64,000 bases of DNA from Lachnospiraceae bacterium (GTDB lineage Bacteria > Bacillota > Clostridia > Lachnospirales > Lachnospiraceae), in NCBI GenBank assembly GCA_017556805.1, contig JAFYMC010000014.1, positions 62,001 through 126,000 on the forward strand. The letters run 5' to 3'. A program made the position numbers and the translations under genes. The notes beneath the pieces were generated by a model. That model saw only the letters and a program-made list of their open reading frames with translations, was not told the origin of the DNA and searched no databases. Shown one piece after another: positions 1-64,000 of the stretch. Each line of letters starts with the position of its first letter. The first letter of the stretch is position 1.

Positions 1-291
1 ATAATACACATCCTTCCCTGATTGCAGCGTCTTTATCACCGTACCGTCGGTTGCATAAATAATACTGGTACGCGACTGCTTGAAATCCTCATCGGACGCT
101 TCCCGCATAATAGTTTTTGCTTTATGATAATAAGCCAAAATTGTCCTACCGTATTTTGCGTAAAACCAAAGCCCCACCGACAGAGCCGCCAAAAGAAACA
201 ACAAAAACAAGACGCCGATTACCTTACGTCCGCGCCGCTTTTTCCTTCCTTTTCTATTGTTTCGCCCTTTTAAAACAGGCTCTTCTCCCAT
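1..291 (-). CDS. Class A penicillin-binding protein (PBP1A-like), N-terminal part
   Basis: An ATG at 291 on the minus strand opens 97 codons that run off the left edge without a stop. The first 25 residues are very basic (RNNRKGRKKRRGRK). One hydrophobic membrane anchor follows (about residues 26-45), and then YAKYGR and SIIYATDGTVIKTL, which resembles the start of the GT51 transglycosylase domain of bifunctional PBPs. Such enzymes polymerise and cross-link peptidoglycan outside the membrane. The start has a purine-rich ribosome site (GAGGGAGCGG). The transglycosylase and transpeptidase catalytic motifs lie outside the window, so the class A call rests on N-terminal architecture only. Confidence 0.7.
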   Translation of the reverse strand, partial: MGEEPVLKGRNNRKGRKKRRGRKVIGVLFLLFLLAALSVGLWFYAKYGRTILAYYHKAKTIMREASDEDFKQSRTSIIYATDGTVIKTLQSGKDVYY

Positions 292-430
292 ACCGCTCCC
301 TCTTTTCCTTACAATCTGTTCCTATCGAATACAGAAGCGTTCTATACTAATATCGGCTTTTCCCTCTCGTTCCCTTAGCATCCCGCTCCGGTATCCTTCC
401 ATTTTCCTGTCACTTATTTTCTCCTGTCCC

Positions 431-459
431 TTGCCTTTTATCACATTTTCCTGTATACT
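431..459 (+). promoter_or_regulatory. Sigma-A promoter of queT
   Basis: TTGCCT at 431-436 and TATACT at 454-459 are 17 bp apart. The expected start point, about 466, is the first base of the riboswitch stem, so the RNA begins with the aptamer. Confidence 0.65.
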
Positions 460-464
460 CTCTA

Positions 465-507
465 TTGTCAGTTCGAAATCCTCCTGACAATAAACAAAAC
501 TAAGGAG
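465..507 (+). promoter_or_regulatory. preQ1-I riboswitch, translational type
   Basis: Stem P1 pairs TTGTCAG (465-471) with CTGACAA (484-490) around the loop TTCGAAATCCTC. The tail TAAACAAAACTAAGGAG is the A-rich strand typical of class I preQ1 aptamers. CTCC at 481-484 can pair with GGAG at 504-507, which is the Shine-Dalgarno sequence of the next gene, nine bases before the ATG. Ligand binding would therefore hide the ribosome site. The identity of the regulated gene (a queuosine-precursor transporter) agrees with the call. Confidence 0.85.
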
Positions 508-515
508 CCAAAATC

Positions 516-1013
516 ATGAAAAACACAAACAAAAAAGGCACTGTATCTGTGCGCTATCTTACCACTGCGGCTATCATCGCCGCTCTTTATGTCGTTTTTA
601 CCGGGTTATCCGCCGCATTAGGCCTGGCCTCCGGTGTCATCCAGGTTCGTATTTCGGAAGCACTTGCCGTTTTAACCTATTTTACTCCCGCTGCCGTTCC
701 CGGTGTAACCGTGGGATGTCTTCTGGCAAACCTTTTGACCGGTGCTCCGTTACCGGATATTATCTTCGGTACGTTGGCAAGTTTTCTCGGCGTCTGGGGC
801 GGATACTTTTTACGCAAGCACAAGTACCTGATTGCACTGCCTACCGTTCTGTCCAATGCCGTTATCATTCCTCTCGTCCTACAATATGCTTACGGCGTCC
901 CGGATGCATTCTGGTATCTGATGCTTACCGTAGGCATCGGAGAACTGCTCAGTGCGGGAATTCTCGGCGGAATACTGTTACATGTACTGCAAAAGCGGAA
1001 ATTATTCCGTTAA
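516..1013 (+). CDS. queT: QueT-family ECF transporter substrate-binding subunit
   Basis: The 165-residue hydrophobic protein has about five or six membrane segments and the signature VIQVRISEALAVLTYF near residue 45, which is characteristic of QueT, the S component of an energy-coupling-factor importer for queuosine precursors (preQ1/preQ0). It would work with the shared EcfA/A'/T module, which is not in this window. The preQ1-I riboswitch directly upstream supports the substrate. It is monocistronic: own promoter before, terminator hairpin directly after. The start is fixed by AAGGAG at 502-507. Confidence 0.88.
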   Translation: MKNTNKKGTVSVRYLTTAAIIAALYVVFTGLSAALGLASGVIQVRISEALAVLTYFTPAAVPGVTVGCLLANLLTGAPLPDIIFGTLASFLGVWGGYFLRKHKYLIALPTVLSNAVIIPLVLQYAYGVPDAFWYLMLTVGIGELLSAGILGGILLHVLQKRKLFR

Positions 1014-1032
1014 ATCATCCTCTATACAATAC

Positions 1033-1062
1033 AAGGGCTGCCGTAGCAGCCCTTTTCTTTTT
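1033..1062 (+). terminator. Intrinsic terminator after queT
   Basis: AAGGGCTGC (1033-1041) pairs with GCAGCCCTT (1046-1054) around CGTA, followed by TTCTTTTT. It lies between converging genes and may also help stop the leftward GGDEF/EAL transcript. Confidence 0.85.
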
Positions 1063-1067
1063 CGGGG

Positions 1068-2984
1068 TCATCCCCGTCGGCCTTCTTTTTTTGCCTTTAT
1101 AAACTCCAAAAATTCCGGTTGCGGAATCGGCTTCGAGAAATAATATCCTTGAATATAACTGATTCCAAGGGACCGCATGGTATCATACTGCTCCTTTGTC
1201 TCGATTCCTTCCGCCACAATCTCCAGCTTCATCCCATGAATCATATGCATGGCGGCATCCATCACATACTTCGCCTTTCCGTTTTCAAAGTATGAGTTAA
1301 TCATAGTGCGATCAAACTTGACTATATTCACCGGCATATCCACAATATAATTTAAGTTTGATTGCCCGGTACCGAAATCATCCAAAGAAAAGCTGACTCC
1401 GTATTCAATTAGCTTGTTCATATTGGCAATGGCAATCTTTTTTGCTCCCATAGTCGCTGTCTCGGTAATTTCCAGATTAATAAACTCCGGTCGTACTCCG
1501 TACCGCTTCATAATTGCAATATAATTATCCGCGAAACGTTCATAGGCACACTGAATTGCCGACAAATTTACTTCGATGTATTTTATACCGTACTGCTCCG
1601 GCTTATAATCCCGGATAAACTGACACACTTTTTCAAAAATAATTTCCCCCAGGCGGAGCATCATGCCGTTTTTCTCCGCAACCCATACAAAATCATAGGG
1701 TGGAACCACCCGGCCGTCTCCGTCCGTAATCCGCACCAAAGCCTCCGCAGAAACAAACCGCTCCTCCTTTGTGGAATAAATCGGCTGAAAATACACGGTA
1801 ATCCAATTCTGCTCAATGGCATTAAAAATAACGTTTTCCATCTGACGTGTACTGTACATTTCCTTAACGATTGCTTCATCAATCTGTAAAAAACCGTTCT
1901 CCAACAACTCCCTGCTGTTCTGTCGGATATGTTTAATCAGATGCGAAATATCCTTTGCTTCCCGAAGCAACGTCGAATCCGGAAGGTACACCCAGGAAGG
2001 ACGCAGGAATACCGACTCATCTTTTCCCCAGCCCCGTTCAAACCGCTCCCGCAGCTTCACCAGGCTCTCCTCCGCGATCTCCTTTGTATCGCACACCAGC
2101 ATAATCTCATCACCCGCAGTCTTAAACGCCCGCGTTCCCGGTATTGCTGCTACAAAATCGATCATTTCCATCTCAGCCGCAGTCTCAGACTCTTTGGACT
2201 CCTTGGAAACATTCTTATAGAACGAATGCTCCAGTACCATCAATACCAAGGAAAATTGACGGCTCCGATACGAAAGCTGACGCATATATCGTGTCAATGC
2301 CATCTGATTAAACAAGCCGGTAGGCCGGTCCAATAAAACCTCCGGGTTTTCCAACTTAATATACAGCACCATAATCCCGATGGAAGAAGCAAATCCCACA
2401 ATCAGAATCTCTTTATTGAAAAACTGAATCAAAGCGGCGCCGAGCCAGATGACCATCCAGAAAAGCATTGCCTTTCTCCTGCTCAAGCGGATTATCGCTT
2501 TTTTCCGGACAAGCAGCACCAGATTTGTCACCAGATAGAACGCAGCCGCCACGTAGGTTACCATAACACTGGGACCATAGGTATACAACGCCCCCTTCTC
2601 CGGGTCGGAATAGACGTAAATAGGCAATACAAAAATCAGAACAATCGCTATCAGGGACAGCACCACATTGTAGTTAATCACGTTGTAATACAGGATTCTT
2701 TTCGAATAAATATCCGTACAAATATAGCATACCGTACAAAGTAGCATTGCCAACAAAGACGACAAATACATTTTACAGGAAAAGACAACACATGCATACG
2801 GTAACGCATCCATATTTCGAATCATTAGAACAGATATCGCATCCAGGATAAGAGAACCGAGTGATACAAAAAGTGTCAGGAAGAATGCCTTTCCCGTATT
2901 CAAATGCAACCTTTTCTGATTTACATAAAACCACCCCAGCACGAGAAGCAAGACAAATCCGCAACATTGTGCATAGATACTCAT
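1068..2984 (-). CDS. Membrane-anchored degenerate GGDEF + EAL protein (probable c-di-GMP phosphodiesterase)
   Basis: 638 residues. Residues 1-210 hold about seven membrane segments. Residues 215-345 are a GGDEF-like domain that keeps DRPTGLFN but has AGDEI (about 290-294) in place of GGDEF, so cyclase activity is doubtful. Residues 375-620 are an EAL domain with the expected catalytic motifs: EAL (414-416), EVNLS, EITET, DDFGTG (535-540), IVKFDR and VAEGIE. The prediction is hydrolysis of cyclic di-GMP at the inner face of the membrane, with the GGDEF relic perhaps a GTP sensor. It is expressed alone from a strong promoter. Confidence 0.88.
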   Translation of the reverse strand: MSIYAQCCGFVLLLVLGWFYVNQKRLHLNTGKAFFLTLFVSLGSLILDAISVLMIRNMDALPYACVVFSCKMYLSSLLAMLLCTVCYICTDIYSKRILYYNVINYNVVLSLIAIVLIFVLPIYVYSDPEKGALYTYGPSVMVTYVAAAFYLVTNLVLLVRKKAIIRLSRRKAMLFWMVIWLGAALIQFFNKEILIVGFASSIGIMVLYIKLENPEVLLDRPTGLFNQMALTRYMRQLSYRSRQFSLVLMVLEHSFYKNVSKESKESETAAEMEMIDFVAAIPGTRAFKTAGDEIMLVCDTKEIAEESLVKLRERFERGWGKDESVFLRPSWVYLPDSTLLREAKDISHLIKHIRQNSRELLENGFLQIDEAIVKEMYSTRQMENVIFNAIEQNWITVYFQPIYSTKEERFVSAEALVRITDGDGRVVPPYDFVWVAEKNGMMLRLGEIIFEKVCQFIRDYKPEQYGIKYIEVNLSAIQCAYERFADNYIAIMKRYGVRPEFINLEITETATMGAKKIAIANMNKLIEYGVSFSLDDFGTGQSNLNYIVDMPVNIVKFDRTMINSYFENGKAKYVMDAAMHMIHGMKLEIVAEGIETKEQYDTMRSLGISYIQGYYFSKPIPQPEFLEFIKAKKEGRRG

Positions 2985-3017
2985 TCAATACGCCCCTTTC
3001 TTCTCAACATTACACTT

Positions 3018-3046
3018 ATTATATCATATTTATCTGAAAATAACAA
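3018..3046 (-). promoter_or_regulatory. Promoter of the GGDEF/EAL gene
   Basis: Read leftward: TTGTTA (3041-3046), 17 bp, TATAAT (3018-3023). Confidence 0.75.
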
Positions 3047-3104
3047 GAAAATATTGACAAAACGCAAAGAAACTAACTTGTTTCTATTTTAACCACCTTT
3101 TTGC

Positions 3105-3133
3105 TTGACAAAATTAGAAAAATAATGTACATT
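3105..3133 (+). promoter_or_regulatory. Promoter of the GH43 gene, with AbrB-locus-like core
   Basis: TTGACA (3105-3110), 17 bp, TACATT (3128-3133). The 27 bases 3105-3131 match 28686-28712 ahead of the abrB-type gene at 23 positions, including AATAATGTACA at identical spacing. AATGTACATT (3124-3133) is a perfect 10-bp palindrome and a possible operator. Confidence 0.6.
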
Positions 3134-3178
3134 TATAGTACTGATGTAACATTGATTTTATTATGAAGGAGAGAGATT

Positions 3179-4153
3179 ATGGCAGAACAAAAAAAACCTT
3201 TAGTTACACATATCTATACCGCTGACCCGTCTGCACATGTATTCAACGGCAAGCTGTACATTTACCCGTCTCACGACGTGGCTTTGGATTGCCCGGATGA
3301 CGATAACGGCGATCAGTATCAGATGGAGGACTATCACATCCTTTCCATGGATTCTTTGGATGCTCCTTGCGTAGATAACGGCGAAGCACTTCACGAGAAG
3401 GACGTTCCGTGGGTAAGCCACCAGATGTGGGCTCCGGATGCCGCTTACAAGAACGGCAAGTACTATTTGATTTTCCCGGCAAAGGATAAGGACGGTATCT
3501 TCCGTATCGGTATCGCTACCAGCGATTGCCCGACCGGTCCGTTCACTCCGGAACCGAACTACATCGAAGGCAGCCGCAGTATCGACCCGGCTGTATTGGT
3601 GGACGATGACGGCAAGGCTTACATGTACGTTGGCGGCCTTTGGGGCGGTCAGCTTGAGAAGTGGCAGACCGGCGAGTATGTTGAGAATCCGCACGCACCG
3701 GAAGGTGACGAGCCGGCTTTGGGACCGCTTGCTACCGAGATGAGCGATGATATGCTTTCCTACAAGGCACCGCTTAAGGAGCTTAAGATTTTAGACGAGA
3801 ACGGCGAGCCGATTAAGGCAGGCGACCACGACAGACGTTTCTTCGAGGCTCCGTGGGTACATAAGTACAACGGCCTCTACTACCTGTCCTACTCCACCGG
3901 TGACACGCATTTCCTTTGCTACGCTACCAGTGAGAACCCGATGGGTCCGTTCACTTACCGTGGCCGTATCTTAGAGCCGGTTATCGGTTGGACCACCCAC
4001 CACTCCATCGTAGAGTGGAACGATAAGTGGTACTTATTCTACCACGATTCTTCCCTTTCCGGCGGTGTAAACCATCAGCGTTGTGTTATGTTCAGAGAGC
4101 TTAAGTACAACGCAGACGGCACCATTCAGTGCATGAAGCCGTACGAGGATTAA
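3179..4153 (+). CDS. Glycoside hydrolase family 43 (arabinofuranosidase/xylosidase type)
   Basis: 324 residues, a single five-bladed propeller domain with no signal peptide, hence probably acting inside the cell on imported oligosaccharides. The GH43 catalytic trio is visible: Asp16 in YTADPSAH (base), Asp136 in SIDPAVLVDDDG (pKa modulator) and Glu223 in FFEAPWVHKYNG (acid). Substrate cannot be read from sequence; alpha-L-arabinosides or beta-xylosides are usual. An L-arabinose regulator and epimerase lie 37 kb away (araR, araD). Codon use is strongly biased (proline almost always CCG), as in the fab operon, suggesting high expression. Clear ribosome site GAAGGAGAGA. Confidence 0.88.
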   Translation: MAEQKKPLVTHIYTADPSAHVFNGKLYIYPSHDVALDCPDDDNGDQYQMEDYHILSMDSLDAPCVDNGEALHEKDVPWVSHQMWAPDAAYKNGKYYLIFPAKDKDGIFRIGIATSDCPTGPFTPEPNYIEGSRSIDPAVLVDDDGKAYMYVGGLWGGQLEKWQTGEYVENPHAPEGDEPALGPLATEMSDDMLSYKAPLKELKILDENGEPIKAGDHDRRFFEAPWVHKYNGLYYLSYSTGDTHFLCYATSENPMGPFTYRGRILEPVIGWTTHHSIVEWNDKWYLFYHDSSLSGGVNHQRCVMFRELKYNADGTIQCMKPYED

Positions 4154-4169
4154 TAGTTTGTAAAAGGCC

Positions 4170-4206
4170 AAGGGGCGTCGCTATTAAGCGATTGCCCCTT
4201 TTTTGT
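4170..4206 (+). terminator. Intrinsic terminator after the GH43 gene
   Basis: AAGGGGC (4170-4176) pairs with GCCCCTT (4194-4200), with an inner stem TCGCT/AGCGA (4178-4191), then TTTTT. Confidence 0.85.
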
Positions 4207-4634
4207 TGCCCTTGGGGCTTTCTACCAGAGCCCAGGGTGTCTGCGTAATTTACCATGAAAACTCTTAAAACTACTTTTCTCATGGTAAAATCCAAAATAT
4301 ACCAACCTTAAATGAGCAAAAAAAATCTTGTCATAATGTCCGATCAGGGACACCAAGACAAGACCTTTATCAACAAAGTACGCACAAACTAAATGTTTCC
4401 GTTCCTTTCCAATCCCTCCACGCGACTGAACATTTTGAACACTTCATCTTATTTGTTATCGAATCTACGTAGTTCAGCAAATAAGACCATAACAAAGATA
4501 CATTCTGCCACAAAAAGTGTAACGGCAACAAATGTGCTCCGAATACCATAGCATAGACCATTACCATTTTATCCGGAACGGCACGAAATACCCACATCAC
4601 CACCAGTAAATACAGTTTCTTAATTCGTCTAAGT
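4207..4634. other. Intergenic stretch with several hairpins and a doubtful small ORF
   Basis: No convincing gene. It holds an imperfect hairpin at about 4208-4238 (CCCTTGGGGCT/AGCCCAGGG), a perfect 10-bp inverted repeat TTTACCATGA (4249-4258)/TCATGGTAAA (4280-4289), and a leftward terminator (4318-4363). Between that terminator and the CYTH stop codon a hydrophobic minus-strand reading frame (4370-4603, 77 codons from its first ATG) ends in a cysteine-rich tail. It has no ribosome site I can defend and no family I recognise. It could be a decayed or novel co-transcribed small gene. Confidence 0.45.
4318..4363 (-). terminator. Leftward intrinsic terminator of the CYTH/sigma-factor transcript
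   Basis: Read leftward: TCTTGTC/GACAAGA arms (4357-4363 and 4326-4332) with an inner GTCC/GGAC stem, followed by eight U (A8 at 4318-4325 on the plus strand). It lies about 270 bp beyond the CYTH stop. Confidence 0.7.
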
Positions 4635-5156
4635 TCATTTTATAATCCCCGCTCTCTTCAATTCCTCCGGCGCCTCTTCCCACCGTGCCAGGAAGCCGTT
4701 TCTGAATCTGTCATCAAAGGTCACGTCCTTCTCAAACCACGCCGGCATCACAAACTCCGCCGCTGCCTTCTCATCCGGGAATTCTACCTCCGCGAATACA
4801 AGGCCGGCCAACTCTCCGGCAAACATGTCCAGTTCAATGGTGTATACATCGTACGGAATAAGATAGCGCTTTTTTGTAATCACACGGCCTTCCACCTTGG
4901 AAAGCAGTGTCTCATAAGCCTCCTTTGTAAGGGGCATTTCCTCTTCCCTGCAGACCTGAGCCGTAGCATCTTCCTTTTGCTCCAGCCCAAGCTTGGATTT
5001 ATAGCAAAGAATATAGCTTGCCTCTCCGTTTTTTACGGACTTGCGGACCCGGACCACCGGGCGGGTGCAAAGATAGCCCTGTTCCAGTTCCCTGCAGACG
5101 TACTGCTCCAAATCCGCCGGTATGGCGGACACGGTAAATTTACGTTCGATTTCCAT
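4635..5156 (-). CDS. CYTH-domain protein (triphosphate tunnel metalloenzyme)
   Basis: 173 residues. It begins MEIERKF, the ExExK metal-binding motif of the CYTH superfamily, and continues with alternating charged beta strands (RVRKS, ITKKRYLI, YTIELDMF, FAEVEFP). Members hydrolyse inorganic triphosphate, thiamine triphosphate or nucleoside triphosphates, or act as class IV adenylate cyclases; the short length fits the small bacterial phosphatase group. It follows the sigma/anti-sigma genes by about 40 bp in the same direction and may share their transcript. Ribosome site GGAGGG upstream of the ATG. Confidence 0.82.
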   Translation of the reverse strand: MEIERKFTVSAIPADLEQYVCRELEQGYLCTRPVVRVRKSVKNGEASYILCYKSKLGLEQKEDATAQVCREEEMPLTKEAYETLLSKVEGRVITKKRYLIPYDVYTIELDMFAGELAGLVFAEVEFPDEKAAAEFVMPAWFEKDVTFDDRFRNGFLARWEEAPEELKRAGIIK

Positions 5157-5197
5157 TGACGGCCCTCCTATTGCTGCTTATTATTTACATTCACAAA

Positions 5198-5533
5198 TCA
5201 CTTCACCCTGTCTTCATTCCGTAAAATCGCACGGGTTACCAGAACGGTAATACCGATACATACCGCAAACGCGCCGGTCACCACCGTGTGCTTCCAGAAC
5301 TTTCTCTTCCGAATCCGGGCTGCCAACGCTTCATAGTCCGACTCATACTCCGGTCGCAGCTCCGGCTCAAAATGCAAGTCTTCCTGATTCAAATGAGCAT
5401 ATTCCCTGTAAACCTTACGGCATGCCCTGCACTCTTTTAAATGCTCTCTGATTTCACTTCTCGTCTCGTCACTGACGGTGTTTTCCTGAAACAATACAAT
5501 TAAATCCTGCACTACATTACAGCTTATACTCAT
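5198..5533 (-). CDS. Anti-sigma factor with zinc-finger (zf-HC2-like) domain
   Basis: 111 residues. The N-terminal cytoplasmic part carries HLKECRACR (about residues 30-38), the HxxxCxxC zinc motif of ZAS-type anti-sigma factors. One membrane segment follows near the C-terminus (TVVTGAFAVCIGITVLV), with only about ten residues outside. It overlaps the upstream sigma gene by 17 bp, so the pair is translationally coupled. Its expected role is to hold the sigma factor at the membrane. With almost no external domain, the signal sensor is unclear. Confidence 0.8.
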   Translation of the reverse strand: MSISCNVVQDLIVLFQENTVSDETRSEIREHLKECRACRKVYREYAHLNQEDLHFEPELRPEYESDYEALAARIRKRKFWKHTVVTGAFAVCIGITVLVTRAILRNEDRVK

Positions 5534-6029
5534 GCTCCAATTTCTCCTTTAACATATTTTTTGCACGGAAATACAGCACCTTTGCCGAACTTTCCGAAAT
5601 CCCCATTGCATCTGCCACCTGCTTAAATGACAACTCCGCATAAATCCGAAGCGCCACCACTTCCAGATTTTTTTGCGGCAGCTCCAACAACACTTCTCTT
5701 ACCTTCTCTGTGACTTCTTTCCGAAGCATCTGACTCTCTGCGGAAGTCTGTCCCTCCTGTGCCATAAAGAAGTCAACTACATCATCCAGCTGAATGGCCT
5801 CTCTGGACTGTTTCTCCTTCTTCAGATAACCGAAATATGTATATTTCGCAATGGCCGCCAACCAGGTAAACATACTACTGTTACCTTTATATTTTCCGAA
5901 GGATACGAACGCCCGGTAAAAGGTCTCCTGGGTCAGTTCCTCCGATAAGTGCACATCCCCGCTGAGTCGATACAAAAAACTGTATATCTTCGGCTGGTAT
6001 CGCACATAAATCTCTTCAAAATCTTCCAA
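5517..6029 (-). CDS. ECF-family RNA polymerase sigma factor
   Basis: 170 residues. Region 2 spans about residues 8-75 (QPKIYSFLYRLSGD, LTQETFYRAF, FTWLAAIAKY) and region 4 about 110-165 (VLLELPQKNLEVVALRIYAELSF, then the helix-turn-helix ISESSAKVLYFRAKNML). There is no region 3, as in ECF (group 4) sigma factors. The anti-sigma gene overlaps its 3' end. It probably directs a small envelope or stress regulon; the regulon cannot be seen here. Confidence 0.88.
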   Translation of the reverse strand: MEDFEEIYVRYQPKIYSFLYRLSGDVHLSEELTQETFYRAFVSFGKYKGNSSMFTWLAAIAKYTYFGYLKKEKQSREAIQLDDVVDFFMAQEGQTSAESQMLRKEVTEKVREVLLELPQKNLEVVALRIYAELSFKQVADAMGISESSAKVLYFRAKNMLKEKLEHEYKL

Positions 6030-6123
6030 AACGTAAAATCCCCCCTGTCTTCAGGACTCAAAATCATGCGCCGCAATCCGCGCGGAACGTTTTTGCTCGA
6101 TAGAGTAAAAAACTTTTACGAAC

Positions 6124-6152
6124 AGTATAGCATACTTTTTTCCATTTGAACA
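6124..6152 (-). promoter_or_regulatory. Promoter of the sigma/anti-sigma operon
   Basis: Read leftward: TGTTCA (6147-6152), 17 bp, TATACT (6124-6129) preceded by an extended TGC. It looks like a vegetative promoter rather than an ECF autoregulatory one. Confidence 0.55.
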
Positions 6153-6343
6153 CAAAAAATTTACTGCGGGAAATCCGCTATTTTTTCAGCCTATTACAGC
6201 GTTTCAAAAAACATAGCCGAAAAATTTTTAAAATTTCTTGTAACCTTTTTCCTCTTTTCACCACTAACTTATCGAATGGCTTTTGAAAAGCCCGTAGCAA
6301 GGATATCATTTTCCCTGCCAAATGAACTTTTTTGGAGGATGTT
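6153..6343. other. Divergent intergenic region upstream of fabH
   Basis: No gene. It contains the odd palindrome GGCTTTTGAAAAGCC (6278-6292), two 7-bp arms around one base, about 50 bp before the fabH start; it could be a repressor site for the fatty-acid operon or a weak hairpin. No clear -35/-10 pair was found for fabH, and no marR/fabT-like regulator gene lies next to it. Confidence 0.4.
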
Positions 6344-7297
6344 ATGTTTCATATAATCGGAACCGGTATGTATGTACCGGAGCGCATAGTTACCAATGAT
6401 GAGTTATCCACTATGGTGGACACCAACGACGAATGGATTAAGCAGCGTGTCGGCATTGCCGAGCGCAGAGTCAGCACAGAGGAATGGACCTCCGATATGG
6501 CGTATAAAGCAGCCCTTGCGGCCCTTGAAAGCGCAAACTGTAAGCCGGAGGATTTAGACTATATCATTACCGCCACCGTAAGCGGCGAGTATGTTTCCCC
6601 GTCTACCGCATGTATGGTACAGAAGCTTTTGGGCGCAACATGCCCTGCACTGGAAATCAACGCAGCCTGCTCCGCATTCCTTTTCTTATTGGAAACGGCT
6701 GCCGGTCTTTTTGCCAGAAAGAAAGCAAACAAGATTCTGGTCATCGGTGCGGAGCGTTTAAGCGGCATCATGGACTGGAACGACCGCGGTACCTGCATTA
6801 TTTTCGGCGACGGTGCCGGAGCAGCTGTACTTAGCAACGATGAGGACGGTTATCTGGATTCTGTTGTGACCGTACAGGGCAACGATGAAGTCATTACAAT
6901 TCCGACCAATGTAGGTTGCTCTCCGTTCTTTACCAAAGAGAACGATACCCCATACATTCACATGATGGGCCAGGAAACCTTTAAGTATGCCGTAAGCTCC
7001 ATTTGCAATGATGTGAATACCCTGCTTACACAGAACAATCTGACCTTAGATGATATCAAGTACATTGTGCCGCATCAGGCCAACAAACGTATCATTGATT
7101 TTGCCGCAAAGCGTCTTAAGACCGCGGAGGATAAGTTCTACATGAACATCGAGCGTTACGGCAACACCTCCAGCGCAAGCATTCCGATTGCATTGGACGA
7201 GCTGAATCGTACCGGCAAACTGGAACATGGCGACTACATTATTCTTACCGCATTTGGCGGCGGACTGGCAAACGCAGCCTGCCTGATTCGCTGGTAA
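6344..7297 (+). CDS. fabH: Beta-ketoacyl-ACP synthase III
   Basis: 317 residues from the ATG at 6344, chosen over an upstream TTG because GGAGG at 6334-6338 sits just before it. FabH condenses acetyl-CoA with malonyl-ACP to start fatty acid elongation. The catalytic triad is visible: Cys109 in NAACSAF, His in VPHQANKR, Asn in RYGNTSSAS, plus the C-terminal FGGGLANAACLIRW. First gene of the fab/acc operon. Confidence 0.95.
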   Translation: MFHIIGTGMYVPERIVTNDELSTMVDTNDEWIKQRVGIAERRVSTEEWTSDMAYKAALAALESANCKPEDLDYIITATVSGEYVSPSTACMVQKLLGATCPALEINAACSAFLFLLETAAGLFARKKANKILVIGAERLSGIMDWNDRGTCIIFGDGAGAAVLSNDEDGYLDSVVTVQGNDEVITIPTNVGCSPFFTKENDTPYIHMMGQETFKYAVSSICNDVNTLLTQNNLTLDDIKYIVPHQANKRIIDFAAKRLKTAEDKFYMNIERYGNTSSASIPIALDELNRTGKLEHGDYIILTAFGGGLANAACLIRW

Positions 7298-7428
7298 GCC
7301 CCTGCTTGCAATAACGCAGGCACCGCATGCCGCAGCCGGTGTGCAACGAAACTCGGTAACATGCCTACGAACACTTCGTTCCGACGGCTTGTACATAAAA
7401 TTTTTTCTAAAAAAAGGAGAACGAAACT

Positions 7429-7650
7429 ATGTTAGACCAGATCAAAGAACTTTTAGCAAACAGCCTCTCTATCGATGCAGATTCCATTACCGAAGCAAGC
7501 AGCTTCTCCGAGGACCTTGGTATCGACTCTCTCGATATCGTTGAGTTACTGATGAATGTAGAAGAAGAATTCGGCGTTTCCATCGAGCCGGATCCGTCCA
7601 TCGCTACCGTAGGCGACCTTATCGCAAAGATCGAGGAGCTTAGAGCCTAA
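7429..7650 (+). CDS. acpP: Acyl carrier protein
   Basis: 73 acidic residues with the 4'-phosphopantetheine site GIDSLDIVELLM (Ser34). It carries growing acyl chains for the enzymes encoded around it. Ribosome site AAAGGAG. The 131-bp gap after fabH holds small GC-rich hairpins (for example near 7302-7320), which may adjust the high ACP expression relative to the enzymes. Confidence 0.96.
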   Translation: MLDQIKELLANSLSIDADSITEASSFSEDLGIDSLDIVELLMNVEEEFGVSIEPDPSIATVGDLIAKIEELRA

Positions 7651-7673
7651 GAATAACACGAACGAGGTATAGT

Positions 7674-8624
7674 ATGATTCAATCGAAACTCTGTGATTTA
7701 TTAGGAATTACCTACCCGGTTTTTCAGGGTGGCATGGCGTGGATTGCAGACGGCAAATTGGCCGCTGCCGTATCCAACGCAGGCGGCCTGGGTATTATTT
7801 CCGCAATGAATGCCGATGCAAATTATCTCCGGGAGCAAATTAAAATTGCCCGGGAATTAACCGACAAGCCGTTTGGTGTAAATATCATGTTAATGAGTCC
7901 GCACGTTGCGGAAGTGGCACAGCTTGTGGCAGAAGAAAAGGTCCCGGTGGTTACTACCGGTGCAGGCAGCCCGGCTGCTTACATGGACGCTTGGAATGCC
8001 GCAGGGATTAAAGTAATCCCGGTCATCGCTTCCGTTGCCATGGCCAAGAAAATGGAGCAGTGCGGTGCAGCCGCAGTTGTTGCGGAAGGTCAGGAATCCG
8101 GCGGACACATCGGCGAATTAACGACCATGGCTTTGGTTCCGCAGGTTTGCAGCGCAGTTTCCATTCCGGTTCTTGCTGCAGGCGGTATTGCGGACGGCCG
8201 CGGTATGGCTGCTTCCTTCTGTCTGGGTGCGTGCGGTGTACAGCTTGGTACCCGTTTCCTCGTAGCAAAGGAATGCTCCGTGCATCAGAACTACAAGGAC
8301 ATGGTATTAAAGGCAAATGATACTTCCACCATTACCACCGGCAGACGCTTCGGCGGAAACACCTGCCGTTGCATCAAAAACCCGTTCAGCCGTGGTTTTT
8401 CTAAAATCGAATACGCTCCGGAGACTACCGCAGAGATGGTAGCAGAGTTAGGTGTAGGCGGACTTCGTAAGGCAGCCGTGGAAGGTGATACCAAGGAAGG
8501 CTGTTTCTTGGCCGGTCAGATTTCCGGTATGGTAAACAAGGAGCAGACCGCCGCAGAAATCGTAACAGAGCTCGTAACCGAATGCGAAGCTCTTTTGAAA
8601 GGAGTTAACGCATGGGTAAAATAG
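7674..8624 (+). CDS. fabK: Enoyl-ACP reductase II (FMN-dependent)
   Basis: 316 residues of the nitronate monooxygenase/FabK fold: GGMAWIADGKLAAAVSNAGGLG at the N-terminus, VAEGQESGGHIG in the middle, and the FMN phosphate site AAGGIADGRG followed by GVQLGTRFLVAKE. It catalyses the last reduction of each elongation cycle and replaces FabI in many Firmicutes. Its end overlaps fabD by 13 bp, which implies coupled translation. Confidence 0.93.
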   Translation: MIQSKLCDLLGITYPVFQGGMAWIADGKLAAAVSNAGGLGIISAMNADANYLREQIKIARELTDKPFGVNIMLMSPHVAEVAQLVAEEKVPVVTTGAGSPAAYMDAWNAAGIKVIPVIASVAMAKKMEQCGAAAVVAEGQESGGHIGELTTMALVPQVCSAVSIPVLAAGGIADGRGMAASFCLGACGVQLGTRFLVAKECSVHQNYKDMVLKANDTSTITTGRRFGGNTCRCIKNPFSRGFSKIEYAPETTAEMVAELGVGGLRKAAVEGDTKEGCFLAGQISGMVNKEQTAAEIVTELVTECEALLKGVNAWVK

Positions 8625-9526
8625 CATTTTTATTTTCCGGCCAGGGTGCTCAGCACCCTGGTATGGGAAAAAATTTATACGAAAACTTTAGCGAAGTAGC
8701 CAATCTCTTTGATAAAGCAGAGAATCTTCGCCCGGGCACTCTTGCCCAGATGTTTGAGGGAGACGAAGCAACCTTACGTGATACCGCAAACACCCAGCCG
8801 TGTCTCTACCTTGCGGATTTGGCTGCCGCATTGGCAGTAAAGAGTGCCGGCATTGTGCCTGACATGGTAGCCGGCTTTTCTCTGGGAGAGATTCCGGCCT
8901 TAGCTTTTGCGGGAGCATACGCTCCGGAAACCGGCTTTGAAATTGCCTGCGCAAGAGGTCGTCATATGGCAAAAGCCGCAGCAGAGTCGCCGGCAGGCAT
9001 GGCAGCCGTTGTAAAGCTGCCGAACGAAACCGTAGAGGAGCTTGCCTCCCACTACGAGCATGTATATCCGGTAAATTACAACTGCACCGGACAGTTGGTA
9101 TGTGCGGGAAGTACCGAGGAACTTCCGCAGTTTTATGAAGAAGTAAAGGCCGCAGGCGGTCGTGCCCTGCCTCTTAAGGTAGGCGGCGGATTCCATTCCC
9201 CGTTTATGACCCCGGCTGTTACAGAGTTTGAAAAGGATTTGGCAGGTTTTGATATTCAGACCCCGTCTCTTCCGATTTACGCAAACCTGACCGCTGCTCC
9301 TTACGGCGATAACGTAAGAGAGACCATGTGTGCACAGGTCAACCACCCGGTTCTCTGGGAAAAAATCATCCTTTCCATGGCAGAACAGGGCGTCACCACA
9401 TTTATTGAAACCGGTGTCGGCAACACCTTACAGAAGCTTGTGGAAAAGATTGTTCCGGATGCCAAGGCTTATGCCGTGGAAACCAAAGAACAGTTAGACA
9501 ACGTTCTTGCCGAGCTGGGTAAATAG
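8612..9526 (+). CDS. fabD: Malonyl-CoA:ACP transacylase
   Basis: 304 residues. The N-terminus FLFSGQGAQHPGMG, nucleophile Ser90 in GFSLGE and active-site His in GGGFHSPFM are diagnostic. It loads malonyl groups onto AcpP. It starts within the end of fabK. Confidence 0.95.
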   Translation: MGKIAFLFSGQGAQHPGMGKNLYENFSEVANLFDKAENLRPGTLAQMFEGDEATLRDTANTQPCLYLADLAAALAVKSAGIVPDMVAGFSLGEIPALAFAGAYAPETGFEIACARGRHMAKAAAESPAGMAAVVKLPNETVEELASHYEHVYPVNYNCTGQLVCAGSTEELPQFYEEVKAAGGRALPLKVGGGFHSPFMTPAVTEFEKDLAGFDIQTPSLPIYANLTAAPYGDNVRETMCAQVNHPVLWEKIILSMAEQGVTTFIETGVGNTLQKLVEKIVPDAKAYAVETKEQLDNVLAELGK

Positions 9527-9541
9527 GGAAAGGAAACTAAC

Positions 9542-10291
9542 ATGGAAAATAATTTATCATTAAAAAATAAAGTTGCCGTCGTTACCGGCGGCTCCCGCGG
9601 CATCGGTCGTGCGGTTTGCGAAGCATTCTGCAAAAACGGCGCCGATGTAGCATTCTTAGACGCAGGAAGCCCTGAGGTTGCGGAAGAAACCGCCGCTTAC
9701 CTTGCCGGTTTCGGCACCAAGGTCAAGGCTTATCAGTGCGATATTTCCGATTTTGATAAGACCGCGGAAGTATTCAAGGAAATCTTTGCCGAGTTCGGCA
9801 CCGTGGATATTTTAGTAAACAATGCAGGCATTACCCGGGATAAGCTGCTTCTTTCCATGAAGCCGGAAGAATTCACTTCCGTTATCGACATTAATCTGGT
9901 AGGCGCTTATAACACCGTAAAGCAGGTATATCCGGTCATGTTAAAGAAGCGTGCCGGAAAGATTATCAACGTCAGCTCCGTAGCAGGCGTTATGGGCAAT
10001 CCGGGACAGACCAATTATGCCGCATCCAAGGCCGGCTTAATCGGTTTTACCAAGTCCATCGCCAAGGAACTGGGTAGCCGCGGTATTTGCTGTAACGCCA
10101 TCGCTCCGGGCTTTGTAAGAACCCCGATGACCACTGCGTTCGCAGATAAGGACGAGTTCGTAAATGCAATCCCGATGAAGCGCTTCGCAGAGCCGGAGGA
10201 AATCGCAAATTTGATATTGTTCCTGTCTTCTGACATGGCAAATTATATTACCGGAGAGGTCATCCGCATCGACGGCGGCATGGCAATGTAG
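9542..10291 (+). CDS. fabG: 3-oxoacyl-ACP reductase
   Basis: 249-residue short-chain dehydrogenase: NADPH motif VVTGGSRGIGRAV, NNAG, catalytic Ser in NVSSVAG and YAASK (Tyr/Lys), and C-terminal ITGEVIRIDGGMAM. It makes the first reduction of each elongation cycle. Ribosome site AGGAAA, 15 bp after fabD. Confidence 0.94.
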   Translation: MENNLSLKNKVAVVTGGSRGIGRAVCEAFCKNGADVAFLDAGSPEVAEETAAYLAGFGTKVKAYQCDISDFDKTAEVFKEIFAEFGTVDILVNNAGITRDKLLLSMKPEEFTSVIDINLVGAYNTVKQVYPVMLKKRAGKIINVSSVAGVMGNPGQTNYAASKAGLIGFTKSIAKELGSRGICCNAIAPGFVRTPMTTAFADKDEFVNAIPMKRFAEPEEIANLILFLSSDMANYITGEVIRIDGGMAM

Positions 10292-10303
10292 GAGGAAAAA
10301 CGT

Positions 10304-11533
10304 ATGAGAAGAGTTGTAGTCACCGGTCTCGGCGCAGTGACCCCGATCGGAAATAATATGAACGAATATTGGAACGGTTTAGTCTCCGGCGTAAACGGTA
10401 TCGCACCGATTACCCGCTTTGACACCACAGACTTTAAGAGCACCCTGGCAGCGGAAGTAAAGAACTTTGATCCGTCCGCGGTACTGGATAAGGGTACCAT
10501 CCGTAAGGCGGACCTTTACACCCAGTACGCTCTTGTTTCTGCCGACGAAGCAATGCAGGATTCCGGTCTTGCCGGTAACATCGCAGAGGAAGAGCTTGGC
10601 GTATACTTCGGTTCCGGCGTAGGCGGTATCGAAACCACCTTAGAAAACCACGAAGGCATCCTTGCGGGCGGTCCGAAGAAAGTGTCCCCGCAGTTTGTTC
10701 CGAAGATGATTATTAACATTGCGGCAGGCCAGATTGCCATCCGCTTCAACGCCCACGGCAACGCTATGTGTATGTCTACCGCTTGTGCAACCGGTACCAC
10801 CGCCATCGGTGAAGCGTACCGTGCCATCAAGGACGGATATTTGACCGCGGCAATCTGTGGCGGTTCCGAATCTTCCGTAAACCCGCTTTGCGTAGCAGGT
10901 TTCATTAACTGTATGGCGCTGTCCCAGGCAACGGACCCGAACGAGGCTTCTCTTCCGTTCGATTCCCGCCGTGCAGGCTTTGTATTAGGCGAAGGTGCCG
11001 CTACTCTCATTTTAGAGGAGTATGAGCACGCCGTTGCCCGCGGTGCAAAGATTTACGCAGAAATCTGCGGCTACGGTGCTACCTGTGACGCACACCACGT
11101 AACCGCTCCGGATCCGGAGGCTACCTATACCGCAAAGGCCATCGAAAAGGCACTGGCAGGTGTGGAGTATTCCACCGATTCCTTATACATCAACGCACAC
11201 GGTACCGGTACCGCATTAAACGATGCCACCGAGACCAAGGCATTCAAGCTTGCTTTCGGCGAAGAAGGGGCAAAGAACGTAAAAATCAGCTCCACCAAGT
11301 CCATGACCGGTCATATGCTCGGTGCGGCAGGCGCTGCGGAAGCCATTGCCTGTGTGAAGGCTCTGGAAACCGGCATCTTACCGCCGACCATCAACCTGAC
11401 CAGCCCGGACCCGGCGCTTGACTTAGACTATGTTCCGTGTAAAGCTCAGAAGGTACAGGTGGATACCGCAATTTCCACATCCTTGGGCTTTGGCGGTCAC
11501 AACGCATGTATCGCATTCCGCCGTGTAAAATAA
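10304..11533 (+). CDS. fabF: Beta-ketoacyl-ACP synthase II
   Basis: 409 residues. Cys nucleophile in STACATGT, His residues in NAHGTGT and TKSMTGHMLGAAGAAE. It catalyses chain elongation. It starts 12 bp after fabG. In related genomes accB usually follows here, but only 13 bp separate fabF from fabZ. Confidence 0.95.
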   Translation: MRRVVVTGLGAVTPIGNNMNEYWNGLVSGVNGIAPITRFDTTDFKSTLAAEVKNFDPSAVLDKGTIRKADLYTQYALVSADEAMQDSGLAGNIAEEELGVYFGSGVGGIETTLENHEGILAGGPKKVSPQFVPKMIINIAAGQIAIRFNAHGNAMCMSTACATGTTAIGEAYRAIKDGYLTAAICGGSESSVNPLCVAGFINCMALSQATDPNEASLPFDSRRAGFVLGEGAATLILEEYEHAVARGAKIYAEICGYGATCDAHHVTAPDPEATYTAKAIEKALAGVEYSTDSLYINAHGTGTALNDATETKAFKLAFGEEGAKNVKISSTKSMTGHMLGAAGAAEAIACVKALETGILPPTINLTSPDPALDLDYVPCKAQKVQVDTAISTSLGFGGHNACIAFRRVK

Positions 11534-11546
11534 TTGAGGTGACACT

Positions 11547-11975
11547 ATGAACAAAGAACAATTGATGAACATCCTTCCTCACCGCGACCATATGCTTCTT
11601 GTTGACGAGGCAGAGGTAAGAGACGGTGTGGCATACGGAAAGAAAACCATTACCGGTGAAGAGTTCTTTTTAAAGGGACATTTTCCGGGCAACCCGATTG
11701 TGCCGGGCGTGATTTTGTGTGAGATTTTAGGCCAGTCTACCTGTGTTCTGTTTCAGGATATGGCACAGGGCAAGGAAATCACCACCCTGTTCACCGGTCT
11801 TGACAAGGTGCGCTTTAAGAATCCGGTAAAGCCGGGAGATACCTTTGAAACCGAGTGTTCCATCATTAAGAGCAAGGCCCCGTTTTATTGGGCAAAGGGT
11901 GTAGGCAAGGTAAACGGAAAGCTGTGTGTTTCCGCAGAGTTCTCCTTTGCCATCCTGCCGAAAGAGGAGGCATAA
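11547..11975 (+). CDS. fabZ: 3-hydroxyacyl-ACP dehydratase
   Basis: 142-residue hot-dog protein with HRDHMLLVDE and the catalytic helix HFPGNPIVPGVILCE. It dehydrates beta-hydroxyacyl-ACP. Only 2 bp separate its stop from accD. Confidence 0.94.
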   Translation: MNKEQLMNILPHRDHMLLVDEAEVRDGVAYGKKTITGEEFFLKGHFPGNPIVPGVILCEILGQSTCVLFQDMAQGKEITTLFTGLDKVRFKNPVKPGDTFETECSIIKSKAPFYWAKGVGKVNGKLCVSAEFSFAILPKEEA

Positions 11976-11977
11976 CT

Positions 11978-12793
11978 ATGATATTTGATAAGTGGATTGC
12001 GGCATTTTCCCACGAGAAACTGACCTGTGGTGCCTGCAAAAAAGAATTTTCCGTAAAGGAGCTTCGTAAGGCCCTTTACATCTGCCCGGAATGCGGCAAG
12101 TACATGCGTATCGGCGGCAGAGAACGTATTAATCAGGTGGTAGACAAAAAGAGTTTTGAAGAATTCGCTACCGGCCTTTCCAGTGTAGATTTTCTGGAGT
12201 TCCCGGGCTATGCCGATAAGCTCACCAAAGCAATCGACTCTACCGGAGAAGACGACGCTGTTATTTGCGGTCACGCAACCATCGGCGGCCATCCGTGCGC
12301 AATCTTCGTTATGGACGCTCGTTTTATGATGGCAAGTATGGGCTCCGTGGTAGGCGAAAAGATTACCCGTACCTTTGAATACGCTACCGAGCATCATATT
12401 CCGGTCATCGGCTTCACCGCTTCCGGCGGTGCAAGAATGCAGGAGGGAATCATTTCCCTAATGCAGATGGCAAAGTGTAGTGCCGCGGTAAAGAAGCATT
12501 CTACCGAGGGGAATTTATATATTACGGTGCTGACGGACCCGACCACCGGCGGTGTAACCGCCTCCTTCGCAATGCAGGGAGACATTATCCTTGCTGAGCC
12601 GAATGCGTTGGTGGGTTTCGCCGGCCGTCGCGTCGTAGAACAGACCACCAAATCCCAGCTTCCGGATAATTTCCAGAGCGCGGAGTTTATTTTAGAGCAT
12701 GGGTTTGCGGATGCCATTGTTCCGAGAGAGGAATTAATTGACACCCTGACCACCATCTTAAAGCTTCACAGAAAGGAGCGTGTAGCGGGATGA
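11978..12793 (+). CDS. accD: Acetyl-CoA carboxylase carboxyltransferase subunit beta
   Basis: 271 residues from the ATG at 11978, after GAGGAGG at 11965-11971. An N-terminal four-cysteine zinc ribbon (CGACKKEF and CPECGKY) precedes the crotonase-like carboxyltransferase domain with FTASGGARMQEG. Together with AccA it moves CO2 from biotin to acetyl-CoA, giving malonyl-CoA. The stop overlaps accA by 4 bp. Confidence 0.95.
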   Translation: MIFDKWIAAFSHEKLTCGACKKEFSVKELRKALYICPECGKYMRIGGRERINQVVDKKSFEEFATGLSSVDFLEFPGYADKLTKAIDSTGEDDAVICGHATIGGHPCAIFVMDARFMMASMGSVVGEKITRTFEYATEHHIPVIGFTASGGARMQEGIISLMQMAKCSAAVKKHSTEGNLYITVLTDPTTGGVTASFAMQGDIILAEPNALVGFAGRRVVEQTTKSQLPDNFQSAEFILEHGFADAIVPREELIDTLTTILKLHRKERVAG

Positions 12794-13608
12794 CGCCTTA
12801 TGAAAAGCTGAAAATGACCCGTCAGAACGGCAGACCGACGGGAGTTGCCTATATTAACGGAATCTTTGACGACCGCATCGAGCTTCACGGCGACCGCCGT
12901 TTTGCGGAGGATGCCGCTATCATTTCCGGTATCGGAAGTATCGACGATATTCCGGTAACTTATATTGCCATTGAAAAGGGTGTGGATTTGGCCACCCGTA
13001 TGAAAACCAATTTCGGCTGTCCGAAGCCGGAGGGCTACCGTAAGGCTCTGCGTCTGATGAAGCAGGCAGAGAAATTCGGCCGCCCGGTAGTATGCTTTGT
13101 AGACACCCAGGGTGCCTTCTGCGGTGCCGACGGCGAAGAGCGGGGACAGGGCGAAGCCATTGCGGAAAACATTATGGAAATGCTGGGGCTTCAGACCCCG
13201 ACCGTTTCCATCGTTATCGGCGAAGGCGGTAGCGGCGGTGCACTGGCACTTTGCTCCGCAGACCGGGTATACATGATGGAGCATGCGGTATATTCCGTGA
13301 TTTCTCCGGAAGGATGCGCAAGTATCCTTTGGAAGGATGCTTCCCGTGCCGAGGATGCGGCACAGTGCTTACGCATTACCGCAGACGATATGAAGAGCTT
13401 CGGCGTTGCCGAGACCATCATTCCGGAAGACTTTGATAATTTCGACGTCACCTGCGCCGTAATCAAAAAGCAATTAAAGGAAGACTTAACCGAACTGTTA
13501 AAGAAAAAGACCGATGCCCTTCTTTCCGACCGCTATATGCGCTTCCGTAAGTTCGGCATCTACGAAGAAAACGGAGAAACCAGAGGAACCGTGGCATATT
13601 CCATCTAG
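12790..13608 (+). CDS. accA: Acetyl-CoA carboxylase carboxyltransferase subunit alpha
   Basis: 272 residues, with NGIFDDRIELHGDRRF near the start and IGEGGSGGALAL in the acyl-CoA binding region. It pairs with AccD, overlapping its gene (ATGA). Last gene of the operon. The biotin carboxylase (AccC) and carrier protein (AccB) needed for activity are not encoded here. Confidence 0.95.
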   Translation: MTPYEKLKMTRQNGRPTGVAYINGIFDDRIELHGDRRFAEDAAIISGIGSIDDIPVTYIAIEKGVDLATRMKTNFGCPKPEGYRKALRLMKQAEKFGRPVVCFVDTQGAFCGADGEERGQGEAIAENIMEMLGLQTPTVSIVIGEGGSGGALALCSADRVYMMEHAVYSVISPEGCASILWKDASRAEDAAQCLRITADDMKSFGVAETIIPEDFDNFDVTCAVIKKQLKEDLTELLKKKTDALLSDRYMRFRKFGIYEENGETRGTVAYSI

Positions 13609-13690
13609 GAAACTATTGTTTTCCTAATGGATGTCCGGTTTCTGATGAAACTGCTAGTTTCTAATCCTTTTTTATAATATTTACTCTTAC

Positions 13691-13726
13691 AAAACCGGCT
13701 GCTACAGTGATGTGGCAGCCGGTTTT
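13691..13726. terminator. Bidirectional terminator between accA and the next, converging gene
   Basis: AAAACCGGCTGC (13691-13702) pairs with GCAGCCGGTTTT (13715-13726). The flanking A and T runs let it work in both directions. Confidence 0.75.
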
Positions 13727-13735
13727 GGTACATTA

Positions 13736-14032
13736 TCAGTTCAAGCGCGTCCACGGGCCATATGTAAATGTTATTCCGATATACATCAGTACAATTATAT
13801 AGTATATCGCAGGATTCAGAAGAATCAGTAGCACTCTCGGTTTCCATGTCTTCACTTTTCGAAGTACATAGATTACCGAAAAAATCAACGCAAAAACGCC
13901 GAATAAAATTCCTTGCCATTCCAGCACATCGATTCCCGTAGCAATTCCCAACCAGTCAAGCACCCACGGCACCAGGACAATCACAGCAGATACCAACACT
14001 GTCACCCCGTATACTTTTAAATATTCTTTCAT
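13736..14032 (-). CDS. Small membrane protein, function unknown
   Basis: 98 residues from the ATG at 14032 (MKEYLKVYGV), preferred over an upstream ATG because GAAGGG lies just before it. Three hydrophobic segments are visible (about residues 5-25, 33-55 and 65-88). No catalytic motif and no family recognised. It lies 47 bp downstream of the 2H phosphoesterase gene and is probably on the same transcript. Confidence 0.6.
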   Translation of the reverse strand: MKEYLKVYGVTVLVSAVIVLVPWVLDWLGIATGIDVLEWQGILFGVFALIFSVIYVLRKVKTWKPRVLLILLNPAIYYIIVLMYIGITFTYGPWTRLN

Positions 14033-14079
14033 ATTTTCCCTTCTTTCGTTTTTATACCAAAAGTTCCTCATCAATTTTC

Positions 14080-14589
14080 TCATCTCTGTCCGGTCAGTTC
14101 AACGGAAGCAATTTCCCTCTTAGGCCAGAACGCGCACAAATGCAGACGGGATATCTTTCCGACAAACGGATAAAAAGACTTTACCAACACACGCAAAGCG
14201 TCGCATACCGTCTCCGGCTCATCAATCAATATGGTTGCGTGAGGTGTCCACGGATACTGCTGCACCGTTTCCTTTGCACAAGCTTCATGTAACGCAGTCA
14301 GCTCCGGGCTCATATCCGGTGCTCCGAACAGAACCTTTCCTCCGGCAAACATCCCGATATGACTGATATGTACCGACACCGGTGCAAACTCCGCTGCCAC
14401 CTTTTGCATCAAAGTGACTGCCTCCTGCTCCTTCTCAAGCGGAAATGTCGCCAGACTGATGTGATACGGAAGTCCCGGCGTCTGGGTACCGGTAAAACCC
14501 ACTTCTTTTAAAGTATTATACCATCCGGACATAAGCTCTTGGGAAGCATCGTCCAGGTCTGCCATTAGTGTTAGAAATTGTTCTGCCAT
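14080..14589 (-). CDS. 2H phosphoesterase superfamily protein (2'-5' RNA ligase-like)
   Basis: 169 residues from the ATG at 14589, which follows AAAGGAGG; upstream ATG codons lack a ribosome site. The two HxS/T motifs of the 2H fold are present: YHISLATF (about residues 42-49) and PHATILI (about 120-126). Such proteins act on cyclic phosphodiesters of RNA or nucleotides. The substrate here is unknown. Confidence 0.75.
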   Translation of the reverse strand: MAEQFLTLMADLDDASQELMSGWYNTLKEVGFTGTQTPGLPYHISLATFPLEKEQEAVTLMQKVAAEFAPVSVHISHIGMFAGGKVLFGAPDMSPELTALHEACAKETVQQYPWTPHATILIDEPETVCDALRVLVKSFYPFVGKISRLHLCAFWPKREIASVELTGQR

Positions 14590-14700
14590 TGGTCCAGTCC
14601 TCCTTTTCTCCATTTTACACCAAAAGGGAAAAGGTCGCAACGGAAACAGGGGAATCAAAGTTTTAGAGGTTCTGACTCTTTGAGTGTTCTTCGCCACTCA

Positions 14701-15069
14701 CTAATCCCTAATTACCGGAACAATTGTTACTCTTTCTTCCACAACTTCTCCCTCTTCATCCGTCACATACACAAGAACATCAAATGAACTCAATGTGTAC
14801 CCCATATACACCGATTGCCCATCATTTCTTACCTCTGCATCCGAAAATGAGCTTGTTAAAATAAGCTTTGGCGATATTGTAGCACTTTTACATTTATCCA
14901 TGTTTACAAGTTCCTCAATGGGTATCGTCTCTCCGGTTTCTGCGTATACGATTCTATTTATTACCTCCGGCTTCGGTCCGAAATGCTTTTTTATAAACAG
15001 CCCCAGACCAATCGCAACCATGACCAGCACGATTATTATTACAATCCATCCGATGCGTTTCTTTTTCAT
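14701..15069 (-). CDS. Single-pass membrane protein, function unknown
   Basis: 122 residues: MKKKR, one membrane helix (about residues 7-26), then an external beta-rich domain with no cysteines apart from MDKCKS. The gene has a strong ribosome site (AAAGGAGGGGG). No family recognised. It is followed after 111 bp by the 2H phosphoesterase gene. Confidence 0.6.
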   Translation of the reverse strand: MKKKRIGWIVIIIVLVMVAIGLGLFIKKHFGPKPEVINRIVYAETGETIPIEELVNMDKCKSATISPKLILTSSFSDAEVRNDGQSVYMGYTLSSFDVLVYVTDEEGEVVEERVTIVPVIRD

Positions 15070-15386
15070 TGTCCCCCTCCTTTAACTATCAGTGCCCTCA
15101 AAAGCGCCTACGTTTATAAAACAGTTCTCTGTAACGGAACATATCTGCTTTTACCTCTTCCATTGTAACATATTCCCGGAGATAAATCCTCTCTTTTTCA
15201 ATGTTACAAAAAAACTTTCCACTCTTTCCTATTTGTGTCTATGCAATTCTCCCCCTTCTTACTCCTTCTCTAGAATCAACTTCCCCTTGCACTCCCCCCT
15301 CACTAGTATTATACTAATCTTATTGATAAAGCAATGGGCCACACTGCCCCCTGCTGTATCGTTACACTTCCGAAAGGAGACCACCC
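15070..15386. other. Divergent promoter region
   Basis: No gene seen. Rightward promoter for the radical SAM gene: TTGCAC (15287-15292), 17 bp, TATACT (15310-15315), with the -10 embedded in the palindrome TAGTATTATACTA (15304-15316). Leftward: an extended -10 TGTTACAAT (TACAAT at 15162-15167) for the gene ending at 14701. Confidence 0.6.
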
Positions 15387-16082
15387 ATGGAATTTCACGG
15401 AATCAACAAAACCACCTTATTAGACTTTCCCAAGCACATCGCTTGTACCGTATTTACCGGACGCTGCAATCTGCGCTGTCCGTTTTGCCATAACGGGGAT
15501 TTGGTGTTAGCGCCGGAGTCCCAGCCTGTCATCACCCAGGAGGCCGTTATTTCCTTCTTAGAGCGCCGCAAAGACACTCTGGAAGGGATTTGCATTACCG
15601 GAGGTGAACCGACGCTTCAAAAGGATTTATTGCCGTTTTTAAAGCAATGCAAGGAAATGGGTTATTTAACGAAGCTTGACACCAACGGCACCCGCCCGGA
15701 TGTGATACAGGCGGCGCTGGATGCAAAGCTTCTGGACTACATTGCCATGGATATAAAAAACAGCCCGGCGCGATACGCCGAGACTGTGGGACTTTCCTCC
15801 GTGCGTTTTTCCGCCTTTGAGGAAAGCGTGGATATTATCAAAAACAGCGGACTTCCTTACGAATTCCGCACCACGGTGGTCAAGGAGTTCCACACCAAGG
15901 AGGATTTCCTTGCCATCGGCGAATGGCTTCGTGGCGCCAAATGTTATGCCCTGCAAGCCTTTAAAGACTCCGGCAACCTCATACAACCGGGCCTGTCCGG
16001 CTACTCAAGAGACGAGCTGACCTCTTTCCGTGAGCTTCTTTTGCCGTACTTTGACGAGGTACTGCTCCGGGGTATCGACTAA
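15387..16082 (+). CDS. Radical SAM activating protein (NrdG-like, anaerobic ribonucleotide reductase activase family)
   Basis: 231 residues. The cluster motif CNLRCPFC (Cx3Cx2C) is near residues 27-34, followed by ITGGEPTLQ. The start MEFHGINKTTLLDFP matches the NrdG2/activase subgroup. It would generate a 5'-deoxyadenosyl radical to install a glycyl radical on a partner enzyme. No nrdD or other glycyl radical enzyme lies in this window, so the partner is unknown. Ribosome site AAAGGAGA. Confidence 0.8.
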   Translation: MEFHGINKTTLLDFPKHIACTVFTGRCNLRCPFCHNGDLVLAPESQPVITQEAVISFLERRKDTLEGICITGGEPTLQKDLLPFLKQCKEMGYLTKLDTNGTRPDVIQAALDAKLLDYIAMDIKNSPARYAETVGLSSVRFSAFEESVDIIKNSGLPYEFRTTVVKEFHTKEDFLAIGEWLRGAKCYALQAFKDSGNLIQPGLSGYSRDELTSFRELLLPYFDEVLLRGID

Positions 16083-16114
16083 TTTCAGAAACTAACCGAA
16101 GGATGGGTTTTACC

Positions 16115-16663
16115 ATGCAATTTCATTACGAAACCGAGCATTTACATTTGCTGATTTGCAACGAAGAATATGCGCCTGCGCTGCTTGCCTTTATGACGGA
16201 AAACCGGGAGTTTTTCGCGCCTTTCGAGCCACGTCGCGAGGCCTCCTTTTATACCGAGGAGTTCCAGGCCCAGGTACTGCGGGCAGAGTTTCAGGCCATG
16301 CTTCGCCATACCTACATCCGCTACTACCTGTTCTTAAAGGAGGACCCGGCCCGCATCATCGGCACTGTCAGTTTTTCCAATATTTCCCGCACCGACGACA
16401 AAAGCTGCCGTGTGGGCTATAAGTTAGACAAGCATCACACCGGCAAAGGCTATGCCACCGAGGCACTGCAGCTTCTTTTGCCGGAGCTTCACAAGGACCT
16501 GCACATTCACCGGGTGGAAGCGGACATTTTACTGGAAAACGCCCCTTCCCTACGGCTCATTGAGCGACTGGGCTTTACCTACGAGGGCGTTGCCCGCAGT
16601 TCTCACGAGATTCAAGGTATATGGCGGGACCATCTGCGGTACTCTTATATTTTTCCGCAATAA
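16115..16663 (+). CDS. GNAT acetyltransferase (RimJ/RimL type)
   Basis: 182 residues from the ATG at 16115; an in-frame ATG 12 bp upstream overlaps what looks like the ribosome site (GAAGGATGGG). It shows the RimJ-like pattern RIIGTVSFSNI, the acetyl-CoA loop HHTGKGYATEAL and ENAPSLRLIERLGFTYEG. It probably acetylates a protein N-terminus or small amine. Its end overlaps the converging gene by 19 bp. Confidence 0.85.
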   Translation: MQFHYETEHLHLLICNEEYAPALLAFMTENREFFAPFEPRREASFYTEEFQAQVLRAEFQAMLRHTYIRYYLFLKEDPARIIGTVSFSNISRTDDKSCRVGYKLDKHHTGKGYATEALQLLLPELHKDLHIHRVEADILLENAPSLRLIERLGFTYEGVARSSHEIQGIWRDHLRYSYIFPQ

Positions 16664-17646
16664 TAACCAAACAGTTCTTTCCCGGAAGCGGCACCGTCTG
16701 CTTCCGGTTTTGTCTGCACAAGCGGCAAAAACTCCGGGAAGCCGAACAGCTCTGCCAGTTTGGCTTCTTTTTTATTGTAGATTCCCGGCACCAACAACAC
16801 ATAATCTTCCGCATTCTTTTTCCTACGTCTTCCCAAAAGCACATGGCGGTAGCGATAATACCCATGGAGCACAAAGCTGTTTTCCGCAAACCGCTTCCCT
16901 TCCTTCGGAAACCCGGCCAGTTCCTCCGGTGTAACCCGCACGGAATATTCCACATCAAACCGGCGGCATGGTCCGTAAGGGGGATTCAAAAGAAGAAGTT
17001 TTTCCAAATAGGCAATCTGACGACGGGCTTTTCTCGATTCCACACACATATCCTGTTGCACCGACGCAGCTGTCTCGCTTGTCGCCTCGCCTCCCGCTGC
17101 CTTGGTAATCTCCTCCATCAGCTTCTTCGCGGATTCAACGCGCGGGTCACAGGAAGACTCCGGCTTCCGCAAAAAAGCCTCCCGAAGTGCCGCCTCCGTC
17201 AATTCCTTCCCGTCATATCGGGCGCAGAGGTATTCCCGCAAATCCGGATGCGAAAGCTGCCGTCCGCAACCGCCACCGCTCTGTTCCGCCCGGTTCTTCC
17301 CGCCATTATGTTTCAAATCACCCGCACGCTCCGGTAACAGCACGACACCTACTCCCATGCCCGCTTCCGCGCACAGACGGCACTGAGACAACCGCGCCTC
17401 GCTCCTTCCCCGTTCCGTAGTACTTCCCCAAAGATAGGCTGCTTCCAACAGAGCCTCTCCCTCGGTAAAGTAGTAAACACGCCACTGTTTCCGCCGCTCC
17501 TCTTCCCCAAATAATTCAAGCGCTACCTCCGGCTGTTCTGCCGTACCGTAGCGCCTTACAATTCCTACACTGCGTTCCCTGATTCCGTTCTTGTACAAAA
17601 ACACGTATGCCACTTTTCTCTGCATGCTGCGCCCCTTCCGGGACAA
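16645..17646 (-). CDS. Uncharacterised protein resembling DUF6128 at its C-terminus
   Basis: 333 residues, basic and cysteine-containing, no signal peptide. The last 110 residues (VLHGYYRYRHVLLGRR, LLVPGIYNKKEAKLAELFGFPEFLP, FGYYCG) resemble the Clostridia family I recall as DUF6128, function unknown. The start is uncertain: a second methionine lies seven residues in (MQRKVAYVFLY). The 3' end overlaps the convergent GNAT gene. Confidence 0.6.
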   Translation of the reverse strand: MSRKGRSMQRKVAYVFLYKNGIRERSVGIVRRYGTAEQPEVALELFGEEERRKQWRVYYFTEGEALLEAAYLWGSTTERGRSEARLSQCRLCAEAGMGVGVVLLPERAGDLKHNGGKNRAEQSGGGCGRQLSHPDLREYLCARYDGKELTEAALREAFLRKPESSCDPRVESAKKLMEEITKAAGGEATSETAASVQQDMCVESRKARRQIAYLEKLLLLNPPYGPCRRFDVEYSVRVTPEELAGFPKEGKRFAENSFVLHGYYRYRHVLLGRRRKKNAEDYVLLVPGIYNKKEAKLAELFGFPEFLPLVQTKPEADGAASGKELFGYYCGKI

Positions 17647-17801
17647 TTGCAGTTTGGCAGTTCTTACGCGCCGTCGTTTCCTTGTCCCACACTCACTTTT
17701 ACTGGTATTGTATGGAACTTTTTCAAAATCCAGAACCGCATCGTACCGTTTTTTTCTTTTTCTACTCTCTATTCCGACATCCGTTTACAGTATATTCCAC
17801 G

Positions 17802-19700
17802 TTACTTCTGACTTTCTATCTGCTCCGCCAGCTCGTTTAAGTACACCCAACGGTCCATCTTTTCTTCCAGCTGCGCTTCTGCCGCTTCCTTTGCCGCAGA
17901 CAGCTCCTGAAGCTTCCCGTAGTTGGTGGCAGAGGCCGCAATTTCCTCCTCCAGGGTCGCAATCTTATCCTCTAACGCCGCAATATCTGCGTCAATGGTC
18001 TCGTACTCCTTTTGCTCCTTGTAAGAGAATTTCACCTTCTGCTCACGATTTTTCCAGGTGGCACGGCTGTCGGATTTTTCACCAACGTCACCCTCCGAAC
18101 CGGCTCCTCCCGGGGTTGCGGAACCTGCCGATGTACCTGCCTTTCCTGCTCCGCTAGCGGCTCCCGCTCCTCGGGCATTTCCCTCGGAAATCCCCTTACT
18201 CACCGGACGACCTTCCCGTTCACACACAGCGCGATAGTCCGAATAGTTTCCCTCGTATCTGCGAATCACGCCGTCCCCCTCAAAGGAGAAGATGCGGTTC
18301 GCCACCTTATCCAGGAAATAACGGTCATGGGACACCGCAATGACAATACCGTTATAACGGGTCAGATAATCCTCTAAAATGGACAGCGTACGAATGTCCA
18401 AATCGTTGGTCGGCTCATCCAAAATCAGCACATTCGGCGCCTCCATCAGTACATGAAGCAGTGCCAGACGACGCTTTTCACCACCGGAGAGCTTGCCGAT
18501 GACCGTATATTGCATAGCATCCGTAAACAGGAACTTTTCACACATCTGGGAGGCACTGATTTTCCCTTCCGAGGTCTCGATATACTCCGCCACCTCACGA
18601 ACGGAATCAATGACCCGGATGTTCGGATTTAACGCCTCGTTTTCCTGCATAAAATAACCCACCTTAATGGTGGTGCCAAACTCCACCGTCCCCGTGTCCG
18701 GCGCCAGATTCCCCGTAATCATTTTTAACAAAGTACTCTTTCCGCAACCGTTGGGTCCGATAATACCGATACGGTCCGTGGAAAGGAAAATATAGCTGAA
18801 GTCCCGAATCAGTGTCTTTTCTCCAAAGGACTTGGAAATATGCTCTACCTCGATGGTCTTCTTTCCCAAACGGGAGGACAAAGCATTAATCTCCACTTCT
18901 CCGTCTACCACAATCTTTTCTCGGTTCTTTAAGGCCTCAAACCGCTCAATATGGGCCTTCTGCTTCGTGGAACGGGCTCTGGCACCACGCATCATCCAGG
19001 CCAAATCCTGACGGTACAGGCTCTGGTTTTTCCTCTCCGTGGCTAGCTGCATAGCCTCACGTTCCGCCTTAAGAAGCAAAAAGCCGGTATAATTTTCTTT
19101 ATAGGCGTAAAGCTTTCCTTTATCCAGCTCCACAATCCGGTTGGTGACCGCGTCCAGAAAATAACGGTCATGAGTAATCATCACAAGCGCCTTGCCGTTT
19201 TTCTTTAGGTACTCCTCCAGCCACTCCGTCATAGCGGAATCCAGATGGTTGGTCGGCTCGTCCAAAATCAGCACATCCGCCGGCATAAGTAATGTCCGCA
19301 CCAGCGCCGCCCGCTTTCTCTGTCCTCCGGAAAGAGTGGACGGTACCGCGTCCGTCTCCGGAATGCCAAGCTTTCGAAGCATGGCCGCTGCCTCTCCCGG
19401 AATATCCCGGTACTCTTCCGGATGCACCAGTCCCTCCGTAATATTCTGCAAAAGTGTCATTTCATCCGAAAATACCGGATTCTGCGGCAAATACGCAATC
19501 CGCACCTCTTTTCCTTTAATCATCGTTCCGGCATCCGGCTCCTCAAGCCCTGCCAGAATCTTTAAAAAGGTAGACTTTCCGGTACCGTTGATACCGATGA
19601 TTCCGATGCGGTCGCCCTCATTAATGCCGAGAGACACATCGTCAAACAACATCCGCTCCGTATAGCTTTTTGATACATGTTCTATGGTAATCAGGTTCAT
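17802..19700 (-). CDS. ABC-F family ATPase (Uup-like)
   Basis: 632 residues with two ATP-binding cassettes and no membrane segments. Cassette 1: GINGTGKST, LSGGQRKRAALV, LILDEPTNHLD. Cassette 2: GPNGCGKST, LSGGEKRRLALL, LILDEPTNDLD. The interdomain linker is followed by a Gly/Ala/Ser-rich stretch (about 520-560) and a C-terminal coiled coil ending EQIESQ, the arrangement of Uup. ABC-F proteins act on ribosomes (translation factors or antibiotic protection). Which applies cannot be decided here, but the structured region upstream is worth noting because resistance-type ABC-F genes are often attenuated. Confidence 0.9.
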   Translation of the reverse strand: MNLITIEHVSKSYTERMLFDDVSLGINEGDRIGIIGINGTGKSTFLKILAGLEEPDAGTMIKGKEVRIAYLPQNPVFSDEMTLLQNITEGLVHPEEYRDIPGEAAAMLRKLGIPETDAVPSTLSGGQRKRAALVRTLLMPADVLILDEPTNHLDSAMTEWLEEYLKKNGKALVMITHDRYFLDAVTNRIVELDKGKLYAYKENYTGFLLLKAEREAMQLATERKNQSLYRQDLAWMMRGARARSTKQKAHIERFEALKNREKIVVDGEVEINALSSRLGKKTIEVEHISKSFGEKTLIRDFSYIFLSTDRIGIIGPNGCGKSTLLKMITGNLAPDTGTVEFGTTIKVGYFMQENEALNPNIRVIDSVREVAEYIETSEGKISASQMCEKFLFTDAMQYTVIGKLSGGEKRRLALLHVLMEAPNVLILDEPTNDLDIRTLSILEDYLTRYNGIVIAVSHDRYFLDKVANRIFSFEGDGVIRRYEGNYSDYRAVCEREGRPVSKGISEGNARGAGAASGAGKAGTSAGSATPGGAGSEGDVGEKSDSRATWKNREQKVKFSYKEQKEYETIDADIAALEDKIATLEEEIAASATNYGKLQELSAAKEAAEAQLEEKMDRWVYLNELAEQIESQK

Positions 19701-19730
19701 ACTGCCTCCGACTTGTCTTTTCTACCCCAT

Positions 19731-19759
19731 AGTGTAACATAACTTTTATGATTTGTATA
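19731..19759 (-). promoter_or_regulatory. Proximal promoter of the ABC-F gene
   Basis: Read leftward: TATACA (19754-19759), 17 bp, TACACT (19731-19736) with an extended TGT. It lies 31 bp before the start codon and downstream of the structured RNA. Confidence 0.5.
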
Positions 19760-19803
19760 CCTTCCTATCACGCAAGTGCGCATCCTACAGGTCTTTTTCC
19801 TTT

Positions 19804-19935
19804 TATAAAAGGAGAAAGACCGGCTATCAGTCCGGTCACTTACGTACCGCACTTTCAAGCCGGTCTTTCCTTTTGCCCTTGCACGTTCCCCAACGTTTTC
19901 GTCCTCTAATCAATACCTTCTCCAATATTGATTAC
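19804..19935 (-). ncRNA. Candidate structured RNA or attenuator leader upstream of the ABC-F gene
   Basis: Starting a few bases after a strong leftward promoter, the RNA would form hairpin AATCAATA/TATTGATT (19908-19933), hairpin ACGTT/AACGT around GGGG (19883-19896), and then either GACCGG/CCGGTC (19818-19837) followed by a U-rich tract (terminator-like) or a longer 12-bp stem joining 19858-19869 with 19814-19825. A further near-perfect palindrome (19790-19821) shares the same strand. There is no obvious leader peptide, and it matches no RNA family I recognise. It may be a free RNA of about 130 nt or a conditional terminator. Confidence 0.5.
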
Positions 19936-19941
19936 TTTCCT

Positions 19942-19971
19942 ACTATAACATGCACTGAGAAAAATTGTCAA
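19942..19971 (-). promoter_or_regulatory. Strong promoter ahead of the candidate RNA
   Basis: Read leftward: TTGACA (19966-19971) and TTATAG (19943-19948), 17 bp apart, or TATAGT at 18 bp. Confidence 0.75.
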
Positions 19972-20017
19972 TAGGACTATAGTTTCACCGATTGATTTTG
20001 TGACAGTTGCACAAAAA

Positions 20018-21289
20018 CTAGGCATAAAATTTGGTCAAAAAGCGAAGTAAACCGTCTACATCCTTTCTTCCGGCCAATTCTCTTGCGGAATGCATGGCAA
20101 GAAGCGGTACTCCGAGATCAATGGCCCGCATCGGAATCCAGGAGGACAATATCGGCCCCAACGTACTTCCGCCTGCCAAATCCGCGTGATTTGCCACTTT
20201 CTGATATGCCACACCGGCTTCCTCACAAAGCACCTGCGCAATGGCCACCGTCTCCGTATCAAAGGCATAGCGCTGACTGCTGTTTATCTTTAATGCAATT
20301 CCCTTGTTCATCGTAGCCCGGTTCACCGGATCATACATATCCTGACGGTTCGGATGCAGAGCATGGGCACCGTCCACCGAGAGCATAATACTTTTCGCAA
20401 GCGCCGCCTGCATCTGTTCCCGTTCTATTCCGAGTCCCGCATAAATGCGCTCAATAATCGCTCCGGTCAGGGCACTGTCCGCTCCCTGCTTGGAGCGACT
20501 TCCGATTTCCTCATGGTCATACAATACCGCCATATGAATTCCGGAGGTATGCTTCCCTTCACAAATTGCCTCCAGCAATGCATAACAGGACAGCTGATTA
20601 TCCAGGCGCGGTGCGGAAATAAACTCCTCTTCCTCCCCGAGATAACACGCCTGCTCCGCACAATATACCGTTAAATCGTAATCCAGAATTTCCCCTTCCT
20701 CTACCTGCAATTCCTTCGCCAGCAACGTCCGTACATAGCTTTCTTTCGCTTCACCGTCTTTTAACATTCCCAAAAGCGGCAGCAGGTCTCTTTGAGGCTT
20801 ATATTCCACACCCTTATTGACCTCCCGGTTCATATGAATGGCCAAATTCGGCACCGTAAGCAACGGCCGTTTAAAATCCACCGTTTTCAGACGCGGTGTA
20901 TAGGCATCCTCTCCCCGTAATACCACACGCCCTGCCAGAGAAAGAGGCCGGTCGAACCAGGTATTCAAAATCGCTCCGCCGTACACTTCGATATCCAGAC
21001 GCTTATACTCGCCCGCAATCAGCTCCGCCATCGGCTTTACCCGTAAGCACGGCGCATCCGTATGAGCCACTGCCAGATGTAACGCATCCTCTCCGGAAAA
21101 CTCCTCTCCCACGGTATAAGCTACCAAACCGGTTCCGTACACCCGGATAAAATATCCCTTGCCCCGCTCTGTGACAAAAGGCTCCTCCAGCTTCTGTTCC
21201 GTAAAGCCTGCCGCCGTCAGCCGGGCCGCACCCGCCTCCACGGCATGATACGGGGTCACCGCACCGTTCAAATACTCCAATAACTTCAT
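20018..21289 (-). CDS. M18 family aminopeptidase
   Basis: 423 residues. Zinc ligands and active-site motifs of the M18 (aspartyl aminopeptidase) family are clear: AVAHTDAPCLRVKP (about 89-102), YDHEEIGSRSKQGA (about 258), and NHADLAGGSTLGPI near the C-terminus. It is a cytoplasmic metallopeptidase that trims acidic or neutral N-terminal residues from peptides. The ATG follows AAAGGAGAATGAC. Confidence 0.9.
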   Translation of the reverse strand: MKLLEYLNGAVTPYHAVEAGAARLTAAGFTEQKLEEPFVTERGKGYFIRVYGTGLVAYTVGEEFSGEDALHLAVAHTDAPCLRVKPMAELIAGEYKRLDIEVYGGAILNTWFDRPLSLAGRVVLRGEDAYTPRLKTVDFKRPLLTVPNLAIHMNREVNKGVEYKPQRDLLPLLGMLKDGEAKESYVRTLLAKELQVEEGEILDYDLTVYCAEQACYLGEEEEFISAPRLDNQLSCYALLEAICEGKHTSGIHMAVLYDHEEIGSRSKQGADSALTGAIIERIYAGLGIEREQMQAALAKSIMLSVDGAHALHPNRQDMYDPVNRATMNKGIALKINSSQRYAFDTETVAIAQVLCEEAGVAYQKVANHADLAGGSTLGPILSSWIPMRAIDLGVPLLAMHSARELAGRKDVDGLLRFLTKFYA

Positions 21290-21317
21290 GTCATTCTCCT
21301 TTTCTTTACAATGAAAC

Positions 21318-21346
21318 AGGGCGTCACACTCCCGCGTGACAGCCCT
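21318..21346 (-). terminator. Probable terminator after the chemoreceptor gene
   Basis: AGGGC-GTCAC and GTGAC-a-GCCCT arms around an 8-base loop, followed leftward only by a short T stretch (TGTTTCATT), so possibly leaky into the M18 gene. Confidence 0.5.
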
Positions 21347-21371
21347 ATCCTTTTCATGCTTCTTTGTATCC

Positions 21372-23372
21372 TTACGCTTTCTTGGTCGCCTTACCTGCTA
21401 CCTGAAACATTGCAATATCTTTCTCCAATTCTTCCTTGAGTCCTACCAACTCTTCCGTCTGTCTGGTACATTCCTCCAGAATCGTGCTTACCTCGTACAT
21501 GGAAGCGGAGGTTTCCTCCGCACCTGCGGCATTTTCTTCCGCAATGGCAGCCAAACCTTCCACAATATTGACAACACCCTCTCTTAAGTCTGCTAATTGC
21601 TTCGTCTGGGCATTAATCTCTTTGATGGCCTTCATAACAGCGGAAACCTCTGCACTCAGCGCAGTAAATACCCGTAAGGTTTCGTCCAGTTTATCGTTCT
21701 GGGTCACGATGCTCTCCGAAACATTATCCATGGTCTTCACACTGGTATTGGAATTCAGAATCAATACCTCCACTACCTCCCGAATCTCTTCCGCAGAGGT
21801 ACGGGACTGTTCCGCCAACTCTCGGATTTCATCCGCAACTACCGCAAAGCCTCTGCCTGCCTCTCCCGCTCTCGCCGCTTCGATGGAAGCATTTAAGGAA
21901 AGGAGATTGGTCTGACTGGCAATGGCGGCAATCATATCGGTAGCCTTTTGAATCTGCTGGGCGGATTCGTTGGTCTCATTGGTCTGCTTCTTAATCTCGT
22001 TAATCGCATCATCCGCTTCCTTGCTGATAATCAAAAGCTCCTGTAAGGTCTTGTCCGCATCGATGCTGTACTCATCCATCTTCTTCGCACTGACACTTAA
22101 GTTCTCTACCTCGGACACCGCCACCTCGATGGCTTCGCCGATTTGAGCAACCTGGGCATTGGCCTGCATGGTCTCCGTCGCCTGAGAGGTAGCTCCCTTT
22201 GCAATCTCCTCCACTGCAAGATTGACACTGGCCACAGTCTCGGAAATCCGGCTCATGGACTCATTCATCAACTCGGAAAAATCGGATACTTCCTTTGCGG
22301 AGGTACGAATGCCTCCCACAATTCCGTTTAACTCCTCGGCCAGCTTCTTTACGCCCCGGGCAATATCACCGATTTCATCCTTCCGCTTTGTATCCTTCTC
22401 CTCGATATGAACCGTCAAATCGCCTTCTGCCACGCGGGTCAGACCGTCTACGGAGCTATCCAGGGCCTTTGCCATCTTCCGGACTTCAAAGAAACACAAT
22501 ACCGCTGACACTGCCGCGAAAATAAAGCCGAAAATAAACAATGCCGCCAAAATACCGTTCATATCCTTATTCATACCTGTACGGTTGATTCCGCAGAATA
22601 TTGCACCGACGATTTCGCCGGAGCTCTCCTGCATCAACGGATAATAGTAAGTCGCATACGGTGCCCCATTGAATTCGGTATCGGAATCATAATAATAATT
22701 CCCCTGATACACATGTTTTACTAAAATATTTTCATAGATGGCCGCATCTGCCTTCGTACCGGAATAACGATTGCCGTTCTCGTCCGTAAACGTAGTCATC
22801 ACACAGGTGTCACCGAAAAATATCATAATGTCTACGCCGGCCTTTTCACTCATTACATCCAGATACTCATACATCGGCTCCAAATCTTCGGCTCCCTTAT
22901 AAAACACACCGTCCGTGTAGGAATAATCTCCGTAAGTATGTAACGTAAACGCCTCCGCCGCGGATACGGAAAGGCTCTCCATCTCACTCTGCACCAGCTG
23001 ATGGGTCAGCTTCTTTGCACTGGATCTGGAATCGATGATGTAAAACAGGCTGATGACAAGAATCGGCCCCAACACAAGCGCCATAATACGCACCATCAAG
23101 GTAAACCAATGTCTCTCCTTCAGCTGTTGCTTTAATAAAGCCCTCTTTGCGGCTCTCTCCGCCTCTTTGGCCTCCTCTTCTTCTACATCACCAAAGTCCA
23201 TCGCAAATATATCCGTATCCATATCGGAATCCTCGGAACCGTCCGTAATGAAGTCTTCGTCATTTATGTCTTGAAAGAAATCCTCCGGAATCTCCATTTC
23301 CTCCGTCTCCGGGGCCACAGCTGCATCTGCCGGTCCTTCCGCTGTCTCAAACAATTCATCCGTTGTACGCAT
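21372..23372 (-). CDS. Methyl-accepting chemotaxis protein with acidic N-terminal extension
   Basis: 666 residues from the ATG at 23372 (MRTTDELF), which follows AAAGGAGAAGG; the longer reading frame has no ribosome site. Order: a very acidic cytoplasmic stretch (1-75), TM1 (about 89-114), an external Cache-like sensor (115-270), TM2 (275-297), HAMP (298-350) and the signalling domain with [23 protein letters not shown] (about 505-530). Chemoreceptors normally begin almost directly with TM1, so the 88-residue leader is unusual. No che genes are in the window. Confidence 0.92.
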
Positions 23373-23430
23373 CGTCCTTCTCCTTTCCGGACATTTATCC
23401 CCATAAAATATCCATCGCAAGGTTTGCTCC

Positions 23431-23440
23431 AGTATAACAT
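23431..23440 (-). promoter_or_regulatory. Extended -10 promoter of the chemoreceptor gene
   Basis: Read leftward: TGTTATACT, with TATACT at 23431-23436; the -35 is weak. Confidence 0.5.
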
Positions 23441-23582
23441 ATTTTAACAAAAAAGTCCAGTGATTTCCCTTAATTTTCTCCAAATTCCACCCAAATTGTG
23501 TAAATTTTACTCACAACTTAACTCATTCTTTTTCTTCTTACGCCCTTGAGGAAAAAATATCCTTTTCAAGACAATTTTTCTA

Positions 23583-23591
23583 TGATATACT
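23583..23591 (+). promoter_or_regulatory. Extended -10 promoter of the SH3/hydrolase gene
   Basis: TGATATACT, with TATACT at 23586-23591; the -35 is weak (TTTTCA). Confidence 0.45.
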
Positions 23592-23649
23592 TCTAATAGT
23601 ATAGTTTCGGTGGCTTGTACTTTATCGTAACGCCATACAGGAGGTTCTC

Positions 23650-24906
23650 ATGAAACAGCTGAAATACCGCATCATCTCCGCCCTGTGCGCTTGTGTCTGC
23701 TTTTTTGTTGCAGCGCTTTCCGGCGACTTTCCGGTCAATGCGGATACACAGAACGATACTCCCGCTTCTTTGGGTGATCTTGTTACCGGTGCACCGGAAC
23801 AGGCCCCTTCCAGGAATCATATAACGACCTCCCCGGAGGACACACCGCAGTTTACTCCGACACCGGCCGTTCTTCTCACCGCCACACCGACTCCGAAGCC
23901 GACCCCGAGTCCGACTCCGGCCGCTACGCCGACACCGACTCTGACCCCGACGCCGACCGTTACGCCGACGCCGACGGCCACACCGACTCCGGAACCCCTT
24001 AACTTTACGAAAGCAATCGCCAACGTTTCCGACTTTGTAAACGTCCGTGAAGGTGCTTCCACCGATGCCAAAATCGTCGGAAAGCTCTACAAAAACGGCA
24101 TTGCAGAGGTCCTTGGTACCGACGGCGAATGGACACAGATTTCTTCCGGCAACGTCACCGGATACGTCTTCTCCGAATACTTATATCTCGGAGAAAAGGC
24201 GCTGACATATGCCGACAGAATTACCGCTTACAATGCAAAGGTTACGGCCAATTCCATGAACGTACGCTCCGGTCCGGGTACCGAGCACGACAAGTTAGGC
24301 TCCGTCACCAACGGAACTACCTTCCCGGCCATCCTCTCTCTCTCCAATGCAGAGTGGATTGCGGTACAGCACGATGCCGACACGGTAGCGTATCTGTACT
24401 CGGAATATGTTTCTCTTGTCTGCAACCAAAAACCGGCTATGACCCTGGCGGAAATTGCCGCTGCGGAGCGGGCTGCCAAAATCGAAAAAGCTCACGTAAA
24501 GAGTATCCCGGTTACGTATCGTGACCCGGTTACGATTACGGAAGAGGATTTGGAAGTATTTGCCCTTGTGGTTGCGGCAGAGGCCTACTGGGAGCCTTAC
24601 GAAGGTAAGCTGGCGGTAGCCAATGTTATTCTCAACCGTCTTCTCGGCGGACGATACGGCAATACCGTTTACGGTGTCGTTACCGCCCCGGGACAGTTCG
24701 AAGGCTACAAGCACATCGACAAATTCCGCAGCAAGGATCTGACAGACTGCTACAAAGCCTGCAACGAAGCGCTTTCCGGCAAAAACAACATCGGAGATTA
24801 CTTATTCTTCCATGCAGACTATTATGTAGATGCCCATGACGAATGGCCGCTGTTTACCTCCTGGCATCAGATTGACGGACACGTTTTCTTCAAACGGAAA
24901 TGGTAA
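23650..24906 (+). CDS. Secreted cell wall hydrolase: two SH3 domains plus SleB-type domain
   Basis: 418 residues. Signal peptide (about 1-31), a long Pro/Thr spacer of TPTP repeats (about 65-117), two SH3b-like domains (about 120-180 with VNVREGASTDAKIVG, and 190-250 with MNVRSGPGTEHDKLG), then a cell-wall hydrolase domain of the SleB/CwlJ group (300-418: FALVVAAEAYWEPYEGKLAVANVILNR, conserved Glu and Asn). It probably cleaves peptidoglycan, as a lytic enzyme in spore germination or wall turnover. Strong ribosome site ACAGGAGG. Confidence 0.88.
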   Translation: MKQLKYRIISALCACVCFFVAALSGDFPVNADTQNDTPASLGDLVTGAPEQAPSRNHITTSPEDTPQFTPTPAVLLTATPTPKPTPSPTPAATPTPTLTPTPTVTPTPTATPTPEPLNFTKAIANVSDFVNVREGASTDAKIVGKLYKNGIAEVLGTDGEWTQISSGNVTGYVFSEYLYLGEKALTYADRITAYNAKVTANSMNVRSGPGTEHDKLGSVTNGTTFPAILSLSNAEWIAVQHDADTVAYLYSEYVSLVCNQKPAMTLAEIAAAERAAKIEKAHVKSIPVTYRDPVTITEEDLEVFALVVAAEAYWEPYEGKLAVANVILNRLLGGRYGNTVYGVVTAPGQFEGYKHIDKFRSKDLTDCYKACNEALSGKNNIGDYLFFHADYYVDAHDEWPLFTSWHQIDGHVFFKRKW

Positions 24907-24912
24907 TAGAAC

Positions 24913-25437
24913 TTACAACATCCCTCCGAGGATGGTACTCACCGCTACACCTGTTACGGTTGCCACAAGGGCACCGGTCAGTGTGTAGCGGGTTTTTTTG
25001 ACCCCCGCAGCCATAAAATATACCGACATGGTATAAAACACCGTCTCCGTGGAAGAGCAAATTAAGGACGTCACCTGCCCCAGGTAGGAATCCGGCCCGT
25101 ACTCCTTAAAGATGTCCAATACAAGTCCAGTTGCCGCGGAGGAGGAAAACATCTTTACCACCACAAGGGGCACCAGCTCCCCCGGAAACGAGAACAGCTC
25201 CGCCACCGGAGAAAGCCACCCGGCTAACGCCTCCAAAAAACCGGAGGCCCGCAACATCCCCACACCGGTCATGAGCCCGATTAGCGTCGGTAAAATCCCG
25301 ATGGTCACCTGAAATCCGTCCTTTGCCCCCTCCGTAAATTCCTTGTAAATATCGGTTTTTGTCACCAGTCCGTACCCTATCATATAAAACAACAGCAACG
25401 GAATACAAAAATCCGAAAGGTACATCAACATCTCCAT
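24913..25437 (-). CDS. spmB: Spore maturation protein B
   Basis: 174 residues with four or five membrane segments of the nucleoside-recognition (Gate) fold. VVKMFSSSAATGLVLDIFKEYGPDS and SSTETVFYTMSVYF are typical of SpmB. With SpmA it is needed for normal dehydration of the spore core in Bacillus. Its ATG overlaps the spmA stop by one base (TAATG). Confidence 0.9.
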   Translation of the reverse strand: MEMLMYLSDFCIPLLLFYMIGYGLVTKTDIYKEFTEGAKDGFQVTIGILPTLIGLMTGVGMLRASGFLEALAGWLSPVAELFSFPGELVPLVVVKMFSSSAATGLVLDIFKEYGPDSYLGQVTSLICSSTETVFYTMSVYFMAAGVKKTRYTLTGALVATVTGVAVSTILGGML

Positions 25438-26030
25438 TACGCCTTCTCCTTTCGCTCCGTTAACTTAACAAACACCACTGCCGCCAACGTACTTACCGCC
25501 GTCGCTACAATCGCAGGCCCCACGATTTCCGCCGGGTTTACGGACCCGTACTGACTCCGGTAGGCAATAATATTCACCGGTATCAGCTGCAGGGAAGAAA
25601 TATTGATAATCAAAAATGTACACATGGCGCGGGAGGCCACTTCCTTTTTCCCGCCCCGGGCAAGGTTCAGCTTCTGCAATTCCGCCATAGCCTTTAACCC
25701 GAAGGGTGTCGCCGCCCAGCCCAGTCCCAGAATATTAGCCAACAAATTGGAGGCGATATAATCATTTGCCTTCGCATCCTCCGGCACATCCGGAAACAAA
25801 AAACGAAGTGCCGGCCGTACCGCCCTCCGAAACTTTTCCGTCAGTCCCGCCGCCTCGGCAATCTTCATCATTCCGGTCCAAAGCGCCATCACCCCCAGCA
25901 TGGTAATACACAGTTCCACCGCCTCCTTGGAGGAATCGATTGCTGCATTTCCCACCTCTTTCACATGCCCGGTCAGAGTTCCGTACACCACCGCAATCAA
26001 AATCATGCCGCCCCATAAAAAATTTAACAT
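25437..26030 (-). CDS. spmA: Spore maturation protein A
   Basis: 197 residues from the ATG at 26030 (MLNFLWGGMILIAVVYG), after TCGGGGTG; this is the usual length of SpmA. Motifs: SKEAVELCITMLGVMALWTGMM, NLLANILGLGWAATPFGLKAM. Membrane protein; partner of SpmB. Confidence 0.9.
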   Translation of the reverse strand: MLNFLWGGMILIAVVYGTLTGHVKEVGNAAIDSSKEAVELCITMLGVMALWTGMMKIAEAAGLTEKFRRAVRPALRFLFPDVPEDAKANDYIASNLLANILGLGWAATPFGLKAMAELQKLNLARGGKKEVASRAMCTFLIINISSLQLIPVNIIAYRSQYGSVNPAEIVGPAIVATAVSTLAAVVFVKLTERKEKA

Positions 26031-26087
26031 AGGCACCCCGAAAATAAACTTTACCTCAATGTATGCAATCGATTGTCCTCCAATGTC

Positions 26088-26122
26088 AAAAAAGGTGCAA
26101 ACCCAATCGGTTTCCACCTTTT
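26088..26122 (-). terminator. Terminator after murF
   Basis: Read leftward: AAAAGGTG/CACCTTTT outer stem (26115-26122 with 26090-26097) and AAACC/GGTTT inner stem, ending in a T run. It separates ddl-murF from spmAB. Confidence 0.75.
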
Positions 26123-26148
26123 CTTGTCTGTTATTCTTACTGTATCCG

Positions 26149-27555
26149 TTATCTTAAACACTCTACAACTTCCGAAAACTTCATGCCGTGGGACGCCTTA
26201 ATCAGTACAGTACTACCCTCCGGAAGCAATGTCTCCGGTGCGGTAGTTAGTACCGACAGCAGCTCTTCTCTTGTGGCAAAATAAGTCACCCGGTCCGGTC
26301 CCGCTGCCTGCATTGCAGCCTCGTACATATGCCGGGAATTCTCCCCCACACAAAGGATACGGTCTACGCCCTTTTCCGCCGCATAAGCACCTACTTCGGC
26401 ATGCATCTTGTCGGAATCCGTTCCCAGTTCGAACATATCGCCCAAAATCGCCGCCGTGGCGGTATCCGCCATACAAAGCAAATCGATTCCCGCCTTCATG
26501 GACACCGGATTTGCATTGTAGCAGTCATCAATCAATGTATATTTTCCGGTACGAATCAGGTTGTTCCGGCCGCCTACCGCCGCCACCTTTTTCACACCTT
26601 CCTGTATCTGTTCCGCCGTCAGGCCCAGCCATTCCGCCACACAAGCAGCCGCTGTGGCATTTAACACCATGTGGATGCCCGGTAACGGTACTTCTACCGC
26701 AACGCTTTCCCCCTTGGCAGAATGAAGCACAGCCGTACTTCCCCACAGCCCCTTGCTCTGTACCTCCGTGGCATACACCGCCTTGCCGGCCTCCTCACCG
26801 ATGCCGAAGAATCGAAGCTCCCTGCCCTCGATTTCCGCTACGGTCCGTAACTTATCATCGTCCCCATTTAAGCAAATCTTGCCGTCCGGAGACATAAAAT
26901 CGAAAATCTCCGTCTTCGCTTTTAATACGCCGTCTCTGTCCTTTAAATTCTCCAAATGGCATTGTCCGATGTTGGTAATGACCGCAATATCCGGTCGTGC
27001 CATCTTACTTAACCGGTGCATTTCTCCGAAATCACTGATGCCCATCTCAATGACCGCCGCTTCATGTTCCTCCCGAATGCGAAGCAGGGTGAGCGGTACG
27101 CCGATTTCGTTGTTATAATTTCCCTGGGTCTTTAATACGTTATACTTTTCGGAAAGTACGCCCGCAATAAATTCCTTAGTGCTGGTCTTTCCCACGCTTC
27201 CCGTAATGCCGATGACCGGAATCGTAAGTGACTTCCGGTACGCTTCCGCAATCTTTTTAAGCGCCACAAGGGTATCCTCTACTACAAGATAGCTGCCCCG
27301 GTGCTCCGACTCCTCCGGCTCGCGCTGTACCACAGCCAGTACTGCACCCTTTTCAAACACCGCTGTCACAAAAGAATGTCCGTCCACACGCTCTCCCACG
27401 GTGGCCACAAACACGCCTCCCACGGTCACCTGTCTGGAATCCAGTACCACACTGTCTACCTTTGTCCCTAAAAATGTATCCTTTGCGTTGTCCGGTCCGT
27501 TATAGATCAAACGGCCACCCGTAGCCTCCGCAATCTGCCCAATCGTTAAATTCAT
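26149..27555 (-). CDS. murF: UDP-N-acetylmuramoyl-tripeptide--D-alanyl-D-alanine ligase
   Basis: 468 residues from MNLTIGQIAEATGG (27555), the usual MurF N-terminus; the ribosome site AAGGAAAGG is a little far upstream, and an ATG at 27585 is the alternative. ATP site ITGSVGKTSTKEFI, then EMGISDFGEMHRLSK and DDCYNANPVSMKAG. It joins the D-Ala-D-Ala made by the upstream ddl product to the UDP-MurNAc-tripeptide: consecutive steps encoded side by side. Confidence 0.93.
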   Translation of the reverse strand: MNLTIGQIAEATGGRLIYNGPDNAKDTFLGTKVDSVVLDSRQVTVGGVFVATVGERVDGHSFVTAVFEKGAVLAVVQREPEESEHRGSYLVVEDTLVALKKIAEAYRKSLTIPVIGITGSVGKTSTKEFIAGVLSEKYNVLKTQGNYNNEIGVPLTLLRIREEHEAAVIEMGISDFGEMHRLSKMARPDIAVITNIGQCHLENLKDRDGVLKAKTEIFDFMSPDGKICLNGDDDKLRTVAEIEGRELRFFGIGEEAGKAVYATEVQSKGLWGSTAVLHSAKGESVAVEVPLPGIHMVLNATAAACVAEWLGLTAEQIQEGVKKVAAVGGRNNLIRTGKYTLIDDCYNANPVSMKAGIDLLCMADTATAAILGDMFELGTDSDKMHAEVGAYAAEKGVDRILCVGENSRHMYEAAMQAAGPDRVTYFATREELLSVLTTAPETLLPEGSTVLIKASHGMKFSEVVECLR

Positions 27556-27574
27556 TCCGATAGTCTGCCTTTCC

Positions 27575-28612
27575 TTATCTTGCAAATGCTTTCATTAAAA
27601 TCTTCTCACAAAGCTGTTCATAGCTGATGCCGATGGCAGCTGCCTCCTGCGGAAGTAAAGAGGTCGGCGTCATACCCGGAAGGGTATTTGCCTCTAAGCA
27701 ATACATATTGCCCTCTTTGTCCATCATAAAATCCATGCGGGCATAATTCTTCAGGCGCAATGCCGCAAATACCTGCTCTGCAATGGACTGCATCCGCTTC
27801 GTCTGCTCTGTAGAAATCTCTGCCGGACATGTCTCCACCGCACTTCCTGCCTGGTATTTATTCTTGTAATCGTAAAAGCCCTGCTTCGGTGCAATCTCAA
27901 TGACCGGAAGTGCTTCGCCGTCCATCACACCCACAGAAAACTCACGACCGGTAATAAACTGCTCAATTACGACCTCATTGTCGTAGCGGAATGCCTCTTC
28001 CTTTGCCGCCTCGTACTCCTTCTCATCCTTTGCCAGACAGACACCCACACTGGAACCGCCGCAGCATGCCTTTACAATGCACGGGAACGGCACCTTCTCA
28101 CTTTCCTTCTCTCCCTTTTTCAGGCGGATGCCTGCCGGTGTCGGAATGTTGTATGCCTTAAAAATATCCTTTGTGATGGCCTTGTCCATGGCCATGGCCG
28201 CACTGACAAAATCGGTGCCGGTATACGGAATGCCCATGAGCTCAAAGCAGGCCTGAATCTTGCCGTCCTCGCCGTTAGCTCCGTGAAGCGCCATAAACAC
28301 CGCATCCGCCTCGCTGCAAAGAGCCAGCACATTCGGTCCGAAGAAATTCTTATCTCCGTCCGGACGCATCGCCTTGATTTGCTCGATGTCCGGGTTCTCT
28401 TCGGAAATTGCCCCGATATTCTCCGTCCAGTCGTACTCCCGCTCGAAAATCCCTTCCGTATCTCCTTCGTATCCCAAATAAACATCCAACAAAATTGCCT
28501 GATGTCCGTTCTTTTTCAGTGCCTTATATATTCCGCTACCGGAAATCAACGAAACGTCTCTTTCCGTACTTGTTCCGCCTGCCAAAACCACAACCTTCAT
28601 CTCTTTTACCAT
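27575..28612 (-). CDS. ddl: D-alanine--D-alanine ligase
   Basis: 345 residues if started at 28612; an ATG four codons later (28600, MKVVVLAGG) is equally plausible from family alignments. ATP-grasp motifs: LAGGTSTERDVSLISG, LHGANGEDGKIQ, CCGGSSVGVCL, YCLEANTLPGMTPTSLLPQEAAA. It makes the dipeptide used by MurF, whose gene follows. Its promoter faces abrB. Confidence 0.94.
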   Translation of the reverse strand: MVKEMKVVVLAGGTSTERDVSLISGSGIYKALKKNGHQAILLDVYLGYEGDTEGIFEREYDWTENIGAISEENPDIEQIKAMRPDGDKNFFGPNVLALCSEADAVFMALHGANGEDGKIQACFELMGIPYTGTDFVSAAMAMDKAITKDIFKAYNIPTPAGIRLKKGEKESEKVPFPCIVKACCGGSSVGVCLAKDEKEYEAAKEEAFRYDNEVVIEQFITGREFSVGVMDGEALPVIEIAPKQGFYDYKNKYQAGSAVETCPAEISTEQTKRMQSIAEQVFAALRLKNYARMDFMMDKEGNMYCLEANTLPGMTPTSLLPQEAAAIGISYEQLCEKILMKAFAR

Positions 28613-28644
28613 GCCTTTCCCAGTAATATTTCTAATCTAAATAT

Positions 28645-28673
28645 ATATTAGCACAATGTACTTTATTTGTCAG
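28645..28673 (-). promoter_or_regulatory. Promoter of ddl-murF
   Basis: Read leftward: CTGACA (28668-28673), 17 bp, TAATAT (28645-28650) with an extended TGC. The -35 lies in the left arm of the inverted repeat shared with the abrB promoter. Confidence 0.5.
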
Positions 28674-28697
28674 TAGAAAAATAAATTGACAAATAAA
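28662..28697. repeat. Inverted repeat spanning both divergent -35 boxes (ddl / abrB)
   Basis: TTTATTTGTCA (28662-28672) and TGACAAATAAA (28687-28697) are perfect 11-bp arms with a 14-bp spacer. A candidate operator for joint control, perhaps by the AbrB-type protein itself. Confidence 0.65.
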
Positions 28698-28714
28698 GGA
28701 AAATAATGTACAAT
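28686..28714 (+). promoter_or_regulatory. Promoter of the AbrB-type regulator
   Basis: TTGACA (28686-28691), 17 bp, TACAAT (28709-28714). Bases 28686-28712 match the GH43 promoter core at 23 of 27 positions. Confidence 0.75.
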
Positions 28715-28771
28715 ACATTTTGTTAGATAATTAACAATACTATCACATCTATTTTACTTCGGAGGTATCGC

Positions 28772-29032
28772 ATGAAAAACATAGGGATTGTACGTAACTT
28801 AGATGAAGTCGGCAGAATTACTCTTCCGATTGAATTACGCAGAAACCTGGACTTACAGGAAGATGACCCGGTAGAAATCATTCAGGAGGGCAACCGCATT
28901 ATCCTGACCAAATATCAGCCGTGTGACGTATTCAACGGCGAAACCAAGGATTTAATCGATTTTTGCGGAAAGAAAGTTTCCAAGAAAAATATCAAGAAGC
29001 TGGCAAAGCTGGCAGGATTGCTTGAAGAGTAA
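28772..29032 (+). CDS. AbrB/SpoVT-type transcriptional regulator
   Basis: 86 residues. The N-terminal swapped-hairpin DNA-binding domain is clear (GIVRNLDEVGRITLPIELRRNLDL...EIIQEGNRIILTKY, residues 4-50). The short C-terminal part is basic and lacks a GAF domain, so it is closer to AbrB than SpoVT. Such proteins regulate transition-state genes and often their own promoter. Own promoter, ribosome site CGGAGG, terminator directly after. Confidence 0.9.
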   Translation: MKNIGIVRNLDEVGRITLPIELRRNLDLQEDDPVEIIQEGNRIILTKYQPCDVFNGETKDLIDFCGKKVSKKNIKKLAKLAGLLEE

Positions 29033-29040
29033 ACTACATA

Positions 29041-29072
29041 GGGCCACCGCGGTTGCGGTGGCCCTGTTTTAT
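29041..29072. terminator. Terminator between abrB-type gene and rsmI
   Basis: GGGCCACCGC (29041-29050) pairs with GCGGTGGCCC (29055-29064) around GGTT, followed by TGTTTTATT. Serves the rightward gene and probably the converging operon. Confidence 0.85.
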
Positions 29073-29911
29073 TCTTCCAACAGCATGGCATAAATCTCTC
29101 TTTTGGACACGCCTCTATCCGCCGCCACCGCTTTCATGGCGTCCTTCTTACTCATGCCCTGGGATAAATAGCGTTCCATATGTTCCTCAAGGCTCAGCTC
29201 TGCAAAGGATTCCTGCTCCGCACGGCGCAGTTCTTCCCGGTCTGCACCTTCGATGACCAAGACACATTCGCCCTTCGGCTCGTTTTCTTCATAAAAGGCC
29301 AGAGCCTCAGAAAATGTCGTCCGGAAGGCTTCCTCGTGCTTTTTCGTCAGCTCCCGGCAAATGGTAAGTCTCCGGTCTCCCAGCGCTTCCATCAGCTCCG
29401 CAAGAGTCTTTACCAGCCGGTGCGGCGCCTCGTACAACACAATGGTACGGGTCTCGCCCACAAGCTCCGCCAGTACGTCCTTTCGTTCCTTTTTGTCTGT
29501 CGGCAAAAAGGCCTCGAAGCAAAACCGTCTGGTCGGTAGTCCGGATAAGGTCAGGGCCGTCACACAGGCACAAGCCCCCGGCAATACCGTCACCGGTACC
29601 CCTGCTTCATATGCCATCTTTACCAACTCCTCCCCCGGGTCGGAAATCCCCGGCATTCCGGCATCGGTAATGACCGCAATGTTTTTGCCTTCCAGCAGCT
29701 GCTCGATTAACTGTCTGCCCTTGTCATATTTATTAAACTCATGATAGCTGGTCATGGGCGTCTTAATCTCGAACCGGTTCAACAGCTTAATGCTGTTGCG
29801 GGTATCCTCCGCCGCAATCACATCCACATTTTTCAATGTTTCCAGTACACGAAAGGTAATATCCTCTAAGTTCCCGATCGGGGTCGCACACAAATACAAG
29901 GTTCCTGCCAT
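29069..29911 (-). CDS. rsmI: 16S rRNA (cytidine-1402 2'-O)-methyltransferase
   Basis: 280 residues. LYLCATPIGNLEDITFRVLETLK at the start, AAEDTRNSIKLLN, the GxPGISDPG-type turn (DAGMPGISDPGEELV) and FEAFLP are typical of RsmI, a tetrapyrrole-methylase-fold enzyme using SAM. Last gene of the gmk/yaaR/holB block. Confidence 0.93.
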   Translation of the reverse strand: MAGTLYLCATPIGNLEDITFRVLETLKNVDVIAAEDTRNSIKLLNRFEIKTPMTSYHEFNKYDKGRQLIEQLLEGKNIAVITDAGMPGISDPGEELVKMAYEAGVPVTVLPGACACVTALTLSGLPTRRFCFEAFLPTDKKERKDVLAELVGETRTIVLYEAPHRLVKTLAELMEALGDRRLTICRELTKKHEEAFRTTFSEALAFYEENEPKGECVLVIEGADREELRRAEQESFAELSLEEHMERYLSQGMSKKDAMKAVAADRGVSKREIYAMLLEE

Positions 29912-29925
29912 GGTTCTTTCCTTTC

Positions 29926-30720
29926 TTAGTATCCGTAAATCCCGGTAATATCCTCATGATACACCCCCGGCTCTTTAAACACGATAATCGGCGGCTCCAC
30001 CGTCACCCGCGGACGTCCGCCCTTACTGGCCTCCAAAAGCACCATATTCGGCTCCTTATCCACATAGGGGTGTACCAACTGCATCCGTTTTAATTCCAGC
30101 CCGTGGGCCGACAAACACCGTATAATCTCCGCCAATCGGAACGGACGGTGTACCATAAAAAAGTTACCGCCCGGCTTTAACACATAGGCCGCCTCCCGTA
30201 CCACATCCTCCAAGGTACAAAGCACCTCGTGTCTGGCAATGGCCTTCGGCAGATCCGGATTCCGCAGTCCGTGCTCTGCCGTCATATACGGCGGATTTGT
30301 AGTCACCACATCAAAAGAAGCCGCTCCGAAAATCCGGCCGGCTTCCTTAATATCTCCGACGCAAATGTCAATCTTTTCGGAAAGACCGTTCACCGCAACG
30401 CTTCTTCGCGCCATATCGGCGCTTTCCTCCTGAATTTCCAGTCCGGTAAAATGCTCTCCCGGCGTCTTTGCCTCCGTTAAAAGCGGCAAAATCCCGGTGC
30501 CGGTGCCCATATCAAGCACTTTGCTCCCCGGTTTTACCCGTACAAAGGCCGACAGCAGCACCGCATCCATCCCAAAACAAAATCGTCCCGGATGCTGAAA
30601 AATCAAGTATTCGTTTCGTTGCAGTTCATCGATCCGCTCTCCGTCTTTCTTTAACTGCTCCGCCAGCTCATATCTGGCCGCAAGCTTCGGAGAGCGACCG
30701 GTCTCACCTGTCTGCGTCAT
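29926..30720 (-). CDS. tRNA1(Val) A37 N6-methyltransferase-like protein (YfiC/YabB family)
   Basis: 264 residues from the ATG at 30720, after AAGGGGA. SAM motif LDMGTGTGILPLL, catalytic TTNPPYMT, and the family-typical QHPGRFCFGMDAVLL and KPGGNFFMVHRP. It probably adds N6-methyl to an adenine of tRNA. The neighbourhood (ricT before, rsmI after) matches the Bacillus yaaT-yabA-yabB-yabC order without yabA. Confidence 0.88.
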   Translation of the reverse strand: MTQTGETGRSPKLAARYELAEQLKKDGERIDELQRNEYLIFQHPGRFCFGMDAVLLSAFVRVKPGSKVLDMGTGTGILPLLTEAKTPGEHFTGLEIQEESADMARRSVAVNGLSEKIDICVGDIKEAGRIFGAASFDVVTTNPPYMTAEHGLRNPDLPKAIARHEVLCTLEDVVREAAYVLKPGGNFFMVHRPFRLAEIIRCLSAHGLELKRMQLVHPYVDKEPNMVLLEASKGGRPRVTVEPPIIVFKEPGVYHEDITGIYGY

Positions 30721-30730
30721 AAAAATCCCC

Positions 30731-31621
30731 TTATTTCTTTGCTTCCTTGCGTTCCAACTGCTCCAGTGCATGGAGTTCATCATCCATCTGCACCTTCTCC
30801 TGTCTTCTGCGCGGTTTAAACTTTAACTCCGTAGCTTTATACTCTCGGATTTCCTTTTCATCGTTATCTAACGTTACCACCACTTTCACCAGCTGCTTCA
30901 ATACACTGGTACTCTGTACCTCACCCCGTAAACCGTCCGGAGTGGTCACGTATTCTCCCACATTCGGAAGATGACTGTTCAGCTCCTCGTACGCTTCTTC
31001 CTCGTTCTTTAAGCAACACATGAGTCTGCCGCACACACCGGAAATCTTCGTCGGATTTAAGGACAGATTCTGCTCCTTTGCCATCTTAATGGACACCGGA
31101 ATGAACTCGGACAGGTAGGTATGACAGCAAAGAGCACGACCGCATACGCCGATACCGCCTAAAATCTTCGTCTCGTCACGGACACCGATCTGACGTAGCT
31201 CGATACGGGTCTTAAACACCGAAGCCAGATCCTTTACCAGCTCGCGGAAGTCTACACGGCCGTCTGCCGTAAAATAAAAGAGCAGCTTATTATTATCAAA
31301 GGTATACTCGGAATCGATTAACTTCATCTCCAAATTGTGCTTGCGGATCTTTTCCAGACAGACCTGAAAGGCTTCCTTTTCTCGTGCCGCATTGGCCTCC
31401 TGGGTCTTCACATCCTCCTCCGTGGCCGGACGAAGCACCGGCTTTAACGGCTGGGTAATCTTCTCCTCCGGCAAATCCCTTATGCCCATCACCACATAGC
31501 CGAATTCCACGCCTCTGGCGGTCTCTACGATAACATTTGAGCCCTGCTTTATATCAAACTCCAGCGGATCGAAATAATATACCTTTCCCGCCTTTCGGAA
31601 TCTAACACCTACAACCTTCAT
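30731..31621 (-). CDS. ricT: PSP1 domain protein RicT (YaaT)
   Basis: 296 residues. PSP1 domain with conserved cysteines: GGIGVCGRALCCHTYL and SGVCGRLMCCLKNE. In Bacillus RicT forms an Fe-S complex with RicA and RicF that adjusts RNase Y processing and sporulation. The C-terminal tail is charged. It begins 5 bp after holB. Confidence 0.9.
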   Translation of the reverse strand: MKVVGVRFRKAGKVYYFDPLEFDIKQGSNVIVETARGVEFGYVVMGIRDLPEEKITQPLKPVLRPATEEDVKTQEANAAREKEAFQVCLEKIRKHNLEMKLIDSEYTFDNNKLLFYFTADGRVDFRELVKDLASVFKTRIELRQIGVRDETKILGGIGVCGRALCCHTYLSEFIPVSIKMAKEQNLSLNPTKISGVCGRLMCCLKNEEEAYEELNSHLPNVGEYVTTPDGLRGEVQSTSVLKQLVKVVVTLDNDEKEIREYKATELKFKPRRRQEKVQMDDELHALEQLERKEAKK

Positions 31622-31626
31622 TCTTC

Positions 31627-32613
31627 CTAAACCTCCTTCATATATAACAACAGCAATTCCAACGCATTTTCAAAGTTCACATTCGACTTCATACGCTGTT
31701 TTACCTGTTCCAATGCTTCTACAATACCCTGCAGATTTTCAAAACTGCGCTTCCCAGCCTGAGCCGCAATCGCCTCCGGCTGGTCTCTAAACAAAAGCAT
31801 ATTCAAATTCTTTGTGGCCTTATATAAGAGCACATCCCTGTACCACAACAGAATCATTTCCAAATACTCGTCCGCGGTATCCTTTTTAGCGGCAAAGAGC
31901 TTTACCTGCTCCATAATCTCCGCCATGGTCATCTCATCCACACGCTTTACCAGATGCAGGACCTCATCTCTTTGCTCCGTAAAAGCCTCGGACTCCGCAA
32001 ACTTCACAGCACGTCCCGGAACTCCTCCGGAAAACGCCGCCGCACTCTCCGCCAGATAATCCGGAACTCCCTTTTTCTCCATCAAAAAAAGCTTCACCTT
32101 CTCCGTTGCTACCGGATGGAAGGTTAAAAGCACACAGCGGGATAACACTGTCTGTAGCAAAAGCTCCTGTCTTGTAACCGACAATAAAAATACCGCATAC
32201 TCCGGCGGCTCCTCGATGGTCTTTAGGAGGGCATTTTGTGCCTCCTCCGTCATCTTCTCGGCTTCGTCAATCAAATATATTTTATACGCACTGCTGTACG
32301 GCTTAATCTGCACATCCGCAGTGACCTGCTCTCTGATTTCTTTGACTCCCAGGGTCGCCTTTTCCCGCACCACGGTTCGGAAATCCGGGTGATTGCCGGA
32401 CTCAATCTGCTTACAGGACTTACACTTGCCGCAGGCCTCGATTCCGCCTTCCTCGCAAAGAACGGTCTTGGCAAAGGCTTCCGCCGCAAGACGTTTTCCG
32501 CTTCCGGCCTCCCCGCACAGCAAATACGCATGGGAAAACTTCTTCTGACGAATGGCATTCTGCATATGATGAATCACCTGCTCGTGTCCGATAATATCCT
32601 TAAAATCCGCCAC
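31627..32613 (-). CDS. holB: DNA polymerase III delta' subunit
   Basis: 328 residues from a GTG at 32613 with GGGAGGGG upstream. AAA+ clamp-loader domain: Walker A GEAGSGKRLAA, zinc site with CEEGGIEACGKCKSC, and YLIDEAEKMTEEAQNALLKTIEEPP. The arginine-finger motif is SRC in LSRC. It loads the sliding clamp during replication. Confidence 0.92.
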   Translation of the reverse strand: MADFKDIIGHEQVIHHMQNAIRQKKFSHAYLLCGEAGSGKRLAAEAFAKTVLCEEGGIEACGKCKSCKQIESGNHPDFRTVVREKATLGVKEIREQVTADVQIKPYSSAYKIYLIDEAEKMTEEAQNALLKTIEEPPEYAVFLLSVTRQELLLQTVLSRCVLLTFHPVATEKVKLFLMEKKGVPDYLAESAAAFSGGVPGRAVKFAESEAFTEQRDEVLHLVKRVDEMTMAEIMEQVKLFAAKKDTADEYLEMILLWYRDVLLYKATKNLNMLLFRDQPEAIAAQAGKRSFENLQGIVEALEQVKQRMKSNVNFENALELLLLYMKEV

Positions 32614-32675
32614 AGGAACCCCTCCCTTCCGTTACACGTCCTACCTCTTTCAAACAACCGCATTACTCCCGTATA

Positions 32676-33116
32676 TCACGTAAAAATATCCAAAAGCAAG
32701 CCCCGGATTTCGTCAATCCGGCTCAAAATCATCAAATGATCCTTCTCATCCTTAATAAGCTCCGCCGCCAGCTCGTCCAATGTCTCGTCCACCAGGCGAA
32801 TCATACCGTACACACGGTGACGCCCTCTGCGGTCCAGGAAATTCTCACGGGAAAACTTATGGGACCGGGTCACGATTTCGTTCATGAAATCCTTAATGAG
32901 CTCACGGTACTTTTTCATATCCCGCACATCCATGTGCTTGGCAATCTTCTTTCCCTGCAGCGTAATATCATCCATCAGGGAATTCAACCGCTCCTGCAGC
33001 GCTGCCTCCTCGATTTTACCGGCGAGCATAAATTTAAACGTACCGTCGGCCTCCGGTGCCTGCTTCGGCAACTCCACCGGCTCCGGCTGTGAAATCTGAT
33101 TCACTTTCAGGTCCAT
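32676..33116 (-). CDS. yaaR: YaaR family protein
   Basis: 146 residues from the ATG at 33116 (after GGGAGG); a GTG at 33125 is too close to that site. Helical, charged; [13 protein letters not shown] and [22 protein letters not shown] are typical of YaaR (DUF327), conserved next to holB in Firmicutes. Function unknown. Confidence 0.85.
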
Positions 33117-33173
33117 TTTGCTCACCTCCCGAACTCACATCCCCGCCTGTTTTCCTTGACGAGCTATTCTAAT

Positions 33174-33202
33174 AGTATACCATAATTTCTCGTATCACGC
33201 AA
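33174..33202 (-). promoter_or_regulatory. Promoter of yaaR-holB-ricT-trmN6-rsmI
   Basis: Read leftward: TTGCGT (33197-33202), 17 bp, TATACT (33174-33179) with an extended TGG. Confidence 0.7.
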
Positions 33203-33246
33203 ATACTATTTCCGTTCCGTCGCCGGACACTTCTGCCCTTCCTTTC

Positions 33247-33837
33247 TTATCCTTTCAGGCGTATCATATCCTCCGCGATATGTTTCACACACTCATCCAA
33301 ATCCGTATTCTTATATCTCTGTGTAATACCCACACGCATTAATTCCTCTTCAGAAAAATCCTGCTGGTCCGCCAGAAAACGGCGGCACACTTCGTCGTAA
33401 TTCGGCTTTGCCTGACGACGTTCCCTGCAAACGGAACGCCACAGTCTCTGGTCATCCTCCACCTCGATATAAAGCGGCAATACAACCTCTGCACCGTAAA
33501 ACTTCTTTAGCTGCTCATATCCGGATAACGTAGAAATAAACAAATAATCCTGGTTCGCAAGATCTATCTGTCCGTCATCCACCGTAAAATAATGCCAATC
33601 CCCCACCACGGTATGATAGGTTCTGGACTCAATTACTTTTCCTTCCCTCTTTAAATCCTGCCACTTCTCTACACTGACAAAAAAGTATTCTTTCCCGTCA
33701 GCCTCGCCTCTGCGAATCGGCCGGGTTGTATAACCCACTACCGTACAAAGCGACAGCTCCTTTAGTCCGATTAATCGCTTAAATACCGTATCTTTTCCGG
33801 TGGCACTTTTGCCCATCAGTACAAAAATTTTACCCAT
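33247..33837 (-). CDS. gmk: Guanylate kinase-like protein
   Basis: 196 residues from the ATG at 33837 (after TTGGAGG). P-loop GKSATGKDT, then VGYTTRPIRRGEADGKEYFFVS, which holds the GMP-binding Arg/Tyr pattern of guanylate kinases. The P-loop (GKSATGKD) differs from the usual GPSGVGK-S/T of Gmk, and the protein belongs to the divergent group next to yaaR in Clostridia; it may not be the only Gmk. Confidence 0.75.
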   Translation of the reverse strand: MGKIFVLMGKSATGKDTVFKRLIGLKELSLCTVVGYTTRPIRRGEADGKEYFFVSVEKWQDLKREGKVIESRTYHTVVGDWHYFTVDDGQIDLANQDYLFISTLSGYEQLKKFYGAEVVLPLYIEVEDDQRLWRSVCRERRQAKPNYDEVCRRFLADQQDFSEEELMRVGITQRYKNTDLDECVKHIAEDMIRLKG

Positions 33838-33907
33838 GGTACCCTCCAACAGTTTCTCTACTCCCATTTTTACATATTTTGCGGAATTTTGCAACTAACT
33901 TTTACCC

Positions 33908-33936
33908 TTGAATTATCTGAAAAAAAGGACTATAAT
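33908..33936 (+). promoter_or_regulatory. Promoter of the DUF3237-like gene
   Basis: TTGAAT (33908-33913), 17 bp, TATAAT (33931-33936). Confidence 0.75.
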
Positions 33937-33974
33937 ATAGAAAAGTACAATCACTTAGCAAGGAGGAGCACACG

Positions 33975-34361
33975 ATGGAATTATTAATGGAAATCGATAT
34001 CCGCATCAAAGGTTCACAGTTTGTTGCGGGACACACAAAAGATATCTGTATGATAGAGTTCGACGGCACCGCAAGAGGTTCTTACTTTAACGGTGAAGTC
34101 ATCGGTACCGGTGTGGACACCCAGAAGATTGAAAAGACCAAGGAAATGGTGTTATCCGCTCGTTACATGTTAGACGGTAAAGACGCAGACGGTAACGACT
34201 GTCGTATGTTCATCGAAAACAACGGCAGCGATTTCAACAACTGCAAGCCGACCGTTTATACCAACTCTCCGTTACTTGCCGACTGGGAGACTTCGGATCT
34301 GACCGCTAAGGTAATTCCGAATGACAGCGGTGTACTGATTCAGATTTACAAAAACGCATAA
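33975..34361 (+). CDS. DUF3237-like beta-barrel protein
   Basis: 128 residues, no signal peptide, beta-rich. Motifs EFDGTARGSYFNGEVIGTGVDTQ and LSARYMLDGKDADGNDCRMFIENNG fit the DUF3237 family as I recall it (small barrel proteins, no established function). Strong ribosome site AAGGAGGAG and a good promoter suggest a well expressed single gene. The initiation codon may be the internal ATG at residue 5 (MEIDIRI). Confidence 0.7.
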   Translation: MELLMEIDIRIKGSQFVAGHTKDICMIEFDGTARGSYFNGEVIGTGVDTQKIEKTKEMVLSARYMLDGKDADGNDCRMFIENNGSDFNNCKPTVYTNSPLLADWETSDLTAKVIPNDSGVLIQIYKNA

Positions 34362-34404
34362 CGACTAAGATAGGTTCCGCCCGCGGTAACTTCCTGTCAG
34401 GCAA

Positions 34405-34440
34405 GAAAGTGTCGTCATTGTCACGACACTTTCTTTTTTT
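34405..34440 (+). terminator. Terminator after the DUF3237-like gene
   Basis: GAAAGTGTCG (34405-34414) pairs with CGACACTTTC (34424-34433), then seven T. Confidence 0.9.
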
Positions 34441-34583
34441 CTCCAACACATAAAAAAGCTCCGATTTTCCCCTTCCAAACATAAAATCAATACTTTTACA
34501 AAAAATTTTTGCCCGAAAACCCGCATAAAATAAGGCTTTGCGGACTTTTCAAAAAAAATTTTAAAAAAAATTAAAAAAAGTGC

Positions 34584-34612
34584 TTGCATTTTTCAAAAGA
34601 ATGGTATATAAT
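34584..34612 (+). promoter_or_regulatory. Promoter of tRNA-Lys
   Basis: TTGCAT (34584-34589), 17 bp, TATAAT (34607-34612). The leader contains a CGCTCA/TGAGCG hairpin (34621-34636). The A/T-rich tract upstream (34540-34580) could act as an UP element. Confidence 0.8.
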
Positions 34613-34650
34613 CGTTTTTGCGCTCAGGGATGAGCGAAAAACAAAAACAA

Positions 34651-34723
34651 GCGCGACTAGCTCAGTTGGTAGAGCACCTGACTCTTAATCAGGGTGTCCA
34701 GGGTTCGAGCCCCTGGTCGCGCA
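34651..34723 (+). tRNA. tRNA-Lys (anticodon CUU)
   Basis: Cloverleaf of 73 nt: acceptor GCGCGAC/GTCGCGC, D arm GCTCAGTTGGTAGAGC, anticodon arm CCTGA-CTCTTAA-TCAGG with CTT at 34684-34686, and T arm CCAGG-GTTCGAGC-CCCTGG. Discriminator A at 34723. The 3' CCA is not encoded (CTA follows). Confidence 0.97.
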
Positions 34724-34771
34724 CTAGAAGGTCTTAGGATTTGCTTAAGCAGGTTCTAGGGCTTTTTGTTT
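34724..34771 (+). terminator. Probable terminator of the tRNA transcript
   Basis: CTAGAA (34724-34729) and TTCTAG (34754-34759) enclose a larger loop, followed by GGGCTTTTTGTTTT. Confidence 0.55.
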
Positions 34772-34818
34772 TATATTTTGAAAATAATCGTGACAGTTAT
34801 CCGAATGGCAGAAAGTAC

Positions 34819-34848
34819 TTAACAAGAAATTGGAATCGTGCATATAAT
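34819..34848 (+). promoter_or_regulatory. Orphan promoter
   Basis: TTAACA (34819-34824), 18 bp, TATAAT (34843-34848). Only a short non-coding stretch separates it from a strong terminator. Confidence 0.55.
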
Positions 34849-34854
34849 GAAGAT

Positions 34855-34927
34855 AGGCAAAAGGAATACACGTGTCATCTAGGCACAAATCGAAAACCCC
34901 GAGGGCGCGCTCCTCGGGGTTTCTTTT
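34855..34927 (+). ncRNA. Candidate small RNA of about 70 nt
   Basis: The stretch between the orphan promoter and the terminator AACCCCGAGG/CCTCGGGGTT (34895-34904 with 34912-34921, then TCTTTT) has no ribosome site or ORF. The unpaired 5' part (GGCAAAAGGAAT..., with a small ACACGTGT palindrome) could be a seed region. The rest of 34771-35064 shows no gene. Confidence 0.45.
34895..34927 (+). terminator. Strong intrinsic terminator
   Basis: 10-bp GC-rich stem around GCGCGCT, followed by TTTCTTTT. Confidence 0.85.
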
Positions 34928-35064
34928 GATTAAATGTTGCTTTTCGTTTTTAGCTTTTAAAACTTCCGTAACACAATCGTAAAACCACCCCGTAGACTTC
35001 TTAATATATTTCATGTTATGATAAACACATACTTCCAAACAAAAGATTTACTCTAGGAGGATTT

Positions 35065-37362
35065 ATGACAGAACAAGAACGCATTTCCCAAATCGAGCAT
35101 TCCCTTGCCGATTTGGAGCGACAACTGTATGATTTAAAATTTGAAGTAAAAGATTTAAGGAACAGCCGGCAAACCGTCGGACATACCACTGCGGAATCAA
35201 CTACCGAACGTATTTCCTCCGGTATTCCGGCCGATTCTGCCGTGCCTTGTACGTCTCCGGCACCGGTATCCACTACCGTACCAAAGCCGGCACAACCGCA
35301 GAGCAGTACAAAACAAAAGGAAAAGTCCGCTTCCAAGTTTGAGGAAAATCTCGGCGGAAAAGTCATGGGTATTGTGGCTGCCGTTCTGGTTTTCGTAGGA
35401 CTGTTTTTATTCGGAAGTATGCTGTACGAGCGGCTGGGAGACACCGCCAGAGTTGCGATTCTCTTTGTAGTGAGCTTTCTTATCTTGGGAACCGGACTGT
35501 TCCTGGAGCGTAAGCGTAGGAGCTGGTTTACCACATCCCTTGTAGGTTGCGGCTTCGGTGCCATTTATATCTCACTGTTTCTCACAGCGTTGTATTTCGG
35601 CATGTTTGAAGTAGAAGTTTTATACATATTACTTTTCTTCTGGCTACTGGGAACCGGACTGTATGTATTTCTGCGTCAATCCTTTACCGTGGCGCTTTTG
35701 GGCCAGATCGGAATTGCTTTCTCGGTAATTTTCGGATGCTTCGGCATCGAATCCGGCGCACAGTTTACCTTCCTTTGTATTTATTTTACGGTATTGTCTC
35801 TTCTCTATTTATGGGTTGTATTGTGGCGCTTCCTGCCGAATACAGAGGACAAACCGTATTCCTGGATTCACCTGACCGCCTTCGGTCTGAATCTGCTTCA
35901 GCTTTGGGTACTTGCCGCAAATTACGGTTCTCTGTTCGGCGACTACGGAGAATTCAGCGGTAACAATCCAACCGCGGCTACCCTTTTATGTATTTACTGT
36001 CTTGTATTGCCGTTGTTCTTTTTACTGCGCCGGAGAAGTCTCGCAGGCCTCTCCCTGCTGCCGCAGTTTCATGAACGACGTACCATTAACAAAACTACAT
36101 TTCCTATCTACAGAACCGGAACGGGCACCATACTCCTTTTTACAGGGTATCAGATTATCGTATGGATTGTATTTGCTCTGATTTCCGAATGCTTATTTGA
36201 AGCGGAGGTTCCGACGGCACTTTTCCTGCTTTCCGGTCTGTTTGTTGCTTATTTAATTACAGAAGTATTCGGAACCACGGGTACCGAAGCCAGAGGCTCC
36301 ACCATCGTGAATGCAGCTGCGGTTTGTTTCATAATTGCATGGTACGACATCCCGCTCCTGCTTGCACTCCTGATTCCGATTCTGTTTTGCACGGTTACCA
36401 CCCTGTTCGGTATATTCGGCAATGAATGTCCGTTACGTTCGGTACTGAACGCCGATACTCACCGTTGGGAATATCTGTGTACCCAGGAAACGGGACGATG
36501 CTTTGACAAGTTTACAGCCTTTGCGTACCTCTTTCCGATTTTGTTTTCCTACGAATACGAAGACCCTTTCTTTATCCTGTTTTTGATTGCGGTATTCGGA
36601 ATCGCTTACTTTGCCGGAAGCTTTGTTTTCCTCTTCCGGAACGGATGGGAGCACCGATTCTCAAACGCTTGGAAAACGGTTTTATACGCATTCGGAATGT
36701 TCTATGTATTTATGACCTCCGCATGGCTTGTCGGTACTGTCATCGAGGAAGAGCTTCCTCACATGGTACTGGTTCTTACCATCCTCGTACTATGTAACTG
36801 TGCCGTATATTATACGGGCTTCCGTAAAAAGCTTGACGGCAGCGGCGTTATTGAACCGGTTCTTAACTGCTTTGTACGTGTTGTCCATTCCACCCTCTGG
36901 ATTTGGGGAATCACTCTGCTTCACAGCGGCGCCACGGAAGATTATCCGCTCCTTTGTGTCTGGTTAATTCTTCTCACCCTGTACCTTTGCGGCAGCGGTT
37001 TGTACGAACAATACAAGCAATACGGCGACAAAACCGGTCTGGGCATTTATTTCGGTCTGCGTATCACACTGTACACGATAGCAGTTCTGGCTGCTTTCGA
37101 TGGTATTGAGGGCTATGTAATCAGTTGTATGCTTCTGGTTCTGGCTATCCTGTTCGTACTGGCAGGCTTCCCGCTCCGCATGGCACCTCTCCGAATCTAC
37201 GGTTTATGTCTTGCCATGTTTGCGGTGATAAAGCTTTTGATGATTGACGTGGAACACGATAACTCCATGGAAACCGTTCTGTGCTTCCTGGGTGCCGGTA
37301 TTTTATGTTTCGCCATCAACTTCATATATAACCATGTAAAAAAGAGATTCAAAAACGAATAA
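35065..37362 (+). CDS. Large polytopic membrane protein, DUF2339-like
   Basis: 765 residues. The N-terminus is a coiled coil (residues 1-35, ISQIEHSLADLERQLYDLKFEVKDLR) and a Pro/Ser/Thr spacer, followed by about 20 membrane segments from residue 100 (GGKVMGIVAAVLVFVGLFLFG, FLILGTGLFLERKR). This layout fits DUF2339, whose function is unknown; a transport or envelope role is only a guess. Ribosome site TAGGAGG. It ends with a basic tail and its own terminator. Confidence 0.78.
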   Translation: MTEQERISQIEHSLADLERQLYDLKFEVKDLRNSRQTVGHTTAESTTERISSGIPADSAVPCTSPAPVSTTVPKPAQPQSSTKQKEKSASKFEENLGGKVMGIVAAVLVFVGLFLFGSMLYERLGDTARVAILFVVSFLILGTGLFLERKRRSWFTTSLVGCGFGAIYISLFLTALYFGMFEVEVLYILLFFWLLGTGLYVFLRQSFTVALLGQIGIAFSVIFGCFGIESGAQFTFLCIYFTVLSLLYLWVVLWRFLPNTEDKPYSWIHLTAFGLNLLQLWVLAANYGSLFGDYGEFSGNNPTAATLLCIYCLVLPLFFLLRRRSLAGLSLLPQFHERRTINKTTFPIYRTGTGTILLFTGYQIIVWIVFALISECLFEAEVPTALFLLSGLFVAYLITEVFGTTGTEARGSTIVNAAAVCFIIAWYDIPLLLALLIPILFCTVTTLFGIFGNECPLRSVLNADTHRWEYLCTQETGRCFDKFTAFAYLFPILFSYEYEDPFFILFLIAVFGIAYFAGSFVFLFRNGWEHRFSNAWKTVLYAFGMFYVFMTSAWLVGTVIEEELPHMVLVLTILVLCNCAVYYTGFRKKLDGSGVIEPVLNCFVRVVHSTLWIWGITLLHSGATEDYPLLCVWLILLTLYLCGSGLYEQYKQYGDKTGLGIYFGLRITLYTIAVLAAFDGIEGYVISCMLLVLAILFVLAGFPLRMAPLRIYGLCLAMFAVIKLLMIDVEHDNSMETVLCFLGAGILCFAINFIYNHVKKRFKNE

Positions 37363-37382
37363 ATGAATCTTTTATCTTCCGG

Positions 37383-37416
37383 GAACCTCTGTCTTAGGGC
37401 AGAGGTTCTTTCCTTT
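37383..37416 (+). terminator. Terminator after the DUF2339-like gene
   Basis: GAACCTCTG (37383-37391) pairs with CAGAGGTTC (37400-37408), then TTTCCTTTC. Confidence 0.8.
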
Positions 37417-37467
37417 CACAAACAATTGCATTGCAATGACTCCGTACTTTTCTTTTCCCCTCAACAA

Positions 37468-37476
37468 TGGTATAAT
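37468..37476 (+). promoter_or_regulatory. Extended -10 promoter of cotH
   Basis: TGGTATAAT (TATAAT at 37471-37476) with no good -35. It implies a 5' leader of about 230 nt. Confidence 0.6.
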
Positions 37477-37495
37477 ATTCGCGAAGGCAAAGTAA

Positions 37496-37552
37496 GTGTA
37501 TCGTCTGAAGTGCAGCGGACGTTTACATCCGCAAGCACTACAGACGATACAC
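37496..37552 (+). repeat. 57-nt hairpin in the cotH leader
   Basis: GTGTATCGTCTG (37496-37507) pairs with CAGACGATACAC (37541-37552), continued inward by AGTGC/GCACT and GCGGA/TCCGC, with single-base interruptions. Confidence 0.8.
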
Positions 37553-37560
37553 GAGCGCGC

Positions 37561-37704
37561 ACGCGAGTCTTGAAAACAAAGTTTTCAAGACTTTGCCGAG
37601 CGAATACAATACACGCGCGCACGCGAGCCTTGAAAACAAAGTTTTCAAGACTTTGCCAAGCAAATACAATATACACAAACGCACGCGAGTCTTGGAAACG
37701 GAGG
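37561..37704 (+). repeat. 60-bp tandem palindromic repeats in the cotH leader (2 full copies plus a half)
   Basis: Copy 1 begins at 37561 and copy 2 at 37621, exactly 60 bp apart and almost identical. Copy 3 begins at 37683 and is cut after its left arm. Each copy starts ACGCGAG(T/C)CTTG and contains a 27-bp inverted repeat, AGTCTTGAAAAC-AAA-GTTTTCAAGACT (37566-37592, 37626-37652). In copy 3 only AGTCTTGGAAAC (37688-37699) remains, directly followed by the cotH ribosome site GGAGG (37700-37704). The period is a multiple of three and the frame stays open upstream of the gene, but I read it as untranslated leader. Confidence 0.85.
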
Positions 37705-37713
37705 AATACCAAC

Positions 37714-39291
37714 ATGAAACGTCTCTTATCATATCTTTTTATACCGGTCTTATTGTTTCTTTTTTCCGGTTGCGCAAAGAAAGAAATTGTACCGACGGTT
37801 GACCTGAATGAGCTGAACGACCTTCCGGTCGTTATTATCGAAACAAAAAACACCGGCAAGTCCGCTATGGATTTTGTAACCGAACCGGTTGCTTCCCATG
37901 TATCGGAAGCCATCGCTTCTTGGACCCCGGGCTATGAAATGCCGCCGGCACCGTATTACGAGGCATGTACCGTCACACTGACAGACGCCGATAAAACCGT
38001 CCTGCTAGACAGAGTTAACGCCGATGTAAAGGTTCGTGGCAACTGGACTACCTCCTACGACAAAAAACCCCTTCGGATTAAATTTGAAGAATCACAAACC
38101 ATGCTGGGTTTAAACAACGGAGCTACCTTTAGAAACTGGGTACTTCTGGCAGAATATAAAGATGCCTCCATGCTTCGTAACAAAACCGCTCTTGCCATCG
38201 CGAGAGAGATGTTGGCCGAGGACGGACTCTACGCCTCGGATGCGGCTTTTGTAGAGGTGGTGATTAACGGGCAGTATTGGGGCGTATATCTGTTGGCGGA
38301 ACAACAACAGGTGAACAAAGACCGGGTAGATATTACAGAGGTCCCGGAGGGCTATACGGACACGGACATCGGTTATTTCCTGGAATTTGACAGTTATTTT
38401 TGGACGGAAGACCCATTGCAGCAGTTCCGTGTGGATTACGCCAATAATGCCGAATTGATTCCGTTTGACGGAGAAGACGGAAACGGCGAAACCATGAAGT
38501 GCTTAAGCGACCCGGAATACGGTTACAAAAGCGATATCGGAATGACAATCAAAAGTGACATCTATTCCGAAGAACAACGGGATTTTATTTCCTCCTTCGT
38601 AAATAACGTCTATAACATTATGTATGCCGCCGCTTATAAGGACGAGGCTTACGTTTTTGACGATACCTATTCGGAAATCCGTAAAACCACGGAAATCACA
38701 CCGCAGGAGGCAGTGGAACGAGTGGTAAATGTCTCCTCTCTGGCGGATGCTTACCTGATAAACGAACTGCTTTGTGATGCGGATGTTTACCTCACCAGTT
38801 TCTATATGAGTGCAGACTTTGGGCAGTCAGGTGATAAAAAACTGACCTTTGAAGCACATTGGGACTTCGACTCCGCCCTAGGCAACAAGGATCGTTGTTT
38901 GGACGGTACCGGATTCTACGCAGCCAATATTGTACCGGATGTAAACGGTGGCCCGGGAAACGGCGGCGATTATAACTCCATTAATCCTTGGCTTGCGGTA
39001 TTGGCATACGAGGACTGGTATCGGGAGATTATCACCGAAAATTGGACAAAAACCTACGACTCCGGCGCATTCGACCGGGTTTATGCCATGATAGAAACCG
39101 ATCAAAGCCTTTATTCGGAGGCCTTTGACCGAAATTATGAAAGGTGGGACAACATCAACAACCGCTCCGCTTTTGAGAAGGAATTGTCCTGGAAATCCGC
39201 AGCCTGCCATACACAGGCGGAGGCAACCGATTTCCTTCTGGAATGGTTACAAAGCCGTGTGGAATTTTTGAACGAATACTGGCATTCTTAA
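37714..39291 (+). CDS. CotH-family lipoprotein (CotH kinase-like)
   Basis: 525 residues from the ATG at 37714 (after GGAGG). Lipoprotein signal with lipobox FSGC (Cys20). The CotH kinase-like domain spans about residues 90-400: KVRGNWTTSYDKKPLRIKF, NWVLLAEYKDASMLRNKTALAIAREM, YLLAEQQQVNKDRVDI, and the metal site EAHWDFDSALGNK. In Bacillus CotH phosphorylates spore coat proteins; many Clostridia have secreted homologues tied to other surface structures. A longer in-frame reading upstream (from 37363) would cross the promoter and leader repeats and lacks a ribosome site. Confidence 0.87.
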   Translation: MKRLLSYLFIPVLLFLFSGCAKKEIVPTVDLNELNDLPVVIIETKNTGKSAMDFVTEPVASHVSEAIASWTPGYEMPPAPYYEACTVTLTDADKTVLLDRVNADVKVRGNWTTSYDKKPLRIKFEESQTMLGLNNGATFRNWVLLAEYKDASMLRNKTALAIAREMLAEDGLYASDAAFVEVVINGQYWGVYLLAEQQQVNKDRVDITEVPEGYTDTDIGYFLEFDSYFWTEDPLQQFRVDYANNAELIPFDGEDGNGETMKCLSDPEYGYKSDIGMTIKSDIYSEEQRDFISSFVNNVYNIMYAAAYKDEAYVFDDTYSEIRKTTEITPQEAVERVVNVSSLADAYLINELLCDADVYLTSFYMSADFGQSGDKKLTFEAHWDFDSALGNKDRCLDGTGFYAANIVPDVNGGPGNGGDYNSINPWLAVLAYEDWYREIITENWTKTYDSGAFDRVYAMIETDQSLYSEAFDRNYERWDNINNRSAFEKELSWKSAACHTQAEATDFLLEWLQSRVEFLNEYWHS

Positions 39292-39602
39292 TCCGGTGTT
39301 ACCGGCCCCCTATAAACCGGGTTCAAAACCGCCCTTTTCCGCCCATACAATCACTCAAGCGGCAAATTGTACGACATACTTCACGAAAAGAACGGCGCAG
39401 ACAAAGGCATTGTCTGCGCCATTTTATATTTCCTGTATGACCGGAACCGTTTCCCTGCTTTCCGTAAGACATAACAACCTCTCTCCCGCATACTCCGCCG
39501 AGGCATACACCTCATTGCTTCATACGCGTTATACATTTTGTTATATCCTATGCCGGACCCGCTTTCCGGTTCCTCTTTCTTCTCAAAAACTTACAAAAGC
39601 CT
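39292..39602. other. Intergenic region after cotH
   Basis: It holds the rightward terminator at 39394-39428. The remainder, up to the end of the converging trxA gene, shows no gene. No convincing leftward terminator was found for trxA. Confidence 0.5.
39394..39428 (+). terminator. Terminator after cotH
   Basis: GGCGCAGACA (39394-39403) pairs with TGTCTGCGCC (39411-39420), then ATTTTATATTT. Confidence 0.8.
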
Positions 39603-39920
39603 CTATAAATTACGCTCCATGGCCTCCGTAAGCTCTGCCTTGGACAGGGCTCCGCGAATACGCTCAACCTCAACTCCGTCCTTAAAGAAAATCAAAGTCG
39701 GAATAGACATTACCTTATACTCCATGCCGATTTCCTGGGACTCATCCACGTCCAGCTTGTACACTCCGGCCTTTCCGGCATATTCCTCCGCCAACTGCTC
39801 CACCGCCGGCGCAATCATCTTGCACGGGCCGCACCAGGTAGCAAAAAAATCCACCAATACAGTCCCCTTTGTCTCTGTTACCTTTTCTTTAAAATTCTCC
39901 GTTGTCAAAATCTCTGCCAT
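39603..39920 (-). CDS. trxA: Thioredoxin
   Basis: 105 residues from the ATG at 39920 (after AAAGGAGAG). Active site FFATWCGPCKM (Cys30, Cys33), cis-proline loop MSIPTLIFFKDG. Reduces protein disulfides in the cytoplasm. It follows trmB, separated by a 20-nt palindromic hairpin, GTATGCCG/CGGCATAC (39936-39955), which may adjust read-through or mRNA stability. Confidence 0.95.
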   Translation of the reverse strand: MAEILTTENFKEKVTETKGTVLVDFFATWCGPCKMIAPAVEQLAEEYAGKAGVYKLDVDESQEIGMEYKVMSIPTLIFFKDGVEVERIRGALSKAELTEAMERNL

Positions 39921-39935
39921 ATGTCTCTCCTTTCC

Positions 39936-39955
39936 GTATGCCGCCTTCGGCATAC
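39936..39955 (-). promoter_or_regulatory. Intercistronic hairpin between trmB and trxA
   Basis: Perfect 8-bp arms around AAGG (minus strand); no T run follows, so more likely a processing or stability element than a terminator. Confidence 0.5.
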
Positions 39956-39992
39956 TCGCCTAAAAACTCACCGGTTTCCCGGTCTCTAACTT

Positions 39993-40643
39993 CTAATCTC
40001 TTACCGGCTTTCTTGCCACCATGCGGTGAATCGGATTCCCAAGCGCGGAAAACTTTTCTTCATACTCGGTCATCACATTGCCTTCCGCGTACGGACTATG
40101 ATGCAAATCATAGGTTACCTCGGTCAGTTCCCAGCCGGCTTCCTTTGCCTCATCCACGGAAAAATCAAATAATCCTCGGTTATCCGTCTTAAAACAAATC
40201 TCTCCGTCTTTCTTTAAAAACTGCTCATACCGGGCCAAAAACTCCCGGGAGGTAAGTCTGCGCTTTGCGTGTCGGTCCTTCGGCCACGGATCGGAGAAGT
40301 TCAAATAAATCCGGTCTACCTCTCCTTCCGCAAACACCTCCGGTAAAATTGCCGCGTCAACGGAAAGAAACGTAAGATTCGATAAGTCCTCTCTCTCCTT
40401 CTTCTTTTCCACCGCACGTATCAATACACTTGCGTATTTTTCCACGCCGATATAATTTATATACGGATTTTGTTCCGCCAACGTAGTAATAAACTTTCCC
40501 TTTCCCATACCGATTTCCACATGAAGCGGCGCATCGTTTCCGAAATACGCCTTCCACCGGCCTTTTTTCTCCTGCGGATCCTGGGTTACATATTCACTGA
40601 CCGCAATTTCTTCTCTTGCACCTTTTATATTTCTGAGTCGCAT
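39993..40643 (-). CDS. trmB: tRNA (guanine-46 N7)-methyltransferase
   Basis: 216 residues. LHVEIGMGKGKFIT (SAM site), YLNFSDPWPKDRHAKRRLT (substrate loop) and KTDNRGLFDFSVDE are diagnostic. Methylates G46 of tRNA. Ribosome site GGAGGGA; own promoter facing araR. Confidence 0.95.
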   Translation of the reverse strand: MRLRNIKGAREEIAVSEYVTQDPQEKKGRWKAYFGNDAPLHVEIGMGKGKFITTLAEQNPYINYIGVEKYASVLIRAVEKKKEREDLSNLTFLSVDAAILPEVFAEGEVDRIYLNFSDPWPKDRHAKRRLTSREFLARYEQFLKKDGEICFKTDNRGLFDFSVDEAKEAGWELTEVTYDLHHSPYAEGNVMTEYEEKFSALGNPIHRMVARKPVRD

Positions 40644-40675
40644 AATCCCTCCGAATGTTGTCTCCTTTTTGCTTC

Positions 40676-40704
40676 ATTTTATCATAGTTTTCCCCAAATG
40701 ACAA
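40676..40704 (-). promoter_or_regulatory. Promoter of trmB
   Basis: Read leftward: TTGTCA (40699-40704), 17 bp, TAAAAT (40676-40681) with extended TGA. Its -35 abuts the araR -35. Confidence 0.7.
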
Positions 40705-40705
40705 C

Positions 40706-40734
40706 TTGCTTTTTTATCCCCTCCGTGCTATAAT
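40706..40734 (+). promoter_or_regulatory. Promoter of araR
   Basis: TTGCTT (40706-40711), 17 bp, TATAAT (40729-40734) with extended TGC. Confidence 0.75.
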
Positions 40735-40740
40735 TTCTAT

Positions 40741-40768
40741 ACAACTTTCAGACAACTAACAGACAACT
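40741..40768 (+). promoter_or_regulatory. Candidate operator: three direct repeats of ACAACT, 11-bp phase
   Basis: ACAACT begins at 40741, 40752 and 40763, one helical turn apart, just downstream of the araR start point; the second and third sit in CAGACAACT. A fourth ACAACT lies at 40701-40706 between the two divergent -35 boxes. Confidence 0.5.
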
Positions 40769-40802
40769 TTTTCACATTATCACAAAGGAAGGTGTACAGC
40801 TT

Positions 40803-41903
40803 TTGCCGATTAAAAATTTACTGAAACACCGGCGTATTTCCCAATGGATTGTAAACTCCATTAACAACGGACATTTTAAGCCGGGAGACAAACTTCCTTC
40901 CGAGCACGCTCTGGCAGAGCAGTTCGACACCAGCAGACAGACCGTACGTCATGCTACCGAAGAGCTGGTACAACGGGGCTTACTGGCCAGACAACGGGGA
41001 AGCGGCACCTATGTATGCGGTACCGCATTTCAGGAAGGGTACGCTCCAAAGCGTATCGGTGTCATCACTACCTATCTGGATGACTATATTTTCCCGGGTA
41101 TTATCCGGGGTATCGAAGATGTCTTAACATCTCAGGGATATACCATTTCCCTCGGCATTACCCACAACCGTCATACGGACGAAACCGCTTGTCTGAACCG
41201 TATTTTGGAGGACAATGTGTGCGGTCTCATCGTAGAGGGCACCAAATCGTCCTTCCCGAGCCCGAATCTTCCGCTGTTTGAGGAGCTTCGTTCCCGTGGT
41301 GTACCGATGGTGTTTTTAAACGGCTATTACAGAGAGTTCTCCCAGTGCGGCGTATTTCAGGATGATGTTTCTGCCGGGAAATTACTGACGGAGCATTTAC
41401 TGAGCAACGGCCACCGTAAGTTTGCCGCCATCTTTAAAGCAGACGACCTACAGGGTCTGAAGCGCTTTGAAGGAATGTCCCTGGCTCTTACGGAATCCGG
41501 CATTCCGATTGATGATCAGCGGATTCTCTGGTTTACGACGGAGGATATTCCGGATTTGTTTTCCGGTGAAATGGACTCCTTCGTCCTGAAACGTCTGGGC
41601 GATGCCACAGCGCTGTTATGCTACAACGACCAGATTGCAGCCGCAATTACCGAGTTACTAAAACGAAACAATCGAACGGTTCCGGAAGACATTTCCCTGG
41701 TAAGCTTCGATAATTCCCCACTGGCGGCAGATCTGGCCTACGGCTTTACCTCTGCAATCTACCCTTCCACAGAAATCGGTAACGCTGCAGCCAAGCTTTT
41801 GCTTCGCTGTATCAGAGACAATACATTGCGGGAGCATGTACGCCTTGCACCCGATATTTGTTATCGTTCCTCCGTCCGTAATCTGGCGGACGAGGCAAAA
41901 TAA
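40803..41903 (+). CDS. araR: GntR/LacI-type arabinose regulator (AraR-like)
   Basis: 366 residues from a TTG at 40803 with GGAAGG upstream; no ATG alternative is near. An N-terminal GntR winged helix (about 8-72: [34 protein letters not shown]) is fused to a LacI/periplasmic-binding type effector domain (about 80-360). This unusual chimera is the hallmark of AraR, the L-arabinose-responsive repressor of Firmicutes. araD follows after 29 bp, which supports the name. Probably self-regulating through the repeats upstream. Confidence 0.87.
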
Positions 41904-41932
41904 TACATACGAAACAGCAAAGGAGAATTCTT

Positions 41933-42634
41933 ATGTTAGAACAATTAAAAAAAGAAGTTTACGAAGCAAATATGCTTCTTCCGAAGTACGGCCTGATTAC
42001 CTTTACCTGGGGTAATGTTTCCGGTATCGACCGCGAAAAGGGCCTTGTGGTAATCAAGCCGTCCGGCGTGGAATACGACAAGATGACCGCTGATGATATG
42101 GTTGTTGTGGACTTAGAAGGTAACCGCGTGGAAGGTAAGTTAAATCCGTCCTCCGATACTCCGACCCATATCGAGCTTTATAAGGCATTTCCGAATATCG
42201 GCGGTGTTGTCCACACCCATTCTCGTTGGGCAACTACTTTTGCACAGTCCGGCCGCGGCATTCCGGCCTTCGGCACAACCCATGCGGACTACTTCTACGG
42301 TGAAATTCCGTGTACCCGCAAGATGACCCCGGAGGAAATCAAGGGTGCATACGAAAAGGAAACCGGTACCGTTATTATCGAACGTTTCAACGAACTGAAT
42401 GTTAACCCGGATGATGTTCCGGGCGTTGTAGTTTACAGCCACGGTCCGTTTACCTGGGGAACCGATCCGCACAATGCGGTTCATAACGCAGTTGTTTTAG
42501 AGGAGATTTCCTTTATGGCTTGGCACAACCTTGCTTTGTCGAACGGTACTCTTCCGCAGATGCAGCAGGAGCTTTTGGATAAGCACTACTTAAGAAAGCA
42601 CGGAGCCAATGCTTACTATGGCCAGGGAAAATAA
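41933..42634 (+). CDS. araD: L-ribulose-5-phosphate 4-epimerase
   Basis: 233 residues of the class II aldolase/AraD family: [11 protein letters not shown], zinc ligands in [14 protein letters not shown] and YSHGPFTWG, and the proximal [14 protein letters not shown]. It converts L-ribulose-5-P to D-xylulose-5-P, the entry of L-arabinose into the pentose phosphate pathway. araA and araB are not in the window. Codon use is biased like the GH43 gene. Confidence 0.94.
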
Positions 42635-42649
42635 AAAAGGAGTCTTTTC

Positions 42650-43522
42650 ATGGAAAAGCCGGAACGTAACGCGCCTTGTTGGTGCGGCAGCGGCAAAAAG
42701 TACAAGCTTTGTCACGCTGCCTTTGATGATAAATTAAAAAAATTCGAAAAGGAGCCTTATCCGCTCCCTACCAGAGACCTGATAAAAAACGAGGAACAAA
42801 TTGAAGGCATCCGTAAAAGCAGCAAAATCAATATTGCGGTATTAGACTATGTGGCAGAGCATATCCGCATGGGCATGTCCACCGCGGAAATTGATGATTT
42901 GGTATACCAAAAAACCACGGAATTGGGTGGTATCCCGGCACCGTTAGGCTACGAAGGTTTTCCGAAGAGCTGTTGCATATCGATTAACTCCGTTGTCTGT
43001 CACGGCATCCCGAATGAGGATACCTTCTTAGAAGACGGTGACATCGTAAACGTAGATGTTTCTACCATTTATAACGGATACTTCTCCGACTCGTCCCGCA
43101 TGTTTCTGATCGGTAACGTAAGCGAAGAAGCCCGTCGTCTGGTAGAAGTTACGGAACGCAGTCTTCAGATAGGCCTGCAAGAGGTCAAACCATGGAAGCG
43201 TCTGGGAGATATGGGGGCAGCCATTCATGACTTCATCCGCAAACACGGTTACACCGTTGTCAAAGAAATCGGCGGACACGGCATCGGACTGGAATTCCAC
43301 GAAGAACCTTGGGTCAGCTACATTTCCAAACGAGGCACGGAAATGCTTCTGGTTCCCGGCATGGTGTTTACCATTGAGCCGATGGTAAATATGGGAAAAG
43401 ATGATATCTTTATTGACGACGAGGATGACTGGACCGTCTATACGGAGGACGGCTCTCTTTCTGCCCAGTGGGAAATCACCGTACTTGTGACCGAAGACGG
43501 ATATGAAATCCTAACTTATTAA
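42650..43522 (+). CDS. map: Methionine aminopeptidase with SEC-C zinc finger
   Basis: 290 residues. The first 30 carry a SEC-C motif (APCWCGSGKKYKLCH). The type I MetAP domain follows with metal ligands in NVDVSTIYNGYFSDSSR (two Asp), HGIGLEFHEEP (His), FTIEPM (Glu) and AQWEITVLVTEDG (Glu). Removes initiator methionine from nascent chains; the zinc finger probably helps ribosome docking. Starts 15 bp after araD. Confidence 0.93.
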   Translation: MEKPERNAPCWCGSGKKYKLCHAAFDDKLKKFEKEPYPLPTRDLIKNEEQIEGIRKSSKINIAVLDYVAEHIRMGMSTAEIDDLVYQKTTELGGIPAPLGYEGFPKSCCISINSVVCHGIPNEDTFLEDGDIVNVDVSTIYNGYFSDSSRMFLIGNVSEEARRLVEVTERSLQIGLQEVKPWKRLGDMGAAIHDFIRKHGYTVVKEIGGHGIGLEFHEEPWVSYISKRGTEMLLVPGMVFTIEPMVNMGKDDIFIDDEDDWTVYTEDGSLSAQWEITVLVTEDGYEILTY

Positions 43523-43538
43523 GCTTTTCTTTACCCTC

Positions 43539-43567
43539 TCGACAAGAGACCGATTTTACACTATAAT
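43539..43567 (+). promoter_or_regulatory. Promoter of the D-Ala-D-Ala carboxypeptidase gene
   Basis: TCGACA (43539-43544), 17 bp, TATAAT (43562-43567). Confidence 0.7.
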
Positions 43568-43569
43568 AA

Positions 43570-43602
43570 GAGCGTGGTATGTTGTTTTCACATACCGCGC
43601 TC
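43570..43602 (+). promoter_or_regulatory. 5'-terminal mRNA hairpin (or map terminator)
   Basis: GAGCGTGGTATGT (43570-43582) pairs with ACATACCGCGCTC (43590-43602). It begins at the expected transcription start, 22 bases before the carboxypeptidase ATG, and probably stabilises the mRNA; the poor T run makes a terminator role for map less likely. Confidence 0.55.
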
Positions 43603-43624
43603 AATTATTTTGGGAGGATATCAT

Positions 43625-45076
43625 ATGTCATTTATTCATAAATCAAACCATAAACAATGTCGTCGCAAACTGTTCTTTGCAACGATATTGTGCCTTTCCG
43701 TACTTACGGGGCTTTCCTCTCCGGCGTTTTCCTATGCCTCCGAAGAAGCTCCTGTTGCCGCGGACGACCTTTCATGGCCGACAGGTCCTCAGTTGTCCGC
43801 AGAAGGCGCTATATTAATCGATGCCGAAACCGGTGCCGTTTTGTACGAAAAGAATGCGGAAATGCGCCTGTATCCGGCCAGCACCACAAAGCTGATGACG
43901 GCACTTCTTGCATTAGAAAATGCGGCTCTGGGTGAAACCGTCACCATTTCCCATAACGCGGTTTACGATATCGATGTGGATTCCAGCCGTATCTGGGTAG
44001 ATGAAGGCGAACAACTCTCCATGGAGGATTCCCTGTATGCCCTTATGCTTCCTTCCGCCAACGACTTGGCCTATGCCATTGCAGAGCACGTAGGCGGCAC
44101 CAAGGAAGGCTTTGCCGAAATGATGAATGCCCGTGCGAAAGAGCTTGGCTGCGTCAACACTCACTTTATGAATCCTCACGGTCTGGACGAAGAAGAACAT
44201 TACACCTGCCCTGCGGATTTAGCACGAATTACCCGGCCGTTATTGAAGAACTCTGCCTTTATAAAAATTTCCGGTTCCAAGAATTATCAGATTCCGCCGA
44301 CCAATCTTTGCAACGAATCCCGATGGGTATTAAATACGCATCTCATGATTCGCGGTACTCAGCCTTATGATGGTGTTATTGCGGGAAAAACCGGACATAC
44401 CGATCTTGCGGGCGCAAACCTTGTCACTTGTGCAAGACGCGGCACCATGACACTGATTGCCGTTATTATGAAGGCTCCGGATGATACCGCCCTTTATAAC
44501 GAAACCGCAGCTCTTTTAAATTACGGCTTTGACAACTTCACCACCTACAATATAACCGACGAACAGCTGACCCTCAGTAGCGACGTTCCTCCGTTATTCA
44601 ACAGCGAGGACACGGTACAACTTATGAACAGCAATATCGTCTCCACCGATTCCGGCGCCGTTGTTTTACCGTTTTCCGCTGCTCTTTCGGATGTAAAAAA
44701 GAGCGTTTCTCTTACTCAGCTTGCTTCCTTTGCGGAAGGGAAAAATACTATCGGCAAGGTCACCTATACCTACGGCACACGAATCGTCGGCTCCGCAAAT
44801 ATTATTTACAACAACGAGGGACCGGCCTTTTCGCTTCAACTGCCGACAGATGCCCCGGAATCATCCGACCCTATAGAAGGACAGGACACCCCGGCAACCG
44901 GCGATGAGCAAAACAAAACCGAAGACTCTCCCAAGAAAAGCCGTAAGCCTCTGATTATTGGGATTATCCTCGGTTGTATCTGTTTCTTAATCGGTGTTTA
45001 TATTATTTTTGTAGAACTTCCTTACCGCAAAAAGCGCGCGGCTTATCTCGCCAAGCGTCGCAACGGGCACCGTTAA
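43625..45076 (+). CDS. D-alanyl-D-alanine carboxypeptidase (DacF/PBP5-like)
   Basis: 483 residues from the ATG at 43625 (after GGGAGG). Signal peptide (about 1-38), then the S11 peptidase fold with SxxK STTK (Ser87, Lys90), SAND and KTGHTD. A spacer with acidic, Pro-rich residues (about 415-445) precedes a C-terminal membrane helix (IIGIILGCICFLIGVYIIFVE) and a basic tail. Trims the terminal D-Ala of peptidoglycan stems outside the membrane. The stop overlaps the converging gene by 4 bp. Confidence 0.9.
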   Translation: MSFIHKSNHKQCRRKLFFATILCLSVLTGLSSPAFSYASEEAPVAADDLSWPTGPQLSAEGAILIDAETGAVLYEKNAEMRLYPASTTKLMTALLALENAALGETVTISHNAVYDIDVDSSRIWVDEGEQLSMEDSLYALMLPSANDLAYAIAEHVGGTKEGFAEMMNARAKELGCVNTHFMNPHGLDEEEHYTCPADLARITRPLLKNSAFIKISGSKNYQIPPTNLCNESRWVLNTHLMIRGTQPYDGVIAGKTGHTDLAGANLVTCARRGTMTLIAVIMKAPDDTALYNETAALLNYGFDNFTTYNITDEQLTLSSDVPPLFNSEDTVQLMNSNIVSTDSGAVVLPFSAALSDVKKSVSLTQLASFAEGKNTIGKVTYTYGTRIVGSANIIYNNEGPAFSLQLPTDAPESSDPIEGQDTPATGDEQNKTEDSPKKSRKPLIIGIILGCICFLIGVYIIFVELPYRKKRAAYLAKRRNGHR

Positions 45077-46131
45077 TTGCCCATAGCTGCAAACAACGCC
45101 GCAATATCGTCTGCGGATAAGGTCTTATTCGGATCGGACAAATCCACGCCGGAGGATGCCAACGCATCTTCCGGTTCTTCTTCTGCCGGCTCTTCCTCTT
45201 CCGTTGCTGCATTTGCCTGCGCAAACAGTGCTGCGATATCATCTGCCGACAGCGGTTTATTCGGGTCGGACAAATCCACACCGGATTCCGCAAACATTTC
45301 CATCGAAGGTTCGTCTACCACCGGTTCCTCCGAAAGAGACCTTTCTTCATACTCCTTCTCTTCCGGTTCATCCGAATACAGTTCATCCGCCGGCTCTTCC
45401 GCTTCTTCCGATTCCTCCGAAAAGTATGCAAGACTCTCCATCGGCTCCTCTATCGACTCCTCCTTCGGCACCGAACTCCGGTCAATCACTACCGGTACGC
45501 CGGTATTCAAATCCTTTATTTCCTCTTTAATCTCTTCCAAAGCATCAACCGTAGTTCCGAGTTCGGAAAGCACTGCCTCTCCGTTTTCGTGAATCTCTTC
45601 ATAAAGGCGATGAGACATCTCCCTTATGGCATCCACCACATTGTCCATAGAACCGCTGTTTCCCGGCTCTGCCTGCATACGCTTTAATTCCTCTCGCAAA
45701 CGCCCCAGTTCTTCCCGTTCGCTGAGAGCCATCTGTTTTGCATTTTCTTTATTATACATCACCAGGGTTTTTACAGCCGTTTCCTGCGCCTTCACCAGTT
45801 CTGTAATCTGTTCCTTCAACGCCGCCATGCCGCTTTCCATGGCCTCATGCTGCTTCTTTACCGCAATATAGACGCCCTTTTCCGCTTTTTCGTTTCCCCT
45901 CATCAGTTCTGCCATGCGGTCCGCCATCAAAAGCTCTGTGGTCTTTTCCGTAGCGGACGGAGCCTCCTCCTTCGGAGAAAATGCAAAAAACACAGACGCC
46001 GCCAACAGTAGTACTCCCGCGATGCAGGCCATCCAGATATAATCACTAAATACCGTCAACGCCATGCCCGCAAAAAACACTGCCATGACAAACAATACAA
46101 AACTCAGTTTTCTCTGCAATTCTTTTTTCAT
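45073..46131 (-). CDS. Membrane protein with coiled coil and duplicated acidic C-terminal peptide motif
   Basis: 352 residues: two N-terminal membrane helices (about 8-28 and 32-51), a long coiled coil (65-215), an acidic linker rich in Glu/Ser, and two copies of SGVDLSDPNK(P/T)LSADDIAALFA (about 284-305 and 328-349). The function is unknown. The repeated peptide resembles the LSQxEIDALL helix by which FliM binds CheY, so it may be a docking motif. Ribosome site GGGAGG. Confidence 0.7.
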   Translation of the reverse strand: MKKELQRKLSFVLFVMAVFFAGMALTVFSDYIWMACIAGVLLLAASVFFAFSPKEEAPSATEKTTELLMADRMAELMRGNEKAEKGVYIAVKKQHEAMESGMAALKEQITELVKAQETAVKTLVMYNKENAKQMALSEREELGRLREELKRMQAEPGNSGSMDNVVDAIREMSHRLYEEIHENGEAVLSELGTTVDALEEIKEEIKDLNTGVPVVIDRSSVPKEESIEEPMESLAYFSEESEEAEEPADELYSDEPEEKEYEERSLSEEPVVDEPSMEMFAESGVDLSDPNKPLSADDIAALFAQANAATEEEEPAEEEPEDALASSGVDLSDPNKTLSADDIAALFAAMGN

Positions 46132-46282
46132 AAGACCTCCCTCGATGCTTTCACAGGATGCATAAGTTCTTTTCTTTTATCATAACACACTCTGTTCCCG
46201 GTGTCAAAAAAAGATAAGATTTTTTATATCTTTTCTGTCAAAAGCTCTTTTTTAGTCTCATTCCATGAAATTTTGGTGATTC

Positions 46283-46802
46283 CTATCTCCTTTCCGCCGC
46301 CCTCACTTCTGTTATTTTTTCCTTCAATGAAACCAATGCCTCTTCTGCATCCTCCAGTTCTTTTACCGTCTGTTCCATCGGACAGATACCGTCCCCGGCA
46401 CGATTCCCCTGTCACATTGGGTTTTAATAATCGTATTCTCTTTGATTACCACACAGCTTGCGGTTCCTTCCTTAATCAAATTGATTGCGGAACGCACCGC
46501 ACTTTCCTTTACACGTTTTCTTCCGCTTCCCAACGCAAAAATCACCGGCGGAATTAACAGAAGTTGAATTAAAATCCCCGGAAGACCGGTCAAAAAGCTG
46601 TTTAACACCGGCAACAGCAGCCCACATAAGCCTCCGTAGACCGGACCGCATAAAATGCCGCAAAGAAGCACCGGGATGTGCATCGGAAAAAGCACCGTTC
46701 CCGGAATTCCAAAACCGTGAGAGGTTGCAAAGGGGAGCAAAATCCCCAATGCAAGCAACATCCCGGCTACTGCTATTCTCTCGTTTTTGTCTTTAAAATC
46801 AT
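46283..46802 (-). pseudogene. Collapsed ECF transporter S component / DUF1893 fusion gene
   Basis: Read leftward, the pieces are: an N-terminal S-component part (ERIAVAGMLLALGILLPF, FPMHIPVLLCGILCGPVYGG) whose only upstream ATG (46802) is out of frame; a jump at TGLP to what looks like the C-terminal membrane helix (GILIQLLLIPPVIFAL); a DUF1893-like start (AINLIKEGTASCVVIKENTI...CDRGI); and, after another deletion with frame change, a DUF1893-like end (NRAGDGICPMEQTVKELEDA) closing at 46283. The middle parts of both domains are missing. The longest open piece (46363-46761) is unlikely to be functional. Confidence 0.65.
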
Positions 46803-46831
46803 TTCAATAACCACCTAAACTTTTCCGTCAT

Positions 46832-47965
46832 CTACAATGAGGTTAAGGTATCCTCTACCTTCTTAAGAAGCTCACGCACCTTCAAGTGCTGCGGACACTT
46901 CCGTTCACAGAATCCGCAATCCGCACAATCCTTAATCGTTGCACCCGGGTTCTTTTCGTTATTTACATAATCCAAAAAAGATTTTTTCGCAAGCTCATGT
47001 AAGCCGTATACATTGTGATAGGTATAAGCCTGGAAAATACGCGGAATCTGAATGCCCTTCGGACACGGCTGACAATATCCGCAACCGGTACAGTAAAGTT
47101 CGGAAAACTTCTTCAGATTCTCAAGCGCATCGCCCACCTCACGCCACATCTGTTCGGTCATCGGCTCCTCTAAGGAAGCAACTGCCGCATTCTGGTCTAC
47201 CATCTCATAGGTCTGCATACCGGAAAGCGCACAACAAACGCCCGGGTTACCGAGAACAAATCGGAAGGCCAGCTCATAGGTGTTCAGATTGCCGCTACCG
47301 AGACGCTTTGCCAATTCCGTCGGTGCCGCAAGACGTCCGCCTCCTACCGGTCCCATAACAACCACGCCGAGGCCCTTTTCCTTGGCATAACCGATCATCT
47401 CTTCGTTAGCACGGTCCAAAAGATTATACTGTAACAAAACGGTCTCCATTTCCGGTGCATTGTCGATAATATACTTTAATGCATCCGGAGAATCGTGGAA
47501 GGAGAAGGAAATGTGACGAATCTTACCCTCCGCCTTTAATCTCTTTGCCTCGTTTAATAATCCAAGCGGCACAATCACTTCGTCAAACACCTTCCGGTTA
47601 ATCCCCCAGAAATGATAAAAGTCTACGTAGTCCGTATCCAGCTTGGCAAGGCTCTTGTCAAGCATTCCCTCGAAGTCCTCCGGCTTCTTCACTCGTTCCA
47701 GCGGACACTTCGTAGAAATATACACCTTATCACGAATCGGCTTCAATGCCTTACCCACCGCGATTTCACTGTTCTCATGACAATAATAAAATGCCGTATC
47801 AAAATAATTTACACCTAACTCATAAGCATGACGAAGCATCGCATCCGTCTTCTCCTGGTCTACCTCAAACTTTCCGTCTCCCAAATCAATCTCCGGAAGA
47901 CGCATGCACCCAAAACCAAGGGTAGAAATCTCTACTCCCGTATTACCAAATTTACGATACTGCAT
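46832..47965 (-). CDS. Aldo/keto reductase with C-terminal ferredoxin domain
   Basis: 377 residues. Residues 1-270 are an AKR barrel (LGFGCMRLPE, NYFDTAFYYCHENSE, catalytic Tyr in FYYCHE, and STKCPL). Residues 285-350 add two 4Fe-4S type cysteine sets (CTGCGYCQPCP and CADCGFCERKCP). This fusion is common in anaerobes and suggests electrons come from a ferredoxin pathway; the substrate is unknown. Confidence 0.9.
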   Translation of the reverse strand: MQYRKFGNTGVEISTLGFGCMRLPEIDLGDGKFEVDQEKTDAMLRHAYELGVNYFDTAFYYCHENSEIAVGKALKPIRDKVYISTKCPLERVKKPEDFEGMLDKSLAKLDTDYVDFYHFWGINRKVFDEVIVPLGLLNEAKRLKAEGKIRHISFSFHDSPDALKYIIDNAPEMETVLLQYNLLDRANEEMIGYAKEKGLGVVVMGPVGGGRLAAPTELAKRLGSGNLNTYELAFRFVLGNPGVCCALSGMQTYEMVDQNAAVASLEEPMTEQMWREVGDALENLKKFSELYCTGCGYCQPCPKGIQIPRIFQAYTYHNVYGLHELAKKSFLDYVNNEKNPGATIKDCADCGFCERKCPQHLKVRELLKKVEDTLTSL

Positions 47966-48019
47966 AACAAATCCCCTTTCCTCTTTCGAAATGAAAACAT
48001 AAAAATATTGTTATAGTAA

Positions 48020-48048
48020 AGTATATCATAACCGCACAACCTTTTCAA
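48020..48048 (-). promoter_or_regulatory. Promoter of the aldo/keto reductase gene
   Basis: Read leftward: TTGAAA (48043-48048), 17 bp, TATACT (48020-48025) with extended TGA. Confidence 0.75.
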
Positions 48049-48087
48049 TGAGAATTCTTTATAACCTCTTAAAATTCCCATCTTTTC

Positions 48088-48126
48088 TAAACAAAATACG
48101 GGATGTCGCTTCATAACATCCCGTAT
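48088..48126 (-). terminator. Terminator after metK
   Basis: Read leftward: ATACGGGATGT (48126-48116) pairs with ACATCCCGTAT (48106-48096), then TTTGTTT. Confidence 0.85.
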
Positions 48127-48197
48127 CATTATTTAAATATTTTGTTTTATTTAAATATATTATCTTTTCCCATCACCCGGCCAGTCTCGAAATCCGA

Positions 48198-49391
48198 TTA
48201 CTTCGCATATACCTTTAACTGCTCAGCCACATCGGTCTTCTCCCACGGAAGATCAAGGTCCGTACGACCGAAGTGACCGTATGCTGCGGTCTGCTTGTAA
48301 ATCGGACGACGAAGATCCAACATCTTAATGATACCCGCCGGACGAAGGTCAAAATGCTTACGCACAATTTCCACCAGTTCTTCATTGGAAAGCTTTCCTG
48401 TACCGAAGGTATCCACCATAACAGAAGTCGGCTGTGCTACACCGATTGCATAGGAAAGCTGAATCTCACACTTCTTTGCAAGGCCTGCGGCTACAATATT
48501 CTTTGCCACATAACGAGCCGCATAACAAGCGGAACGGTCAACCTTCGTGCAGTCCTTACCGGAGAATGCTCCGCCGCCGTGACGTGCATATCCGCCGTAG
48601 GTATCCACAATAATCTTACGACCGGTCAATCCGCTGTCTCCGTTCGGTCCTCCGATAACAAAACGTCCCGTCGGATTAATAAAGAACTTCGTATTCTCGT
48701 CAATCAATTTCTTCGGGAGCACAACATCAAATACATACTTTTTAATATCTTCATGAATCTGCTCCTGGGTCACGGTCGGTGCATGCTGGGTCGATAATAC
48801 TACCGCTTCCAATCGAACCGGTTCTCCCGCCTCATCATACTCTACCGTTACCTGGGACTTTCCGTCCGGACGAAGATACGGAAGCATTCCGTTTTTACGC
48901 ACTTCGGAAAGTCTCTTGGTCAATTTATGTGCCAAGGAAATCGGGTACGGCATCAGTTCCTCGGTTTCATCGGATGCATAACCGAACATCATACCCTGGT
49001 CGCCTGCGCCGATTGCCTCGATATCTGCATCGGACATCTTGTTTTCCTTTGCTTCCAGTGCCTTATCGACACCCATAGCAATATCCGCAGACTGCTTATC
49101 CAGCGTTACAAGTACCGCACAGGTATCCGCATCAAAACCGTACTTTGCTCTGTCATAGCCGATTTCACGTACCGTATCACGCACAATCTTCTGAATATCC
49201 ACGGTAGCCTTTGTGGTCACCTCTCCCATCACCAATACAAGACCGGTGGTACATGCCGTCTCACATGCCACACGGCTCATCGGATCCTGCTCCATCATTG
49301 CATCCAACACCGCGTCGGAAATCTGATCACAGATTTTATCCGGATGTCCCTCGGTTACCGATTCAGACGTAAATAAAAACTTATCGCTCAT
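48198..49391 (-). CDS. metK: S-adenosylmethionine synthetase
   Basis: 397 residues from the ATG at 49391 (after AAAGGAG), the family length. [43 protein letters not shown]-type loop ([22 protein letters not shown]). It makes SAM from methionine and ATP. Controlled by a SAM-I riboswitch in its leader, a direct product feedback loop. Confidence 0.97.
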
Positions 49392-49469
49392 CTTTTTCTC
49401 CTTTCGTTTGGGGAACTCGTGCCATGCAGGCTCCCAATGTTGCTTCAATGCCCACTTGCCTGCACGCAT

Positions 49470-49629
49470 AAAATTAAGTCCGTAGGCCTTGCAGACTACG
49501 GACTTGATACCAATAAAAAAACCAAATCCCTTATTGTTCGGTACAACGTACCGCTCAACTTGGCACCTTCCCGTACGGGGGTTGCCGTGACTTCGCAGAG
49601 CCTTTACTCTCCATCACTCTTAATAAGAG
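49470..49629 (-). promoter_or_regulatory. SAM-I (S-box) riboswitch with terminator
   Basis: Read leftward: P1 strand CTCTTATT near 49629, the conserved core GATGGAGAG...GCAACC...GGTGCCAA...ACCGAACAATAAG (P1 closing at 49530-49535), then the terminator AAGTCCGTAG/CTACGGACTT (49506-49497 with 49486-49477) and AATTTT. SAM binding should terminate metK transcription. The remaining 49392-49470 is leader with the ribosome site. Confidence 0.93.
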
Positions 49630-49659
49630 TTTACTTATTAAATTGTTTGTAGCACACTC

Positions 49660-49688
49660 AGAATACACCCTTTCCTACGTTTCGTCAA
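49660..49688 (-). promoter_or_regulatory. Promoter of the metK transcript
   Basis: Read leftward: TTGACG (49683-49688), 17 bp, TATTCT (49660-49665). Confidence 0.7.
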
Positions 49689-49712
49689 GCAAAATTTATA
49701 AATCGGATAAAA

Positions 49713-50123
49713 TTATATGTTCTCCGCAATCTTTTTCGCCAGCTCCGCAGCCTCTCCGTCGACGTACTTTACCATCGGCGGCGGAAGCTTTACACCGTCT
49801 GCTTTGTTACGCGGAATCACGTGAATGTGTAGATGGAATACGGTCTGTCCTGCCTCTTCTCCGTTATTCTGCAAAATATTGATACCGTCACAGCCTACGG
49901 TCTTTTTTACTGCCTTAGCCACCTTCTTTACCGCCGGAAGCGCTGCGGCAAGTAATTCATCGTCCGCCTCCAGAAGATTTGCGGCATGCTCCTTTGCAAG
50001 TAAAATTACATGTCCCTTGGCCACCGGACCGATGTCCATAATGGCACGGAATTTGTCATCCTCGTACACCGTGGAAGACGGAATCTCATTCTTTAAAATC
50101 TTACAAAAAATACAGTTGTCCAT
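49713..50123 (-). CDS. HIT family hydrolase
   Basis: 136 residues from the ATG at 50123 (after AAAGGAGAG). CIFCKILKNEIPSSTVYEDD and the catalytic histidine triad QTVFHLHIHVIP. Such proteins hydrolyse nucleoside phosphoramidates or dinucleotides. It begins 28 bp after the flavodoxin-SCP2 gene and probably shares its transcript. Confidence 0.92.
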   Translation of the reverse strand: MDNCIFCKILKNEIPSSTVYEDDKFRAIMDIGPVAKGHVILLAKEHAANLLEADDELLAAALPAVKKVAKAVKKTVGCDGINILQNNGEEAGQTVFHLHIHVIPRNKADGVKLPPPMVKYVDGEAAELAKKIAENI

Positions 50124-50151
50124 TGTTTGTTCTCTCCTTTTCATCTACAAT

Positions 50152-51162
50152 CTACACCAGCGTCTGGAACCGGAACATCATATCAAACTGTCTCAGCAAT
50201 TTAAAATCGCCTTTTGCTGTAATATCTCCGGACATAAATGCCCCCTGAAAGGTCACTCTACCGTCCACAATACGTTCCATCACGGCACGGGTCAACTTTG
50301 CATTGACATCCGCTGCCGGCACCTCCTCCGGATAACTGCAGAACAACCGGCCGTCTCTGATTTCAATAAACAACGTTCGGTCATTATCCGCAAACTGCAA
50401 CGCATATTTTACGGAAACAGCATCCTCCGGGGCATGGAAATTCGTCCTGAGATTTGCAATAAACTCCATCTTCGGATCCATTCCGGCACTGCTCTTTTCA
50501 AACATTCCCTTAAACATCTGGGAAAGCTCCTCTATATCTTCCTTCTGGCGTTTCACGTATTTATCATCCGATACATACTTGGACAGCTCCTCGCTCTCCT
50601 GCGGAGTCAGCGGAATCGGCAATGCCGCCATATCCCTTGTAATTAAATTATTACTGCTCGGAAGCTGTAACTCCTTACGAGACACTGCCCGATAAAAGTG
50701 CTCTGCCTTTTTCTCGATAAGCTTTGCATATTCGGTATTGGTTTCAAACTCCACCTGATTGTCTACAAAGGTACATACACCTTCCGCCACTTTTCCTCCC
50801 AGCAACTCCCAGGAATTACGAAGCACACTTTCGGAACGACGCTCTCCGCAGGTCGTGGCAACCACCACCGGCATCATATACATATTCTGCAATTTCTTCT
50901 TATCGGCATATAACCAGCATGCATCCAAAAACTGCTGCATATATCCACCGATTCCGTACCATTCTAACGGCACGGCAAGAATCACGCCATCCACTTCCTT
51001 TATTGTACCGGACAGTGCCGCAATCTCGTTCTTCTGCTCGTATAAATTGTAACGGCGTACCTGTACATTCAATTCGTTCAGTACTTCAACCAGCTTATTT
51101 ACAACATAAATCGTAGGGTCCTCAATAACGCCCCGTCCGCCGTAATAAACCGCTATCTTCAT
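50152..51162 (-). CDS. Flavodoxin-like NAD(P)H oxidoreductase fused to an SCP2 domain
   Basis: 336 residues from the ATG at 51162 (after GGAGG). N-terminal flavodoxin-like fold (1-175) of the NADPH-dependent FMN reductase group: KIAVYYGGRG, VILAVPLEWYGIGGYMQQFLD, VVATTCGERRSES. A helical linker (175-230) leads to a sterol carrier protein 2-like domain (235-336: ISVKYALQFADNDR is approximate context; VTFQGAFMSGDITAKGDFKLL is the typical SCP2 end). It probably binds a hydrophobic substrate next to the flavin. The pairing is unusual. Confidence 0.72.
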   Translation of the reverse strand: MKIAVYYGGRGVIEDPTIYVVNKLVEVLNELNVQVRRYNLYEQKNEIAALSGTIKEVDGVILAVPLEWYGIGGYMQQFLDACWLYADKKKLQNMYMMPVVVATTCGERRSESVLRNSWELLGGKVAEGVCTFVDNQVEFETNTEYAKLIEKKAEHFYRAVSRKELQLPSSNNLITRDMAALPIPLTPQESEELSKYVSDDKYVKRQKEDIEELSQMFKGMFEKSSAGMDPKMEFIANLRTNFHAPEDAVSVKYALQFADNDRTLFIEIRDGRLFCSYPEEVPAADVNAKLTRAVMERIVDGRVTFQGAFMSGDITAKGDFKLLRQFDMMFRFQTLV

Positions 51163-51288
51163 ATGCCACCTCCGGAATCCGTGCTCTGCACCCTTCTTCT
51201 CTGTATACATACTAAGTATAACCTTTTTTCCCGATTCCTTCAAGTGTAATCTTAGCGAATTCTTCCCAAACCGATGACTTCCTTACTC

Positions 51289-52446
51289 TTATTTTTCAAA
51301 ATATACAAACTCCGCATCCGCAAACCAAATTCGATCTCCGTTCACAAGCGGAACCTGCTCCTGTACCGCCAGCTCCCGGCCGTTTACTTTAGTTCCGTTG
51401 GTACTGTTTAAATCCGATAAAAGTACCGTTTTCCCCTGCTTTATAAATTTCGCGTGGAATCGACTGACCGTATCCTGCGGAATCGTATAATCCATGTATC
51501 CCGCATGACTCCCTACATAAAACGGGAACTTCGTCAAAAAAACAGTCTCCCCGTTTCTCTGGGAAATCAACGCCGGTCCGGTTTCCGTCTTTTTTACGGA
51601 TAATACCTTTGTATACTTCGGTTCCCACTCCGGCGCAGGCTCTCTGACACAAGGGACTCCCGGCAAAGCATACTCCCGGTCCTCTTTTCCCCCTCTCGTA
51701 AAACGAATCCGTTCCGTTTCCTTTCTAAGTCGCTCCCAAAAGCTGTTTTTCCGAGGGCTTTTCTTTTCCCTTCCCGAGATTTCTTCCTTTCTGCTTCGGC
51801 TTCTTCCCTTACCGGCGATTGCTTCTGTGGATATATCTCTGGAATACACATCTCGCGGCTTCTCCGATTCTGCATACTCCCATCGTTTTCCTATGGCGGC
51901 ATCCTGATTTTCCGCCTGTTCTCTCAACTTATCACGGATACGCTCCAACGTCATATCCGGCTCCTGCAGTTGCATATACAAAGCATAAACCATAGCAATC
52001 GCCCGTTCTTCCCTATAATCTACCCGGTTCAGTAAAACTTCGAATAATTTCCCTAACTGCTCCGCAAAGGGATGGTTATATTCCGGATAATAGCAAAGTG
52101 TTACCTCGTATTCCGGAATGCAAAGATATATATATTCCGGATCAAGGATAAAGTTATCCTCCGAAAGCAAGTACTCCCTTCCTCTACCCAGAACCTCTAA
52201 AATACCGTCCACTACCTTTTCTATTTGTTCCGCATTCATCGGAACCCGCTCAAATGTCATGGCCAGATTCTTTTTCCCGGTAATCTCATACTTGTACGCA
52301 TCCGTCCGCTCCGATCGTGCCATAGGAAGCACCCCGGTAGGCTTTGCCCTTTGTATCATCGGTTCTTCAAAGGTATCCTTCGTTTTTTTCAATAACAAAT
52401 ATGTTTTTCCGTCCGGTTCCTTTCTGTATTCTTCCCCACTTATCAC
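51289..52446 (-). CDS. FHA domain protein of the Tad-like locus (DUF6382-FHA type)
   Basis: 385 residues from a GTG at 52446 (after AAAGGAGG). N-terminal domain (about 1-165) resembling what I recall as DUF6382, a basic low-complexity linker (190-260: SRSRKEEISGREKKSPRK), and a C-terminal FHA domain (about 300-385: FYVGSH, SRFHAKF, LNSTNGTKVNG). FHA binds phosphothreonine, so the secretion system may be under Ser/Thr kinase control. Last gene of the Tad-like operon. Confidence 0.82.
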   Translation of the reverse strand: MISGEEYRKEPDGKTYLLLKKTKDTFEEPMIQRAKPTGVLPMARSERTDAYKYEITGKKNLAMTFERVPMNAEQIEKVVDGILEVLGRGREYLLSEDNFILDPEYIYLCIPEYEVTLCYYPEYNHPFAEQLGKLFEVLLNRVDYREERAIAMVYALYMQLQEPDMTLERIRDKLREQAENQDAAIGKRWEYAESEKPRDVYSRDISTEAIAGKGRSRSRKEEISGREKKSPRKNSFWERLRKETERIRFTRGGKEDREYALPGVPCVREPAPEWEPKYTKVLSVKKTETGPALISQRNGETVFLTKFPFYVGSHAGYMDYTIPQDTVSRFHAKFIKQGKTVLLSDLNSTNGTKVNGRELAVQEQVPLVNGDRIWFADAEFVYFEK

Positions 52447-52466
52447 CGTTTTTCCTCCTTTATCCG

Positions 52467-52688
52467 TTACTTCGAAAAGAACTCAAATGCCGTATCCGCA
52501 ATCCTTAAAATCTGAGAAGTTTCTATACTACGCTCATGAAACACCTCATCATACAACTCCGCCGCCTGCTGCTGTACCACCACATACTGATATACGGTCA
52601 ATTTTACAAGTAAAAATACAATCAGCAACATTGTCGGATACAACAACGCCGCCTCTACCGTCATGGATGCCGCCGCTCTCTTCTTCAT
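52467..52688 (-). CDS. Small TadE-like pseudopilin
   Basis: 73 residues from the ATG at 52688 (after AGAGGTG). The start KKRAAASMTVEAALLYPTML has the Glu-containing N-terminal hydrophobic helix of TadE-type pseudopilins; the rest is a short polar helix. Presumably processed by the prepilin peptidase encoded just upstream. Confidence 0.72.
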   Translation of the reverse strand: MKKRAAASMTVEAALLYPTMLLIVFLLVKLTVYQYVVVQQQAAELYDEVFHERSIETSQILRIADTAFEFFSK

Positions 52689-52704
52689 AGGACACCTCTT
52701 TCTT

Positions 52705-53148
52705 CTAAACGCATCTAACAATCACCCGCATAGTAATATAGCCGAGAAACAAAAACGGCAAAAACGGAATCCGGCTCTTTTTCCCGACCTTCTTCACAAG
52801 TAAAAGCACCCCCGAACTTACCCCCGCATACAACGTCGCAAGAAAGGTAAATGCCACGGTTTCCAACAGTCCGAAGGCTACACCGCACACAAGAACAACT
52901 ACCGCATCCGCTATTCCGATGGCCTCCTTTGAAAAATAAGCAAACATCATAAGTACCGCACCTATCATTACTCCGCCCAATGCGGACTGCCGGCTCACAT
53001 CCCCGAATTGTCCGGCTACCAGCAAAATCACCGATGTCACCAGTAACTCACAGGGCGTGACTCCCAAATGTCTTTTATCCTGTACGGCCAGCCACAATAA
53101 CGCCGGGATAGCACAAAGCTCTCTAACAACATTTTCCAAGGATTCCAT
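52705..53148 (-). CDS. Prepilin peptidase (TadV/CpaA-like)
   Basis: 147 residues from the ATG at 53148 (after GGAGGGG). Five or six membrane helices; the aspartyl protease pair is probably Asp in VQDKRHLGV and Asp in GIADAVVV, matching the GxGD-type site. No N-methylase domain. It would cleave the Flp pilin and TadE-like proteins. ATG overlaps the upstream stop by one base (TAATG). Confidence 0.78.
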   Translation of the reverse strand: MESLENVVRELCAIPALLWLAVQDKRHLGVTPCELLVTSVILLVAGQFGDVSRQSALGGVMIGAVLMMFAYFSKEAIGIADAVVVLVCGVAFGLLETVAFTFLATLYAGVSSGVLLLVKKVGKKSRIPFLPFLFLGYITMRVIVRCV

Positions 53149-54155
53149 TATGCCCCTCCTTCCGTTTTCCCGCATTTACTGCATGCCCGATAGGTTTGCT
53201 CCACCTCTGCCAAGTCACACTCCTTCACCGTTCTCTTAATTGCGGAGCAGGTGGATACCGCATGATATCTGGTGCCATACTCCGTAACATACACCTGCAT
53301 TCCGCTGCACAACACAGGGTCACAAAATTCACACGCATAATACTTTGCTCCCGATGCGTTTCTTTTACTTCCCACATGCTCCGACAATACCGGTGTCGTA
53401 TCAATCTTTATGTATGTACAGGTTCTGCTTCTATGATACACGCTTCCGTGTTCTGTCATATAAACAACATTTCCCTTTTCTCCTTCGTCTCCCTGTGTTC
53501 CCGATGTCTTCCCCTCTCCGGTCCAATCCCGGTATACCAGCCGCATCACGTAAAATCCGCGACTACTTTTTGTAAATACATCGGGAGGCTTTACCCAATA
53601 GTAAATCTCCGCATGAGTTTTCGCTCCGGAAGCCTCTGTATTCACCCAGATTCCGCTGTAACCCTGCGCCACTCCCGCCTGTTTCAAAATATCCTTATCG
53701 CATCTGGCATGAAACATTGCGGTCATCGCCACATCCTGCACAATCTTCTCATCAAAAATATCCAATAACGTCTCTGCTACCGCATTTTCCCCGTCCGCCA
53801 GACGCTCCGCCACATAAGAATAAGCCGCCGCTTCCCTGGCAGCCGTAATCCCTGCCTCGGCTATTACAATTTCCGCCCGTAACACATAAAACATTTGTAT
53901 CAAATACATTACCGCAAAGAAGAACACAGGGAACGCCACGGATGCTTCCACTGTTACGGATGCATTTTGATATCTGCTCTTACAATTTCGACCCGGTTTA
54001 TTTTTATGAATCTTTTCGCAAGCTTTTTTTGTGAGTCGTCGAAAAAAATATCTGGGATAAACAAAACCAACAATAAGAGTAGGGGAGGAAAAGAGTAGTG
54101 TCGATTTTGCAGGAATTTTTTCCCGGCTTCGAAATGGCATAAGAACAGATATCAA
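53148..54155 (-). CDS. TadE-like protein with two C-terminal cysteine repeats
   Basis: 335 residues from a TTG at 54155 (seven bases after AGGAGG). After a basic stretch of about 65 residues, SVTVEASVAFPVFFFAVMYLIQ is a TadE-type hydrophobic helix. The C-terminus holds two copies of a motif VY(M/V)TE(H/Y)G...YH....C..IK...Y.AC..C (about 230-285 and 290-330), which resembles Ada-like zinc sites. The long basic N-terminus is odd for a pseudopilin; an internal start nearer the helix is possible. Confidence 0.75.
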   Translation of the reverse strand: MISVLMPFRSREKIPAKSTLLFSSPTLIVGFVYPRYFFRRLTKKACEKIHKNKPGRNCKSRYQNASVTVEASVAFPVFFFAVMYLIQMFYVLRAEIVIAEAGITAAREAAAYSYVAERLADGENAVAETLLDIFDEKIVQDVAMTAMFHARCDKDILKQAGVAQGYSGIWVNTEASGAKTHAEIYYWVKPPDVFTKSSRGFYVMRLVYRDWTGEGKTSGTQGDEGEKGNVVYMTEHGSVYHRSRTCTYIKIDTTPVLSEHVGSKRNASGAKYYACEFCDPVLCSGMQVYVTEYGTRYHAVSTCSAIKRTVKECDLAEVEQTYRACSKCGKTEGGA

Positions 54156-54173
54156 AATGCACCTCCTTTCGTA

Positions 54174-56636
54174 TTATTCATACTCGTATACATACGGCAC
54201 CTCATCCACACGATATAACACCTTCCACGCGCAACGATTTAACCGAAACTCCTTTTGATAGGTATTCCGCATATTTTCCTGTATCAAATCTGCCGCCCGG
54301 TACTTTTTATCCTCCTTCGGTGTCAAAAACAAGAAGAGATGCAGAAATTCGTTGTAACCGAAGGCAAGACCTTTGTCATCTTTTTTCTGCTTTGCTTTTT
54401 CCAGCACAAAGGATTTAGAAAACTTCAAAATCTCCTGAAAGGACAGACTTCCTCCGTTTTTCCCCGGATACAGCAACAAACGCTTTCCTTGCAAAAAGGC
54501 CGCCGTATCTATCATGGCCTCCTCTAGTGCCCACACAAACAGCAGAAGAAAAACCACAATGCTTTTCAGTGCCGGCAACCCGATGATACCGCACGCAGCC
54601 AACGCTGCCTGCTCCACGGGCGCCTTCCGGGTACTGTCCGTATACAACGAGACAAAATGCAGGATGGTTCGAACCGCACAAATTCGCATAGCAACCGAAG
54701 AAAGATTCTCCTGATCCGTGGCTTTTCCGGCAATGAGATACTCCTTCTCATAGGAAAGCGCTCCGGCTCCGTTTTCCTCTAAAAAATCACCGAAATGAGT
54801 AACCAGATAAGAATGAAACAGAATCGCATCCGACGCCTCACTTAACACCTCGCCGGCAGAAATATCCTCCGGAAGAAGCGTTTTCAGTTCATCAAAAACA
54901 GCACTCATGTCCGTTCCCAACAAAGAAAAAATATCAAAGCCTTCGTCTTCATACCGGAAGCCCGACGGCAAATAAGAAACATCCAACTCCTTCTCCGATA
55001 ATTCCCTGTCCGTTAAAAAACCCAGAAAACCGGCCGCCACTTCTCCGGATATCATAGATTCCACTCCGTCATACAGATTCTCTGCCAAGGACATCTCACC
55101 GTAATTCAGCTTCAATCCGTAAAAGGAATACCCTCGTACCGATGCCGCCTCTTCTTTTAACCCGGTAACTGCCGTGTAAAGCGCAGAAGAATACGTCCCT
55201 TTGATCCGGGCCGATACATTCCACAAGCTTGACATATTCCCCAATAAAGTCTGCTTCATTGTATCAAAATCAAACCCATCCAAGTCCTCATAAAAAAGGT
55301 AGGTATCCAGTTCCGCCCGGTACTCCGCAACCGCCTCCTCACCAATCACAAGTTGCAACGAATCCAATACCGTCTCACAGGTTTCTTTTACCTTCTTTGC
55401 CTGAGCCAATTCCTTTCGAACCTCTTCCGCATACTCATATGTTTCCTCGCAAATCTCCCGGACTTTTTCGCATTGCTTTACAAACTTCCCCTCTTCATCC
55501 ACAAGTTTCTCTGCTACTTTTTCCTGACTTTTTGCCGTCTTTTCCAGCGCCCTCTGTTCCTTTTCCAGTGAATCTTCCTCTTTTTTCAACTCTTTTTCAT
55601 CTTCTTCCAGCTGCTTCTTCTCATCCTCCATACGCTCTTTTTCTTTTTCCAGCGTATTAACACGAACCGTCAGCGCAGCAATTTCCTCCTCGTCTCCCTT
55701 TGCCAGAATCATTTTCCCTAACTTTGCCACATCGGAGATATACTGAAGGGATGTCTCTTTGATGCTCTTCTTGAGGCTCTCGATTTTAGGAGTCACTACA
55801 CCCAACTGCCCTCTGATTCTCGCCAACTCACTTCGACAAATCATTTCCTCATACTCCCGTACCTCCATCTCCCCCGCAAGCGACTCTGCCCGTGCAGCAA
55901 GAGATACCAAGGTATCGTAGGGATTCTCATGATTACGAAGAAATGCCTGATACACCTGCGTCCTATCAAAATATTTTGCCGCCCCTGCCGGGTCGATACA
56001 AAAGTATTTTACATACGCATCCTTTTGAAAGACCACATTTTTACCACCCATAAATTTTTCGAACTTCTTAATCTCTACCCCGTCCACCAGTTCCATCAAA
56101 CGTAATATCTTTTCATCCACTTTTGCATACGCACTGTCGGTAGCCGCCTTTGCTGCCGCAACCTCCAGATGAGCGTTGGCCTGTTCTGTCATCCCCGCAA
56201 ACTCTGCCAACGCGGATATCACCTCCGGAGCAGCACGATACTTCATGGCGGTAACCGCCTGACGATGAAATCCCTCCAGTTTATTATCCGTTAACATCAG
56301 GACATTTGTTACATCAAACTCCGCACCCGAACGAATCAGCAGAGATCTCTCACCGTCTCTCTTTTCCGTCATGTATGCGATGTCTTCCGCAATACTTTGC
56401 TCTACAAACTCCGACTCTTCTCCCCATGACGGCACTTCCCTTCCGAAAATGTGATACTCCTCATACAGCGGAGTCAGATATGCCGCAAAGAAATTCTCTA
56501 CCGCCAAACGTGATGCAGACGCATGATAAGAAGCTCGTGCGGTATACGCTGCCATTTCAAAAAAAGAAATGATAAAGCAAAACATTACCATAAAAACCAA
56601 AGAGAACACTACGGTAACCGATCCCTTCTGCCTCAC
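54174..56636 (-). CDS. Large DUF5702-like protein of the Tad-like locus
   Basis: 820 residues from a GTG at 56636, overlapping the pilin stop (GTGA). The N-terminal helix SVTVVFSLVFMVMFCFIISFFE resembles TadE/TadG-type pseudopilins. A long coiled coil runs at about 285-440 (KEKERMEDEKKQLEEDEKEL). A membrane segment occurs near 695-715 (LKSIVVFLLLFVWALEEAMI). I recall this as the DUF5702 family found in Clostridia Tad loci; its role may be a surface or assembly component. Confidence 0.75.
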   Translation of the reverse strand: MRQKGSVTVVFSLVFMVMFCFIISFFEMAAYTARASYHASASRLAVENFFAAYLTPLYEEYHIFGREVPSWGEESEFVEQSIAEDIAYMTEKRDGERSLLIRSGAEFDVTNVLMLTDNKLEGFHRQAVTAMKYRAAPEVISALAEFAGMTEQANAHLEVAAAKAATDSAYAKVDEKILRLMELVDGVEIKKFEKFMGGKNVVFQKDAYVKYFCIDPAGAAKYFDRTQVYQAFLRNHENPYDTLVSLAARAESLAGEMEVREYEEMICRSELARIRGQLGVVTPKIESLKKSIKETSLQYISDVAKLGKMILAKGDEEEIAALTVRVNTLEKEKERMEDEKKQLEEDEKELKKEEDSLEKEQRALEKTAKSQEKVAEKLVDEEGKFVKQCEKVREICEETYEYAEEVRKELAQAKKVKETCETVLDSLQLVIGEEAVAEYRAELDTYLFYEDLDGFDFDTMKQTLLGNMSSLWNVSARIKGTYSSALYTAVTGLKEEAASVRGYSFYGLKLNYGEMSLAENLYDGVESMISGEVAAGFLGFLTDRELSEKELDVSYLPSGFRYEDEGFDIFSLLGTDMSAVFDELKTLLPEDISAGEVLSEASDAILFHSYLVTHFGDFLEENGAGALSYEKEYLIAGKATDQENLSSVAMRICAVRTILHFVSLYTDSTRKAPVEQAALAACGIIGLPALKSIVVFLLLFVWALEEAMIDTAAFLQGKRLLLYPGKNGGSLSFQEILKFSKSFVLEKAKQKKDDKGLAFGYNEFLHLFLFLTPKEDKKYRAADLIQENMRNTYQKEFRLNRCAWKVLYRVDEVPYVYEYE

Positions 56637-56797
56637 GACAATACCTCATTCATACTCTTTTCCAGTGCCTCCATTGCCTTTGTAACCATACTTCCTAACT
56701 GTTCTTTGAAAATCAGGACCAAAGCAATCAACACCACCAAAATCAAAATCACTTCCACCACACCCACACCTTTGTTATTTCGCAAAATATTTTTCAT
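56633..56797 (-). CDS. Flp1-like type IVb pilin
   Basis: 54 residues from the ATG at 56797 (after AGGAGGAG). NNKGVGVVEVILILVVLIAL: cleavage after Gly10 would leave a mature pilin with Glu at position 5, as prepilin peptidases require. The remainder is one amphipathic helix. It is the probable main fibre subunit of the system. Confidence 0.85.
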   Translation of the reverse strand: MKNILRNNKGVGVVEVILILVVLIALVLIFKEQLGSMVTKAMEALEKSMNEVLS

Positions 56798-56828
56798 CCA
56801 AAACTCCTCCTGTTCTGCCATCCTGTGT

Positions 56829-58031
56829 TTACATGGAAAAAAACGCAGGTATTATGACCACCGCCATTACCAAAAACAACATTCCCATCATCGGAAATAA
56901 AAGCTTTGTCTGCCCCTCTTCTCCCTTTTTGGCCGCTCGCTCCCGATGCATTTCCCAGGCCAGGCGTACTTCGTTTTCCAGGTTTTTTCGCAAGCCGCCG
57001 CTACCCTTTTGCAGTTGGCTGACCAATAAAGATGCACACCGTAAATAGGGCTTTAACCCAATCCTTCTGCCGAATGCCTCATAGGCCCGTGACTCCGATG
57101 TCCCATTTTTCAATTCTCCTACAAGTACCAGAACTTCTTCTGCTATGGCGTTTCTTTTCCCTGCTTTTTCCGCCTTTGCACGATACTCCGCCCCCAATCG
57201 TTCGAAACTTCCCCGCAGGCTCATCCCCGCTCCGGTATACAACGTAAGCTTAGTAATCAACCGGGGATACTCCGTCAAAAGCTCCTCTTCTCGTCGTTTT
57301 CGCTCCTTCTCCTTTTCCTGACGCTTAGAAAACATCACTACAAAGGGAACAAACAAAATTCCAACGCCCAATATTCCCCAGGGAACCCCCGGCTCCTCCG
57401 GCCGTCCCACCGCCACCGGACCGATGGTCTCCGGAAGATAAAACCCAGCCTCACCGACCGTCTTTTGCTCCAATACACGCAGCTCTTCCCGGGCGCCGTA
57501 TAACAGTGCCTCTTTACTTCCTTCCTCATAGGGCAACACCTTCACCGCAAACCAATGCTCCCGTTCTTCCGACCCATAACTCATCCGGGCTTGAAGATAA
57601 ACCTCACGCGCCTCCTTAAGCTGCTCCCGATGTAACGTTCCGTCCTTTGTTATCACCGTATCGTCCGAACTGCTCCATCGAATATCCACACCGGTCTCGG
57701 GAACGGATTGCGGCAATTCCACAGAGTCCGATAACATTGCACTTTCTTCCTTCTCTATTCCAAAGAATTTATTCAGAATGCGAACCGTTTCCGAAAATGC
57801 CTCATTCATTTCCTCCTCTGTCCGTTCTCTGGATGCCACCTCCAGAGTCCATTCCTCCGAAGTTTCTTCCAAGCGGAACGCTACCGCCTCCTTCTTTGTT
57901 CCGCTTTCCGGCCGTGTAATCCACACCCGTGTATCCTCTTTTGTATCCCGGTTCCGGACCAGCAGAAATACCGCCGTCACAAGAATAATGACTCCGATCA
58001 GTGCCCATTGTATCTTTTCCTTTTTACTCAT
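56829..58031 (-). CDS. TadC-like platform protein with external N-terminal domain
   Basis: 400 residues. TM helix (8-25), an external domain (about 30-215) that includes IRWSSSDDTVITKDGTL and an HWFAVKVLP strand, reminiscent of atrophied bacterial Ig-like domains, a second helix (about 222-240), then the T2SF domain (250-390: YPRLITKLTLYTGAGMSLRGSFERL, LKPYLRCASLLVSQLQKGS) and a final helix. Pairs with TadB as the inner-membrane platform. The external domain is not usual for TadC. Confidence 0.83.
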   Translation of the reverse strand: MSKKEKIQWALIGVIILVTAVFLLVRNRDTKEDTRVWITRPESGTKKEAVAFRLEETSEEWTLEVASRERTEEEMNEAFSETVRILNKFFGIEKEESAMLSDSVELPQSVPETGVDIRWSSSDDTVITKDGTLHREQLKEAREVYLQARMSYGSEEREHWFAVKVLPYEEGSKEALLYGAREELRVLEQKTVGEAGFYLPETIGPVAVGRPEEPGVPWGILGVGILFVPFVVMFSKRQEKEKERKRREEELLTEYPRLITKLTLYTGAGMSLRGSFERLGAEYRAKAEKAGKRNAIAEEVLVLVGELKNGTSESRAYEAFGRRIGLKPYLRCASLLVSQLQKGSGGLRKNLENEVRLAWEMHRERAAKKGEEGQTKLLFPMMGMLFLVMAVVIIPAFFSM

Positions 58032-58040
58032 AGTCCTCCT

Positions 58041-58784
58041 TTACAACGACACCGCTGTCACCTTATCCACCACCAGACAAAGAGAAAAATAAACCACTAA
58101 CACCACCGCCATCACACAGACGCCCACCGCATTATGATATAACGGTGACAGAAAATCCGACATAAACAACCGCAAATAGATGAGCATCGCAAAAGGCATA
58201 CATTTCATCACCTTTGCCTCATACTCCCGGCTATGCATAACCGAACGGATATAGCGAAGCGTCTCCTGCTTGTCCCGGATTACCTGTTCCGTATTCTCGA
58301 TTACCTGCTGTACCGCTCCTCCGGTGCGCTTTGCGATAAACAACACCTCCGCAAAGTCCCCGACATCCTCGCAAAGAGCTTCCTCGGCCCACTGGGAAAA
58401 CACCGCCTCCACTGATGTTCCCAGCTGCATTTTCCGCTCCAGTCGTGTAACCGCTTGTAAAAACGGCTCGTCCTCTTTCAGAGTAGTCAACATTCCTTTT
58501 TTCCCTTCTCCCACCGCCTGTTCCAGAGAATATCCCACCAAGAGCGCTTCCTTTAAAAAGCCCAGATACTCTGCAAAATACTCCTGTTCTTTTTCCTGCC
58601 TGCGCTGTTTTTCCTGTTTTTTCGTCTGCTTCCATAACAGTCCCACACAAACCGGCATGCAAAGCAATCCCCACACACTTTGAAAAAACAGCCAGGCAAT
58701 CAAGGTTCCCAATCCGGCTCCTTTCCCTATTGCAATTACTCTCCAATCAAGCGTTTTCCTAATTCTTTTCGGTTTCTTTCCCAT
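58041..58784 (-). CDS. TadB-like platform protein
   Basis: 247 residues from the ATG at 58784 (after AGAGGGAC), overlapping the ATPase gene by 26 bp. Two N-terminal helices, the T2SF domain (LGFLKEALLVGYSLEQAVGEG, EVLFIAKRTGGAVQQVIENTEQVI) and two C-terminal helices. Platform subunit; together with TadC it transduces ATPase movement to pilin. Confidence 0.85.
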   Translation of the reverse strand: MGKKPKRIRKTLDWRVIAIGKGAGLGTLIAWLFFQSVWGLLCMPVCVGLLWKQTKKQEKQRRQEKEQEYFAEYLGFLKEALLVGYSLEQAVGEGKKGMLTTLKEDEPFLQAVTRLERKMQLGTSVEAVFSQWAEEALCEDVGDFAEVLFIAKRTGGAVQQVIENTEQVIRDKQETLRYIRSVMHSREYEAKVMKCMPFAMLIYLRLFMSDFLSPLYHNAVGVCVMAVVLVVYFSLCLVVDKVTAVSL

Positions 58785-59964
58785 CCTGTCCCTCTTTCCG
58801 AAATCTTGATCCGCCCAGGTACCGCAACGCCCCTCCGGCGCCTCCTTCCTTTGCTTCTTCAAACACAGGCCGAAGCACAATCTCACCATCACGCAGACCG
58901 TCGTTTTCGCAAATCTGCAATACACCGCGACTCCCGTCTCCCCGTCTGTATAGCTGGATAAACACATCTATTGCGGATGCAATCTGCTTTCGGATGGCAT
59001 AGAGCGGAATATCGCTTCCCTGTAAGACCATGGTCTCCAGCCGGGACAGCATATCTTCCGCAGAATTGGCATGTCCGGTAGACAAAGAACCTTCATGCCC
59101 CGTATTCATGGCCTGCAACATATCTAACGCCTCCGCTCCCCGTACCTCTCCCACAATAATGCGGGAGGGACGCATCCGCAACGCAGTCTTAATCAAATCC
59201 CTGACACTGACGGCACTACAGCCCTCGGTATTTGCCTTCCGCACCTCCAGCCTTACAAGGTTCGGAATCGTGCGAATCTGAAGCTCCGCCGCATCCTCAA
59301 TGGTTATGACCCGCTCCGACTCCGGAATATACGCTGATAAGGCATTTAAAAACGTAGTTTTACCGGAGCCGGTGCCGCCACTGATAAAAATGTTCTTTTT
59401 TTGCTTTACCGCATGCTCCAAATACTCTCTCGCATCCTCGGTTACCGCCCTAAGTTCCACCAACCGGTCCATAGTATAGGGCACCTTCGAAAATTTACGA
59501 ATGGTCACCGCAGGACCGTCTAAAGAAGCAGGAGGAAGTACGATATTCACACGGGAACCGTCCGATAGTCTCGTATCCGCAATGGGACTGGCCTCATTGA
59601 CCACCCGGTTCGCTTCCGCAGCCATTTTTTGAATTACATCTCGAAGTCTCTCCTCGGAGGAAAACTGCTTTTCCCACAAATACAGCTGTCCCCGTTTTTC
59701 ATAAAAAATGTGTTCATGGCCGTTTATCATAATTTCTGTCACCGAGTCATCCGCCAACAATTCCTCTAAAATATCCAACCCCCGGATTCCGTGAAAAATC
59801 TCTTCCTTTAATCGAAGTTTTTCCGAAAGAGGCAAATAATGCTCCCGTCCGTAGGCTAAAACGGTCTGCTCGATTGCCGCAAGTACCTGTTCATCCGTCA
59901 ATTCATCCGACAAATCCAGCCGTTCCAGCGTCTGCTTTCGTATTTCCTCCGCAACTTCCCGCAA
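58759..59964 (-). CDS. TadA/CpaF-type secretion ATPase
   Basis: 401 residues from a TTG at 59964, preceded by GGGAGGGGAGG. N-terminal domain with GIRGLDILEELLADDSVTEIMINGHEHIFYE, Walker A SGGTGSGKTTFLNAL, Asp box TIEDAAELQ, Walker B RPSRIIVGEVRGAEALDMLQAMNTGHEGSLSTGHANS. The hexameric motor of Tad pilus assembly. Starts 62 bp inside the end of the TadZ-like gene. Confidence 0.92.
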   Translation of the reverse strand: MREVAEEIRKQTLERLDLSDELTDEQVLAAIEQTVLAYGREHYLPLSEKLRLKEEIFHGIRGLDILEELLADDSVTEIMINGHEHIFYEKRGQLYLWEKQFSSEERLRDVIQKMAAEANRVVNEASPIADTRLSDGSRVNIVLPPASLDGPAVTIRKFSKVPYTMDRLVELRAVTEDAREYLEHAVKQKKNIFISGGTGSGKTTFLNALSAYIPESERVITIEDAAELQIRTIPNLVRLEVRKANTEGCSAVSVRDLIKTALRMRPSRIIVGEVRGAEALDMLQAMNTGHEGSLSTGHANSAEDMLSRLETMVLQGSDIPLYAIRKQIASAIDVFIQLYRRGDGSRGVLQICENDGLRDGEIVLRPVFEEAKEGGAGGALRYLGGSRFRKEGQDGKETEKN

Positions 59965-60886
59965 TTGCCTCCCCTCCCTTTTTTACCGCTTCCTCAAAGG
60001 TTTCCTCCGACATCTGTCCAAAGGTCTCCTTCACCGAAAACTCCAGCATTCCGGAATACAATTTCGTTTCACCGCTCTCCTTTAACTGACGTCGGAACTC
60101 CTCCTGAATGTTTCTTCCTTGTTCCGTTTCCCACACCGGAACAAGCATAAAATCACAACAACTCAGTACGTTTCTTCCCGTCCTGTCAAAGGCTCCCACA
60201 GCTACAAAAAAAGCCTCATATTTCGTATCCCATCTGTCATTTTGTAATAATGCTTTTATATCCTCCTTGGTCACACTGTCCAGGTCCGTATACCACCGCA
60301 CCGGACCGATACTATCCATATGTTCCTCGCACTGCAGCAGATGTTGTAACGAAATCCGCTCGCCCTCCTTCTCCTGCCGGACAAAATACAGAGCCTCCGA
60401 CAATCCGTCCGTATAGCTCCTTCCGCAGCTCCCGAAAGGAAACAGCGAAAGATACAATACTTTTCCTTTTCTGCTCAATCGTTTCGCAATTTCACAGGAA
60501 AGAAGCTCTGCTTCACAGCCGCCCGCCGGCGAGAAAAATCCCAGTATCGGAATTCGTTTTTCAACCTCCTTCCGCTCACTCAAACGTCGCTCGATTTCCT
60601 TCACGGAACCGTAACGATATAACACCGAACTGTCTCCTCTGTCCCTACTGTCGCTCAACCGGAACAGCTTCACCTTCGTCCCCAGTGTCGCCTCTAATAT
60701 TTCCTTTTCCAAGCCCTCCGATGCCACTACGGCATACACTCCGTCGGTTTTGATATAACCTCTTGCCTCCTCTGTCGTCGCAAATAAAACCGCACGATAG
60801 GGAAACGTACGACAGGCATTTAAATACAACGCCAACCGTCTTCCGTACTCCGGCATGTCATCGATAATTACAACCAGCTTTTCCAA
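59903..60886 (-). CDS. TadZ/CpaE-like protein with degenerate P-loop
   Basis: 327 residues if started at the TTG at 60886 (EKLVVIIDDMPEYG), which follows AGAGGGG; the longer frame upstream crosses the promoter. An N-terminal receiver-like half (1-110) is followed by a MinD/ParA-like half in which the Walker A segment reads FFSPAGGCEAELLSCEIA, without the usual lysines. TadZ proteins are often atypical ATPases that place the system at a cell pole. Confidence 0.78.
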   Translation of the reverse strand: MEKLVVIIDDMPEYGRRLALYLNACRTFPYRAVLFATTEEARGYIKTDGVYAVVASEGLEKEILEATLGTKVKLFRLSDSRDRGDSSVLYRYGSVKEIERRLSERKEVEKRIPILGFFSPAGGCEAELLSCEIAKRLSRKGKVLYLSLFPFGSCGRSYTDGLSEALYFVRQEKEGERISLQHLLQCEEHMDSIGPVRWYTDLDSVTKEDIKALLQNDRWDTKYEAFFVAVGAFDRTGRNVLSCCDFMLVPVWETEQGRNIQEEFRRQLKESGETKLYSGMLEFSVKETFGQMSEETFEEAVKKGGEAIAGSCGGNTKADAGTAGFVG

Positions 60887-61236
60887 CGACACCCCTCTTT
60901 CGTCATTTGTTATTAAATTTGTGTGGGAAAATTGACCTTCGTTCGAAAGTCGTATGCTCGAATCGAGCTTCGATACCATCATCATAGACCCTTTTGGCCC
61001 CAAAGTCAACCGCTTTTGGGCAATTTAATTTTTTTCGCCTTTTTTACCAAACTTTCTCCGTATTTTTGTGAAAATCGACGAAATTTTCCCGTGTCAGTTT
61101 CCATAATAAATCCGCTGTTTCTGCGCATTTGATGCACTTTTTTCTCCCAAAAGATTACAAATCGTATCTTTTCGGTATAATCCCGTTATCCGACGTCTAT
61201 ACTTACAATAAAATACAGAAAGAAGGATGTTTTACT
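60887..61236. other. Divergent region between the Tad-like operon and the DUF2508 gene
   Basis: No gene. Leftward promoter at 60981-61009; small palindrome GCTCGAATCGAGC (60956-60968) just after its start point, a possible operator. Rightward, a good -10 (TATAAT at 61180-61185) lacks a clear -35. Confidence 0.5.
60981..61009 (-). promoter_or_regulatory. Promoter of the Tad-like operon
   Basis: Read leftward: TTGACT (61004-61009), 17 bp, TATGAT (60981-60986). Confidence 0.7.
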
Positions 61237-61458
61237 ATGTCTTCACCATTTCGTAAAAAAAGAAAAACCGAAAATCCCCTCTTAAAGGAGTTACATGCTA
61301 CCCGTCTGGAGCTGGAAACCGCCTACTCCGTATTTGAAAATGCCGTAGACCCGGATCTGGTGTCCAGCAGCATCTACCGCATCAACGCCGTACAGGAACG
61401 TTATCAGTTCTTGTTAAAGCAAATAAAAAAGACCGAGGCAATGCTACAGTCTTCGTAA
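61237..61458 (+). CDS. DUF2508 (YaaL-like) protein
   Basis: 73 residues from the ATG at 61237 (after AGAAGGAT). Helical and charged, LLKELHATRLELETAYSVFENAVDPDLVSSSIYRINAVQERYQFLLKQ in outline (only parts are diagnostic: the ETAYSVFENAVDPDL and YRINAVQERYQFLLK blocks) fits DUF2508. In Firmicutes this gene usually lies next to recR; here it stands alone, so the context gives no function. Confidence 0.8.
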   Translation: MSSPFRKKRKTENPLLKELHATRLELETAYSVFENAVDPDLVSSSIYRINAVQERYQFLLKQIKKTEAMLQSS

Positions 61459-61462
61459 AAAC

Positions 61463-61503
61463 AATCCCCGACTCTATCATACAGATAGTTCGGGGATATT
61501 TTC
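61463..61503 (+). terminator. Terminator after the DUF2508 gene
   Basis: ATCCCCGA and TCGGGGAT arms with an inner CTATC/GATAG stem, then ATTTTCT. Probably also used by the converging XRE gene. Confidence 0.75.
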
Positions 61504-61515
61504 TAATATGGATTT

Positions 61516-62601
61516 TTACTTTAAAAGTTCCAATATTTCTTTGAATTCCTCTCGTTTCCGCGCCGGGGCGTAGGCATCTTCCGTGAGCCAGCGGTCTCTG
61601 AAATACTGGCGGTCTGTCCTGGAATCCACTGCTTCTTCCTCACACCTACGAAATGTTCTCTCTCCCAACAGTACACTATTCAACTTCACCTCTTCCGGGG
61701 AATTATCGGATGCAACCGCTGCCTCTGCCGCCGTTCGTAACTGCTCCAAAGCCTCATCCACTCGTCCCAACTCTAATAAAAATTTTGCCCGCAGAGAATG
61801 ATTATCCGCATTTGCCCATGTCCCGAACAGCTGGTGATTATCTTCCACAAGACATTCTAACGCTTCATACTTATCCAAAACCGCCAGAGCATCTTCTGCC
61901 GGAAGTATATGCACTAATCGGTCACAGGCATCCATCATATGTTCATAGGCATGTTGCATGTATTTTCTGGTATACGGCACTTTCTCTTTTTCCTCCAATG
62001 CCCACCAGATTGAACGTTCCCTGCACCATACCATCGTCGGAATTGTCTCATAAATGGAACGACCGATTGCTTTTCTCCCCATTTCACAGTGTTGAAAAGC
62101 CAAACGCGCCGTCGCTTCGGTGCGAAGTTCCACATCCGGGCAATATTTCATGATACGCTCACCAAGGGCAACAATTTCCCCGTCGTACTTCTCCTGATTC
62201 TCCTTCCAGTTCGGAATATCCGCATCACTACTTGTTATTAAAAACATCGTATACATCAATTCGTTTAACAATGTATAATTGTTCGGGAACTCGGCTACAC
62301 CCTCTCTGGCAATCTGAATGCTTTCTTCTAAAGCTGCACGGTTCAGCGCCTCTTTAATTCGCTTCATATACGCATCCACTGCCTTCTTTTCCATCTCCTC
62401 ATCTACACCCAGCAGCTTATCTACCGACACCGCAAAAAAGCCGGCAATGGTCGGAATCAGCTCCATGTCCGGGTAGCAGGTACCGTTCTCCCAACGGGAC
62501 ACAGACTGGCAGGATACTCCCAGCACCTCAGCAAATTCCTCCTGGGTAATTTCTCGTTCTTTCCTCAATTTCTTTATGGTTTCTCCAACTTTTAATTTCA
62601 T
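61516..62601 (-). CDS. XRE-family helix-turn-helix regulator with helical-repeat domain
   Basis: 361 residues. The HTH is clear at residues 7-60 (IKKLRKEREITQEEFAEVLGVSCQSVSRWENGTCYPDMELIP). The remaining 280 residues are all helical with tryptophan- and leucine-rich pairs resembling TPR repeats (FPNNYTLLNELMYTMF, LRAKFLLELGRVDEALEQLRTAAEA), as in peptide- or ligand-sensing regulators. Target genes unknown; the divergent small membrane protein is a candidate. Confidence 0.85.
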   Translation of the reverse strand: MKLKVGETIKKLRKEREITQEEFAEVLGVSCQSVSRWENGTCYPDMELIPTIAGFFAVSVDKLLGVDEEMEKKAVDAYMKRIKEALNRAALEESIQIAREGVAEFPNNYTLLNELMYTMFLITSSDADIPNWKENQEKYDGEIVALGERIMKYCPDVELRTEATARLAFQHCEMGRKAIGRSIYETIPTMVWCRERSIWWALEEKEKVPYTRKYMQHAYEHMMDACDRLVHILPAEDALAVLDKYEALECLVEDNHQLFGTWANADNHSLRAKFLLELGRVDEALEQLRTAAEAAVASDNSPEEVKLNSVLLGERTFRRCEEEAVDSRTDRQYFRDRWLTEDAYAPARKREEFKEILELLK

Positions 62602-62957
62602 TCTTTTGTCCTCACTTTCTTGTTATGGAAAGCAGCGCTCTTTCTGATTGTATTTTACAGGAAATATAGGTTAGATACAATATCACGCGGAGAGAGTTTT
62701 TTTCACCATGGAAGTGATTTTTGAGCAATGAAGAAAAACATTTGGTATAAACAGTCATATTATGATATAATGTGAAAAGAACGAGGATAAAATGGGCTAC
62801 GGTATTTGTTATTTTCATTCTCATTTATATCGTGTCTTTTGATCATTGAGATTCCGTGGGTATTAGCGCTTTGTGTATGTATCTGTTACAGTTTCCGGTT
62901 GCATGACCGGAAGTCAGATATTCGGGGGTAAATTACATTTTAAATGTTGGAGGAAAT
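62602..62957. other. Divergent intergenic region, A/T-rich, with possible decayed small ORFs
   Basis: Leftward promoter for the XRE gene: TTGTAT (62675-62680), 17 bp, TAAAAT (62652-62657). Rightward: TTGGTA (62742-62747), 18 bp, TATAAT (62766-62771) with extended TGA. After it a GAGG-preceded ATG (62792) opens only 16 codons. Other frames of 62785-62935 encode hydrophobic segments (WATVFVIFILIYIVS, then LLIIEIPWVLALCVC) split by frame changes, perhaps a broken small membrane protein. Confidence 0.4.
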
Positions 62958-63359
62958 ATGAGCGAATTAGCTGATAAAGACAAAGAGTTTTTCTACATGC
63001 TTAAGGAATTTTGGACAACTGTGTCTGATTTCAATGTGTTTATAGGTATTATAGGTATTATTTTGGGTTTTGCTCTATTGGTTATTCTGCTGCGCCGGAT
63101 AAATGAAATAGAATCAAGAAATAAAAAAAAGAAAATGGAAACGGCTATAGCGTTGGGACATGTGGTAACGGCAGAAAGAATAAAGTTTTGGGATGATGCA
63201 ACACCGGGAGAACCATCGACCTCTTCACGATACCACGCTACTTACAGATATGTGGTTAATGGCAAAGCATATGAGTATAGATACTTGGGGCCGAAATATC
63301 CGAAAGAGGAACTCCGGATGTATTATATCGACAATCCTCGAAAAGTGTTCTTCGATTAA
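62958..63359 (+). CDS. Small membrane protein, DUF3592-like
   Basis: 133 residues. A short N-terminal polar part, one membrane helix (about 25-47, FIGIIGIILGFALLVILL), a charged segment, then a small beta domain (TAIALGHVVTAERIKFWDD, YHATYRYVVNGKAYEYRYL, MYYIDNPRKVF) that resembles DUF3592, function unknown. The region is more A/T-rich than its neighbours. Ribosome site TTGGAGGA. Confidence 0.62.
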   Translation: MSELADKDKEFFYMLKEFWTTVSDFNVFIGIIGIILGFALLVILLRRINEIESRNKKKKMETAIALGHVVTAERIKFWDDATPGEPSTSSRYHATYRYVVNGKAYEYRYLGPKYPKEELRMYYIDNPRKVFFD

Positions 63360-63647
63360 CAATAAAAGAATTGTTCCTGTATCTTTTATTTGTTAATTAT
63401 TATTGTTGCGGTAAGTGTTATTCTTTTCCTTTATCAGATATAATTCGGAGAAAAAACACCAATCGAAACGACCGATGTCAATTTTTATTTGCAATACCAA
63501 AGAATCATCGGTGGGTGTGCCCCTTCCCACATTTCTTTTGACCCGGAGGGTGCGTAGTAGCACAATCTCTACTTCGATAATTCTGTTTCCAGAATATCAT
63601 ATGTTTTACTCTTGTAAATATCCTCTTTGAGAAAATTTGAAAAAACC
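63360..63647. other. Intergenic stretch, nothing recognised
   Basis: No gene, RNA or clear repeat seen between the DUF3592-like gene and the attenuator promoter. Reading frames here lack ribosome sites. Confidence 0.4.
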
Positions 63648-63677
63648 TTGACACCCCTCCCCCTCTTATGCTATCCT
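63648..63677 (+). promoter_or_regulatory. Promoter of the attenuated operon
   Basis: TTGACA (63648-63653), 18 bp, TATCCT (63672-63677) with extended TGC. Confidence 0.75.
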
Positions 63678-63702
63678 AATAAAAAATTTAAGGAGCACAC
63701 AT

Positions 63703-63762
63703 ATGAATCAGAGCAGACAGACTTATGCATATATTATTTATTACAGACGTATTTGCTTGTAG
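63703..63762 (+). CDS. Leader peptide of a transcription attenuator
   Basis: 19 codons after AAGGAG at 63690-63695 (7-base spacing). The second half reads T-Y-A-Y-I-I-Y-Y-R-R-I-C-L: four Tyr codons within seven positions and three Ile. The stop (63760-63762) lies 9 bases before the first hairpin strand of the attenuator. A ribosome stalled on the Tyr/Ile codons or on the peptide itself would cover that strand and favour the antiterminator. Too short for a structural protein. Confidence 0.75.
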   Translation: MNQSRQTYAYIIYYRRICL

Positions 63763-63771
63763 CCCCGCACT

Positions 63772-63882
63772 CGCGCAGCTATAAGCCGATAGGTCTTATG
63801 TCTGTGCGAAACTGTACGCTTTGATTTACCATACAAAGAGTTTACCGCATCGGACAGAAAGACCTGTCCTGTGCGGTTTTTT
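63772..63882 (+). promoter_or_regulatory. Transcription attenuator (pause hairpin, antiterminator, terminator)
   Basis: 1:2 hairpin: CGCGCAG (63772-63778) with CTGTGCG (63802-63808) plus ATAAG/CTTAT. 3:4 terminator: ACCGCA-GGACAG (63844-63857) with CTGTCC-TGCGGT (63864-63877), then six T. 2:3 antiterminator: AGGTCTT (63791-63797) can pair with AAGACCT (63859-63865), plus weaker pairing beyond. Confidence 0.8.
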
Positions 63883-63911
63883 ATTTACGCAAGCGACCAC
63901 GCCCAACGCGC

Positions 63912-63931
63912 GAGTTCCGCAAGCGGAACTC
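63912..63931 (+). promoter_or_regulatory. Hairpin upstream of the right-edge gene
   Basis: GAGTTCCGC (63912-63920) and GCGGAACTC (63923-63931) form a tight 9-bp stem with a 2-base gap, 37 bp before the ribosome site; role unknown. Confidence 0.5.
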
Positions 63932-63979
63932 ATCAAATGTCGTACCCTGATTCCTTGTACTCGTGAAAAGGAGGACCCT

Positions 63980-64000
63980 ATGAACCCGAATGTAACACTG
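63980..64000 (+). CDS. Start of the attenuated gene, cut by the right edge
   Basis: ATG at 63980 after AAGGAGG (63968-63974); only MNPNVTL is visible. Identity cannot be told. The Tyr-rich leader peptide would fit aromatic amino-acid biosynthesis; an antibiotic-inducible gene is the alternative. Confidence 0.6.

What the first reader, a model, noticed from the sequence alone, without database searches (positions are those of the whole stretch)
63648..64000. Complete leader-peptide transcription attenuator with tyrosine codons at the right edge
The sequence shows a promoter, a 19-codon ORF with a good ribosome site and four Tyr codons in seven positions, and three mutually exclusive pairings (1:2 pause, 2:3 antiterminator, 3:4 terminator with six U). 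Established: Clostridia usually control amino-acid genes with T-boxes, while short leader peptides with hairpin switches are better known from enteric trp/phe operons and from antibiotic-induced genes. A Tyr-type leader in a Lachnospiraceae-like genome would be unusual. The controlled gene starts MNPNVTL and is cut, so its function is unknown.
Basis: partly seen in the sequence, partly recalled or inferred. Interest (0 to 1): 0.82.

Follow-up and report, generated by a model that had tools for sequence, protein, structure and literature searches.

The report
Tyrosine-codon attenuator guarding an acetyltransferase
A short tyrosine-rich leader in a gut bacterium appears to act as a switch that lets an acetyltransferase be made only when the ribosome stalls for lack of tyrosine-loaded tRNA; it seems to belong to a family not yet named, with an arginine version that guards a spare arginine-loading enzyme.

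Summary
In detail: promoter, 19-codon leader MNQSRQTYAYIIYYRRICL and terminator are where stated. The cut gene is a GNAT acetyltransferase followed by a HIT-domain gene. Leader and hairpins recur in relatives: 54 loci analysed. A core model hits 22 of 397 genomes of the family (one only through an Arg-type element) and, in a class-wide sample of 391, only the window's own. No Rfam match. There are five strands; leader codons R-R-I-C-L-stop are strand 1. Folding with a ribosome on each codon predicts read-through for stalls at codons -14 to -10 in 54 of 54 loci and the terminating 2:3 pairing at -3 to -1 in 44-46 of 54. Tyr fills 139 of 350 codons at -12 to -6, with TAT/TAC exchange. The Tyr form precedes a divergent TyrRS in 3 of 53 loci; an Arg form precedes ArgRS in 8 of 12, and all 11 leader-ArgRS genomes counted have a second ArgRS. 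So: a codon-matched, ribosome-mediated attenuator. Resistance to synthetase inhibitors is inferred (about 0.45). No experiment was done.

The parts
63648..63677 (+). sigma-70 type promoter, TTGACA-18-TATCCT with TG before the -10
   Evidence: similar -35 boxes in many relatives
63690..63695 (+). ribosome-binding site AAGGAG of the leader ORF
   Evidence: sequence; recurs in many relatives
63703..63762 (+). leader ORF MNQSRQTYAYIIYYRRICL-stop; Tyr codons 8, 10, 13, 14
63745..63763 (+). strand 1: codons R-R-I-C-L-stop plus one base (AGACGTATTTGCTTGTAGC), pairs with strand 2
   Evidence: 39 loci: 97.6% of cells paired, 20 double-change cells, 0 of 500 shuffles as high on these
63772..63796 (+). 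strand 2: 63778-63796 pairs with strand 1; 63772-63785 (CGCGCAGCTATAAG) pairs with strand 3
63795..63808 (+). strand 3 (CTTATGTCTGTGCG), pairs with strand 2 (OFF) or strand 4 (ON)
   Evidence: shares 63795-63796 with the 1:2 helix
63845..63865 (+). strand 4: 5' arm and loop of the terminator; pairs with strand 3 as antiterminator
63864..63882 (+). strand 5: 3' arm of the terminator (63864-63876) and six T
   Evidence: sequence; (47 distinct rows: 93.2% of cells paired, 51 double-change cells)
63970..64000 (+). GGAGG and start (ATG 63980) of the GNAT acetyltransferase gene; continues beyond the window
   Evidence: Acetyltransf_1 on the C-terminal piece, (the first 82 residues alone match no Pfam model)

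Best explanation
It is a tyrosine-codon-specific, ribosome-mediated transcription attenuator. (i) A ribosome that reads through the leader covers strand 1 (the R-R-I-C-L-stop codons); strand 2 then pairs with strand 3, strand 4 is free for strand 5, and RNA polymerase terminates before the acetyltransferase gene. (ii) A ribosome waiting for Tyr-tRNA at Tyr codons 8 or 10 leaves strand 1 free; 1:2 forms, strand 3 is free and takes strand 4, no terminator forms, and the GNAT gene, probably with the HIT gene behind it, is transcribed. (iii) Without a ribosome the folding model leaves the antiterminator unformed in the window and in half of the loci, apparently because upstream sequence ties up strand 3. 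Shown from sequence: the parts, their conservation, covariation of 1:2 and 4:5 (some for 2:3), the amino-acid-level conservation of Tyr codons, and the match of codon to synthetase in the Tyr and Arg forms. Computed: the codon-by-codon switch. Inferred: that the signal is uncharged tRNA-Tyr. Inferred with less certainty (about 0.45): that the natural trigger is an inhibitor of TyrRS and that the GNAT and HIT enzymes detoxify it.
For: 54 loci analysed with leader, strands and terminator, 51 of them from the 58 pattern hits. Structure. Codon-resolved folding: Tyr form, ON at -14..-10 in 54 of 54, 2:3 at -3/-2/-1 in 44/46/44 of 54; Arg form, 12 loci, mean P(3:4) peaks at 0.73 at codon -10, beside or in the Arg run, and is 0.07 or less from -4 on. 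Tyr = 139 of 350 codons at -12..-6 over 50 distinct leaders, against 4.1% in window ORFs of 300 or more residues; TAT/TAC counts 16/14 at -6, 32/4 at -7, 5/18 at -9. 46 of 47 Tyr-bearing leaders have a Tyr codon in the predicted ON zone. TyrRS is the first gene in 3 of 53 loci (PF00579; L045 scores 384.8 bits with TIGR00234, cut-off 113.8); it is 27-30% identical to the other TyrRS type, which two of the three genomes also have. Arg form before ArgRS in 8 of 12 loci (PF00750 just downstream in all 8). All 11 genomes with Arg leader and ArgRS have two full ArgRS; G002 and G025, with one ArgRS of this type, have no such leader. GNAT is the first gene in at least 33 of 53 loci (several first genes are cut fragments).
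Against: No transcript or reporter data. 7 of 50 distinct leaders have no Tyr codon, and L103, found later by the model, has Asp codons instead. The antiterminator 3:4 shows little covariation: 4 double-change cells (11 of 500 shuffles as high), and three of six slid controls have more of them; it rests mostly on sequence conservation. For 2:3 two of five measures do not exceed shuffles; for 4:5 two of five exceed them only weakly (58 and 41 of 500 as high). 9 of 54 loci fail the early-ON/late-half criterion. In the model a stall at almost any early codon turns the switch on, so a general slow-down would do so too. The last Tyr codons (-7, -6) lie where only 31 of 54 loci are ON, and in the window they are not. 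For GNAT genes codon identity cannot be checked against a known substrate, and GNAT, HIT and phosphorylase families are common. The GNAT profile finds 43 GNAT-type entries among solved structures, none named MccE.
Confidence: 0.82

Rival explanations
1. The leader senses ribosome-targeting antibiotics through drug-dependent stalling, as leaders of lmo0919, bmrCD or msrD do, and the GNAT is the resistance enzyme.
For: GNAT is the first gene in at least 33 of 53 loci; in the folding model a stall at any codon from -16 to -10 turns ON at least 51 of 54 loci; some leaders lack Tyr; such leaders exist in Firmicutes (abstract starts and passages).
Against: The conserved C-terminal RRICL is explained by pairing with strand 2. 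The part that varies is filled with codons that match the synthetase downstream (Tyr/TyrRS, Arg/ArgRS). Synonymous exchange at Tyr codons fits codon sensing but does not exclude peptide sensing.
Confidence: 0.12
2. Same mechanism, other trigger: the signal is plain tyrosine starvation, and the regulated genes serve growth without tyrosine rather than resistance to an inhibitor. (This overlaps with the best explanation, so the odds do not add up to one.)
For: The switch would be identical; synthetases are ordinary targets of such control; several synthetases of this genome use T-boxes.
Against: I recognised no tyrosine biosynthesis or transport gene among the 53 first genes by eye or in the 25 of 42 Pfam families listed. 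The controlled synthetases are second copies in 11 of 11 Arg genomes and 2 of 3 Tyr genomes (in the third only this TyrRS was found). GNAT, HIT, phosphorylase, phosphodiesterase and one S66 peptidase close to MccF-like proteins do not look like a tyrosine pathway.
Confidence: 0.35
3. The switch reads all NAY codons (Tyr, His, Asn, Asp; the tRNAs with a GUN anticodon, which carry queuosine, recalled), so that damage to or undermodification of that tRNA set is the signal, not Tyr alone.
For: Of 50 distinct leaders 47 have two or more of Y/H/N/D at -12..-6; His, Asn and Asp together make 41 of 211 non-Tyr codons against 10.4% in window ORFs (binomial p 9e-5, relatedness ignored). L053, L087 and L088 have His where others have Tyr, and L103 has Asp.
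Against: The excess is His; Asn is near and Asp below background. CAY, AAY and GAY are one-base neighbours of TAY, so drift gives some of them (41 first-base against 16 second-base neighbours). The TyrRS loci have Tyr.
Confidence: 0.08
4. A chance short ORF in a conserved RNA that is a riboswitch or protein-binding leader.
For: High sequence conservation of strands 2 and 3, partly due to the search pattern itself.
Against: The third base of the stop codon varies TAA/TAG in step with its pairing base (AU 17, GC 14, GU 7, other 1 of 39), Tyr codons vary synonymously, and Arg-type relatives keep the design with another amino acid.
Confidence: 0.03

Closest known systems
Amino-acid leader-peptide attenuators of enteric bacteria (trp, his, phe; recalled)
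   Same: Short ORF with a run of regulatory codons, mutually exclusive hairpins, terminator with U run, coupling to the ribosome.
   Different: Five strands with strand 1 made of the last leader codons and stop codon; a stalled ribosome works by leaving strand 1 free rather than by covering it; the first gene is mostly an acetyltransferase or, less often, an extra synthetase.
His leader peptides before hisZ and a hisS paralogue in bacilli (PMC2965389, passages seen) and before his operons in Peptostreptococcaceae, Erysipelotrichales and the B. cereus group (PMC9413887, passages seen)
   Same: Codon-run leader attenuators in Firmicutes, one of them on a synthetase paralogue.
   Different: Histidine; other families of bacteria. 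The word acetyltransferase does not occur in the main text of PMC2965389; PMC9413887 was not searched for it.
Streptomyces auxiliary, antibiotic-resistant TrpRS under ribosome-mediated attenuation (Vecchione and Sello 2010; only the title seen, in the reference list of PMC4787780; the paper is not held)
   Same: By its title: an extra synthetase controlled by ribosome-mediated attenuation.
   Different: Trp in Actinobacteria; here Tyr and Arg in Lachnospiraceae, and acetyltransferases under the same switch.
T-box leaders
   Same: Sense uncharged tRNA in Firmicutes; a T-box-like leader precedes the TyrRS of this genome.
   Different: No T-box match in 60000-64000; here a ribosome reads codons.
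Microcin C immunity enzymes MccE (GNAT domain), MccF (peptidase), HIT hydrolases (PMC7157772, passages seen)
   Same: Enzyme kinds: GNAT in most loci, HIT next to GNAT in this genome and in L062, an S66 peptidase in L083 (E 6e-88 to a MccF-like protein, 2e-40 to MccF).
   Different: Only a resemblance of kinds; the GNATs matched no PDB entry named MccE; substrates unknown; S66 and HIT were each found in 1 of 35 second genes scanned.

Membership tests
ribosome-mediated amino-acid attenuator | short ORF with ribosome site, conserved in relatives | tested here: met
   54 loci analysed; 7 of the 58 pattern hits dropped: 3 off-target, 3 without an intact leader in my extraction, 1 without terminator
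ribosome-mediated amino-acid attenuator | run of codons for one amino acid, conserved as amino acid | tested here: met
   7 of 50 distinct leaders lack Tyr
ribosome-mediated amino-acid attenuator | mutually exclusive terminator and antiterminator | tested here: met
   complementarity kept in 94-98% of cells; covariation strong for 1:2 and 4:5, some for 2:3, weak for 3:4
ribosome-mediated amino-acid attenuator | codon identity fits the regulated gene | tested here: inconclusive
   fits for TyrRS (3 of 53 first genes) and ArgRS (8 of 12 loci); cannot be judged for the GNAT of the window
ribosome-mediated amino-acid attenuator | read-through rises when the amino acid's tRNA is uncharged | not testable with these tools
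   needs cells or coupled transcription-translation in vitro
T-box riboswitch | T-box core and antiterminator | tested here: not met
   no T-box match in 60000-64000 at E 10 or better
drug-sensing leader attenuator | drug-dependent arrest in the leader | not testable with these tools
   RRICL conservation is accounted for by strand 1:2 pairing, which does not exclude arrest
attenuator of an auxiliary synthetase | the controlled synthetase is a second copy | tested here: met
   ArgRS: 11 of 11 genomes with Arg leader and ArgRS have two over the Pfam cut-off, 2 without leader have one; TyrRS: 2 of 3. Does not apply to the GNAT locus of the window itself
attenuator of an auxiliary synthetase | the extra synthetase resists an inhibitor | not testable with these tools
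   no assay
microcin C immunity (MccE) | sequence relation of the GNAT to MccE | tested here: inconclusive
   profile search of solved structures lists 43 entries, none named MccE; absence from that list is not proof

The most novel reading that the evidence does not exclude
Lachnospiraceae carry a modular alarm, with Tyr and Arg versions and perhaps others, that reads which tRNA is uncharged and switches on matching resistance genes (extra TyrRS or ArgRS, GNAT acetyltransferases, HIT, S66 and phosphodiesterase enzymes) against unknown natural inhibitors of TyrRS and ArgRS, perhaps peptide-nucleotide compounds made by neighbours in the gut. The leader would thus name the target of an antibiotic not yet found.
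Probability: 0.4. Interest if true: 0.86.

Novelty: new variant of a known kind. Interest (0 to 1): 0.72.

Why it matters
If right, it adds an amino-acid-coded attenuator family in a major gut family, beside T-boxes, and ties it to accessory enzymes. Because the leader spells the amino acid whose charging fails, each locus predicts the synthetase hit by an unknown inhibitor and lists candidate resistance enzymes, which makes the search for such compounds and enzymes directly testable.

Tried and rejected
RF02924 skipping-rope RNA at 63503-63582 minus: Rfam match but on the other strand and upstream of the promoter; not counted as a part. Three pattern hits dropped as off-target (L048 Acinetobacter, L057 Bacteroidales, L091 Prevotella); L043, L071, L074 and also L026 left out for lack of an intact leader in my extraction, L076 for lack of a terminator. 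Six of 54 loci (L055, L058, L059, L065, L066, L086) left out of alignment A1 for unusual spacing or extent. For A2, five of 54 were left out for long spacing and ten of the remaining 49, mostly as near-duplicates. The pattern fixes most of strand 3, so conservation there is partly imposed; the less biased count is the model search, whose 25 places include one opposite-strand echo and two Arg-type elements. R2 hits outside the family (3 genomes, 23.7-26 bits) and L192 taken as chance; 11 of the 24 R2 places are opposite-strand echoes. One genome of another family (G798) has two ArgRS matches and no Arg leader; L162 (G793) shows an Arg-rich short ORF of another plan that I take as chance. Second genes: 44 of 53 loci examined, 36 had a following ORF, 35 were scanned (L038 left out). 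The reading-frame control for Tyr codons is not clean: frame 0 150 of 700, frame +1 11 of 700, frame +2 104 of 700. PADLOC scan of first genes gave scattered hits, most of them weak. The sequence search of solved structures with a single GNAT found nothing. A tblastn of the first 82 residues in plasmids gave one Bacillus GNAT, 39% identical.

Literature: ten searches listed no paper whose title or abstract start describes Tyr or Arg leader attenuators in Lachnospiraceae; the library holds only open-licence papers, so this is weak evidence of novelty.

Full report
What is there. The right edge of the window holds a promoter, a leader ORF and a terminator as described, and the RNA folds much better than shuffles (z -6.2). 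The window is bases 62001-126000 of a contig of 126225 bases. The gene at 63980 begins MNPNVTLTLATEQDAELIHLMKYEAFLPLYEIYRDDETSPVKEP and runs off the contig; another contig starts with the last 141 bases and carries the remainder, followed by a HIT-domain gene and a phosphorylase-family gene (Pfam: Acetyltransf_1, HIT, PNP_UDP_1). By eye a promoter-like stretch separates the HIT gene from the phosphorylase, so the likely transcript is GNAT-HIT.

Relatives. In 250 genomes of the same family 29 have a GNAT match. In two passes over upstream regions about ten of them show a leader of the same plan. A pattern for the conserved box gave 58 stretches in 84,980 species genomes: 55 with names of Lachnospiraceae, other Clostridia or Bacillota, and 3 off-target. 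After dropping those and 4 without intact leader or terminator, 51 remain; with the window and L009 and L010 the working set is 54 loci. A typical peptide is MNQNLHSRRYMYMYYRRICL. Because the pattern fixes most of strand 3, I built a covariance model (R1) from 39 loci covering strands 1-3; it hits 22 of 397 genomes of the family, G288 only through an Arg-type element, and, in a class-wide sample of 391, only the window's own genome. Both samples were searched with strict filters. Rfam has no match for the attenuator in the window or in six carrier loci.

Anatomy. RNAalifold pairs the codons R-R-I-C-L-stop (strand 1) with GTTATAAGCCGATAGGTCT (strand 2) and finds the terminator. Pair counts: 1:2, 97.6% of cells paired, 5 pairs and 20 cells with double changes, 0 of 500 shuffles as high on these three, 14 of 500 on pair types (39 rows). 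4:5, 93.2%, 51 double-change cells, 0 of 500 on three measures, 58 and 41 of 500 on the other two (47 distinct rows). 2:3, 95.9%, 10 double-change cells, 0 of 500 on three measures, 133 and 473 of 500 on the other two. 3:4, 94.0%, 4 double-change cells, 11 of 500, and three of six slid controls have more such cells. So the antiterminator rests on sequence conservation and complementarity more than on covariation. By eye, leader codons N-L-H-S (CTTACATTC) are complementary to a conserved GAATGTAAG between strands 3 and 4; in the window the fold pairs this part of the leader with a stretch just downstream of strand 3.

How it should work. I folded each RNA up to the end of strand 4 with a ribosome-sized block (13 bases before to 15 after the first base of the P-site codon) at each codon (14 loci, 54). 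With the A site at -14 to -10 from the stop, strand 3:4 forms with P above 0.5 in 54 of 54 loci; at -7 and -6 in 31 of 54; at -3, -2 and -1 strand 2:3 has P above 0.5 in 44, 46 and 44 of 54. Without ribosome 27 of 54 are ON; the window is not. In the window the Tyr codons at -12 and -10 lie in the ON zone (P 0.62-0.63) and those at -7 and -6 do not. The criterion early ON, late at most half, holds for 45 of 54; the exceptions are L055, L059, L060, L073, L080, L082, L083, L085 (early mean at 0.50) and L010. This is a thermodynamic model with an assumed footprint; the codon at which the switch tips depends on that assumption.

Why tyrosine. Over 50 distinct leaders Tyr is 139 of 350 codons at -12 to -6, against 4.1% in window ORFs of 300 residues or more. 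Tyr is kept while its codon changes: TAT 16 and TAC 14 at -6, 32 and 4 at -7, 5 and 18 at -9. The Arg codons of strand 1 hardly vary (CGT 45 of 45 Arg at -4, AGA 37 of 39 at -5), while Leu at -1 alternates TTA 22 and TTG 20, which keeps a pair. Tyr codons lie in the predicted ON zone more often than others (131 of 169 against 445 of 695, Fisher p 7e-4, relatedness ignored). Met is also enriched (18.9% against 2.9%), which I cannot explain.

Codon and gene match. The first gene of 53 loci (54 less L060, whose contig ends) matches GNAT Acetyltransf_1 in 33, type I phosphodiesterase in 4, TyrRS in 3, TIM-barrel AP_endonuc_2 in 2 (25 of 42 families are listed there, and some first genes are fragments). 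The three TyrRS loci (L045, L049, L081) have leaders with three Tyr in a row. These TyrRS are 76-99% identical to each other and 27-30% to the other TyrRS type, present in two of the three genomes and in the window's genome. In the window's genome the TyrRS has a T-box-like leader; no T-box was found near the other-type TyrRS of the two genomes (L134, L137). R1 also found, at 35 bits, a second element in the window's own genome, before an ArgRS with leader MNIFLQNSLRRRQRRMLL (PF00750). A model of seven such loci (R2) hits 10 of 397 family genomes; of 12 plausible loci 8 precede ArgRS (PF00750 just downstream in all 8), 2 a methyltransferase (one in the window's genome), 1 a BlaI/MecI-like gene (by eye), 1 unclear. 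Copy number: the 11 genomes with Arg leader and ArgRS (G000, G781, G783, G784, G024, G006, G288, G096, G277, G345, G127) each have two ArgRS over the Pfam cut-off; G002 and G025, where this type is the only ArgRS, have one and no such leader. In the 27 first-type ArgRS loci, drawn from 61 genomes, 6 have the leader, one (L162) has an Arg-rich ORF of another plan, and 20 have none. In the Arg form the model gives, over 12 loci, mean P(3:4) highest at codons -11 to -9 (0.68, 0.73, 0.65), beside or in the Arg run, and 0.07 or less from -4 on; without ribosome 10 of 12 are below 0.05 and two are at 0.69 and 0.42. L180 hardly switches on, L177 stays below 0.5, and in L172 and L182 the peak ends at or just before the first or second Arg.

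What the regulon may do. Genes under the Tyr form are of kinds that modify or split small molecules: GNATs, HIT (window genome and L062), phosphorylase family (4 of 35 second genes), NUDIX (3 of 35), an S66 peptidase in L083 that matches MccF-like proteins at 6e-88 and MccF at 2e-40. PMC7157772 (passages) says that processed microcin C, which acts on aspartyl-tRNA synthetase, is inactivated by the GNAT domain of MccE, by MccF and by HIT hydrolases. With extra synthetases under the same switch, a regulon against synthetase inhibitors is the reading that joins the parts best; but these families are common, no enrichment test was made, and no entry named MccE appears among the solved-structure matches of the GNATs. 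I give it about 0.45.

Known or new. Leader-peptide attenuators are an old kind; His versions in Firmicutes are in print, and by its title a paper reports an auxiliary TrpRS gene controlled this way (Streptomyces is recalled). Ten searches of the open library listed no account of the Tyr or Arg form in Lachnospiraceae (call numbers in Tried and rejected). I therefore rate it a new variant of a known kind, with the five-strand order, the use of the leader's last codons and stop codon as strand 1, and the kind of target genes as the differences.

Noticed in passing
window 63503-63582 (-): Match to Rfam RF02924, skipping-rope RNA, 54.5 bits (cut-off 36.7), just upstream of the attenuator promoter and on the other strand.
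   Followed up: no
window 63912-63931: Perfect 9-bp inverted repeat GAGTTCCGC-AA-GCGGAACTC between terminator and GNAT gene; only copy in the window.
   Followed up: partly
L181 (G000:C36:157831-157916) and L179: Arg/Glu-rich leader (MNVMRNSLERREERRLL in the window's genome) before a class I methyltransferase, also in a congener.
   Followed up: partly
leaders of the Tyr form, codons -10 and -8: Met codons are strongly enriched (66 of 350 at -12..-6), often in a Y-M-Y-M pattern; no explanation.
   Followed up: no
L053, L087, L088, L054, L083: Leaders with His codons where others have Tyr; in L053, L070 and L087 the second genes start alike (M[QK]... KYMRIQGRE...KYPKGIFGMCWR), and that of L087 matched no NCBIfam model.
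   Followed up: partly
L103 (G070): Leader MKHNLHSRRDMDMDLRRIRL, with Asp where the others have Tyr, upstream of what looks by eye like a phosphorylase-family start; possibly a re-targeted version.
   Followed up: no
L008 (+), upstream of the GNAT: The terminator segment appears to be repeated in degenerate form several times between attenuator and gene (seen by eye).
   Followed up: no
L014 / L043: A stretch interrupts the leader ORF between its first codons and the Tyr part, so this copy may be broken (seen by eye).
   Followed up: no
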